IMG/VR virus record: IMGVR_UViG_3300029908_000084
Coordinates: 1 to 36,180 of that record
Length of the DNA: 36,180 nucleotides
Direction: 5' to 3' (one strand)
Source of the DNA: a virus
In this document: piece after piece, positions 1 to 36,180 of the stretch
Position numbering within the stretch: the stretch's first letter is position 1
How the letters are laid out: each line of letters starts with the position of its first letter
Notes under the pieces: generated by a model
Database searches by the model: none
What the model saw: the letters and a program-made list of their open reading frames with translations, nothing else
Told to the model about the DNA's origin: nothing
Made by a program: the position numbers and the translations under genes

Positions 1-352
1 TGTCGATATGACGCTATACCAAGAAATAATTTTTCTTAAGCATTTTTTTAAAGGTAATTGGGTTGTGGAAAATGTGAATCCTTATTATGAGCCGCTAATT
101 CCAGCGAAAAAGATGGGAAGGCATTTAATTTGGTCAAATTTTGAATTTGATTATTTCGATGTTGATAGACCTGATGGTTTTATAAACCTGTCAAACTTAG
201 AAGGAAAGAAAAAATTAATGGACTGGCTTGGTATTCATTATGAAGAAAATATTTATTATGGAAATAATCATTGTCCTGCACAGATATTGAGAAACTGTGT
301 CCACCCTAAAGTTGGCAATCACATTTTAGTATCTAGTAAGGAACAACCATGA
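1..352 (+). CDS. Cytosine-C5 DNA methyltransferase, C-terminal part
   Basis: This is the 3' part of a methyltransferase that would transfer a methyl group from SAM to cytosine C5 in DNA. The frame is open from base 2, and the ATG at 8 is probably internal. The segment around DMTLYQEIIFL, then KGNWVVENV (motif VI, ENV), then RHLIWSNF matches what I know of the back half of small phage C5 methylases. The front half, with motif I (YSGLGG) and motif IV (SSPPCQ), starts at 35969 and runs off the end of the window. Joining base 36180 to base 1 keeps the frame (PPCQT then VDMTLY). The roughly 20 residues that relatives usually carry between these motifs are absent, so the join may lack some bases. 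The stop overlaps the next ATG (ATGA). Confidence 0.85.
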   Translation, partial: VDMTLYQEIIFLKHFFKGNWVVENVNPYYEPLIPAKKMGRHLIWSNFEFDYFDVDRPDGFINLSNLEGKKKLMDWLGIHYEENIYYGNNHCPAQILRNCVHPKVGNHILVSSKEQP

Positions 353-417
353 ACCAAGCCGATATATTAAAACTAGCCAAAGAAGCCGCAATCGCTGAAC
401 AGGGAGAGAAAGAATGA
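349..417 (+). CDS. 22-aa coupled small ORF
   Basis: This short ORF starts MNQADILKLAKEAA. Its ATG overlaps the stop of the upstream methyltransferase (ATGA), and its own stop overlaps the next ATG (ATGA at 414). The product is a single predicted amphipathic helix with alternating Ala, Lys and Glu. Nothing in it suggests a function. The main reason to keep it is the unbroken start/stop coupling. It may be a short peptide, or the surviving N-terminus of a longer gene trimmed by deletion, as seems to have happened to its neighbours. Confidence 0.4.
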   Translation: MNQADILKLAKEAAIAEQGEKE

Positions 418-449
418 ACTGGATTAAAACAAGTGAAAGTTGGAAATAA
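414..449 (+). pseudogene. Truncated N-terminal stub (MNWIKTSES...)
   Basis: An 11-codon ORF, MNWIKTSESWK, begins in an ATGA overlap with the previous ORF and stops at TAA 447-449. The start resembles the N-terminus of small phage proteins of the M-x-WIKTSE-x-LP type (DUF551-like), which are normally much longer; that link is from memory and is inference. The stop overlaps the ATG at 449 as TAATG, so even as a stub it could deliver ribosomes to the overprinted gene starting there. Confidence 0.35.
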
Positions 450-1297
450 TGGCATGGACAATCTCAAATGCAATGATGCAGGACTACGAGAGCTCGCGTT
501 GTTTGCTGGCGCCGGCGGTGGAATCATTGGTGGTCACTTGCTCGGATGGCGCACAGTCTGCGCAGTCGAATACAACGCCTACGCCAGATCAGTATTACTG
601 GCCAGACAAAACGACGGAACACTCGCGCCTTTCCCGATTTGGGATGACGTGCGAACCTTTGACGGCAGACCGTGGCAAGGACGTGTTGACGTGGTTTCTG
701 GAGGGTTTCCCTGTCAGGACATTAGCTGTGCAGGAAAAGGGGCAGGAATTGATGGAGAACGGTCTGGACTTTGGTCGGAAATGGCAAGGATTATTAGCGA
801 AGTACGACCGAGATTCACATTCATTGAAAACAGCCCAATGCTCGTTAATCGAGGACTTGATAGGGTGCTGTGTGATCTTGCCGCGATGGGGTACTCTGCA
901 AAATGGGGAATTGTTTCTGCTGCCGAAACCGGCGCACCTCACAAGCGAGAAAGAATTTGGATTATGGCCTACTCCGACAGTCAATGGGAATTACAACAGG
1001 AAGGGATTGTCTGCGACGAGTGGCGACGGATTAGCAACGGCGGTGAAGATGTGGCCAACGCCCTGTGCGACGAAAAGCAACACCTATGCGACACCACAAG
1101 CTCGGGATTTCCGAACGGGTCAAACAAGCCGCTGGGAAGACCCAAACCGTTCACGCAATCTGAACGATCAGATTGGTGGGCAACTGAACCCGACGTGGGT
1201 AGAGTGGCTGATGGGGTGGCCTTTAGGGTGGACCGAATTAAATCCCTTGGAAACGGGCAGGTTTCAAGAGTGGCAGCAACAGCATGGAGCATATTAA
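449..1297 (+). CDS. Overprinted 282-aa protein with WPTP repeats (second frame of the methyltransferase gene)
   Basis: This 282-residue frame lies +1 relative to the C5 methyltransferase and covers nearly all of it. It does not read like a chance shadow. It has an ordered N-terminal part (RLSRFGMTCEPLTADRG, residues 60-76; TWFLEGFPVRT, 81-91; KWQGLLAKYD, 111-120). Two repeats follow, LWPTP at 172-176 and MWPTP at 201-205, then the tail LNPTWVEWLMGWPLGWT at 246-262 and a closing FQEWQQQHG. I recognise this motif set from phage proteins usually called hypothetical or methyltransferase-associated, found beside or over C5 methylases. The ATG at 449 overlaps the stop of the upstream stub (TAATG), five bases before the methyltransferase ATG. 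The biochemical role is unknown; a target-recognition or partner role is only a guess. Confidence 0.7.
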   Translation: MAWTISNAMMQDYESSRCLLAPAVESLVVTCSDGAQSAQSNTTPTPDQYYWPDKTTEHSRLSRFGMTCEPLTADRGKDVLTWFLEGFPVRTLAVQEKGQELMENGLDFGRKWQGLLAKYDRDSHSLKTAQCSLIEDLIGCCVILPRWGTLQNGELFLLPKPAHLTSEKEFGLWPTPTVNGNYNRKGLSATSGDGLATAVKMWPTPCATKSNTYATPQARDFRTGQTSRWEDPNRSRNLNDQIGGQLNPTWVEWLMGWPLGWTELNPLETGRFQEWQQQHGAY

Positions 1298-1305
1298 GTG
1301 ACTGA
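454..1305 (+). CDS. Cytosine-C5 DNA methyltransferase (complete)
   Basis: A 283-residue DNA (cytosine-5) methyltransferase using SAM. Motif I is LFAGAGGG (residues 16-23), motif IV is GGFPCQDIS (83-91) with catalytic Cys88 or the adjacent position, motif VI is IENSP (124-128), motif VIII is KRERIWI (164-170), and motif X is GNGQVSRVAATAW near the C-terminus. The length fits short phage C5 enzymes with a small target-recognition region. I prefer ATG 454; an in-frame GTG at 433 lacks a clear Shine-Dalgarno. It probably masks phage DNA from host restriction, or serves as an orphan methylase. A second long gene is read in another frame over almost its whole length, so its codons are doubly constrained, above all across residues 172-262. 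Confidence 0.93.
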   Translation: MDNLKCNDAGLRELALFAGAGGGIIGGHLLGWRTVCAVEYNAYARSVLLARQNDGTLAPFPIWDDVRTFDGRPWQGRVDVVSGGFPCQDISCAGKGAGIDGERSGLWSEMARIISEVRPRFTFIENSPMLVNRGLDRVLCDLAAMGYSAKWGIVSAAETGAPHKRERIWIMAYSDSQWELQQEGIVCDEWRRISNGGEDVANALCDEKQHLCDTTSSGFPNGSNKPLGRPKPFTQSERSDWWATEPDVGRVADGVAFRVDRIKSLGNGQVSRVAATAWSILSD

Positions 1306-1384
1306 ACATCAAATCCAAGCCGCATTCATCCAATGGGTGCGACTGGCCGAAACACTTCCACCACTACCAGAGGAGCAGGGATGA
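1298..1384 (+). pseudogene. VRR-NUC-type nuclease, N-terminal remnant
   Basis: A 28-codon frame starts at a GTG that slightly overlaps the end of the C5 methyltransferase gene. It begins MTEHQIQAAFIQWVRL, which matches the opening of phage VRR-NUC nucleases as I know them, normally about 100-150 residues with a PNGG and metal-binding core. Here it runs into PPLPEEQG and stops, so the nuclease core is missing. The stop overlaps the next ATG (ATGA at 1381), so translational coupling to the adenine methylase survives. The simplest reading is an internal deletion that kept the N-terminus and the junction with the next gene. Confidence 0.5.
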
Positions 1385-1974
1385 AAACAGATAAACAACT
1401 AGCGGGTGCAATCGTTGCAAATGGCGGTGCAAAAGAAAATCGCCGTGCATTAGATTTTTATCCCACACCACCAGAAGTAACGATAGCACTGATGGAATTT
1501 TTGAATCTTAAAAATAAACTGGTATGGGAACCTGCTTGTGGTATGGGCGCAATGTCTCAGGTGATTGAATCTTACGGTCTTGAAGTTATTTCGACCGACA
1601 TAAATCTAGAATGTTATGGGGAGGGCGGCGTTGATTTTCTAGGCGAAACCGTTTATGACTGTGACGCGATTATTACCAATCCACCATTCAATATGTCAGA
1701 ACAATTCATACGCAAAGCAGTCAAGGTTGCTCCTATAGTAGCGATGGTTTTGAAGTCACAATACTGGCACGCTGCAAAGAGACTTAAACTTTTTGAAGAT
1801 CACCCACCCGCTTATGTACTACCCCTGACTTGGCGACCTGATTTTCTTTTCGATCACAGGGCGAACGGCGAAAAGTCAGCGCCGACAATGGATTGCATCT
1901 GGACTGTGTGGGATTGTGACTTGAAATCAACAGTTTATGAGCCTTTAAAAAAGGTAGCGCACCGCACTTGTTAA
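1381..1974 (+). CDS. DNA N6-adenine-type methyltransferase
   Basis: A 197-residue SAM-dependent methyltransferase. The N-terminus has RALDFYPTPPEVTIALMEF, a common opening in phage adenine methylases. The SAM-binding motif is WEPACGMGAMS (about residues 47-57), and the catalytic motif IV is ITNPPF (about 99-104), of the [DN]PP[FYW] type expected of amino-methyltransferases. The C-terminal half has WRPDF and a WTVWD strand. The ATG at 1381 follows GAGGAGCAGGG, a good Shine-Dalgarno; an upstream in-frame extension has none. It is coupled to the nuclease remnant by ATGA. With the two C5 methylases it would modify phage DNA against restriction. Target sequence unknown. Confidence 0.9.
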   Translation: MKTDKQLAGAIVANGGAKENRRALDFYPTPPEVTIALMEFLNLKNKLVWEPACGMGAMSQVIESYGLEVISTDINLECYGEGGVDFLGETVYDCDAIITNPPFNMSEQFIRKAVKVAPIVAMVLKSQYWHAAKRLKLFEDHPPAYVLPLTWRPDFLFDHRANGEKSAPTMDCIWTVWDCDLKSTVYEPLKKVAHRTC

Positions 1975-1992
1975 CTTTGAGGAGCAGGGGAA

Positions 1993-2046
1993 ATGAGTTC
2001 TAGTACAGCGCTCGCGCTCATAAAGTCAGCGAGGAAAATTAAATGA
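1993..2046 (+). CDS. 17-aa coupled micro-ORF
   Basis: This ORF encodes MSSSTALALIKSARKIK and is preceded by GAGGAGCAGGGGAA, an excellent Shine-Dalgarno. Its stop overlaps the ATG of the small membrane protein (ATGA at 2043). It may be a leader that feeds ribosomes to that gene, or a residual N-terminus after deletion. No function can be read from the peptide, which is short and basic at the end. Confidence 0.35.
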   Translation: MSSSTALALIKSARKIK

Positions 2047-2171
2047 GTACACTATTTGCTTGGTTTACAAAAACAGAGCTTTGGTCAAACATTGATATAG
2101 TTCTTTTAATGCTCAGTTTATTTATAATAACTCTCCAGCTAGGGATTACAATCGGTAAGAGGGGAAGATAA
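2043..2171 (+). CDS. 42-aa single-span membrane protein
   Basis: The protein begins MSTLFAWFTKTELW and carries one hydrophobic segment (about residues 18-36, IVLLMLSLFIITLQLGI) followed by the short basic tail GKRGR. This arrangement suggests an inner-membrane peptide with a positive cytoplasmic end. It is coupled to the upstream micro-ORF through ATGA. It sits in the accessory block beside the methyltransferases rather than with the lysis genes. Function unknown; superinfection exclusion is a common role of such peptides, but nothing here shows it. Confidence 0.5.
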   Translation: MSTLFAWFTKTELWSNIDIVLLMLSLFIITLQLGITIGKRGR

Positions 2172-2173
2172 TC

Positions 2174-2241
2174 ATGCCTATGACTGCAACTGTGGACATT
2201 ACAAGGGTTGTGAACGGTGTGCAATAAAGGAGGCGAAATGA
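2174..2241 (+). pseudogene. Frameshifted cysteine-rich mini-protein
   Basis: From the ATG at 2174 the frame gives a plain 17-codon peptide. The other frame, open across 2173-2241, reads HAYDCNCGHYKGCERCAIK, with four cysteines in a C-x-C-x6-C-x2-C pattern typical of a tiny zinc ribbon. Its stop overlaps the ATG of the next gene (ATGA at 2238). One inserted base just after ATG CCT would join the ATG to the Cys-rich frame. I read it as a small zinc-binding ORF broken by a one-base frameshift near codon 3, or as a sequencing error there. Confidence 0.35.
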
Positions 2242-2435
2242 CTGACACAACAAAACAAGATTGGATTCTTTTAGCTGCAACCCGCCTGATACAAAGAGGC
2301 GCGGTTAGTGACCCAACTATTGCGAAAGAATTAGCCGAAGATATGTACGACATATGGTTGCAAAACGGCGACTTAGCCGAATCGCCGGAAAATTTTGTCG
2401 ATGAAGATTTAACCTATTGGAGCAATGACGAATGA
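2238..2435 (+). CDS. 65-aa acidic hypothetical protein
   Basis: It starts MTDTTKQDWILLAATRLIQ and is rich in Asp and Glu toward the end. The predicted helical N-terminal half (RLIQRGAVSDPTIAKELAEDMYDIW) is followed by an acidic tail. ATG 2238 has the strong Shine-Dalgarno AAAGGAGG; an in-frame GTG at 2217 is less likely. It is coupled at both ends by ATGA overlaps. Small acidic early phage proteins sometimes mimic DNA or bind host factors, but no motif proves this. Family not recognised. Confidence 0.65.
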   Translation: MTDTTKQDWILLAATRLIQRGAVSDPTIAKELAEDMYDIWLQNGDLAESPENFVDEDLTYWSNDE

Positions 2436-2830
2436 ACTCAACAAAACAAGAATGGCCAAAAACAATTCATTTGGAAAAATGGTCAACTGGATTTTCTGCA
2501 CATACACAAAGGGCGGCTCACCGGACTACGTATATCCGCGCAGATTTGATTAAGCCAATACAAGCAGAGCCTGTGGGTGAGGTGGAAGATGCGGAGGATA
2601 GCATCGTAACTTGGTTTGTTGAGCCTACAAACGGAATGCTTCTCTACACTCACCCCGCACCAGTCAACGTACTAACGGATGAACTGAAAGTGGAGTTGCG
2701 TGGAATAGCGGAGCGACTAAGAAAGGTTCCTTTTATTGAAGTCCCCGCTAGTGCCGACACAGAAATTAATAATATTGTGATTGATTTGGACGTAGCAATC
2801 GATAAACTAAATGCCTTGGAGGGGAAATGA
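2432..2830 (+). CDS. 132-aa phage hypothetical protein
   Basis: It begins MNSTKQEWPKTIHLEKW, then has TTYIRADLI, AEPVGEVED and LLYTHPAP. I know these blocks, in this order, from a loose group of phage hypothetical proteins of unknown function. The C-terminal 50 residues are predicted helical (LRGIAERLRKVPF to AIDKLNALEG). It is coupled by ATGA to the preceding ORF. It is the last gene of the rightward unit and ends 18 bases before the stop codon of the oppositely oriented holin gene. Confidence 0.7.
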   Translation: MNSTKQEWPKTIHLEKWSTGFSAHTQRAAHRTTYIRADLIKPIQAEPVGEVEDAEDSIVTWFVEPTNGMLLYTHPAPVNVLTDELKVELRGIAERLRKVPFIEVPASADTEINNIVIDLDVAIDKLNALEGK

Positions 2831-2845
2831 AACTAACCCCATGAA

Positions 2846-2862
2846 AATCTAATTTTTAGATT
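2846..2862. terminator. Weak AT-rich palindrome at the convergent junction
   Basis: AATCTAA, TTT, TTAGATT forms a perfect 7-bp stem with a 3-base loop exactly where the two transcription units meet, overlapping the stop of the holin gene. It is all A-T except one pair per arm. On the minus strand it is followed by a short T run, and on the plus strand by none. The position fits a shared terminator, but the stem is weak. Confidence 0.25.
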
Positions 2863-3409
2863 GCGCCATAATGTCTGTTTTTACCGCAGAAGAATGCGAA
2901 GTACCGTACCAATAACTTAAGACAACCATCAATATCGCGTCTAATGTGCCTAAAATTCGACCTGCCACAATATCATCTACTTCTTTTGGTACGCCGTTGA
3001 GCAACACAAAACCTTCTGCGTACAAACCAACTCCAAGAATGATAATAGATAAGAAAAACAAATAAATTTGTGTGCCGCCTTGTACGTTTGATTGCCTGGC
3101 AGAGATAACATTGTCGGTGTCCGATTTAATAATTGACGCTTGATAATCGTTATTAATTTTAATTACATCAATTTGCTGTTGAGACATAATTTCAACGTGC
3201 TTCTGATCTGCTGCGCGAATTGCTGAAACTTGGTCGGGTGTCATTTGGCCTGTTTGCATTACTTTGGTAATACCATCTACACCAGAACCCGCCGATAGCC
3301 CCAAAGCACCTTCAAGTGCAGTAACGGCAGTACCTGCTAATGGGCCGCCTAGCATGGTTGCTAACATGGGGGCAATGGTTGATAACGCTGATTTAAGATC
3401 GAAAGCCAT
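2849..3409 (-). CDS. Holin, three-TM type (GTA_holin_3TM-like)
   Basis: A 186-residue membrane protein that would form the inner-membrane lesion releasing the endolysin. The N-terminal hydrophobic and glycine-rich part (APMLATMLGGPLAGTAV, about 13-29) is followed by a charged linker (AADQKHVEIM...QASIIK). Two strong TM segments follow (about 114-134 and 150-168), then WYGTSHSSAVKT. This order matches the three-TM holin family first described for gene transfer agents. I chose ATG 3409 because AAAAGG lies upstream; a longer frame starting at 3481 would run into the endolysin gene without a ribosome site. It is the last gene of the late unit, just after the endolysin. Confidence 0.82.
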   Translation of the reverse strand: MAFDLKSALSTIAPMLATMLGGPLAGTAVTALEGALGLSAGSGVDGITKVMQTGQMTPDQVSAIRAADQKHVEIMSQQQIDVIKINNDYQASIIKSDTDNVISARQSNVQGGTQIYLFFLSIIILGVGLYAEGFVLLNGVPKEVDDIVAGRILGTLDAILMVVLSYWYGTSHSSAVKTDIMAQSKN

Positions 3410-3443
3410 AATTAAACCTTTTAATTTATATGATATTTTTTCA

Positions 3444-3884
3444 TTACACGCCCAAACGATAAGTTGCTTTGTCGCCGTCAAAATGCGCTGTTAATACTTG
3501 TTGACGCATGGCAGGTGCAAAACTGATATGAACCCATGTGCCTTCTTCAATCACTTGATCGAATTTAATTTGGCTAGAATTTAATTGCCGAACAATATCT
3601 AATGGTGTACCAAAATCAGAACAGATAAAATCAACGGCAAAACCGGATAGATGCGCTGAATCTTGAACACCGTGAACTTCTTTGTTTAGTGCAGGGCAAC
3701 GGTAGCCTGAATCAATGTGCATTGGCTTATCACCGAGTAATGATCTGACTAATTGAAGTTGTGAAGCCGTGAAGGTTAAAGCGTTAATAATGTCTGTTGA
3801 AGGCGTATTGTCTATGCCGTCACGTTGCGCTGTTTCGCTAAAGGTGAGTTCTTCAAGAGAAAAATGTTCAGATAATTGTGTCAT
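3444..3884 (-). CDS. Endolysin, M15A peptidase
   Basis: A 146-residue zinc peptidase of the D-Ala-D-Ala carboxypeptidase or L-Ala-D-Glu endopeptidase type (M15A), which cuts peptidoglycan stem peptides. Visible motifs are GYRCPALN (residues 60-67), SAHLSGFAVDF (76-86) with zinc ligands His78 and Asp85, and EEGTWVHIS (113-121) with a catalytic Glu and the third ligand His119. There is no signal peptide, so export depends on the holin encoded immediately downstream. The ATG overlaps the stop of the preceding membrane-protein gene (ATGA). Confidence 0.92.
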   Translation of the reverse strand: MTQLSEHFSLEELTFSETAQRDGIDNTPSTDIINALTFTASQLQLVRSLLGDKPMHIDSGYRCPALNKEVHGVQDSAHLSGFAVDFICSDFGTPLDIVRQLNSSQIKFDQVIEEGTWVHISFAPAMRQQVLTAHFDGDKATYRLGV

Positions 3885-4108
3885 TTTACGTTGTCCAGTT
3901 TATCGCGTATGTAACGAATATCGTCTGCCATTGCTTTAACGGTAATTTCAAAACGCTCATTAGGAATATATTCTTTGGCGACAGAATATTTAAAATCTGA
4001 AACTTCTTTGGATAATTCTTTATGGTTGTTATGTGTTTCTTTCAAAAACCAACTAAGCGCACCAAGTACGATTGTCGATAATCCGTCTATAATGCGAAAG
4101 TTATCCAT
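3881..4108 (-). CDS. 75-aa lysis-cassette membrane protein
   Basis: It starts MDNFRIIDGLSTIVLGALSWFL, a single hydrophobic span near the N-terminus (about residues 8-21). A charged region predicted as a coiled coil follows (ETHNNHKELSKEV to IRYIRDKLDNVK). The start is chosen at 4108, after AAAGGATAAAAAA. An N-terminal anchor plus a soluble coiled coil fits an inner-membrane spanin subunit or a small accessory holin. No lipobox partner was found, so a classical two-component spanin is not demonstrated. It directly precedes the endolysin. Confidence 0.6.
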   Translation of the reverse strand: MDNFRIIDGLSTIVLGALSWFLKETHNNHKELSKEVSDFKYSVAKEYIPNERFEITVKAMADDIRYIRDKLDNVK

Positions 4109-4113
4109 TTTTT

Positions 4114-4569
4114 TTATCCTTTCATTATGGTCAAACATATAGGCAATCGAGTGCCATCACCAAAGTTAGAATTAAATTTGCCATCTGTAAAATTATTCCA
4201 CGCTTTCCAACCAAGTTTGATATTAATAACGGGCGAAGAAAAGTAAATATTAAACGCACCGTCACCTGTTGCAACAAATAGAGTTGTTGTGCCTGATTTA
4301 TTGAACGTGTGAACTGTCCAATTCTCAGGGTTCCAAGGAATACCAAACACGTAATAATCAAATCCATAGGCAGGATTGCGCATGAGCCACTTCACGCCGT
4401 TTAAATAGCCTTTGGGTATCGGTGCATCAAATGTTTGGAAATAACTCAACCAGCGCGGTAAATTGCCGTTTGCATCAGCAAATAGCACTACCCACCAGTT
4501 GAAAAATAGGATAGAGATTAGCGTTGTCGCCAAACTTCCTATCGCCATAAATGGATAAAGTAAAATCAT
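4114..4569 (-). CDS. 151-aa membrane-anchored phage protein
   Basis: The N-terminus is a long hydrophobic segment (MILLYPFMAIGSLATTLISI and on to WWVVLF, about residues 1-31). A soluble aromatic-rich domain follows, with LPRWLSYFQTFDAP and the pattern LMRNPAYGFDYYVFG. I associate RNPAYGF plus LPRWL-x-x-FQTFDA with a family of phage membrane proteins found near lysis genes, whose role is not known to me. The ATG overlaps the stop of the preceding gene. Possible roles are lysis control or membrane modification. Confidence 0.6.
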   Translation of the reverse strand: MILLYPFMAIGSLATTLISILFFNWWVVLFADANGNLPRWLSYFQTFDAPIPKGYLNGVKWLMRNPAYGFDYYVFGIPWNPENWTVHTFNKSGTTTLFVATGDGAFNIYFSSPVINIKLGWKAWNNFTDGKFNSNFGDGTRLPICLTIMKG

Positions 4570-4841
4570 GCGAGTAACTCCATTACCTGTTTTGCGCGAG
4601 CAATGTCATTAGCAATCGCTTCTTCACAATGTCTCGGATTTAAGGCAAGTGCGTTGATAATCTTGGCTCCCAATGGCTTCCCATTTCTTGCTGCCAAACC
4701 TGCGCGGCTGCTGATTGTCACACCAAGATAGTCGTTCCAGACCAAATCCTGCACAAACATGTCGAAGCCCATTGCAAAGGCGTGAACCCATCCGCCGCTG
4801 ATTGCGCCGACAATTAACAAGATAATGAGTGCGATCATCAT
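4566..4841 (-). CDS. 91-aa protein with N-terminal membrane anchor
   Basis: MMIALIILLIVGAISGGW at the start is one TM segment or an uncleaved signal. An amphipathic part follows (VTISSRAGLAARNGKPLG), then a C-terminal helix with NPRHCEEAIANDIARAKQ. The start overlaps the stop of the previous gene (ATGA) and the stop overlaps the next start, so the lysis-side genes form a tight coupled string. No catalytic motif is seen. It is a candidate lysis accessory protein by location only. Confidence 0.55.
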   Translation of the reverse strand: MMIALIILLIVGAISGGWVHAFAMGFDMFVQDLVWNDYLGVTISSRAGLAARNGKPLGAKIINALALNPRHCEEAIANDIARAKQVMELLA

Positions 4842-5221
4842 GGCGATAACGTCTGCATGGTTTCAAAAAGCGAATGCACTTGCGCGGGTGTCATATTGAA
4901 TTGTGTTGCCGCGCTTGTTACTAGCGGGTCATTCTCAAAAAACACCGAAGCGTATTTGTAAGCGTCTTGTATATCTGAACTAGCTGTTGGTATCCATGAT
5001 TCAACTGCTGATCTAATACCTGCTTGTGTTAGCCCTAAGCGAAACTGTAAAGGCGTTGCGGTTAATGGCGATGCAGGTGGTGCAACATAAGGCGCAGGTG
5101 TATTGCCCTCTGCTACCCATGCAAGATAGGCTTGATAGTCGAGGTTTCCTAGGTCACTAGGAATATGCGCTTGATCTGCATCACGAATAATGGTTGTGCC
5201 CAAAGTCAGTGTATAAGTCAT
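4838..5221 (-). CDS. Tail-fibre-assembly-like protein
   Basis: A 127-residue protein starting MTYTLTLGTTIIRDADQAHIP. DYQAYLAWVAEGNTPAPY (about residues 29-46) is the hallmark stretch of small phage proteins encoded just after tail fibres, often called tail fibre assembly proteins or chaperones. The C-terminal half, FRLGLTQAGIRSAVESWI, is also common there. The start at 5221 follows AAGGATATAAC, and a longer in-frame start is rejected because it lies inside the fibre gene. It sits one base after the tail-fibre stop. Confidence 0.65.
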   Translation of the reverse strand: MTYTLTLGTTIIRDADQAHIPSDLGNLDYQAYLAWVAEGNTPAPYVAPPASPLTATPLQFRLGLTQAGIRSAVESWIPTASSDIQDAYKYASVFFENDPLVTSAATQFNMTPAQVHSLFETMQTLSP

Positions 5222-5222
5222 G

Positions 5223-6386
5223 TTATATCCTTGCGTCAGCCGTTGCGTGGAGGAAATAACCATTTCCCACTGTTACTGCTGTTGTGCCATAATAACTAGC
5301 CGAGCTATCACCAACCTGAGCTGGGGCTGCCGTTGGTGTTGTTCCGTTTGTTGACCAGTTTGCAGACGCTGCATTAGGTGAATAGGTCAATATTGTTGGC
5401 AAAGCTCGCATTGTTGTTGGATACTTCCACGTTGCTACAAACAAGACATTAGTTACAGAGCCAACGCCAACCATTGCCCCTGTATCATTTCCCGTATTCT
5501 GTGCAGGTGCAGTCGCATACGTGAATGTTTTACTGTAGTATCGCTGACATTCCTCTAAATTCTTCGACCAATATTTGCGATCAAAGCCCGTACAATTTGC
5601 CGATTGCTCTAGTTGTACATCAGTAATAGTGAGTGTTGAGCCGTTTGTTTGTGCGACTAAGTTGGTTGATCCTGTCACACCGAAATAACCTCCTGTTTGC
5701 CATGTACCTGCTGTTGATTTAAAGTTAGTGCCACAACCAATATCGAAACTAACAAGTGCTGCACCCGCATTGGTTGCACCAAACCATGAACCGCCTGTAT
5801 CGCCTGCAATATTCGGTATCTGAATTAATGTATCAACACCAGCGGAAACAGTGAATTGGAATGGGTAAGAACGTGTACCAGCGTAGTTATTAATTGCACC
5901 TGAATAAGTGCCTCCAACAGATGCATTCACTTTAAATTGCAAACTAACAGGTTTCGCGTTGGCTGTGCCGAACTGACAACGGGCAAAGTTATAACCTTCA
6001 ATCGTAAAACTTAATGAAAACCGATCAGTAGAAATGGGGGAGTACGAAGATAAGACAGACCATTGCAGTGCTGACGTCGCACCAAGAGAATTTAATGACG
6101 TAAAAACTTGTTGCGTCTGTAGCTTGGATGCTTGCGTTAATATACAAAGCACCATGTCAATCGGCCAAGCTCCTGTCGTCGGCGTTGTCAGTGTTGACCC
6201 ATTAATCTGCGATATGCTGCAATCACCGTTGATGACCATGTTTTTGCCAAAATTAGTCAACGACAATCCGGCAATCTGCGCTGGCAATGTCACTTCCGTT
6301 TCGTTAATCAGATACGCAAAGTTAGCATCTAATTCCGATAGCGGTATCGGGCCAGTCTGAGAAGCAAACGTATTTGGAATGGGCAT
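5223..6386 (-). CDS. Tail fibre or appendage protein, receptor-binding candidate
   Basis: A 387-residue protein. The first about 30 residues (MPIPNTFASQTGPIPLSELDANF) are the short conserved virion-attachment peptide seen in many podovirus and siphovirus appendages. Next comes NFGKNMVINGDCSISQ, a common opening of carbohydrate-binding-like beta domains in phage fibres. The rest is Gly, Ser, Thr and aromatic rich, as in trimeric beta fibres, with a C-terminal domain starting near FDRKYWSKNLEECQRYYSKT that also recurs in phage fibres. No enzymatic depolymerase motif is seen. It is probably the host-range determinant and is followed by an assembly-like protein. Confidence 0.75.
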   Translation of the reverse strand: MPIPNTFASQTGPIPLSELDANFAYLINETEVTLPAQIAGLSLTNFGKNMVINGDCSISQINGSTLTTPTTGAWPIDMVLCILTQASKLQTQQVFTSLNSLGATSALQWSVLSSYSPISTDRFSLSFTIEGYNFARCQFGTANAKPVSLQFKVNASVGGTYSGAINNYAGTRSYPFQFTVSAGVDTLIQIPNIAGDTGGSWFGATNAGAALVSFDIGCGTNFKSTAGTWQTGGYFGVTGSTNLVAQTNGSTLTITDVQLEQSANCTGFDRKYWSKNLEECQRYYSKTFTYATAPAQNTGNDTGAMVGVGSVTNVLFVATWKYPTTMRALPTILTYSPNAASANWSTNGTTPTAAPAQVGDSSASYYGTTAVTVGNGYFLHATADARI

Positions 6387-6406
6387 TTTTTATTCCTTTT
6401 ATTACT

Positions 6407-6685
6407 TTATGAAGTAACAATGGTCACATCACCGGCCACGCCTGTACTCATGACCGCCGTTAAACCTTTTAAGCACGTACACTGATAATTGATAACGCCC
6501 ACCGTAGCAGTCGTATTAATTACCGCAATCACGTTACCCGCCGCTGTACCCGTATTGGTATCGTAAAGAGTGACAATGTTACCCGTAGTGCCAAGAGTAT
6601 TAATGCCAACATTCATCAAAACGCAAGGCGTAGGTGAAATATTGACCGTAACAAGTGTAGCTATGTGTGTATATGTACCGTTCAT
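6407..6685 (-). CDS. 92-aa beta-rich virion-associated protein
   Basis: It starts MNGTYTHIATLVTVNISPTP and is almost wholly Thr, Val, Gly and Asn, with a beta-strand pattern and no charged clusters. This composition fits a small decoration or tail accessory protein. Two cysteines near CTCLKG are the only distinctive residues. The start overlaps the stop of the preceding gene. It lies directly upstream of the tail fibre, which supports a virion role, but there is no recognisable family signature. Confidence 0.6.
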   Translation of the reverse strand: MNGTYTHIATLVTVNISPTPCVLMNVGINTLGTTGNIVTLYDTNTGTAAGNVIAVINTTATVGVINYQCTCLKGLTAVMSTGVAGDVTIVTS

Positions 6686-6915
6686 TTTTTACCTTTCCGT
6701 TCAGAGCGTAAAGCAAAATTTGTTGTCTTTTCGGCGTGAGTAAATGGATTGGTTTTATTCGCAAAATAAACCGGATTAAAGCCCGAACCTTTTGGATAGC
6801 CAGGCAATTCGCCAGGTTGCCACGGTTGCGGTTTAAACCATTCATTTTCGTTGTCGCGCTTGTCGCCCATAACAGGTTGCGGCATCAAACCTTTTTTGAA
6901 AAGAATATTACTCAT
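6682..6915 (-). CDS. 77-aa Pro/Lys-rich hypothetical protein
   Basis: It begins MSNILFKKGLMPQPVMGD. The middle is rich in proline and tryptophan (WFKPQPWQPGELPGYPKG), and the end is basic (SERKGKK). It looks mostly disordered and has no enzyme motif. Short Pro- and Trp-rich proteins of this kind occur between ejection proteins and tail fibres in podovirus-like genomes, often as minor virion components, which is inference here. It overlaps neighbours at both ends. Confidence 0.55.
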   Translation of the reverse strand: MSNILFKKGLMPQPVMGDKRDNENEWFKPQPWQPGELPGYPKGSGFNPVYFANKTNPFTHAEKTTNFALRSERKGKK

Positions 6916-7168
6916 TTTGATTCTCCTGATTAGGATTAATTACAGCCCTATTTGGCGATTCTTTGCGGTCTAAACTGACCACTGGCAAATACACCAATAT
7001 TGCAAAAATACCGGCACAAGCAATTCGGTTGTAAGTAGGATCGTACATAGCCCAACAAAACAACGAAAACACCATTAACAACGTTAAAATCAGCACAATT
7101 CGCGCCGACAACACTTTTAAACCGACCTGCAAATACAACACCAACACTCTAATTTGTTCGTTATTCAT
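6908..7168 (-). CDS. 86-aa protein with two TM segments
   Basis: Two hydrophobic helices are clear: about residues 22-42 (ARIVLILTLLMVFSLFCWAM) and 50-65 (CAGIFAILVYLPVVSL). They are separated by DPTYNRIA and followed by a polar tail ending NPNQENQNE. It could be an additional holin-like protein or a membrane component of DNA ejection. It sits between ejection-type and fibre genes, away from the endolysin, so I do not call it a holin. Confidence 0.55.
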   Translation of the reverse strand: MNNEQIRVLVLYLQVGLKVLSARIVLILTLLMVFSLFCWAMYDPTYNRIACAGIFAILVYLPVVSLDRKESPNRAVINPNQENQNE

Positions 7169-7194
7169 AATCTAAGCCCCTCAGTTAAGTTAAA

Positions 7195-7404
7195 TCATTC
7201 TTCTTGAAAGCCACTCCCGTAACTTTCTTCTGCCATTTTAGCCTTAATTGCTTCAACTTTGATAACTCTATCTATAATTTTCATCTTATCCGTCAATGAC
7301 ATAGCCGGTTTTTCAGGCGAACCTTTTGCTTTGGCTTCTTTTAATAATTCGGCCAAGAGCTTTTCTAACTCTGGATTGACTTTTGATGATGATTTAGTTG
7401 CCAT
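7195..7404 (-). CDS. 69-aa charged helical protein
   Basis: It starts MATKSSSKVNPELEKLLAELLKEAK and is nearly all Lys, Glu, Ala and Leu, predicted as one long helix or coiled coil with a short acidic tail. Its start overlaps the stop of the large ejection-type protein. A role as a minor internal or chaperone-like virion protein is possible from location. No family recognised. Confidence 0.55.
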   Translation of the reverse strand: MATKSSSKVNPELEKLLAELLKEAKAKGSPEKPAMSLTDKMKIIDRVIKVEAIKAKMAEESYGSGFQEE

Positions 7405-10328
7405 TATTGCAAAGCCTTTAAACTAGGTTTGTTGATATTTTCCAACGCCGCTTTTCGTCGTGCATCGCTGTTTTTTACTTTAGCATCCACTTCTTTTTGA
7501 TTTGTATCGGAAATGGCACTTTTAGCTGTGTTTAATTCGATTCTAATACCATGCAATTTAAGACGTTCTTTTATGTCAGAAATAAAATCTTTGGCAGCAT
7601 AATTTGAAAAATCCGGCAAATGAACGTTGTATTCTGCTTTGGCTAAATCTTCTGCTAATTTTGGATCATAAAACGCCGCTTCCATCATTTTTTTAGCATC
7701 GTCTTGCGCCACTTTAAACGCATATTTACCGCCTAAATCAAATACAGCATAGGCAGGTGAAGTCATACGCATAGCCGAACCTCTAATACGGGAAAACCAA
7801 CCAGACATTGATGTGCCTGTTAAACGCAATGCTGGATCAACTTCCGTATCAGCACGATATAAAGGCGTAGCCGATGTTCTGCTTGTTATTTCACGCCCTT
7901 TGGCTAGGGTTTTAATGTTTTCCCAATGGTCTTTACCCATCGCGTCAAAAATAGGCTTTAAATTGCCTTCGTTCTCTAACAAAAACTTGGGATCATCCCA
8001 TGCAATGTTTGCATACTCGCGCATAACACCATGACCTAACTCTGGATTAGTTTTAACTTGTTTAACCAATTCTTCTGTTTGGTTATAATCCTTTGCCATT
8101 TTTTTCAATGCGCCTTTGGTGTCTGGATTTTTAGCTAATTCAGCTAACGCAGATTTACCTTTTTGGTTTGCTTCTTCTGTTAATGCAGCAGCACGATCAA
8201 GCAATGCCTGTCCTGCACTTTCTTTGCCTGACAATTCTTTTTTAAGATCAGGAAATTTAGATAAAAAGCCTTTTACATCATCACGCGCCAAATAAGACCG
8301 AGCCTTGACCGGATCAAAAACACCATCTTTTAAACTTGAACGGGCAAAATCATCAATAATGGCATCCCTCATTAATTCATTGGCTTCGGGGTGAGAACCA
8401 AATGTTTCAATAAAACGATCTGCGCCTTCTTCGCCTTTAGATAAAAAATTTCTTTGAATTATTTGACTGCCTGACGTTTTATAACCATACGCGCCTTCAG
8501 CTTTCATTTCACCGTATGCGCCATGTAAGAACGTGTCTTTCATATCGCCAAACAAACCATTAACGCTATCTAGTTTTGCCGTTAAATTAGGCGCAACCGC
8601 TTCGGCTTGAGCTTTTGCCGATTGTTTAAATTGATCTAAAAATTGACGGGTATAGACGTTCTTAGTTCCCATGTACGCATTGTTTAAATGCTTCAACATA
8701 GAGCGATATTCATCCCAATTCAATTCGGGTGCTTTGGCTGGCACTTTTGCTTTGTTTGCTAAAACATGTATGCCATCTTTATTTAAGATAGATATTTCCC
8801 CACCTTTTTCAGCGGGTTTTGAATTTTTTTGTAAAATCTTTTCAATTTCACCCAACGCAGCATTAACCTGAGATTCTTGAAACAAGTTTGCACTGTTTTC
8901 TTTGGTGATTTTTATCAACGACATTAACGGTTGAGAATCAAGTTTAAATCCCGCTTGTCGCGCTTCATTATCTAAAGCAGCATAAAGTTTTTCGGAATTT
9001 TGATACGCCGTATTAAACTGTTCTTCACCTATTTGCCGTACACGTTCACCTTTGGCTTTATTAAAACCATGATTCTGAATTTCATTAGATAACTGTTCTT
9101 GTTCAGCAGCAAGTTTGGCTTTTTTATCGGCAATTTCCTTCATATCATTATCAAAATTGGCTTCTGCCGTTTTTCTTGTTTGCGTTTCTGGAAATACTTT
9201 ATTCAATATTCTTTCTAACGCAGACGTATTGGATTTTTGTAAATTCATGTCTTTTGATACCGATTCTGCCGAACCAAGATCAAGACGTTTTTTCAAATCT
9301 TCAACCGATTTAGAACCCGTTGCTTGCGCCAAATCAGGGTTAAAATCTTCGCCGTGTTTTTCTTTTATTTCTTTTGATAAATCAAGAGATTCTTGTAATC
9401 GTTTTAGTGATTCAGGGTCGGCTGACAACGCTCCGCGCAAATCTTTTGTTGTACTTTGTTTGATTGCATTTGCCGCATTTTCACCCGTAAGAACAGGTTT
9501 AACTTGATTTTTAATTGCACTAATGCCTTTAGGAATAGCTTGTGAAGCTAAAATTTCAGTTAAACCACCACCTGTTATACCTCCACCAGCACCGCCTATT
9601 AATTGCCAAAAAGGTGTTTTATTTTTGCTTTCTTTGTCTTTTTCAGCACCCCATTTTTCACCCGCAGCAAAACCAGCACCGCCACCGGCTGATGACAAGG
9701 TTTCAGTGCCTAAATCAATACCGAGTTTTTTAAGACCACCTTTAGCTAAACTTTTAGTTAGTGAAGCAGGGCTTAATACTATGTTTTGACCGATAAAATC
9801 ACCAGCACCACCAATCGCATTTTCTTTGGTTGATGTTGGATCAGGCTGATAACCTTTAATCCCTAAAATTTTAGTTAAATAAGGTGTTAAAACATTTTGA
9901 ATTTTGTCTTGTTCTTCTTGTTCTTTTTGAGGAAATTTTTTCTTAATAAAATCGGAAATTAGTCCGTTTATTTTCGCTTCTTGGCTAATACCAGGAATGT
10001 TGGATTTTTCAATGGCTTTATTTATTTGTGGAGCAGCACCTTCAATAGTAGGGCCGATATTAAGCGTTTCTGCCAAACCTTTTTTTACTTTATCTATAAA
10101 CAAATCACCTGATGAATAACCGCGAATTTGATCTTGCAATTTAGGATCATGCAAACGTGGATCGTCTTTTAGCTTAACGGGTTCGTAAGGTTCAACGGAA
10201 GGTGCAGCAGCAATAGAAGTAGGGGCTTTTCTTGCATTAACTTTAGCCAAAAGTTCTTCATCAGACAAACCTTTTTTTTGTTTGCCTGAATTAACTTTAG
10301 CCATTAATTCTTCGTCAGTCAGTCCCAT
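7404..10328 (-). CDS. Large internal virion (DNA-ejection) protein
   Basis: A 974-residue protein, the largest here. The N-terminus carries two copies of a short helix motif, GLTDEELMAKV (residues 2-12) and GLSDEELLAKV (about 20-30), known from the starts of several phage ejection proteins. A Gly- and Ala-rich hydrophobic part (GGAGGGITGGGLTEILA) follows, then long charged helices. Size, helicity and position after two other helical proteins fit the internal protein set that podoviruses inject to build a trans-envelope conduit. No lytic transglycosylase motif could be identified. I chose ATG 10328, after GGGAAGAAAAAG; a start at 10370 would overlap the previous gene by 56 bases. Confidence 0.72.
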   Translation of the reverse strand: MGLTDEELMAKVNSGKQKKGLSDEELLAKVNARKAPTSIAAAPSVEPYEPVKLKDDPRLHDPKLQDQIRGYSSGDLFIDKVKKGLAETLNIGPTIEGAAPQINKAIEKSNIPGISQEAKINGLISDFIKKKFPQKEQEEQDKIQNVLTPYLTKILGIKGYQPDPTSTKENAIGGAGDFIGQNIVLSPASLTKSLAKGGLKKLGIDLGTETLSSAGGGAGFAAGEKWGAEKDKESKNKTPFWQLIGGAGGGITGGGLTEILASQAIPKGISAIKNQVKPVLTGENAANAIKQSTTKDLRGALSADPESLKRLQESLDLSKEIKEKHGEDFNPDLAQATGSKSVEDLKKRLDLGSAESVSKDMNLQKSNTSALERILNKVFPETQTRKTAEANFDNDMKEIADKKAKLAAEQEQLSNEIQNHGFNKAKGERVRQIGEEQFNTAYQNSEKLYAALDNEARQAGFKLDSQPLMSLIKITKENSANLFQESQVNAALGEIEKILQKNSKPAEKGGEISILNKDGIHVLANKAKVPAKAPELNWDEYRSMLKHLNNAYMGTKNVYTRQFLDQFKQSAKAQAEAVAPNLTAKLDSVNGLFGDMKDTFLHGAYGEMKAEGAYGYKTSGSQIIQRNFLSKGEEGADRFIETFGSHPEANELMRDAIIDDFARSSLKDGVFDPVKARSYLARDDVKGFLSKFPDLKKELSGKESAGQALLDRAAALTEEANQKGKSALAELAKNPDTKGALKKMAKDYNQTEELVKQVKTNPELGHGVMREYANIAWDDPKFLLENEGNLKPIFDAMGKDHWENIKTLAKGREITSRTSATPLYRADTEVDPALRLTGTSMSGWFSRIRGSAMRMTSPAYAVFDLGGKYAFKVAQDDAKKMMEAAFYDPKLAEDLAKAEYNVHLPDFSNYAAKDFISDIKERLKLHGIRIELNTAKSAISDTNQKEVDAKVKNSDARRKAALENINKPSLKALQ

Positions 10329-11697
10329 CTTTTTCTTCCCAATCTTTTCCATTCCAAACATGACCCTCATATTCAGTTACACCAACAATTCTTTTTTCTT
10401 TTGGTGGCAATGTAGCTGATTGAGTTGGCTTAGTTGGTTGAGCCTGTTCGCTTAATGGCTCACCCGTATGCAAAATGTCTCTTACTGGCAAACGATAATA
10501 TTCCGCTTCTTGTTTGTACAGTTTATTGATTTTATCTAAAGCAGGTTCATTCACGTATTTTTCTAAATCATCTAAATCTTTTAACAATTCTGATGTTTGT
10601 GAAGATGTTCTTTCGCCTGTAAAGAATTTTGATAAATGGCCTGACATACGATCAAACAAATCACCGTAATTACTGCCTAATTCAAGTTCTTTATTTGTCA
10701 TTCGACCTTTACCGGCTAAATCGGTAAATAATATTCTCGCTTCGGCATCAGACGCGGGGTTACTCGTCGCCAAAGTTTGACGTAATTGTTGGATTGTATT
10801 TTGTTGATTTTTAATTTTGGTTGCTTCACCAACAAAACGCTTTTCTAACGATTGAGCGTGTTCAAATTCTTTTTTATCTTTGTCGTGCGCTTCTTTTGCT
10901 TTGTCGCGTTCAAACTTCAATCTAGACCATTCATACGCTTGTTTATCCGCATTTTCCTGCGCTTTTCTTATTGCTTCAAATGCTTTTATAGTGTCACCAT
11001 AATTTTGCTTACTATGCAAAGCAATCATTGAATTATTTTGATATTTAAGATCAATCAATTTTAATTGCGCTGTTTTTTCATCTAGCGTCAATTTTTTGTT
11101 GTCCATTACCCGATTGTATTCTTCAAGATATGCTTTGTTCTTATCTGTCGCTACTTTGTAATTGGTCTGCCATTCTTTGAAATTTTTATCAAATTGGTCA
11201 AGATCACCTTTTTGAACACCATCAATTGCCGCTGTCATGTTATTTAACGCCGCTGTCATTGGTGCGCGAGTTAATAGCCCTGCCAACGCACCTAACGCCA
11301 TAAAAGCCGAATATTGACCTGATAACTGTTCTGGATTTAAATGCTTTGCCATGTTTTCAGGCATATCCACTTTTTTTGGGCCTTTTTCACCCGCCGCAAT
11401 CAAATCATCACTTGCCGCTTTACGTTCTTTTTCAACGCGGTCTAAATCAGAGCCGTATTGCTTATCCATTTGCACCTGATTTTTATTGTAACTATCATCT
11501 GCTTGTTGTTGCGCCAAATACACTTGCGCTTCGGGTACTTTCGCCAACGTTTTAGCCGGTATTTGTGGCAAATTAACAGGTTGCGTATTTTGACCTACGG
11601 GCTGTTGCACAGGTGCGGTTACAGGCGCAGCACCACCGGCAATGCTAGTTGGCAGCGAACCTTGATTAAGCAGATTGATTGCATCATCGAGAGCCAT
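10315..11697 (-). CDS. Helical internal virion or ejection protein
   Basis: A 460-residue protein. The N-terminal 60 residues are Pro-, Ala- and Gln-rich and disordered. SGQYSAFMALGALAGLLTRAP (about 128-148) is a short hydrophobic patch. Residues about 170-320 form a long charged helix (DQFDKNFKEWQTNYKVATDK, then KFERDKAKEAHDKDKKEFEH). This composition is like mid-sized ejection proteins of podoviruses, the middle member of a three-gene set here. The end has VWNGKDWEEKDGTD. It overlaps the next gene by 14 bases with the chosen start. No enzymatic motif seen. Confidence 0.65.
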   Translation of the reverse strand: MALDDAINLLNQGSLPTSIAGGAAPVTAPVQQPVGQNTQPVNLPQIPAKTLAKVPEAQVYLAQQQADDSYNKNQVQMDKQYGSDLDRVEKERKAASDDLIAAGEKGPKKVDMPENMAKHLNPEQLSGQYSAFMALGALAGLLTRAPMTAALNNMTAAIDGVQKGDLDQFDKNFKEWQTNYKVATDKNKAYLEEYNRVMDNKKLTLDEKTAQLKLIDLKYQNNSMIALHSKQNYGDTIKAFEAIRKAQENADKQAYEWSRLKFERDKAKEAHDKDKKEFEHAQSLEKRFVGEATKIKNQQNTIQQLRQTLATSNPASDAEARILFTDLAGKGRMTNKELELGSNYGDLFDRMSGHLSKFFTGERTSSQTSELLKDLDDLEKYVNEPALDKINKLYKQEAEYYRLPVRDILHTGEPLSEQAQPTKPTQSATLPPKEKRIVGVTEYEGHVWNGKDWEEKDGTD

Positions 11698-11698
11698 A

Positions 11699-12916
11699 TT
11701 ATGATCCTGACGAATTAGTAGTTGTATCTGTTTGCTGTTGTGGTGTTGTTGATTGTGCGTTCATACGTGCTAACATTTGCATGAAAGATGCCGTTGCTTG
11801 CTGCAATTGTTGATCTGACTGAACACCCGCTTGAACTGCCGCCATTTGTGGGCCGTATGAAGTACCTGCCGCCGTTAATCCTTCGGTCAACATATTATTT
11901 AACGCTTCCTGTCTCTGATTTTCTGCATTGTTTTGGATGTTCTGTATGGATTCTAATTCCATTGAACTATTACTTAATCCAGCATTGGCGTAATACTGTT
12001 TTGCTGCCGCAATATCTTGTTGCTGTTGTTGATTAATGGCGTAAGAATCAGCCGCGCTAATCTGACCTTTGCCAAATTGATTCAGAAGATTATTAGACGT
12101 ATCAGAAGCGGGTTTTGCCAAAGATTGCAATTGTTGTTCGGCAGTTCTTGCCTTTTTCTGCGCCATTGCATTCATACCCAAACTAGCTATTGGAAGGCCA
12201 TACTTCAAAGCCGGATCGCCAATTGCGCCTAACTGTTTTAAGGCACTATTGACTGACGAATTTTCAGTAGGTGGTACTCCTGTTTGTACAGATGTCGGGG
12301 CTGCTGCTTGCTGCTCCGCAAATTTTTGAGTTTCATTTGCGTAAGGGTCTGAACTTGGATTAACCGCAGGTGCATTGGGATCATTTAACGGGTCAACGGA
12401 CGTACCAGGTGTACTGCCAAAACTAGAATCAACAGAAGGCGTAGGCGTGCTTGATACGTTTGGCGCACCACTAAAGTCCGTTGAAGGTGTTGGCGCAGCA
12501 TCGGCAGGTGAAAGACTGCTTGTTAAACTCTGCACATCAGGCGCACCAGAATACCCGTAACTTGTTGCACCGTTTAAACCGCCAGAAGCTAGGGAACTAC
12601 TAGCAGATTCAGCCAAAGGCGCAACGGATTCAGGTACAGCCGCACTTGAAGCAATACTAGCACTTGGCACTTGTGACAGCGTAGATGCTATATCGGCATT
12701 TGCGCCACTCGCACCAACGCCCAAATCAGCCGCAGTAGTTCCGGTAGCTAAACTGCCAGCAGCATCGGCTACAACAGGCGCAGCAGCATCGGCTACAACA
12801 GGCGCAGCAGCATCGGCAATTACAGGCGCAGCAGTTTCACCAGCACCAGAACTAAATAACGTCGTGGCAATTTCACCCAAACCAGGCAATCCAATAGCAG
12901 TACCATATCCCATCAC
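11699..12916 (-). CDS. Low-complexity internal virion protein
   Basis: A 405-residue protein with an Ala-, Ser-, Pro- and Thr-rich N-terminal half that includes three tandem copies of an ADAAAPVV-type octapeptide. A more ordered Gln- and Ala-rich helical half follows (LPIASLGMNAMAQKKARTAEQQL onward). The end, MLARMNAQSTTPQQQTD, is again disordered. The ordered part resembles the smallest member of podovirus ejection sets (P22 gp7/T7 gp14-like in position), which is inference from order and composition. Start ATGATG at 12916 overlaps the upstream stop. Confidence 0.6.
   Translation of the reverse strand: MMGYGTAIGLPGLGEIATTLFSSGAGETAAPVIADAAAPVVADAAAPVVADAAGSLATGTTAADLGVGASGANADIASTLSQVPSASIASSAAVPESVAPLAESASSSLASGGLNGATSYGYSGAPDVQSLTSSLSPADAAPTPSTDFSGAPNVSSTPTPSVDSSFGSTPGTSVDPLNDPNAPAVNPSSDPYANETQKFAEQQAAAPTSVQTGVPPTENSSVNSALKQLGAIGDPALKYGLPIASLGMNAMAQKKARTAEQQLQSLAKPASDTSNNLLNQFGKGQISAADSYAINQQQQQDIAAAKQYYANAGLSNSSMELESIQNIQNNAENQRQEALNNMLTEGLTAAGTSYGPQMAAVQAGVQSDQQLQQATASFMQMLARMNAQSTTPQQQTDTTTNSSGS
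12758..12829. repeat. Three tandem 24-bp repeats
   Basis: Units at 12758-12781, 12782-12805 and 12806-12829. The first two are identical and the third differs at a few bases (GGCAATTAC in place of GGCTACAAC). They encode the repeated octapeptide of the low-complexity virion protein on the minus strand. Near identity points to recent slippage or unequal recombination. Confidence 0.9.
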
Positions 12917-13389
12917 ACCACCTCTTTATTTGCAAATTCTAGCCCGTTAAGATCATACGTTCTAAATGCCCTATATTTTCTGACGTTATCCCAACCGCCG
13001 GTTAAATGAGCAACACCCAAATACAAATCTAAATCACCGCATTTAATCACATGAGATTGAGCTTGTTTTAGTGGGTCGTCCGATTTTTCAAATAGTTCAC
13101 CGTCACACCAACGATTAAACATAGAAGCAATAAGACCAAACAAATAACCCGCATTATCTTTGTAAAACTTGTTAAATGACATTTCTTGGGTGATTGCAAT
13201 AAAATACTTCGCCGCATTTTCTACACCCGCTTCCTTATCACGATCAACTAAATCATCAATAACGTGCGACCAATTCCACATAGCCCACATAAATCGAAAA
13301 GCATCTGCATTGCCATTTGCTAGAATTTGTAATTCTTGTTTAATATTCGGATTTTTGGCAACTTCATCCGGTGCGTCACAGTAGTCCAT
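12913..13389 (-). CDS. Helical protein with DDxxD motif
   Basis: A 158-residue, probably all-helical protein. The most striking stretch is FRFMWAMWNWSHVIDDLVDRD (about 32-52), which has an aromatic run followed by DDLVD. DDxxD is the metal-diphosphate motif of isoprenoid synthases, but the protein is far shorter than those enzymes (about 300 residues) and no second Asp motif is obvious. It may simply be a helical virion protein. Similar HxIDDLxD proteins occur in phages next to structural genes, as I recall. It overlaps the sulfotransferase-like gene by 14 bases, suggesting linked function. Confidence 0.55.
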   Translation of the reverse strand: MDYCDAPDEVAKNPNIKQELQILANGNADAFRFMWAMWNWSHVIDDLVDRDKEAGVENAAKYFIAITQEMSFNKFYKDNAGYLFGLIASMFNRWCDGELFEKSDDPLKQAQSHVIKCGDLDLYLGVAHLTGGWDNVRKYRAFRTYDLNGLEFANKEVV

Positions 13390-13894
13390 TCATTACCTCC
13401 GTTAATTGTGAAAAAAACCTCAAGCCCACTTCACGATCTACAACTATATTTTCCAAGGTACTTTGGACATTTAATTCTTTTAAAACGTCATGGCGTTCTT
13501 TATCAAAAGGTTCTTGAAGCAAATATTCATATATCATTTTTGGATTATCAAACAATTCTTTCCAATGAACATGCAAACCGTTTAATAAATCTAAATTTTT
13601 AACCGCTTCTTTACTTACTAAAGGCATACCTCGTAATTCGCAACTTTTATTTATTTCATCTAAATCACGGTGCAATATTACTTTTCTAGCTGGATGATTT
13701 TCAACCCATTTTGGTACTAAATACAAACCCGTACAACTGACACCTAACATTTTATTCGTCTTGATTAAATCTAATTCATCAACGCGGTATTTCCATAACG
13801 GATCATGCAAACATGTTGTTTTTTCTGTTGTTAGCCAATTACTCGCCCAAGTTGTTCCGCTTCTTGGTGCTGCAATCACCATAAATTCAATCAT
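13376..13894 (-). CDS. Sulfotransferase-like P-loop protein
   Basis: A 172-residue protein with the sulfotransferase-type nucleotide loop APRSGTTW (residues 9-16, 5'-phosphosulfate binding) and a second conserved segment KVILHRDLDEINKS (about 71-84), which matches the 3'-phosphate-binding strand and helix with its Arg and Ser. It is shorter than typical PAPS sulfotransferases (about 250-300), with a reduced C-terminal part. If active it would move sulfate from PAPS to a small molecule, glycan or protein. In a virion operon it might modify a capsid, host surface or lipid target. Start and stop overlap neighbours, so it is fully part of the late unit. Confidence 0.75.
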   Translation of the reverse strand: MIEFMVIAAPRSGTTWASNWLTTEKTTCLHDPLWKYRVDELDLIKTNKMLGVSCTGLYLVPKWVENHPARKVILHRDLDEINKSCELRGMPLVSKEAVKNLDLLNGLHVHWKELFDNPKMIYEYLLQEPFDKERHDVLKELNVQSTLENIVVDREVGLRFFSQLTEVMNGLL

Positions 13895-14241
13895 GTTTGT
13901 ATTCCTAAAAACTGATTAATATAGGCATGTACTGTTGCATGGTTTTCCATCCAATCATCATATTGCTCTTTATTTTTAAAATCAACAACTGATAAATCAG
14001 GCAAGTTATCTATGCTCAACCCCAACGATTGAAATTCCTGTTGGTGCATTAAATAATGGTCTTGAAGCCAATTCTTGTTAGTCTCAGGACTATCCATCAA
14101 CGGCAAATTCTGCACTGATAAACCTTTTCCTATTATTGAGTTAGATATTTGTTGATGTAACAACTCATTCACACCAAGAAAAAGCAAAAAACCTTCTTGA
14201 TCGCCAAATTCAGTCTGAGAAACAATATCAATTGTACTCAT
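13891..14241 (-). CDS. 116-aa hypothetical protein
   Basis: It starts MSTIDIVSQTEFGDQEGFLLF at an ATG overlapping the tail-hub stop (ATGA), which I prefer to a GTG 18 bases upstream. The protein is acidic and helical. It has two related segments, NWLQDHYLMHQQEFQSLGLS and DWMENHATVHAYINQFLGI, which share the W-x5-H-x2-H pattern and suggest internal duplication. His spacing could bind a metal but this is not shown. It lies between the tail hub and the sulfotransferase-like gene. Confidence 0.6.
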   Translation of the reverse strand: MSTIDIVSQTEFGDQEGFLLFLGVNELLHQQISNSIIGKGLSVQNLPLMDSPETNKNWLQDHYLMHQQEFQSLGLSIDNLPDLSVVDFKNKEQYDDWMENHATVHAYINQFLGIQT

Positions 14242-16529
14242 GTTGGCATCGTCGTCCACTTAGCACGTAATTCATATTCTAGGTGCATCGCCGTGTAAAT
14301 CTGTTGTGGCGCATAACCCGTTAAATTAATACCGATATATTTACCCGTTGTTTCTGCATCTGCTTTGTAAAAGTTATAAGGACTTGTACCAACCCATAGC
14401 ACAACGGAAGGCGTATTGTTTTGCCACGAAACAACTGAATTGTAGTTATTTATCCATAAAATTTGTGTTGAAGGTATTGGATTAAACAACGCAACATTAT
14501 TTGCTATTTCCGTAATAACTGTACCAACAACATTATTGGAGCCGTTCGGCGTGATTGTTTCTAAGCCCACTTTAATAACCTGTTTGTCTCTTGTTGAATC
14601 GCCCATATCCCACAATTTTGTTTTAATCGTTTGTGTGATTTTTGACACAGTATTGCTTAACAGTTGGTACAAGTTATAGCCATCAGTTGCAAGTAATGTT
14701 GGTGCGCCATTTAATAACGCGGTACTCATAAATGCTAAATTATTGCCTTGCGATATAAAAAACCACTTTTTATTAAATAACACCGCAATCAACGCTCTAT
14801 TGCCTAAAACAGGGTCTTGATAGTTGAACATAAACGCAAGACAGATAACTTCATTAATCACCACCTGACCTGCACTAATCGGATAAGTAAAATTAATCAA
14901 CGGAAAAACACCGTCTAAATGATCTGATATTTTTTGTGGTGTTGTGCCTGATAAAAGATAAATACCATACGTTGTGGCAAACGCAATTGCACGATAAAAC
15001 GGCACAATCGACAATATTTGTGTCGTACCAATCGACGCTGAAATATTGACCTCAGAGAATGCCGTTATTCCATTGGCTACCTGCACACCCGAAATAATAT
15101 CAATCGACGTTGAACCAAATATATATAGATACCCGTTTGCCGGTACAAGTGACTGTATTGACGAATGCAATGTTTCATCCGACAAGATAAATGAGCCGCC
15201 AGCATTGGCACTGGTAAAGTCAACTTCACTACCTGGGGCTGAATAAAGAATAGTCCGATTATTTGCCACCCAAATACGGCCAGAATAAGACGCAATCGCC
15301 GTACCGTAAGGAGGAACAACAGATAAGTTTGCCGTTAATACCGCCGCACTAAAGTTGGTTCCTGGACCGCTAAAGCCTAAGTTAAACGTAGCACCTGAAC
15401 CCGTACCGCCCGTGACTGAAACGGGGCTTGTCGGTAAAACGGTATAAGAACCGGCTGTTTGTATGGTAACGCTGGTAATTGTTTGGTAGGGAATATGAAC
15501 TTTAGAATTAGGTGAATAATAAGACGTACCGACACCGGTTACTTTAATTTGTGTTGCCGTTCCTGTTCCGCCCACCACCGTCAAAATATCATTAACCGCA
15601 TAAGCATTTCCCGTGGGGAATTCATTTACCGGAACCGCTGAAGTACAAGTTGCGCCCGTCACCGCATTACCGATCGAAACAAGCGGGTTTGTAGTGTAGC
15701 CCGAACCAGAATTGCTTATTACCGGATTGCCTAGGCCCCAATAAACAGTAAATGTTGCGCCCGTGCCTGTGCCGCCTGTCACTGAAACCGGATTTGCCGG
15801 AGCAACAAGATAATCGCCGCTGTTACTAATATTAAAACCGCTAATAGCACCGGAAGTTACTGCCGTTACCGTAAATGTCACGTTTTGACCTAAGCCGCCA
15901 ATAGTACCGCCCGACATATTTAAAATGTCGCCAATTCGATACGACGTTCCACCAGCCACCAATACCGCATTGCTTACAACTAATTCGATTGTCGCCGTTG
16001 CCGTTACGCCGCCGCTTGCAGCAATGGTTAATGTAGGAGCCGCACCTGTGTAACCCGTACCAGGGCTATTGACGGTAATACTTTGAATTGTGCCGTTCCA
16101 CTTACTTAACGTTGTACCGTCATAAGTAAAATAGCCTTTGGTTGGGTCAATAATACATGCTGTTGCATTTTGCCATTGGCAAATAGCTGTACCGTAGCCG
16201 CTGAATGTACCTGCATTGGCAAACTTAGTGACCGCGTTATTAGTAAGATTGACTTTATATGCTGCGCCTGACGCAACAAAAACAAATTGATAATCAACGC
16301 CGTTGAAATTAATGTCTTGAAACGAATAAGCAATATCAGGCGACCATGTAGCCAAAACACCGCTAGGGCCGTTCATGGCAATCAAGTTACCGTGTCCAAT
16401 TGGCGCAACATTTTCTAGCCAAGCAAATTCATTGTCACCAATACTTTGCGGAACGGCCTGTGTATTTGCGCCCGAAAAATCACTGAACGAATGGGTATGT
16501 TTTACGCCTTCCTTATTAGAGGTAGCCAT
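14238..16529 (-). CDS. Tail hub protein (P22 gp10-like beta-propeller) with inserted repeats
   Basis: A 763-residue virion protein. The opening (FSDFSGANTQAVPQ, then EFAWLENVAPIGHGNL) and the later segments ASYSGRIWVANNRTILYSAPG, GGSFILSDETLH and NGYLYIFGSTSIDIIS are typical of P22 gp10/T7 gp12-type tubular tail or DNA-stabilisation proteins as I know them. Between residues about 148 and 384 the fold is interrupted by roughly six Gly-rich beta repeats (ITVNSPGTGYTGAAPTLTI, then VTGGTGTGATF and others). Two adjacent virion genes carry the same repeat type. It follows the adaptor gene, as expected for a gp4-gp10 order. Confidence 0.75.
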   Translation of the reverse strand: MATSNKEGVKHTHSFSDFSGANTQAVPQSIGDNEFAWLENVAPIGHGNLIAMNGPSGVLATWSPDIAYSFQDINFNGVDYQFVFVASGAAYKVNLTNNAVTKFANAGTFSGYGTAICQWQNATACIIDPTKGYFTYDGTTLSKWNGTIQSITVNSPGTGYTGAAPTLTIAASGGVTATATIELVVSNAVLVAGGTSYRIGDILNMSGGTIGGLGQNVTFTVTAVTSGAISGFNISNSGDYLVAPANPVSVTGGTGTGATFTVYWGLGNPVISNSGSGYTTNPLVSIGNAVTGATCTSAVPVNEFPTGNAYAVNDILTVVGGTGTATQIKVTGVGTSYYSPNSKVHIPYQTITSVTIQTAGSYTVLPTSPVSVTGGTGSGATFNLGFSGPGTNFSAAVLTANLSVVPPYGTAIASYSGRIWVANNRTILYSAPGSEVDFTSANAGGSFILSDETLHSSIQSLVPANGYLYIFGSTSIDIISGVQVANGITAFSEVNISASIGTTQILSIVPFYRAIAFATTYGIYLLSGTTPQKISDHLDGVFPLINFTYPISAGQVVINEVICLAFMFNYQDPVLGNRALIAVLFNKKWFFISQGNNLAFMSTALLNGAPTLLATDGYNLYQLLSNTVSKITQTIKTKLWDMGDSTRDKQVIKVGLETITPNGSNNVVGTVITEIANNVALFNPIPSTQILWINNYNSVVSWQNNTPSVVLWVGTSPYNFYKADAETTGKYIGINLTGYAPQQIYTAMHLEYELRAKWTTMPT

Positions 16530-16544
16530 TTAGACCTTCCTCCT

Positions 16545-17408
16545 TTAAGGTTGTGAATACGCATTAGGAATGCGCCGAGTGTATGCTGCGCGAAGGGCAT
16601 CTTTCACCCGATTGGTGTACATTTCTTTAAACGCCGCCGCTTCCTGAAAACTCTGTTCTTTAATCTTTGCTTTTTGCGCCGCGTAATAAGCAACTGGAAA
16701 TGAATAAGGCTGATTTAAAATATCAACATCGCTTAAATTAATTAACTGTGTCGGCAAAACAACACTATCAATTTCCGCCTGATAAAACTGATCCGGTATC
16801 GGCCCCACATAAAACGAATTTTGACCGTAAACAGAGAATATGCCTGGTCGAGACAATATCTGATTCCAGACGCGCATTCTTGAGTTAAAGGGTGTCCACG
16901 GCAGATAATCCAAAGCAATGCGCTGATTGCCCCAAATAATAGAAACGTTCAAAACATCAATGGTGCTTGGTGAAATAATGCTTGGTGTGGCAAACGCACC
17001 AGAACCGCCGCCAACGTCCGTAATCGCTAAATTAGGTACAGTAGTATAGCCGGTTCCTTGATTTGTCATTTTAATGCCCGTCACAACGCCACCGGACAGT
17101 AAAACAGTTGCCGCAGCACCTACTCCACCGCCACCGGAAAAATTAGCAATAGTTGAATTACTATAATTTGAACCGCCTTGCGTTACGATTGCGCCGGTCA
17201 CGCCACCGCCGGTTGCACTCCACCCGTAAGATTCGTTGTTCGTAGAAAGGTAAATGATTTGAAGTTGCCGATTAACGCCGGTATCACAAACGACCTGATT
17301 CCTTCCTTCATTGACATAATCAGTTAATTCGGAAACTGTCCAATATTGTCCTGACCCATCGTGAAGTAGCCTTTGTGTCTCTGTGATGTAATTTTGCAGA
17401 GTTGGCAT
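16545..17408 (-). CDS. Head-tail adaptor (P22 gp4-like) with inserted repeats
   Basis: A 287-residue protein. The N-terminus MPTLQNYITETQRLLHDGSGQ, then YWTVSELTDYVNEGRNQV, is characteristic of phage adaptor proteins that bind below the portal. The C-terminal part (NQRIALDYLPWTPFNSRMRVWN, then FPVAYYAAQKAKIKEQSFQEA) is helical and also typical. Residues about 62-145 are a Gly-rich insert with at least two repeats (GGSNYSNSTIANFSGGGG; GTGYTTVPNLAITDVGGG) not normally part of this fold. The insert probably protrudes from the neck. It lies directly upstream of the tail hub. Confidence 0.75.
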   Translation of the reverse strand: MPTLQNYITETQRLLHDGSGQYWTVSELTDYVNEGRNQVVCDTGVNRQLQIIYLSTNNESYGWSATGGGVTGAIVTQGGSNYSNSTIANFSGGGGVGAAATVLLSGGVVTGIKMTNQGTGYTTVPNLAITDVGGGSGAFATPSIISPSTIDVLNVSIIWGNQRIALDYLPWTPFNSRMRVWNQILSRPGIFSVYGQNSFYVGPIPDQFYQAEIDSVVLPTQLINLSDVDILNQPYSFPVAYYAAQKAKIKEQSFQEAAAFKEMYTNRVKDALRAAYTRRIPNAYSQP

Positions 17409-17417
17409 TCATAAGCC

Positions 17418-17810
17418 TTAAGCCGTTGCTAATCGCTTCAACATATTGCCCTTTTTAGGCGCAGTTCCCGATGATTCCACCTTGTCGTCAGCCAAGACTT
17501 CATCATCGGGTTCTGCTGGTGCAGAGGGGCTTGATCCCTGCTCGATTAGGGCAAATTCCTCCTCGTACTTTTCAACGATACTTTCAAAAGCAAAATTGTC
17601 TAACTTTGCCATTGCTTCATCGAATAAAGCCGAAGATCGAAGCCACCCAAGTCGGGTTAGATAGACTTTCTTATCAGGATCGCCAATACCAAAAATATGA
17701 GCAGCTACTACATCAGGGCATCTTACTGTTTTACCGGATGGAAACCGATAATCTTGCCCGTCAAATCTGTCAATTAAATCAAAACTATTATTGTTGGTTA
17801 CGCGCATCAT
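17418..17810 (-). CDS. 130-aa virion-region hypothetical protein
   Basis: It starts MMRVTNNNSFDLIDRFDGQDY at 17810, after TAGGG; an ATG at 17825 has no ribosome site. It has an N-terminal beta segment with FPSGKTVRCPDVVAAHIFGIG and a helical middle (DEAMAKLDNFAFESIVEKYEEE). The tail is disordered and rich in Ser, Pro, Asp and Lys. I have seen similar proteins between capsid-associated and adaptor genes, without known function. A head-completion or minor capsid role is possible by position. Confidence 0.6.
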   Translation of the reverse strand: MMRVTNNNSFDLIDRFDGQDYRFPSGKTVRCPDVVAAHIFGIGDPDKKVYLTRLGWLRSSALFDEAMAKLDNFAFESIVEKYEEEFALIEQGSSPSAPAEPDDEVLADDKVESSGTAPKKGNMLKRLATA

Positions 17811-17840
17811 GATAAGCCCTATCATTAAAAAAGTTAAAAA

Positions 17841-18944
17841 TTAAATGGGTACTACAAAACTTTGATCTGTCACACCGCCCGAAGCACCTGACGCAAATGT
17901 GGTTGCACCGGCTACCGTACCGTTTGATGTTGCTGCAACAACGGCCAAGTTTGACGCATCAATCTGACTTAAACCACCGTCAATAATTGAAATACCGGCT
18001 AAAGTTGCTGACGTACTGTAAGCCGAATAACCGATACGTGGTGTAAATAAACCCGTTGTGTAAGCAGGGTTTGTGGTTGTGTTTGCACCACCCGTTAAAC
18101 CAGCACCGAAATACACCAAAGAACCGTTACCCAAGTTAGTCGCGCCCGTTGCTGTTGGAGCCGTTGTTACCGCAAAACACATAATCGCAGTTACGGCAGG
18201 AGAACCGGCCAAACCAGCAATAGTTAGTGCAGGAACCGAAGTATAAGACTGACCCCAGTTAGCCATGGTGACAGCCACCAATTTACCAGTATTTGTAACA
18301 GTATCCAATACGGTTGTTGCAGTAGCACCCGAACCCAAATCACCATACGCTGTTGTCAATATAATTGTTGGAGCAGATGTATAACCCGCACCTTGATTGG
18401 TAATAGTAATACCCGTTACCGCACCGCCTGAAACAGTCGCATAACCTGTTGCCACTAAACCGCCAGCAGGGGGATTAGAGAATGTAACGATAGGTGGGAA
18501 AACATAGTTCACGCCGCCGTTAGTAATAGTTGGAGCCGAAGCCGACACCACACCACCAACAATCGCGTTAAACGTTGCCACACCAGAAGCAGGTGTAACA
18601 GTCACACCCGTTACCGTTGACGAAACCGCAGGCCAAATACCGTTTTTCGCTGTGTTGGCTGTACCACCGTTAGTTACAACGCCGCCAACGATTGTGCCGG
18701 TTGGGTTGAACAGACGATAGTTGTAGCCATCAGACGATAAATAAAAACAAGGGCCGTGAACCGGAGCTTGCATATTCTTCCATGTCGTTGATACGGGATC
18801 GTACCATTGAACAAAGGTGTATTTACCTGGCATCACCATGTACTGACCTTGTGGCAAAACCTGCCCCTGGCCTGATTGTAGTGTTACCGAAGTCGAAGGG
18901 TTAGCAAGACTTTTTAAGCCGTAACCAATGGTCATAATTGACAT
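17841..18944 (-). CDS. Repeat-rich capsid-associated or decoration protein
   Basis: A 367-residue protein with AAAGGAG before its ATG. The first about 75 residues form an ordered domain (GYGLKSLANPSTSVTLQSG to GPCFYLSSDGYNYRLFNPTG). Residues about 85-290 contain at least three Gly-rich beta repeats (TNGGVNYVFPPIVTF; TNQGAGYTSAPTIIL; ANWGQSYTSVPALTI), and the rest is again beta-rich. The gene directly follows the major capsid gene and lacks any enzyme motif, so a surface decoration protein is the best guess. The same repeat type occurs in the adaptor and the tail hub. Confidence 0.6.
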   Translation of the reverse strand: MSIMTIGYGLKSLANPSTSVTLQSGQGQVLPQGQYMVMPGKYTFVQWYDPVSTTWKNMQAPVHGPCFYLSSDGYNYRLFNPTGTIVGGVVTNGGTANTAKNGIWPAVSSTVTGVTVTPASGVATFNAIVGGVVSASAPTITNGGVNYVFPPIVTFSNPPAGGLVATGYATVSGGAVTGITITNQGAGYTSAPTIILTTAYGDLGSGATATTVLDTVTNTGKLVAVTMANWGQSYTSVPALTIAGLAGSPAVTAIMCFAVTTAPTATGATNLGNGSLVYFGAGLTGGANTTTNPAYTTGLFTPRIGYSAYSTSATLAGISIIDGGLSQIDASNLAVVAATSNGTVAGATTFASGASGGVTDQSFVVPI

Positions 18945-18956
18945 TTTTTTCTCCTT

Positions 18957-19964
18957 TTAGAGCGTGATATTGTTAAAGCCTGAGACACGCCCCATAGCTT
19001 TCGGTTTAGTCACAACCAATTCACCGATAGTCAGTAACGCACCAACGTAACCTAACTGCCAGTTAGACAGAGTTGATTCAAATCCGGTGAAGGCAAATGA
19101 TGCTTGTTCGTGAATATACAAACTCATGTAATTGGAGTTTGGCAGATATAAAATACCTTCAGGGCAATATGGATCAGGATAGATCGGCACACCTGCTACC
19201 ATCAATGCCGTAAATGCCGAACGTGGGCCGTTTGCATCTGAACCGTCAAACGAAGCACCCGAAGTAATATTAAACTGTTCTTGTCCAACATAGTCCTGAG
19301 CTAACAACGCCCAAGTTCCCATACCTAATACACCAAATGTTGGCTTTTCTGCCGCATTCTTGACCACACCAACAATGTATTGCAATACGTTTTGACGGGT
19401 TGGATTTACGTTACCCGCTGCATAGGTTTTTGACTTCCACCATGTATTCGTTACACGGTTGATGTTGCCGTATGTCGCCAAGTTTGTACCATCATCAATC
19501 GCGCCAGGCAAACCGATAAATGCTTGCAAGTTGGTTGTGTTGTTGTACAACGCTGTTGCCATCATGTCGCACATGACGTTAGTGGCATCGTTCATACGCG
19601 CTTCAATCAACGGGATAACGGCGTAATCTAACTGAACGGCAGCTTCCATACCCAAGAAAGGTACTGGAACAATCATTGCCTTTAAGTTGAACTCTGAAAG
19701 GTAAGAACCTTGTAACGTTGAAGGTTGGTTAAATGAGCCTGAGTAATCAGTCCATTGACCTTGAACATACGAAGCACCTTGCACTGGAACTGATACCGCG
19801 CTCACACCGCCCGAAGCGTGTTGAGCATTGGATAAAAGTGCGGCCAATAAAGGTGTCGAGTTATAGAGTTGAACGACCAGCTTAGGCACAAATGCCCGAC
19901 GGGTCACGGCGGTTAACTCTGATGCTAGCGCACCTGCCTGTGGGATTATACCTGTACCGATCAT
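18957..19964 (-). CDS. Major capsid protein
   Basis: A 335-residue protein located straight after a scaffold-like gene. It starts MIGTGIIPQAGALASELTAVT. Segments such as FVPKLVVQLYNSTPLLAALLSN, YVQGQWTDYSGSFNQPST, GMEAAVQLDYAVIPLIEARMND, TYGNINRVTNTWWKS and FGVLGMGTWALLAQDYVG are, in my knowledge, typical of HK97-fold major capsid proteins of podovirus-like phages. The N-arm is short, so no scaffold domain is fused; the separate scaffold supplies it. It should be the most abundant virion protein. Confidence 0.88.
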   Translation of the reverse strand: MIGTGIIPQAGALASELTAVTRRAFVPKLVVQLYNSTPLLAALLSNAQHASGGVSAVSVPVQGASYVQGQWTDYSGSFNQPSTLQGSYLSEFNLKAMIVPVPFLGMEAAVQLDYAVIPLIEARMNDATNVMCDMMATALYNNTTNLQAFIGLPGAIDDGTNLATYGNINRVTNTWWKSKTYAAGNVNPTRQNVLQYIVGVVKNAAEKPTFGVLGMGTWALLAQDYVGQEQFNITSGASFDGSDANGPRSAFTALMVAGVPIYPDPYCPEGILYLPNSNYMSLYIHEQASFAFTGFESTLSNWQLGYVGALLTIGELVVTKPKAMGRVSGFNNITL

Positions 19965-19983
19965 TTCGATCTCCTTTTAAAAA

Positions 19984-20520
19984 TTAAATTTTAATTTGAC
20001 CTTTGCGAATTTCGTCTAAGGTATTCTTAGCCGTCGCTCTGGCCCAATCATTAATATTACCGTTAAACGGTTTTAAATCCATCTGAGGTTGTACAGATTC
20101 CTTCAGATTTTTTTGCATCGTTATATCCGGTGTTGGTTCTGCCGACTTCTGTTGTAAAGCATAAAATTCTGCCGCTGTCTCATGGTCTGGAATGTGTTTT
20201 TCAACCATGATTTTTTCAATTGCATCTAAATCTTTTGTAGATGCTTTACCTGCGGTAATCAAGGCACGACGCTTGGCTTCAATACTTTTTTCCAAACGAT
20301 CTTCTTGCACTTGTTTTTCTAATTCTTCAAGACGCTTTTGACCACGATCAAGAACCTGCCTAAACTGCATGGGAATATCCACTTCAGGAATATTCGCACT
20401 CGGATTTGCCTGTTTTGACAAATGCAAAAAGCCTTGTCTTGTTTTCGGGTCAGACGATAATTGCATAGCCAATTCAGCTAGTGATGCAATTTCTTCTGCG
20501 GTTTTTCCTTCTAAACTCAT
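19984..20520 (-). CDS. Scaffolding protein
   Basis: A 178-residue acidic and helical protein starting MSLEGKTAEEIASLAELAMQ. A long coiled-coil stretch, VLDRGQKRLEELEKQVQEDR, lies in the middle, followed by KRRALITAGKASTKDLDAIEK. The C-terminus (FNGNINDWARATAKNTLDEI) is a helix that could bind the capsid. Size, charge and the position just before the major capsid gene fit a capsid scaffold. No protease gene was found, so the scaffold is probably recycled or released rather than cleaved, which is inference. Confidence 0.75.
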   Translation of the reverse strand: MSLEGKTAEEIASLAELAMQLSSDPKTRQGFLHLSKQANPSANIPEVDIPMQFRQVLDRGQKRLEELEKQVQEDRLEKSIEAKRRALITAGKASTKDLDAIEKIMVEKHIPDHETAAEFYALQQKSAEPTPDITMQKNLKESVQPQMDLKPFNGNINDWARATAKNTLDEIRKGQIKI

Positions 20521-20551
20521 GATATTCTCCCTGACGTAGAGTGATTAAAAA

Positions 20552-20728
20552 TTACTTGGTGTCACCAGGCTTTTTCAAGCTAAAGTGATCTTCAAATAAC
20601 GAACCCGATTTTAAGCCGCCTATTTGTGAAAACCGTGGAGGATTCACAATTCGTCCGTTATCTTTTGCATTTGATGTTGGCTTGCGAATAGGTGCGTTGC
20701 GGGGCTTAAATAAAGTGCTATCTTGCAT
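20552..20728 (-). CDS. 58-aa basic hypothetical protein
   Basis: It starts MQDSTLFKPRNAPIRKPTS at 20728, with AGGAG a few bases upstream. A frame extending to 20809 lies inside the previous gene and is rejected. The protein is basic and probably disordered at first, then has NPPRFSQIGGLKSGSLFEDH. No motif reveals function. Its place between two head-assembly genes suggests a minor head role. Confidence 0.6.
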   Translation of the reverse strand: MQDSTLFKPRNAPIRKPTSNAKDNGRIVNPPRFSQIGGLKSGSLFEDHFSLKKPGDTK

Positions 20729-20741
20729 GATATTTCTCCTG

Positions 20742-21206
20742 TTAAATCTGTGGTTGAGGTTGTTGTTGCTGCATTGGCATTGGCGGTTTTGCGCCACCAC
20801 CAGCACCACCTTGCAAAGCCTTCATTTCCGGCGACATACCACCCATCTGCGGTAAATTGTGCATCAACTGCATTAACTCGGAAGGCACTAAATCTTTTGA
20901 TTTGCGAGTTGATTCGCCAAACTTTTCACTTAATTTTTTTAAAATGTCGAGTAAAACACGACCTTCTTCAGTTTCAGTGCCAATGGAAGGCAGCGATTGT
21001 TCAAGTAAATCCGTCGCTAAACTAATATTCACCATCGCGTTTTGCTTGTCACCCTTCTTGGGTTCAGGCGTACTCATTGGAGCAGATACCGGCGAATTAC
21101 TTGTTGGACTACCTTGCATTGGCGGTGCGCCCGTCGCACTAGGCATTGGAGGTTTCGCACCTTTCATGCCGCCATTCACAACGTTCATTAAGTCCTGAGG
21201 TATCAT
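20742..21206 (-). CDS. 154-aa Pro/Gln/Met-rich head-region protein
   Basis: It starts MIPQDLMNVVNGGMKGAKPP. The ends are low complexity (PPMPSATGAPPMQGSPTS; PPMPMQQQQPQPQ). The middle is helical (NISLATDLLEQSLPSIGTET, then DILKKLSEKFGEST). Such ordered-middle, disordered-end proteins occur near portal and scaffold genes in podovirus-like genomes and are of unknown role. The start lacks a strong Shine-Dalgarno, so translation may depend on the upstream gene 10 bases away. Confidence 0.6.
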   Translation of the reverse strand: MIPQDLMNVVNGGMKGAKPPMPSATGAPPMQGSPTSNSPVSAPMSTPEPKKGDKQNAMVNISLATDLLEQSLPSIGTETEEGRVLLDILKKLSEKFGESTRKSKDLVPSELMQLMHNLPQMGGMSPEMKALQGGAGGGAKPPMPMQQQQPQPQI

Positions 21207-21215
21207 AATATTGTC

Positions 21216-21677
21216 TTATGGCAAAACATCAGCCCAAATATAACAATCCACCGTTGCAGCAGCACCTTGCGCTGTACCGACACGGATATAAAGGTTATTC
21301 GGGTTGGGAATTGTTGCCTGATTTAAAACTGTTGATTGACCTACTACTGTTGCATCAAAGTTAACTGTGGGGGCCGTACATGACGATAATGCCGCATTCG
21401 CCATAATTGTTGTACCCGTACCACCCGCACCAGTGAAAACACCGATTGTCGCTGTGGTTAAGCTGATTGACGCATTATTAAAATTGATTTGGCGAATAAT
21501 AAAATTCGCGCCAGGAAGAAGATTTAGGGGAACAATGGTATCTGTATTGGCAGAGTTCACATTGATTTGTAACTGAATGGCAATAACACGACGTATCCCG
21601 TGAGTGAGTGCATCGTAATAAAATAGCTGTTCACGCGCCGTACCAATGTTTGAACCGCCGTATGCAATTGGATTCAT
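21216..21677 (-). CDS. 153-aa beta-rich virion protein
   Basis: It starts MNPIAYGGSNIGTAREQLFYY and has a short helical opening (ALTHGIRRVIAIQLQI). A Gly-, Thr- and Ala-rich beta domain follows (FTGAGGTGTTIMANAALSS; PNPNNLYIRVGTAQGAAATV). The pattern fits a jelly-roll-like decoration or head-fibre protein. It lies between the tRNA region and the scaffold group. It shares general composition with the 92-aa protein before the tail fibre (both have repeated GTxT strands), but I cannot show homology. Confidence 0.6.
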   Translation of the reverse strand: MNPIAYGGSNIGTAREQLFYYDALTHGIRRVIAIQLQINVNSANTDTIVPLNLLPGANFIIRQINFNNASISLTTATIGVFTGAGGTGTTIMANAALSSCTAPTVNFDATVVGQSTVLNQATIPNPNNLYIRVGTAQGAAATVDCYIWADVLP

Positions 21678-21785
21678 GTCAGATTCCTTTGTTAATTTTC
21701 TGCATCATATTACTAAATAATAGTTTGTGCAAATAATTTACAACTTTTTGATCTGTTGATTGCTCTGACGTACAACCAACAGATT

Positions 21786-21863
21786 TGGTGCGTCCGGCTG
21801 GAATCGAACCAGCGGCCTATACCTTAGAAGGGTATTGCTCTAATCCGACTGAGCTACGGGCGC
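21786..21863 (-). tRNA. tRNA-Arg (anticodon UCU), CCA encoded
   Basis: Read on the minus strand, a 75-base cloverleaf plus encoded CCA. The acceptor arm is GCGCCCG/CGGACGC with one C-A mismatch at pair 4-69. The D stem is GCTC/GAGC. The anticodon stem is ATACC/GGTAT with loop CTTCTAA, so the anticodon is UCU, and the T arm is GCTGG-TTCGATT-CCAGC. The discriminator is A, followed by CCA. It reads AGA and AGG. It sits inside the late transcription unit between the portal and a virion gene, so it must be cut from that transcript or have its own promoter. Confidence 0.95.
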
Positions 21864-21869
21864 AAACAA

Positions 21870-21902
21870 TTATCTTTTATGTTTTCTTTTTCCGCGAGCC
21901 AT
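21870..21902 (-). CDS. 10-aa highly basic microprotein
   Basis: ATG with a very strong ribosome site (AAAGGAGAGCATC before the ATG) starts a complete ORF encoding MARGKRKHKR. Six of ten residues are Arg or Lys. It closely resembles the 12-aa microprotein encoded about 60 bases upstream (shared pattern M-A-R-x-K/S-R-K-H-K-R). The ribosome site is better than those of most late genes here. It would be missed by length cut-offs. Function unknown; nucleic acid or ribosome binding is possible from charge. Confidence 0.5.
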   Translation of the reverse strand: MARGKRKHKR

Positions 21903-21961
21903 GATGCTCTCCTTTCCTTTTGTTGGTTACGATCCCAAATTGGGGCTAAAGTTAGCAAAAA

Positions 21962-22000
21962 TTATTTGCGTTTGTGCTTGCGCGATTTACGTGCCATCAT
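21962..22000 (-). CDS. 12-aa highly basic microprotein
   Basis: ATGATG preceded by TGGAGGTT gives a complete ORF encoding MMARKSRKHKRK, eight of twelve residues basic. The Shine-Dalgarno GGAGG is five bases from the ATG. Together with the 10-aa ORF downstream it forms a tandem pair of related basic mini-peptides located between portal and tRNA. Two related peptides, each with its own strong ribosome site, is hard to explain by chance in about 140 bases. Function unknown. Confidence 0.5.
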   Translation of the reverse strand: MMARKSRKHKRK

Positions 22001-22053
22001 AACCTCCATATTGAAAGGGCCACACATTCATTGAGGGAGTGCAGCCAAAACCC

Positions 22054-23694
22054 TTACTTCACCTGCTTCAACGCACCGCCTTGTTTATGGGCTTGCATTG
22101 CCATTTCCTGTTCGTGATGCTGTTTTGCCGCTTCTGCTTCTTTTTTCTCTATTTCTTTTAATTCTATCAGAATGCTATCTTTGCCTGGCGGGTCAAGCAT
22201 ATCAACAAATCTTGCCCTGTCAATGGCTTTTGCTTTCAAAAGTTCTTCGGCCATTGATTTATGATCTTCAACAAACAGAGGGCTATTGCTATGCCCATCT
22301 ACTTTCACAACGTAAGAATCGGTGAACTGTTTTGCCGAAAACTTCATGCCATTGGTATCAACATATTTTTTATCATCATATACCTGAAGAAATTTTAAGT
22401 AAAGCGTTGCCATTTTTTCTAACGAATCTTCAATGGTTAATGACCGTTTTTTGATACGCGCTGAACCTAAACGGGCTAATTCAGACGTTTGACGACCTGA
22501 ACGCACCCCTGATTCGCCTTTACCCTGCAATAAGTTCTGCAAACCGGACTGTTCTGCAAACATGTCATCAATCATGCCAATTTCACGGAATAAATCCGGT
22601 GGCATCGCTGGCGCAAACTCTTGTACGGGCTTACCCATTTGGTCGCTATTATTGAAATAACCGCCTGGTTCGTTCAACGCCCATAACTTTTCGTCGGGAA
22701 TACCAAAGCCAGAATACGATTTTGGTGGGTCAACTTGTTTGGCAAGTAACCGTCGCATTTGTGAAATACGTTCGTTGCGCCATTTTTGCAAACCGCAAAG
22801 ACGATCTACTTCTGACGAACCCCAAAAGTAACCGTAAAGGGGGGAAGGGCAAATTTGCACAAAAGGCACTTCGTCTTCTAAGAAAATATTTTTCCTGTCA
22901 TAAATGGTCACGCGATTAGAAGCACGAGTAACAACACGGTAATCATTAATTTCATCGTCGAACACCCATAGTTCTTGCATTTCAATCAAGTCAGCTTCAA
23001 CGGTGGGAATAAATCGGTTTCGATCAGTCAGATCAATATTGACGTTACCTGAAATATTAGGCATGGTATTTAGCACCATAATCCGTTCAACGCCGGAATA
23101 GGGGCTAGTCATTTCTACTTTTTCACCCGACAAACCACTTAGAATAGTTGCTTTGTTTGGATGATTTTCAATATCAATTTCTAATTGTGATTGTGTGGTG
23201 TGGTAGGTGTGTACCATTGCTTCTTGGCGGTCAATAAACGGTATATCTTCACGGAAAACACCAAAGCAATTCGGGTCAACTAAAAACGGATGCAATGAAC
23301 CATTTTTATTTACCAGTTTTACTATCATTGTGTTGTACACCAACGACCACGTTACGCCTTGACCGAACACAACGTCAGCATTAGAAGATAACCATTCGTC
23401 CATCACACCTTTTGATAATGAAGGTATGCGTGGTATTTCTGCCGTATTTACATCAGCACCAAGATGAATAGCAAACTTAGTGGTATCAGCACTAAAAAGA
23501 AAAGACGTAAGAAGATCAATGTGAGGAAATATTTTGTTGTAAGGCGATTCGTTATCATCTTCCGCACCTCCAAACAAATAATAATTTCTTAGATTAGCAT
23601 AATGGCGTGAACGTTCGTCCTTTGAAATCAGGCATTTATTAACTAGATCGTTATAGAAAAGTTCTCGCGCTGCATCTTCTTTTGGTATTCGCAT
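22054..23694 (-). CDS. Portal protein
   Basis: A 546-residue portal that would form the dodecameric DNA channel at the packaging vertex. Typical segments include KDERSRHYANLRNYYLFGGA, a helical stem region near CGLQKWRNERISQMRRLLAK, and GVRSGRQTSELARLGSARIK followed by KKRSLTIEDSLEKMATLYLK. The C-terminus is a charged Gln-, Lys- and His-rich coiled coil (EIEKKEAEAAKQHHEQEMAM). It lies after terminase with two small genes between, the usual packaging order. It has P22-like length rather than the shorter lambda or HK97 type. Confidence 0.88.
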   Translation of the reverse strand: MRIPKEDAARELFYNDLVNKCLISKDERSRHYANLRNYYLFGGAEDDNESPYNKIFPHIDLLTSFLFSADTTKFAIHLGADVNTAEIPRIPSLSKGVMDEWLSSNADVVFGQGVTWSLVYNTMIVKLVNKNGSLHPFLVDPNCFGVFREDIPFIDRQEAMVHTYHTTQSQLEIDIENHPNKATILSGLSGEKVEMTSPYSGVERIMVLNTMPNISGNVNIDLTDRNRFIPTVEADLIEMQELWVFDDEINDYRVVTRASNRVTIYDRKNIFLEDEVPFVQICPSPLYGYFWGSSEVDRLCGLQKWRNERISQMRRLLAKQVDPPKSYSGFGIPDEKLWALNEPGGYFNNSDQMGKPVQEFAPAMPPDLFREIGMIDDMFAEQSGLQNLLQGKGESGVRSGRQTSELARLGSARIKKRSLTIEDSLEKMATLYLKFLQVYDDKKYVDTNGMKFSAKQFTDSYVVKVDGHSNSPLFVEDHKSMAEELLKAKAIDRARFVDMLDPPGKDSILIELKEIEKKEAEAAKQHHEQEMAMQAHKQGGALKQVK

Positions 23695-23696
23695 GG

Positions 23697-24230
23697 TTAC
23701 ACCTCAGTATTGTCTTTTGCCATAACTTTTGTCGGCAAATTTTTACTTAATAGTATCGTATTATCGCCACCAACAACAGAAATATTGCCATTTTGGTCTT
23801 TTGACAATGCCGAACCTGGTGTTGCACCAAAGCCTTGAATTGTTTGAACGGCCCCTGATCCGGCACTACCACCAATAACTTTACCGCCTTGGGTAAAATC
23901 TTGAAGCCCACCTTTTTGCATTTGTGTCCAGCCGGTACTACCAAATTTTTGCTTGATGTAATCCTCATAGGCTTTTGCTCTGTCTGCGGCTTTGGGGTCA
24001 ACGCGCTTAACTGGCTGTCCATCTTTGTTATTCATGTCAGTTAAGTTAAATTGTTTTGCCAAGCCTTTGATTGTATTATCCAAGTTCTTAGTTGAAGCAC
24101 TGTTAAAACTAGCTGCTTGCAAATGAACCACCTGTATCATGCCTTCGCCTTTACAACCCTTTGGGCAAACGGGTTCCCATGATTCAAAAAAACCATGAGC
24201 GTTACATGAATAATCTTTTAGAACTGCCAT
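23697..24230 (-). CDS. 177-aa protein with N-terminal zinc-ribbon-like motif
   Basis: It starts MAVLKDYSCNAHGFFESWEP. Cys9, His12, Cys22 and Cys26 are spaced as C-x2-H-x9-C-x3-C, a plausible small zinc site resembling rubredoxin-like headers in phage proteins of the terminase-portal interval. The rest is Gly-, Gln- and Lys-rich with a helical part (DPKAADRAKAYEDYIKQKFG). I chose 24230, after GGAAATAGCG; a start 12 bases upstream overlaps the previous gene. Role unknown, perhaps packaging or head completion. Confidence 0.6.
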   Translation of the reverse strand: MAVLKDYSCNAHGFFESWEPVCPKGCKGEGMIQVVHLQAASFNSASTKNLDNTIKGLAKQFNLTDMNNKDGQPVKRVDPKAADRAKAYEDYIKQKFGSTGWTQMQKGGLQDFTQGGKVIGGSAGSGAVQTIQGFGATPGSALSKDQNGNISVVGGDNTILLSKNLPTKVMAKDNTEV

Positions 24231-24232
24231 CG

Positions 24233-24694
24233 CTATTTCCATTTAGGTAAATTGATTGTTTTTTTAACGCGAAACACATCACTAAAATGTGGCATCAGTT
24301 TTGGTGCGTCCATTTGTCGGCCAACGGTTAATCTTGGCCCATCCAAACCAAGCGAAACTTTACGCACAATCGGCATGGGCTTTGTTGGCTTGGCATGATA
24401 AATAAGTTTCCCCAATTTTTTCGTAATCATGCCGCATTGAACGCGAATAACAAATTGCGATAATCGACGGTGCAGCAAAGGAGTAAATCTTAATCTGCCC
24501 CAAATCGTATTGTTTGAAGTGTTATTAATAAAATGATCTAATCTTGCTCTGTGAATTTTGCACGCTTTAGTAACATCGTATAACGTAATTTTGTTTGGCG
24601 TATTTTGTTGCCACTGCCCCTTTAACGCCAACAAACCACGACGCAAATCCTCCACGGCCATCAACGGAAATTGGTCATCATATTCGGTACTCAT
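24233..24694 (-). CDS. 153-aa basic hypothetical protein
   Basis: It starts MSTEYDDQFPLMAVEDLRRGL. It is markedly basic from residue 40 on, with TLYDVTKACKIHRARLDHFI that could form a helix-turn-helix-like unit and RFTPLLHRRLSQFVIRVQCG. The ATG overlaps the terminase stop (ATGA), so it is made together with terminase. It may bind DNA, but no family is recognised. Confidence 0.6.
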   Translation of the reverse strand: MSTEYDDQFPLMAVEDLRRGLLALKGQWQQNTPNKITLYDVTKACKIHRARLDHFINNTSNNTIWGRLRFTPLLHRRLSQFVIRVQCGMITKKLGKLIYHAKPTKPMPIVRKVSLGLDGPRLTVGRQMDAPKLMPHFSDVFRVKKTINLPKWK

Positions 24695-26475
24695 ACTTGA
24701 ACTATGCCCCTTTCTTTAAGATAACGCGCTACGTTATTCACCGGATTTTCCGCGTTGTTTTCGTCGCGCTGTTTTGAACTCGCCCTTGTTATTCCCAAAG
24801 GAACTAACCGCATTCGTATAAAATCAATCCACGCAATATGCGCTAACGCCGCCGCAATTACTCGATCATCTTTACCGCGACCAGGCGCACCTAACGAACC
24901 ATCTTGCCTTACCACGTTGCACATTTCATCAATCAAACCTGTGCTAGTAATCACACTTGAACCGCGCTCAAAGCAATCTTTGAAAAAGTTAAGCATTCGC
25001 TCTTTGGTATCGTAAGTTGTTTTCCAGTGTAACGCAGAAGGTACGCCCATTGAATCAATACGCTTGTACAAATAATTCTGAATGTGGCCTACAACGTCCA
25101 TTAAACCTTGACCGGCCCCCCCTTGCATTTGTGACGCAGTACGTTTTAAGTTTTCCATTTCCATAAATACCGCTTGACCTGGGCCATTAATCTCCAGATT
25201 AAGCATTGTATTTTTGTACGCGCCAGCCAGATAGCATATAACCCAAGCAAATTGATAGGGAGTGCATTCAGCAGTATTAAACTCAGCCACTTGATCCATG
25301 CCATCAGCGTAGCATCGCCAAACGGAAACGCAAAAACGATCAGCCCATTCACTAGAACCGTAAGCAGGGTCAGCACCGATAACATAATGTCCTCCAACGG
25401 CAGGAAACTGCCATATCTTTAGATTCGCCATGCGCTCAGAACATTCGTCTAGCTCCGTCATTTCAAATGAATCACGTAAAGCAAACCGGAAATTACTGTA
25501 CTCAAATTTCTTGGCACGTTTCATATCGTCTGACATACGCGCTGAATTAAAGAAATTAGAACCTGATGCAATAAAAGCATATTCTTCTGTCGGTGGAAAT
25601 TCCTGATACATCATCTGTTCGTCTTTGATGACTTCGTTCATCTTCCAACGCCACCACGCTATCTGTTCATCATCAATATCAAAATCGTAAATCTGTTTTA
25701 TTTCGCGCACCCACTTACGTTCTGCCGGTGTCATGCGACCATCGTGATAAACATCGTACAAAGATGTGCCACGCTTAACTTTATAAAACTCATTGCGCCA
25801 CCAGCCAATAAAAATAGCCTTACGTGTGAACGCATTTTTAGCATCATCCCACGTATCTTTAAAATGGTTAAATCCGTTTGCCGTGGTTTCCCAAATAAAT
25901 AATCGGTTCGGATGATTCTCAGCTAACGACGCTTCCAATGAAGCAATGCCATCGGCATCACCCCAAAACGCTACTTCCGTTGCGTGTAAAAACGTTAGGC
26001 CCTTACTACGGCCTAACCCATTTTTAGTTTTACGTGTACCTGCTACCTGGTAGGCAATCTTTGATCTATTGCCAAAAATAAGTTGTGTGCGATTGTGAGC
26101 TTTAACGGGTTGCTTGTATTTAATCGGCAAACCACCGATATACATTTCCATCGTTTCTTTTATCATGTCGCGGGTTGGTTCGTCTTGCGTTACTATTGAA
26201 CCTGACATACCTGTGTATTTACCCGTCCAATACAAATCAAGTGCCAAGCAAATAGTAGTACACATCACCTGTCGGCCTTTCAATATCACAAACGTATGAA
26301 TACCTCTATTCAACCCTTCGGCAATTTCCTCAACAAAGTATCTCTGTGTGCCGGTAATTTTATCTTGGGTTAAAATGATCTCACCCAATTCTTTTGTATC
26401 AATGCGTAAAGTAGCGCAAAAATCCCAAAACTTTTCTACGCTAAATACTTTCGGTATAACAATGTCGTTACTCAT
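24691..26475 (-). CDS. terL: Terminase large subunit
   Basis: A 594-residue packaging ATPase and nuclease. The Walker A region is ILKGRQVMCTT (about 64-74), of the K-x-R-Q type but without the usual Gly. Walker B is GLTFLHATEVAFW (about 159-171), and the coupling motif is ETTANG (196-201). In the C-terminal RNase H-like nuclease the acidic residues are GADP (Asp369), NLEIN (Glu428) and GKDDRVIAA (Asp536/537). It translocates DNA into the prohead through the portal and cuts the concatemer. The start overlaps the stop of a 73-aa protein. Length is typical of P22- and podovirus-type large terminases. Confidence 0.93.
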   Translation of the reverse strand: MSNDIVIPKVFSVEKFWDFCATLRIDTKELGEIILTQDKITGTQRYFVEEIAEGLNRGIHTFVILKGRQVMCTTICLALDLYWTGKYTGMSGSIVTQDEPTRDMIKETMEMYIGGLPIKYKQPVKAHNRTQLIFGNRSKIAYQVAGTRKTKNGLGRSKGLTFLHATEVAFWGDADGIASLEASLAENHPNRLFIWETTANGFNHFKDTWDDAKNAFTRKAIFIGWWRNEFYKVKRGTSLYDVYHDGRMTPAERKWVREIKQIYDFDIDDEQIAWWRWKMNEVIKDEQMMYQEFPPTEEYAFIASGSNFFNSARMSDDMKRAKKFEYSNFRFALRDSFEMTELDECSERMANLKIWQFPAVGGHYVIGADPAYGSSEWADRFCVSVWRCYADGMDQVAEFNTAECTPYQFAWVICYLAGAYKNTMLNLEINGPGQAVFMEMENLKRTASQMQGGAGQGLMDVVGHIQNYLYKRIDSMGVPSALHWKTTYDTKERMLNFFKDCFERGSSVITSTGLIDEMCNVVRQDGSLGAPGRGKDDRVIAAALAHIAWIDFIRMRLVPLGITRASSKQRDENNAENPVNNVARYLKERGIVQV

Positions 26476-26693
26476 GGTGTGGTCAACGTTGAATTTTCAC
26501 TTACCCATTTATCGACTAAGTTCATAAACACATCGTTAGCGTCCATATCCCCATTGTCGCGTCGCTCTTTCAACATAATTAAAAAACGACCTTTAGCTTC
26601 GTTACCATTTAATGTCTGCCAATACTGCAACCAGTTCTGTTGCTTACTAAAACCACGCTCATGCTGTAACGTTTCGAGTTTCGGGTTTAACAT
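26472..26693 (-). CDS. 73-aa hypothetical protein upstream of terminase
   Basis: It starts MLNPKLETLQHERGFSKQQN; an alternative GTG lies six bases upstream. It is helical and charged, with FLIMLKERRDNGDMDANDVF and VDKWVSENSTLTTP. It overlaps the winged-helix gene by 35 bases and the terminase start by 4. The position right before the large terminase makes it one of two candidates for a small terminase or packaging accessory protein, though it lacks a clear DNA-binding motif. Confidence 0.55.
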   Translation of the reverse strand: MLNPKLETLQHERGFSKQQNWLQYWQTLNGNEAKGRFLIMLKERRDNGDMDANDVFMNLVDKWVSENSTLTTP

Positions 26694-26979
26694 GGTCACT
26701 CTCTTTCAGTTTTACAAAATCATCAGGCAGCGTAGAATCAAACCCTGACAGATTAAATTCTACACCGCCCTTGCCGCCTACATGCCGCAGCAGCCCCTTC
26801 TTTACCAGCCTTTTAACCAAGCGGTAAATAGTTGACCTGTGTAACTTCATTTCGCCACTGGCCTTACTTATCCACCCACTACTTACCACCCTACCCATGC
26901 CGCCCACATCTATTAGAAACCACATCAACCGATATTCATTTGCAGTCACATCGGTTCGCTTCCATAACGGTTCGGTCAT
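26659..26979 (-). CDS. Winged-helix DNA-binding protein (small-terminase or regulator candidate)
   Basis: A 106-residue protein with a winged helix-turn-helix: ANEYRLMWFLIDVG (helix 1), WISKASGEMKL (helix 2), HRSTIYRLVKRLVKKGLLRH (recognition helix and following strand) and a wing around GGKGGVEFNL. The architecture is like MarR/ArsR-type or replication-protein winged helices. Two small genes before terminase is a usual place for the DNA-recognition subunit of terminase, and small terminases often use a helix-turn-helix. It may instead regulate the late unit. The ATG overlaps the upstream stop (ATGA). Confidence 0.65.
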   Translation of the reverse strand: MTEPLWKRTDVTANEYRLMWFLIDVGGMGRVVSSGWISKASGEMKLHRSTIYRLVKRLVKKGLLRHVGGKGGVEFNLSGFDSTLPDDFVKLKESDHVKPETRNVTA

Positions 26980-27155
26980 TTTTTAGTTGCTTTGTGATTC
27001 ATCGGCAAACTCGTTTTCTTGGCCTTTGTTGCACCAATCACCGACTTATCCTTCTCCACCTTCTTTTCTACCTTCGCATCAGGACTTGATTTAATACCCG
27101 ATTTTTTAACAGCCAATTTGTTGTGATCTTTCTTATGCACTGGAAAACCTGCCAT
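26976..27155 (-). CDS. 59-aa lysine-rich protein
   Basis: It starts MAGFPVHKKDHNKLAVKK and continues with KVEKKVEKDKSVIG and SLPMNHKATKK. About a third of residues are Lys, and it looks unstructured. The ATG follows GGGGAAATAATC. Its stop overlaps the winged-helix gene start. Such histone-like basic peptides may bind nucleic acid or be small virion proteins, but no motif settles it. It falls just below common length cut-offs. Confidence 0.5.
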   Translation of the reverse strand: MAGFPVHKKDHNKLAVKKSGIKSSPDAKVEKKVEKDKSVIGATKAKKTSLPMNHKATKK

Positions 27156-27157
27156 GA

Positions 27158-27316
27158 TTATTTCCCCTTTACTTTTGATTTAGATTTCAATTTACCCACT
27201 AAGTCGCCCTTTGCCGCCACCGTCGGTTGCTTAATCTGACGGTTACTTGCAATCTCTTTGGGGAAATTCTCCTTACTCAATTTCCCATTGCCTAACGTTC
27301 TCTTTAATGTCGCCAT
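27158..27316 (-). CDS. 52-aa basic protein
   Basis: It starts MATLKRTLGNGKLSKENFPK and ends GKLKSKSKVKGK. It has strong Lys content and is probably disordered at the C-terminus. It lies two bases before the other lysine-rich gene, so the two form a coupled basic pair. The gene just upstream encodes an acidic protein. Function unknown. Confidence 0.5.
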   Translation of the reverse strand: MATLKRTLGNGKLSKENFPKEIASNRQIKQPTVAAKGDLVGKLKSKSKVKGK

Positions 27317-27320
27317 CACT

Positions 27321-27665
27321 TCACTCCACAAAACCTAGCAACTTCGCCAGTATTTCACGGGATTCAACAGATAACTTCGCCCCAACATCGGCCACCTCAC
27401 GAAAAAATGTGACCTTCACCGCATGTTCAGCATAACCATCAAATGCCCGAATACCATTGTCCACTGCCTTCTTCAACGGATCAACAAACGCATTCTCCAA
27501 TAACGATTCCGTTACACTGTCAACATGCTCCACTTCATTTTCAATACCCCCCACCGCATGTTCCAATTCCGTATCAATCGTCCCCGCTTGCTCCACTACC
27601 GCATCCTCCATCTTCGCTACCTTGCCTTCATCCTCAGCAGCTTCTGTAACAGTTTCGTCCGTCAT
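27321..27665 (-). CDS. 114-aa acidic helical protein
   Basis: It starts MTDETVTEAAEDEGKVAKME and is strongly acidic for the first 60 residues (EQAGTIDTELEHAVGGIENE). A mixed helical half with FDGYAEHAVKVTFFREVADV follows. Heptad-like spacing of hydrophobic residues suggests a coiled coil. It is the second gene of the leftward unit, next to two very basic proteins, so charge pairing between products is conceivable but untested. Confidence 0.6.
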   Translation of the reverse strand: MTDETVTEAAEDEGKVAKMEDAVVEQAGTIDTELEHAVGGIENEVEHVDSVTESLLENAFVDPLKKAVDNGIRAFDGYAEHAVKVTFFREVADVGAKLSVESREILAKLLGFVE

Positions 27666-27741
27666 TCTAATCTCCCCTTCATTAAAGTTTATACCGCCAA
27701 TAAATCATAGCACGTTGCAATCATTAAGCAACATAGCATTA

Positions 27742-27975
27742 TCAATTCAATTGTAGCGTTTCCGCAACACGTAACTCCACATCGTCAAAATCAGGATTCC
27801 CCCTCACCTCCCGGTATTTCCTCTGTGCTTCCAACCTATCCCTGAATATCACATATCCCGATTCATTCCACCCGTCATTCCAAAACATGCAGTTCACCCA
27901 GGCTCCCAACTCCGGCTCCCATCTCTCCACTACATACCCAATCATCTTCATATTTACTCGCACCATTTTGCTCAT
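27742..27975 (-). CDS. 77-aa hypothetical protein, first gene of the late unit
   Basis: It starts MSKMVRVNMKMIGYVVERWE. An aromatic-rich middle (GAWVNCMFWNDGWNESGYVI) is followed by a charged helix (FRDRLEAQRKYREVRGNPDF). It is a compact small domain of alpha plus beta type; the family is not recognised. It begins right after the long intergenic region and is followed by a 76-base gap, so it may be transcribed first from the late promoter. Confidence 0.6.
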   Translation of the reverse strand: MSKMVRVNMKMIGYVVERWEPELGAWVNCMFWNDGWNESGYVIFRDRLEAQRKYREVRGNPDFDDVELRVAETLQLN

Positions 27976-28494
27976 TAACCACTCAACAAAAACCTTTTTA
28001 ATAATATTCTAAATTCAACACATCCACCCTATTGTGCATCGCAATAACACGAAAATTTCTTTTGGCGCAAAACCGTGGGGGCACTCTCATAACTCAATCT
28101 CAAGTCCAAATTAATGTCCAATCACCTTAGGTCTCCGAGAAAAGATGCAAATCAACGTCAAAACCACGCCTAAATAACTAAAACATCTAACATATTAAAA
28201 AGGTATATCAAAATCAGACTAAACCGCATAAAGAAAACCCATACTGGCATCAGTTATTCTCATACCTCAGCCCTTGGATATGTTGTTAGTTGATAGCCGA
28301 TAAGATATATGTTTCAGTGATAACTCAAAAATGAGATATACAATTAAGTTATGAATGGGCTGAATGTTGCATCCCACAAACAAAATAACCATAATAATTG
28401 TTTTAAGAAAAAAACAATAAAAAAAGAAGTGATGATGCGGTAGATAATTAGTTGCCGATAATGACAAGTTAAGCATCAAAACATGGTTTGTAGA

Positions 28495-28597
28495 ATGGGA
28501 ATATAAGACGTGCTCTGACGAAGGTCCCATAGTGAAGGATACGGCATCAACCGTACTTTCAATTCCTCGCCGTGGCGGATACGCCCTCGACGGTGAG
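28495..28597 (+). ncRNA. Candidate structured RNA, three hairpins
   Basis: Three hairpins lie in a row. First, ATGGGA (28495-28500) pairs with TCCCAT (28525-28530). Second, TGAAGG-A-TACGG pairs with CCGTACTTTCA around loop CATCAA (28533-28561), one bulged A. Third, CTCGCCGT-GGCG pairs with CGCC-(CTCG)-ACGGTGAG around loop GATA (28566-28597), with one G-U pair. G-U pairs favour an RNA reading, but strand is uncertain. No start codon accompanies the open frames on either strand, so RNA is favoured over protein. Confidence 0.35.
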
Positions 28598-28746
28598 ACT
28601 GACGAAACCTGTTCTATGTTTGCTCGATACTTGCAAAGACGGAATATGAATTGCTACGCAAGCGTACTTGACAGCTAGATCAAAAGCGCAGGAAATTTGA
28701 GGTTAAAAGAATCTAAACCTGATAAAAAAATCGGGATTTAATCGCA

Positions 28747-28968
28747 ATGCAGGTTTATCAGATTGAACGCCCAGCCGCGCAGACGATGTTTTCACGTCAC
28801 TGTTGCTGCCAGGTGCGGATGTCGTCCGCGTTTATGTTCCTGTTTATGGGTGTCGGATTGCGCCGAGTAATTGCCGATCTTTCGATCGCGTCACCGCCGG
28901 CTAGGTTATGGCCGCCTGTTTTTACTGCATCCCATGGCGCAAAGCAAAAAAAAAACTCTGCGCTTTAG
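28747..28968 (+). CDS. Doubtful 73-aa ORF in GC-rich segment
   Basis: The ORF starts MQVYQIERPAAQTMFSRHCC and continues with MSSAFMFLFMGVGLRRVIAD and PPARLWPPVFTASHG. It has no good Shine-Dalgarno, and its composition (Arg, Pro, Cys rich) differs from neighbouring phage proteins. Its 3' end enters the large inverted repeat. It may be a piece of host or prophage DNA, or an RNA-coding region read as protein. I do not assign a function. Confidence 0.25.
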   Translation: MQVYQIERPAAQTMFSRHCCCQVRMSSAFMFLFMGVGLRRVIADLSIASPPARLWPPVFTASHGAKQKKNSAL

Positions 28969-29076
28969 GGTAGGAGCCGATTGACGGTCGGCGCAATTAT
29001 TAACTATTCTTATCCGACAAACAGTAGTTAATAATTACTTGTTCCTACTCTGAAATGCAGAGTTTTTCTGTCGGAT
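28951..29076 (+). ncRNA. Candidate branched RNA with loop-flank pseudoknot
   Basis: The outer stem is AAAAACTCTGC (28951-28961) with GCAGAGTTTTT (29057-29067), perfect. Next, GTAGGA (28970-28975) pairs with TCCTAC (29043-29048), extended by G-U pairs. A side hairpin is GCCGA-TTGACGG-TCGGC (28976-28992). The inner stem AATTATTAACTA (28995-29006) with TAGTTAATAATT (29025-29036) is perfect, with an 18-base loop. Within that loop ATCCGACA (29012-29019) is exactly complementary to TGTCGGAT at 29069-29076, just outside the outer stem. This makes a three-way junction plus pseudoknot. It lies upstream of the early promoter and could be an RNA, an origin hairpin or a recombination site. Confidence 0.5.
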
Positions 29077-29149
29077 TAGATGAAAACCGCGTCACTGGCT
29101 CACGGTTCACAGAATATCAAATACGTCTGTACGTTGTCAAGCACTATCT

Positions 29150-29174
29150 GCCTGGTAAGCCTGGTAAGCCTGGT
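29150..29174. repeat. Three 9-bp direct repeats (GCCTGGTAA)
   Basis: GCCTGGTAA occurs at 29150-29158 and 29159-29167, and a partial copy GCCTGGT at 29168-29174. Tandem 9-mers about 80 bases before the early promoter could bind an initiator or regulator, or be a simple slippage product. A second short direct repeat, ATATCAAATA, flanks the array on both sides (near 29113 and 29178). Confidence 0.6.
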
Positions 29175-29253
29175 CTTATATCAAATATTTGTAGTTTTCC
29201 TGCAAAACATAACTTTTCTATCTCATTTATTTACTAAAACAATGAATAAATAG

Positions 29254-29281
29254 TTGACTAGTTTATTTAACAGAGTAAAAT
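29254..29281 (+). promoter_or_regulatory. Early promoter, sigma-70-like
   Basis: TTGACT (29254-29259) and TAAAAT (29276-29281) are separated by 16 bases and lie in AT-rich sequence about 35 bases before the first small ORF and 120 bases before ArdC. This is the only well-formed promoter I see by eye in the divergent region. It would drive the rightward early unit using host RNA polymerase. Confidence 0.6.
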
Positions 29282-29316
29282 AGAATCACTGAAACAAATT
29301 AATAAAGGGGCTGAAA

Positions 29317-29391
29317 ATGATTTTATTATTACTTACATGTGTTTTCAGTGGTTATGTTTTATCAATTCCCGTTCGCAAGTTTTTTAACTAA
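29317..29391 (+). CDS. 24-aa hydrophobic peptide
   Basis: AAAGGGGCTGAAA precedes the ATG. The peptide begins MILLLLTCVFSGYVLSIP and ends VRKFFN, giving one short hydrophobic helix with a basic end. It is the first ORF after the early promoter and ends 13 bases before the ArdC ATG. It may be a small membrane toxin-like or exclusion peptide, or a leader. Its good ribosome site is the main support. Confidence 0.45.
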   Translation: MILLLLTCVFSGYVLSIPVRKFFN

Positions 29392-29404
29392 TTAGGAGAA
29401 ATAA

Positions 29405-30253
29405 ATGAAAAACGATCTATATCAAGAAATCACCGACAAAATTATTGAGCAAATGGAATCGTCAACAGAATCCTGGGTTATGCCCTGGACTACATCTGGA
29501 ACCATGCCACATAATGCAATTACTAAAAAACCGTACCGTGGCATCAATCTGTTTTTACTTTTTGCACCTGCTAGTGGAAATGGCTGGCTGACGTTCAAAC
29601 AGGCGCAAGAAGTAGGAGCAAATGTCAAAAAAGGTGAACACGGCCAGAAAATTGTTTTTTTTTCGCCTTTTGTCGTCACTGATGAAAAATCAGGTAAAGA
29701 AAAATCCATTCCTTTATTAAAACAATATACTGTTTTCCATACTTCACAAATTGAAAATTTGCCTGCACAATATTTAGACACAGTAAAGCCTATGCTTCCA
29801 GAATGTGAGCGTATAGCACAAGCAGAATTATTGTTATCTCAAGCAAACTTAAATTATGGTTCAGATAAAGCATTTTATCGTTCAGTAACAGATTCTATCC
29901 ATTTGCCTAACATTGGTGCATTTAAAAAAGTAGATGATTTTTATTCTACTGCGCTGCACGAATTAACACATTGGACAGGTCACGAAAAACGCTGCAACCG
30001 TGAATTTGGCAAACGTTTTGGTGACAGTGCCTATGCTAGGGAAGAATTAGTCGCTGAGTTAGGCAGTGCATTTTTAATGGCAGGTTTAGGCTTAAATGGC
30101 ATCAATCAACATGCAGCATATTTGAATAGTTGGATTAAAATTTTAAAAGAAGATAAAAAAGCCATTTTTGTTGCAGCTAGTGCAGCGCAGAAAGCAACTG
30201 ATTTTATTCTCTCTGCCAACCACGTTGAGAGCGAAGAATTAATGGCAGTTTAA
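29405..30253 (+). CDS. ArdC-type antirestriction protein
   Basis: A 282-residue protein with the two ArdC domains. The N-terminal ssDNA-binding domain shows LYQEITDKIIEQME, then PYRGINLFLL (43-52), WLTFKQAQEVGANVKKGEHG (61-80) and the TVFHTSQIENLP strand (109-120). The C-terminal metallopeptidase-like domain has ALHELTHWTGH (183-193; HELTH is the HExxH zinc motif) and AREELVAELG (211-220), whose Glu is the third ligand. ArdC proteins bind single-stranded DNA and protect incoming DNA from type I/II restriction. It has a clear ribosome site, TTAGGAGAAATAA, and is the first sizeable early gene, which fits protection at entry. Confidence 0.9.
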   Translation: MKNDLYQEITDKIIEQMESSTESWVMPWTTSGTMPHNAITKKPYRGINLFLLFAPASGNGWLTFKQAQEVGANVKKGEHGQKIVFFSPFVVTDEKSGKEKSIPLLKQYTVFHTSQIENLPAQYLDTVKPMLPECERIAQAELLLSQANLNYGSDKAFYRSVTDSIHLPNIGAFKKVDDFYSTALHELTHWTGHEKRCNREFGKRFGDSAYAREELVAELGSAFLMAGLGLNGINQHAAYLNSWIKILKEDKKAIFVAASAAQKATDFILSANHVESEELMAV

Positions 30254-30283
30254 CTAATCTAATCACTTAAAGGACAATTTAAA

Positions 30284-30583
30284 ATGAATATCGACACAAT
30301 CCGATTACGCACAATGTTTGGCTTTGATTTAATAAAATTTAATGAATTTTCAACTAATGCAGAGCAACTACAAAATTGTTCAAGGTATTTTGAGAATAAA
30401 ATTAACGAACAATTAGCACCGATTAGCTGTAATCCTCCGACACAGTTGGAAAGTACAAAAAGAATGGTTTCCAAACAACGGCAACAAATGGGAAATTACG
30501 CGCATACCCGATACTTAAAAAATCTAGGTTTATCGTTTGAGGAAACCTATTCACTGATTTTTGGAAAGGAACCGAAAAAATGA
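30284..30583 (+). CDS. 99-aa early hypothetical protein
   Basis: It starts MNIDTIRLRTMFGFDLIKFN after AAAGGACAATTTAAA. It is predicted helical, with cysteines in NCSRYF and SCNPP. The C-terminal MGNYAHTRYLKNLGLSFEET could be a small helix-loop-helix. The stop overlaps the next ATG. No family recognised; early position and size are typical of host-takeover genes. Confidence 0.6.
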   Translation: MNIDTIRLRTMFGFDLIKFNEFSTNAEQLQNCSRYFENKINEQLAPISCNPPTQLESTKRMVSKQRQQMGNYAHTRYLKNLGLSFEETYSLIFGKEPKK

Positions 30584-30768
30584 GATTGTCTAATTTTGAG
30601 ATTTTAAAAGAATTTGCAGCGTTTTATATCTTGGCCGTGGTATGCGTTTTTTTAACGTTTATTAGTTATAAATCGATGACGTATCAACGGCCAATAGCTG
30701 CAAAATGCGAATGTCCGGCAGTAGTAAAACCGGAAACCGTTCAACCAACTAAACAGGTAAAAAAATGA
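30580..30768 (+). CDS. 62-aa single-span membrane protein
   Basis: It starts MRLSNFEILKEFAAFYILAV and has one TM segment (about residues 11-29, AAFYILAVVCVFLTFISY). A basic and Pro/Val-rich tail with CECPAVVKPETVQPTKQ follows. The C-x-C pair sits just after the membrane segment. Both ends overlap neighbours (ATGA-type), so it is translationally coupled. Function unknown. Confidence 0.55.
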   Translation: MRLSNFEILKEFAAFYILAVVCVFLTFISYKSMTYQRPIAAKCECPAVVKPETVQPTKQVKK

Positions 30769-31172
30769 AAACCATATTCCAGTTAAAACAACATTTAAAA
30801 GATTTTCGGGAAAACAAAATACCTTTTCCGACCTATGCCGATTTAGCAGAATTGGCCGAAAACGAACGGCAAACGGACAATCTATTAATTGAATATGATA
30901 TTGATGATTGCTGCCAAGTTTTGCACGACTATACGTTAGAACAGGTGCAGGAAGTAATTACAGAAATTGAAAACACCGACTATTTAATTAATATGATTTT
31001 ATTTGGTGCTTTACGCGATACGGCATCGGATTTATTTGGCGATCCAGAAGAAATTCCAGATAACGAATGCAGTTTGTGCCTCGGAACAGGTATTGGACAA
31101 TTTGGCGATCCAGACACCAGCAAATGCTTGGCCTGCAATGGACTAGGTGTAATTATCGAAAAGGACGATTAA
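30765..31172 (+). CDS. 135-aa protein with C-terminal DnaJ-like zinc finger
   Basis: It starts MKTIFQLKQHLKDFRENKIP. The first about 100 residues are helical and acidic (LIEYDIDDCCQVLHDYTLEQ). The C-terminus has CSLCLGTGIG, then CLACNGLGVI, two CxxCxGxG repeats as in DnaJ-type zinc fingers, together forming one zinc site. Single CxxCxGxG pairs occur in many phage small proteins and may mediate protein contacts. The specific role is unknown. The start overlaps the membrane-protein stop. Confidence 0.65.
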   Translation: MKTIFQLKQHLKDFRENKIPFPTYADLAELAENERQTDNLLIEYDIDDCCQVLHDYTLEQVQEVITEIENTDYLINMILFGALRDTASDLFGDPEEIPDNECSLCLGTGIGQFGDPDTSKCLACNGLGVIIEKDD

Positions 31173-31174
31173 CC

Positions 31175-31303
31175 ATGAAAACAACAATTGTAATTTTACT
31201 ATACGGCTATCTTGAAATAGCACAATGGAAAAATCGAGCAACTGGACATAATGAAGCCCAGGTCGTTCGATCAGTAAATTATAAAGATGTGGTGTGGTGC
31301 TGA
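31175..31303 (+). CDS. 42-aa small early protein
   Basis: It starts MKTTIVILLYGYLEIAQWKN after AAAAGGACGATTAACC. The first about 15 residues are hydrophobic and could form a short TM helix or beta strand; the rest is polar and ends NYKDVVWC. No family recognised. The start is chosen because the longer frame upstream lies over the zinc-finger gene. Confidence 0.45.
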   Translation: MKTTIVILLYGYLEIAQWKNRATGHNEAQVVRSVNYKDVVWC

Positions 31304-31304
31304 T

Positions 31305-31502
31305 ATGAAACTAAAACACAGATGGCAATTATTTATTCTGCACAAACGCTGTGACCGATTGAATAAAAAATTAACGCGGAGCCGAATTAACTATCAACAC
31401 GAAACAAACGAAAATTTAACACACTGGTATTACTTTTATTTAGTCGGGTGTTTTATATGTCTTTTGGTTATAGCAAATGTACTTTGCATAACAATTAAGT
31501 AG
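31305..31502 (+). CDS. 65-aa C-tail-anchored membrane protein
   Basis: It starts MKLKHRWQLFILHKRCDRLN. The N-terminal half is very basic (NKKLTRSRINYQHE), and a TM helix lies at the end (about 44-63, WYYFYLVGCFICLLVIANVL). The positive-inside rule puts the basic part in the cytoplasm. The ATG lies one base after the previous stop, implying coupled translation. Function unknown. Confidence 0.5.
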   Translation: MKLKHRWQLFILHKRCDRLNKKLTRSRINYQHETNENLTHWYYFYLVGCFICLLVIANVLCITIK

Positions 31503-31521
31503 TTTATTTGGTAGATTATTA

Positions 31522-31569
31522 ATGAGATTATTTGATTTAACAAACATTTTAAAAGGTCTTAAAAAATGA
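31522..31569 (+). CDS. 15-aa coupled leader-like ORF
   Basis: The ORF MRLFDLTNILKGLKK stops in an ATGA overlap with the next gene (ATG 31566). Its own ribosome site is weak. A short amphipathic helix plus exact coupling suggests a leader that helps translate the 99-aa protein, or chance. Confidence 0.3.
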   Translation: MRLFDLTNILKGLKK

Positions 31570-31865
31570 AAATGACATATAAAGTATTTGCTTGGCTAAC
31601 TTCAGCAAAAGACAAAATAGAAGATGCGACATTCACTCAATATGACGGCATGGAAAGCGCTGGCTGGATTCGTATCGGTTCTGGCATGGCAGAAATTGAC
31701 GTTGTTGATGGATTTAATCCAATACCAATACAAGTTGAAATGCTTAAAAAAGATTTAGACAAAATGGCCGATGTTTATCACGCCAAGAAACAAGAAATTG
31801 AGCAGCAAATTCAATCGTTACTTTGTATCGAAAACAACATTAAAGAGGAAAACCATGTTAACTAA
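31566..31865 (+). CDS. 99-aa early protein with coiled-coil tail
   Basis: It starts MKMTYKVFAWLTSAKDKIED. The first 55 residues look like a small alpha-beta domain (TQYDGMESAGWIRIGSGMAE). The second half is a coiled coil (EMLKKDLDKMADVYHAKKQE). It overlaps the exonuclease start by 11 bases, so the two are coupled; it may be an accessory to recombination. Family not recognised. Confidence 0.6.
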   Translation: MKMTYKVFAWLTSAKDKIEDATFTQYDGMESAGWIRIGSGMAEIDVVDGFNPIPIQVEMLKKDLDKMADVYHAKKQEIEQQIQSLLCIENNIKEENHVN

Positions 31866-32814
31866 AGAAGATTTAGCGATCCGATCAACGGCAATTTGGT
31901 CAACCGAAGCAGCAGGATGTTTAGGTTTATCTAAGTATCAAACCCCTATATCAATCTGGATGGAAAAGGTAGGCGCACAGGTCGAAATTGACCAGGATGA
32001 CCAAAGCGATCAGGACGGCGAAGAATCGGACGATAGCGACGATTTAACGGCCACCGAAGCACAAAGTATGGGCTTGATTATGCAGCCAGTCATAGGTCGT
32101 TTATACGAGAATCGGAACAATTTACGCTTGCAGGATTTAGAAGGCGTAACGATGATAAGCGATAAATTCCCGTGGTTAGCCAGTCATTTTGATTATGCGG
32201 TTAATAAAAAACATTTAGTTGAATGTAAAAACTTTCATCATATGCGCCGTAAAGAATTTGGCGAAGAAGGTTCAGACGATGTGCCAATGGACGTTCTAGT
32301 TCAGTGCTTGCACGAGGGATTAGTTTATAAAGCCGAAGTGGTTGATGTGGCCGTATTATTTGGAGGTCAAAAATTTGAGGTTTTTACAGTGCCAATTAAA
32401 TCAGACGCAATTGATCTTTTAGTTGATAAATTAGCTGGATTTTGGGAATACGTTAAAAACAATACGCCGCCGCCACCACAGACGCAAGATGAAGTTAAAC
32501 GACTATTTGCAAAAGACAATGGCAAAGAAGTAATTGCCAGCGTCGATGTTGAACGTGCTTGCGCTTGGTTATCGCAAGTTAAAGAAAACATGAAGCAATT
32601 GAAAGAGAAAAAAGACAGTTTAGAAGTCCAGATTAAATCGCTTATTGCTGACGGTTCTACGCTTAAATCGAATGACGGGAAAATATTGGCAACATGGAAA
32701 ACAGCTAAAGATAGTTTGAAATTCGATAAAGCACGTTTCATGTCAGAAAATCCAGAAACGGCAGCACGTTACACTAGCATGTCGCCTGGTTCGCGCCGAT
32801 TTTTATTGAAATAG
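31855..32814 (+). CDS. YqaJ-type recombination exonuclease
   Basis: A 319-residue nuclease of the lambda-exonuclease/YqaJ (PD-(D/E)XK) fold. Visible are the N-terminal AGCLGLSKYQTPISIWMEK (20-38), ATEAQSMGLIMQPVIGRLYE (66-85) and the catalytic core HFDYAVNK (111-118, Asp113), LVECKN (121-126, Glu123 and Lys125) and then VQCLHEGLVYKA. The usual Glu before the Pro in the second motif is Gln77 here. It has an acidic insert at 44-63. The C-terminal third is coiled coil. It would resect dsDNA ends for strand annealing. ATG 31855 follows AAAGAGG. It is the nuclease of the early recombination module. Confidence 0.85.
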   Translation: MLTKEDLAIRSTAIWSTEAAGCLGLSKYQTPISIWMEKVGAQVEIDQDDQSDQDGEESDDSDDLTATEAQSMGLIMQPVIGRLYENRNNLRLQDLEGVTMISDKFPWLASHFDYAVNKKHLVECKNFHHMRRKEFGEEGSDDVPMDVLVQCLHEGLVYKAEVVDVAVLFGGQKFEVFTVPIKSDAIDLLVDKLAGFWEYVKNNTPPPPQTQDEVKRLFAKDNGKEVIASVDVERACAWLSQVKENMKQLKEKKDSLEVQIKSLIADGSTLKSNDGKILATWKTAKDSLKFDKARFMSENPETAARYTSMSPGSRRFLLK

Positions 32815-32825
32815 GAGAGTTAAAC

Positions 32826-33050
32826 ATGGCGATCAGTCTAAAACCTAGCATGTTTAAACCATTGGCGCGAGTTCGATATATTCCAAGACATGCGTATGGC
32901 GACAAATACCATTTTGACTGCGAAGATGGAAAAGTGAGTTCAGTCAATGGTTTATTTGTTTTTGTGAAGTTTGATAAACAAGTTGTGAAAAAAGGTTGGG
33001 ATGAAGCAATTGCCGAAGCGTGTGATCCAGAATCATTAATTTTGTTGTGA
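32826..33050 (+). CDS. 74-aa hypothetical protein
   Basis: It starts MAISLKPSMFKPLARVRYIP after ATAGGAG. The middle is beta-strand like (YGDKYHFDCEDGKVSSVNGL) and the end helical (GWDEAIAEACDPESLIL). No motif recognised. It sits between the exonuclease and the HNH gene in the recombination block. Confidence 0.6.
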   Translation: MAISLKPSMFKPLARVRYIPRHAYGDKYHFDCEDGKVSSVNGLFVFVKFDKQVVKKGWDEAIAEACDPESLILL

Positions 33051-33061
33051 GAGGTAAAAAA

Positions 33062-33283
33062 ATGGAAGCAATTAACGAAGCACAAGAGCCGGTCAGTATC
33101 AGGTCAACGCTGGAATTTCCAGAGTTGCTAACATTGAAGAACGGCGATGTAGCCACCTATGATCTTGAGTTTGTGGGAAAGGTCAGAGCAGCAGTAATGT
33201 ATCTTAAAAGAAAGTACGGAATTAAATTAGCTGTACGTTCAAATTCAATCACCCAAGAAGTTAAAGTATTTTTGAAAAGGTAA
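33062..33283 (+). CDS. 73-aa hypothetical protein
   Basis: It starts MEAINEAQEPVSIRSTLEFP after GAGAGG. The helix FVGKVRAAVMYLKRKYGIKL followed by a strand (AVRSNSITQEVKVFLKR) gives a small alpha-beta domain with basic face, possibly nucleic-acid binding. No family recognised. It ends three bases before the HNH gene. Confidence 0.6.
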   Translation: MEAINEAQEPVSIRSTLEFPELLTLKNGDVATYDLEFVGKVRAAVMYLKRKYGIKLAVRSNSITQEVKVFLKR

Positions 33284-33286
33284 ATA

Positions 33287-33766
33287 ATGTTAACTCAAAG
33301 CAGATTAAAGGAATTATATAACTATGATCCTAAAACTGGATTGTTTTATCGGAAGGTAAGCATAAGAGGATTTGCTAAGGGATCAAAAGTAGGTTACACC
33401 GGAAAACGTGGCTATTGTGAAATTGGCGTTGATGGAAAACACTATCAGGCACATCGGTTAGCGTGGTTGTATGTTTACGGTGAATTTCCAAGCAAATACA
33501 TTGATCACATTAATGGAATGCCAGGAGATAACAGAATTTCAAATTTACGAGATGTTGATCAAACACAAAATATTGAAAATCAAAAAAAAGCGCACAAAAA
33601 TAGCAAAACCGGATTTTTAGGCGTTAGGTTAATGCGAAAAAGTTTTACGGCAAGAATACAGTGCGGAAGTACAACACACCACTTAGGCACATTTTCAACA
33701 CCAGAAGAAGCGCACGAAGTATACAAAGAAGCAAAACGGAAATTACACTTAGGCAGCACTTTATAA
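33287..33766 (+). CDS. HNH homing-type endonuclease with AP2 domain
   Basis: A 159-residue protein. The N-terminus (LTQSRLKELYNYDPKTGLFY) and QAHRLAWLYVYGEFPSKYID with HINGMPGDNRISNLRDV (about 53-87) form the HNH nuclease. It has His-Arg-Leu-Ala, a central Asp-His and a final Asn-Asn/Asn-Leu-Arg. The C-terminal part (KTGFLGVRLMRKSFTARIQC, then HLGTFSTPEEAHEVYKEAKR) is the AP2-type DNA-binding fold. It would nick or cut a specific site and can spread by homing. It separates the exonuclease from its probable partner gene, as a freestanding insertion. Confidence 0.88.
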   Translation: MLTQSRLKELYNYDPKTGLFYRKVSIRGFAKGSKVGYTGKRGYCEIGVDGKHYQAHRLAWLYVYGEFPSKYIDHINGMPGDNRISNLRDVDQTQNIENQKKAHKNSKTGFLGVRLMRKSFTARIQCGSTTHHLGTFSTPEEAHEVYKEAKRKLHLGSTL

Positions 33767-33775
33767 GGAAATATC

Positions 33776-34813
33776 ATGGATGACCAAAACAACAATTTGC
33801 AAGTAACAAACCCGTTCGGTTCAGGTGGAACTGGTCACAAACTGGCAGGGGCATTAGCGGAAGCAGCATCGAACCGTGAAATTGCTGAAGTTCAATCTGC
33901 ATTAGTTATTGCGAAACGGTTCCCACGCGATCAGAAGGCCGCAGTTGATAAAATTCTGAATGCTTGTACTCGTACATCATTGGCCGAATCTGCTATCTAC
34001 CAGTATGTACGCGGTGGCACAGACATTACTGGGCCAAGTATTCGATTGGCTGAAGCAGTTGCACAGAATTGGGGAAATATCTTGACGGGTATTAAAGAAG
34101 TTTCCAGAACTCAGGGGCAATCTGAATGTATTGCCTACGCATGGGATTTAGAAACAAATTATCGAGATGAAAAGACTTTCACTGTGCGCCACTTCCGAGA
34201 CACAAAAAAAGGCGGCTATCAATTGACGGATGAACGTGACATTTACGAACTGATTGCCAATATGGGCGCAAGACGTAAACGTGCTTGTATTTTGGCAGTC
34301 ATTCCGAAAGACGTTGTTGAACTGGCAGAGAATCAATGTGATCTAACTTTGAAAACAAGCATCGAAGTTACACCGGAATTGATTAAAAAATTGTGTGAAA
34401 ACTTTGAACAGTTTGGCGTGACTAAAAAACAGATTGAAACTCGCATTCAAAGAACAATTGATGTGATTACACCGGCACAGATTGTCAACATGAGGAAAAT
34501 ATTTACATCTTTGCGTGACGGCATGAGCGCGGTTATTGATTGGTTTGAACCTGAAGAATCAGCAACACCTGGTATCGACAAAATGACTAAGTTAATCAAT
34601 GAAAAAGCAGCAAAGGCAAAAGCAGAAGAACCGAAGCCAGAAGCACCAAAGGCCACAGGCGTAACGCTGAGATCATTGAAAGAACGTTTCGCAAAGTGTA
34701 ACGATATGGCCTTGCTGAAGATTGATTTTGACCTGATTGCTACATTGCCAGTTGAAGATCAGGAAGCGGCCAACGAAGAATATTTATTAGCATTAGATCG
34801 GTTGTCACGATGA
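33776..34813 (+). CDS. 345-aa recombination-associated protein, annealing-protein candidate
   Basis: It starts MDDQNNNLQVTNPFGSGGTG after ATAAGGAAATATC. The core (SALVIAKRFPRDQKAAVDKI, then YQYVRGGTDITGPSIRLAEA, VAQNWGNILTG and DIYELIANMGARRKRACILA) is a conserved phage family that I know mainly as unannotated. Its pattern (conserved RGG, GPSIRLAE and a basic GARRKR helix) and its place beside a YqaJ exonuclease suggest a single-strand annealing protein or recombination mediator. The C-terminal part is a Lys-, Glu- and Pro-rich linker and a short helical domain. No ATPase motif is present. The assignment rests on context. Confidence 0.6.
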   Translation: MDDQNNNLQVTNPFGSGGTGHKLAGALAEAASNREIAEVQSALVIAKRFPRDQKAAVDKILNACTRTSLAESAIYQYVRGGTDITGPSIRLAEAVAQNWGNILTGIKEVSRTQGQSECIAYAWDLETNYRDEKTFTVRHFRDTKKGGYQLTDERDIYELIANMGARRKRACILAVIPKDVVELAENQCDLTLKTSIEVTPELIKKLCENFEQFGVTKKQIETRIQRTIDVITPAQIVNMRKIFTSLRDGMSAVIDWFEPEESATPGIDKMTKLINEKAAKAKAEEPKPEAPKATGVTLRSLKERFAKCNDMALLKIDFDLIATLPVEDQEAANEEYLLALDRLSR

Positions 34814-35289
34814 ATATTTTAGCGATTGATTTGGGAACAAAGACCGGCTATGCCATTTTTAAACGTGGAGGGCAAATGATGGCAGGTTCAGAATCGTTTG
34901 CCCCTAAAAAAGACGATGGCGTAGCGCAAAGAGCGTTTAAGTTTAAACGGTTTTTACCGGCGATTACCGAAGGTATGGAAATTCAGGTTTGTTACTATGA
35001 AAGGGTATTGCATCACTCAGCAGTGCAGGCCGCACACGTTTATGGATTGCTAGAGGGATTATTGCAGATGTGGGCAGATACCCATAACGTGCGCTTGGTT
35101 CAAGTATCGCCAATGACGATTAAAAAGTTTTGGACAGGTACAGGTAGATCAGACAAAAAAGCGATGATGGCAGAATGCGAAAAACGTGGTTTTATTGTTG
35201 GTAACGATGATGATATGTCAGACGCAATTGCATTACTTCACTATGCTTTAGAAATGGAGGACATATGCCTACCGAACCAGCCAAAATAG
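34810..35289 (+). CDS. RuvC-like Holliday junction resolvase
   Basis: A 159-residue RNase H-fold resolvase. The first catalytic strand is NILAIDLGTKTGYAIF with Asp7, the second acidic residue is Glu64 in CYYERVLHHS, and the third cluster is GNDDDMSDAIALLHYA (131-146; Asp135 and Asp138). These are the RuvC-type acids. It would cut Holliday junctions formed by recombination or branched replication intermediates, preparing DNA for packaging. It is coupled by ATGA to the preceding candidate annealing gene. Confidence 0.88.
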   Translation: MNILAIDLGTKTGYAIFKRGGQMMAGSESFAPKKDDGVAQRAFKFKRFLPAITEGMEIQVCYYERVLHHSAVQAAHVYGLLEGLLQMWADTHNVRLVQVSPMTIKKFWTGTGRSDKKAMMAECEKRGFIVGNDDDMSDAIALLHYALEMEDICLPNQPK

Positions 35290-35480
35290 GTCATTTAGCT
35301 GATGGAAATTGGTTACATCAACCCAAAAAATCGCCAGAAATTTTACACAAAGCAGCGGTGAAAAAAAAGAATTTCGACGAAACTTTTAAACCAGTTGTAC
35401 TTAATTGGAGTAAAAAAGATGGAACTACCGACAAACTGGAAACTTCCAAAAAAATGGGCAGAGACAGCACTAGCAGTTAG
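35265..35480 (+). CDS. 71-aa hypothetical protein overlapping the resolvase
   Basis: It starts MPTEPAKIGHLADGNWLHQP with the strong ribosome site ATGGAGGACAT, inside the last 25 bases of the resolvase gene. It is basic and apparently disordered (PEILHKAAVKKKNFDETFKP). It overlaps the next gene by 62 bases in a different frame. Family not recognised. Confidence 0.5.
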   Translation: MPTEPAKIGHLADGNWLHQPKKSPEILHKAAVKKKNFDETFKPVVLNWSKKDGTTDKLETSKKMGRDSTSS

Positions 35481-35781
35481 AAAAGATTGGACAATGGATC
35501 ACGTTAAGGCTTGTGCAAAGGGTTTTCATAGTTGGAATACGTCAAAGCACAATACAAGAAATAATTTGGACGAATGGGAGTTAGCCTGGAAAGCGTGGGT
35601 TTTGAGACAAAGAACGGAATATTTACGAGTTAAGGTTAAAAAAGAAAATAATTGGTGGAACAGTGCATCAGGCATTGAAGCAAAGGGCAAAGAGTTAGGT
35701 TTAATTTTTAACAAAGATTATTCGTTTGCATATTACAAGGAAGCAGTTATTAAAAGGGCTGGAATTAACCATGAACACTAA
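35419..35781 (+). CDS. Replication protein C-terminus-like (helicase-loader family)
   Basis: A 120-residue protein starting MELPTNWKLPKKWAETALAV. FHSWNTSKHNTRNNLDEWEL with AWKAWVLRQ is the Trp-rich segment typical of the C-terminal domain of phage replication initiators or helicase loaders (DnaT-like). NNWWNSASGIEAKGKELGLI also matches the tails of those proteins. The N-terminal DNA-binding domain usually present is missing. It either works alone as a helicase loader or is a shortened version. ATG 35419 follows GGAGT; a longer frame begins inside the previous gene. Confidence 0.6.
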   Translation: MELPTNWKLPKKWAETALAVRKDWTMDHVKACAKGFHSWNTSKHNTRNNLDEWELAWKAWVLRQRTEYLRVKVKKENNWWNSASGIEAKGKELGLIFNKDYSFAYYKEAVIKRAGINHEH

Positions 35782-35827
35782 TAAATTTACACGATCACCA
35801 GCGTGTGCGAACTGTGAAAGAGGCTAA
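35771..35827 (+). CDS. 18-aa small ORF with CxxC
   Basis: This ORF encodes MNTNKFTRSPACANCERG and overlaps the end of the helicase-loader-like gene. One CxxC pair is present, too little for a full zinc finger. It may be the start of a longer zinc-finger gene trimmed by deletion, or a genuine micro-ORF. Confidence 0.3.
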   Translation: MNTNKFTRSPACANCERG

Positions 35828-35830
35828 AAA

Positions 35831-35923
35831 ATGCATGGAATGACTACAACATTAAACAAAATACGAGAACATTCACCACGGCAACGGCAACGGCAACGGC
35901 TACGGCTACGGCACAGTATCTAA
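35831..35923 (+). pseudogene. Truncated ORF fused to hexanucleotide repeat
   Basis: A 30-codon ORF begins MHGMTTTLNKIREHSP. I know TTLNKIREHSP as the N-terminus of a longer phage protein family, normally continuing with Cys and a Gly-Trp motif. Here it passes into RQRQRQRLRLR, encoded by the hexanucleotide repeat, and stops. A different frame across the repeat gives GNGNGNGYGYGTV and runs to a stop overlapping the next ATG (35969). It looks like two genes joined out of frame by deletion at the repeat. Confidence 0.45.
35878..35913. repeat. Six hexanucleotide repeats (ACGGCA/ACGGCT)
   Basis: Six consecutive 6-bp units run 35878-35913: three ACGGCA, two ACGGCT and a final ACGGCA. They encode Arg-Gln or Arg-Leu, Thr-Ala, or Gly-Asn/Gly-Tyr depending on the frame. 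Unit length is a multiple of three, so copy-number changes would not shift frame. Confidence 0.9.
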
Positions 35924-35968
35924 TTGCAGATCAGTACGTAAAGCAATGCCAACTACGGAGGGAGTGAA

Positions 35969-36180
35969 ATGAAAGTTTTAAATCTTTATTCAGGTCTTGG
36001 AGGAAATAGAAAGGATTGGACAGGTTGCCAGATTACGTCCGTTGAAAATAATCAAAAAATTGCAGATGTTTATAAGCGGCTCTACCCAGAAGATGTTGTT
36101 ATTGTCGGTGATGCACATCAATATCTTCTAGATCACTATGCAGAGTTTGATTTTATATGGAGTTCACCACCGTGCCAGAC
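35969..36180 (+). CDS. Cytosine-C5 DNA methyltransferase, N-terminal part
   Basis: It starts MKVLNLYSGLGGNRKDW after GGAGGGAGTGAA, a strong ribosome site. SAM motif I is NLYSGLGG (residues 5-12). QITSVENN is motif II, VIVGDAH is motif III, and FIWSSPPCQ (about 61-69) is motif IV with the catalytic Cys. The window ends two bases into the next codon. The remaining part is at 1-352, in frame across the join. As the small-type phage C5 methylase, it ends the early unit together with the second C5 methylase at 454. Confidence 0.85.
   Translation, partial: MKVLNLYSGLGGNRKDWTGCQITSVENNQKIADVYKRLYPEDVVIVGDAHQYLLDHYAEFDFIWSSPPCQ

Follow-up and report, generated by a model that had tools for sequence, protein, structure and literature searches.

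Can one stretch of phage DNA encode two full-length proteins in overlapping frames of the same strand, and what could the second protein contribute to the first? This question is raised by a viral record of 36,180 bases (IMG/VR; the whole of it is referred to here as the window), which carries phage head, packaging and lysis genes. On its plus strand, an ORF check located two reading frames exactly where an earlier note on this DNA had placed them: F1, a C5-cytosine methyltransferase, at 454-1305 (283 amino acids, P0001), and F2 at 449-1297 (282 amino acids, P0002), which lies in the +1 frame of F1, with 5 nt between the two starts and 8 nt between the two stops. On the grounds of sequence comparison, we regard it as very probable that a C5 methyltransferase is split over the two frames here, with F1 as its alpha subunit and F2 as its beta subunit.

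The identity of F1 is readily established. It matches the M.HhaI family among the PDB sequences, phrog_363 in PHROGs (E 3e-71) and PF00145 in Pfam (E 1.2e-32), the latter over residues 14-179 alone and profile positions 4-168 of 324. All motifs listed by the earlier note were found in order, which marks F1 as a C5-cytosine methyltransferase: motif I (FAGAGG, 502-519), which binds SAM and was placed by alignment to M.HhaI; motif IV (GGFPCQD, 700-720), which includes PCQ with the catalytic Cys and is (nearly) invariant in the homologue alignment; motif VI (ENS), whose EN at 826-831 is invariant there; motif VIII (KRERIWI, 943-963), taken from the same alignment; and motif X (LGNGQV, 1246-1263), which aligns to the GNS motif of HhaI. 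C5 methyltransferases also require a motif IX, which follows the recognition region and precedes motif X. In F1 none lies between motifs VIII and X, and the Pfam match stops at position 168 of the profile. F2 has no match in Pfam or among the PDB sequences; it is matched in PHROGs by phrog_1008, named 'DNA methyltransferase' (E 1.5e-25). Searches with tblastn connected F2 to distant phages (to E 1e-43; 136 phage records) and F1 to 1,419 phage records. An AlphaFold2 model of F2 alone was poor (pLDDT 56, pTM 0.25) and no fold match was found for it, which could be explained if F2 is an obligate partner.

Any overlapping frame might be a mere shadow, shaped by the protein and codon usage of F1 and yielding no product of its own; conserved F1 motifs do dictate part of the F2 sequence, and Pfam has no family for F2. 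The expectation under this alternative was obtained from synonymous shuffles that preserve the F1 protein together with its codon usage. Shuffled in this manner, F1 of the window acquires a mean of 6.5 stops in the F2 frame and never zero in 20,000 shuffles, compared with none observed. Homologous loci were collected from viral contigs in two sets, one seeded with F2 (L002-L076) and the other independently with F1 peptides (L077-L156). In 37 non-redundant homologues of the latter set, found with F1 peptides only and hence selected without any contribution of F2, the F2 frame holds 63 stops versus 236 +/- 10 expected, and thus lacks the frequent stops that the earlier note had named as damaging to its claim; the +2 frame of the same 37 genes, used as a control, holds 588 versus 496 expected. 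Nearly all of the 63 stops fall in the first or last few aligned F1 codons, beyond the F2 ORF. Across all sets (190 non-redundant genes), 31 stops were counted in the F2 frame versus 883 expected, and 2760 versus 2328 in the other same-strand frame. Only 16 of the 190 genes contain an F2-frame stop, most of them from a distant clade in which F2 starts further downstream. The avoidance extends over the entire gene: when it is divided into five parts, the observed and expected F2-frame stops are 0/25.6, 0/30.9, 1/73, 0/26 and 1/41.

Individual loci display irregularities of their own. One homologue (L126) has an internal F2 stop near codon 120 with F1 intact, while F2 is open in its close relatives L122 and L123; this stop is possibly a natural knock-out of F2 or an assembly error. 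A prophage copy in E. coli PCP07014 (L353, 2863-2870) is interrupted in each of the two frames by stops lying within a few bases of one another, and the RefSeq pseudogene label of this gene rests on the F1 frame only. In L040 (about 2224-2260) and also in L043, a long G-run after motif IV (10 G in L040) accompanies a frame switch, in which the F1 and F2 halves exchange frames; L132 switches frame as well, without a G-run. The switch in L040 and L043 is a sequencing error, phase variation or a real swap, three readings that cannot be told apart.

A second signal lies in the paired start codons. In the window these occupy 449-456 (F2 ATG at 449, F1 ATG at 454), and both are preceded by the weak Shine-Dalgarno-like sequence GGAA at 442-445; a Shine-Dalgarno scan of the window gave no match, this GGAA being below its detection. 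Among 200 distinct loci the two starts lie no more than 28 nt apart, and 164 of them show a Shine-Dalgarno-like match upstream of the pair. The usual family spacing, present in 180 of the 200, is NTGAATGAG, with the F2 ATG 4 nt downstream of the F1 start. The spacing given by the earlier note is correct for the window, but its F2-first order is a minority form that occurs in 8 of the 200 loci. F1 begins with any of three codons (ATG 122, GTG 57, TTG 21), whereas F2 begins with ATG in 191 of 200 loci. The F2 ATG is contained in the codon for Asn-2 of F1, and in 170 genes chosen by their F1 protein sequence only, this codon is AAT in all 170 and AAC in none, compared with 61% AAC and 39% AAT for Asn codons elsewhere in F1. 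The start codon of F2 is protected.

Selection at the protein level was assessed in closely related pairs through third-position changes that are silent in F1, against a null without stops. For F2, such changes prove to be conservative (observed -0.862, null -1.208), with z 12.8 compared with 0.9 in the third frame and 2.0 and 1.4 in the neighbouring genes; since the pairs are partly non-independent, these z-values serve as guides and not as exact probabilities. The first two quarters of the gene, taken separately, give z values of 9.6 and 8.8. Changes in the F2 frame are consequently not neutral, a point on which the earlier note had made its claim depend. Substitution patterns further reveal which frame rules where. 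In the catalytic part, changes distribute over F1 codon positions 1, 2 and 3 as 28, 12-15 and 57-60%, so that F1 rules; in the variable, target-recognition region (962-1177) the distribution becomes 59-67, 17-21 and 16-20%, F1 position 1 being F2 position 3, and F2 is the dominant coding frame; at the gene end both frames are held (49, 18 and 33%). Since changes in the variable part fall mostly at the third position of F2, the recognition region is written in F2. Inside this region lie the PTP modules of F2 (968-976 and 1055-1063), and the WPTP repeats do coincide with the 'MAYSD' and 'VANA' of F1, as had been claimed from the sequence. A recurring module, PTPTVxGNYNRKGxSxTSGDGLA, shows 89% identity in F2 and 47% in F1, a comparison biased by the choice of the module by its F2 letters, and one that agrees with the codon-position pattern. 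F2 identity measured against shuffled codons was raised in the third frame too, because conserved wobble bases lift both frames, and is not part of our main evidence. PTP module number varies among relatives, with at least three 'LLPTPxxxD' modules in the beta-frame ORF of five loci (L374, L384, L470, L473 and L478); this number may relate to the length or identity of the target site.

Altogether, purifying selection acts at the protein level on both frames, as expected of a dual-coding gene, and the central claim of the earlier note is upheld by four lines of evidence: stop avoidance throughout F2, the protected F2 start, the conservative effect on F2 of changes that leave F1 unaltered, and the substitution patterns. 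The 31 stops in place of 883, the AAT in 170 of 170 genes and the F2-dominant changes in the variable part leave the notion of a productless shadow with next to no probability. At the level of sequence, a chance or shadow ORF is ruled out by the synonymous shuffles together with the start-codon and substitution tests.

What, then, does F2 supply? Its end, LNPTWVEWLMGWPLGWT at 1184-1234 in the window and LNPxWVEWLMGWPxGWT across relatives, offers an indication, supported by in-frame counterparts, by profile placement and by the phrog_1008 match. In a pattern scan, 120 phage loci carried WMMGxPxGW followed by an in-frame GNGVVP, and in 35 of these a single ORF contains motifs I-VIII, the F2-type WMMGxPxGW and motif X. 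As the same ORF holds motifs I-VIII in these 35 loci, the F2-type motif occupies the place of motif IX; the F2-profile scores of these single-chain enzymes are partly built in there, as the enzymes were picked by motif pattern. One of them (L436) provides a bridge via PHROGs that is independent of our own alignments: phrog_1008, the F2 family, matches its IX-X end (E 8.9e-33), and phrog_363, the F1 family, matches its whole length. The predicted structure of this enzyme can be superposed on M.HhaI with Z 25.5 and an rmsd of 3.1 over 234 residues, with the alpha-frame variable stretch at 159-223 disordered (pLDDT <50). A profile of the F2 end finds its best placement on motif IX in eight of nine cellular C5 methyltransferases, or in four of nine under a stricter overlap rule, the other four lying inside motif IX or at its edge by coordinates. 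HHalign of F2 against M.HhaI-type enzymes likewise put residues 245-273 on motif IX, as a weak match (P 0.22 for the whole, 0.022 for the C-terminus) obtained with an M.HhaI sequence that agrees with the compared parts of the PDB chain. By these comparisons the end of F2 is the motif IX that is missing from F1, and together F1 and F2 would provide the full motif set. A variant alpha end without WWxxEPxVGRVA occurs in L041, whose beta retains WLMGWPxxW; as the motif is kept despite the different alpha end, motif IX in F2 is no by-product of the usual F1 sequence.

The same elements occur in three layouts. In layout A, that of the window, alpha consists of motifs I-VIII plus X, and beta of the variable region plus IX. 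In layout B (68 of the 120 loci), alpha ends early after I-VIII, and a beta overlapping it in the +1 frame contains the variable region, IX and X. In layout C, motifs I-VIII, IX and X share one frame, and an F2-like +1 ORF still lies over the variable part in 33 of 34 loci that were re-scanned. In a further 8 of the 120 loci, alpha and beta are separate ORFs. Motif IX alone fails to explain why F2 is retained, given that the F2-like ORF persists over layout C; this suggests that F2 does more than supply motif IX, target recognition being the simplest candidate.

These layouts also bear on a different reading, in which ribosomes that started in F1 pass into F2 by a programmed frameshift, close to where motif VIII ends, and so produce one fused enzyme that joins the catalytic part to the recognition part and motif IX. 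The dominant frame does change from F1 to F2 at that very border, and in the 68 loci of layout B the target-recognition region, IX and X do lie together in one +1 ORF that overlaps the alpha end. We nevertheless consider such a frameshift unlikely, as it leaves unexplained the strict F2 start codon, the selection on F2 in the first half of the gene (the z of 9.6 and 8.8) and the absence of F1 stops across the variable part as far as motif X; moreover, F2 of the window has no motif X, so that a second shift would be required. F2 is therefore more likely to be translated from a start of its own than via a frameshift.

The distribution of F2 provides a further view of its function. A genome scan with the F2 alignment returned, among its best 80 loci, an F2 that overlaps F1 in the +1 frame in every case (80/80). 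These loci span many bacterial phyla, with Pseudomonas, Acinetobacter, Verrucomicrobiota, Clostridia, Actinomycetota, Synergistaceae and Patescibacteria among others, and include one archaeal bin. Judging from the loci recovered, hundreds of phages and prophages of many bacterial phyla share the dual-frame arrangement. A standalone F2, whose absence the earlier note would have read as speaking against its proposal, was thus found in none of these 80 loci. This absence is not counted against F2, because F2-like C-termini occur elsewhere in other layouts: some share a frame with motif X, and they are present in overlapping beta ORFs, the eight separate ORFs and the single-chain enzymes. The invariable company of a methyltransferase in these 80 loci also weakens the proposal that F2 is a real protein with a function separate from methylation, for instance in anti-restriction or regulation. 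The N-terminal third of F2, which has no known relative and is under selection of its own, would fit such a protein, as would the lack of a Pfam match, but the C-terminus corresponds to the motif IX absent from F1 and F2 rules the variable region of the enzyme, which renders a separate function very unlikely. Of the recognition or regulatory partner imagined by the earlier note, it is the recognition subunit that fits F2 best, because F2 appears to carry the motif IX absent from F1 and rules the variable region.

In the split methyltransferase that we favour, ribosomes would initiate at two start codons separated by a few nucleotides. F1 would give rise to alpha, responsible for SAM binding and catalysis (I-VIII) and equipped with the C-terminal motif X helix; F2 would give rise to beta, with the variable target-recognition region, its PTP modules and motif IX. 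The two proteins presumably bind each other, and it would be the alpha/beta complex that methylates DNA: as alpha is without the small recognition domain and beta without the catalytic domain, activity would be expected from the complex only. Ultimately, the phage enzyme would shield its own DNA against host restriction, and anti-restriction is its most likely role. An anti-restriction protein family match at 29405-30253 of the window (phrog_7245, E 3e-84) agrees with such a role of the methylases. Directly 3' of the dual gene, 1381-1974 is methyltransferase-like, with an NPPF motif and a match to phrog_799 'DNA methyltransferase' (E 2e-52), and the phage seems to carry two adjacent DNA methyltransferases.

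In a wider reading, which taken as a whole we hold to be somewhat more probable than its opposite, a large and ancient clade of C5 methyltransferases from phages and prophages would be obligately dual-coded, with the catalytic domain in one frame and a recognition domain, made up of PTP modules in varying number, wholly in the +1 frame; the catalytic motifs would be overlain by an additional N-terminal domain of frame 2. Through small indels, IX and X would shift between frames to create the three layouts, and specificity could evolve as modules of the beta frame. Overlaps of entire genes on one strand are very rarely preserved across phyla, and a gene-wide conflict that is settled region by region offers a natural test case for DNA shared by two proteins.

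There are practical consequences as well. Among twelve public loci compared by coordinates, F1 is annotated in eight, F2 in four (MG592600, OR683409, PP083311 and PP395640) and both in none; public records of a common phage enzyme thus hold only half of it. Assays of these methylases with F1 only may fail for want of beta, and the variable beta modules may offer a new route to reading target specificity. A Kluyvera locus (L482) has an alpha at 2524-3522 (phrog_363) and a +1-frame beta at 2618-3466 (phrog_1008, phrog_31772), in what looks like a P2-like prophage. DNA similar to this pair was found in 66 of 5,426 E. coli genomes, and the locus is a possible model near laboratory E. coli phages.

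How does this gene relate to systems already described? A literature search that covered subscription journals thinly yielded no account of such overlapping phage methylases, which is weak evidence of novelty, and the passages retrieved from a work on conserved frame transitions (PMC3711429) do not name this family. In PHROGs, the families matched by F1 and F2 of the window, phrog_363 and phrog_1008, are both called 'DNA methyltransferase' but are catalogued separately, and no statement was found that links them as two frames of one gene. Single-chain C5 methyltransferases such as M.HhaI agree in fold and motifs with what F1 and F2 would form together, as the superposed L436 model would suggest, but are written in one frame as one chain, in contrast to two frames and, by our reading, two chains here. 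Phage methylases of the ShiLan type conceal an HNH in another frame (PMC11855218); there, too, a second protein is hidden within a phage methylase gene, but it is an inserted homing endonuclease outside the methyltransferase proper. M.AquI consists of two polypeptides split at the variable region (PMC3404938). The 68 phage loci of layout B resemble this split, with a +1 overlap and the target-recognition region, IX and X in beta. The beta polypeptide of M.AquI bears IX and X, whereas motif X of the window remains in alpha.

The closest counterpart is M.EcoHK31I, which together with M.EaeI belongs to the two-polypeptide C5 methyltransferases. The gene of its large polypeptide also contains, in a different frame, the coding sequence of the small one, which is shorter than F2, as Lee and colleagues reportedly described in 1995, and both polypeptides were reportedly needed in vitro. 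The large subunit carries motifs I-VIII and X and motif IX resides alone in the small polypeptide, with the target-recognition region assigned to the large subunit (PMC3404938). Judged by this description, the division of motifs is the same as that proposed for alpha and beta; the differences are that F2 dominates the variable part here and that the overlap is nearly complete, with starts 4-5 nt apart. What appears to be new is therefore the breadth of the arrangement, the near-complete overlap, the paired starts, the placement of the target-recognition region in beta and the three interchangeable layouts. Seen in this light, M.EcoHK31I would cease to be a curiosity and would stand as one case of a type that is widespread.
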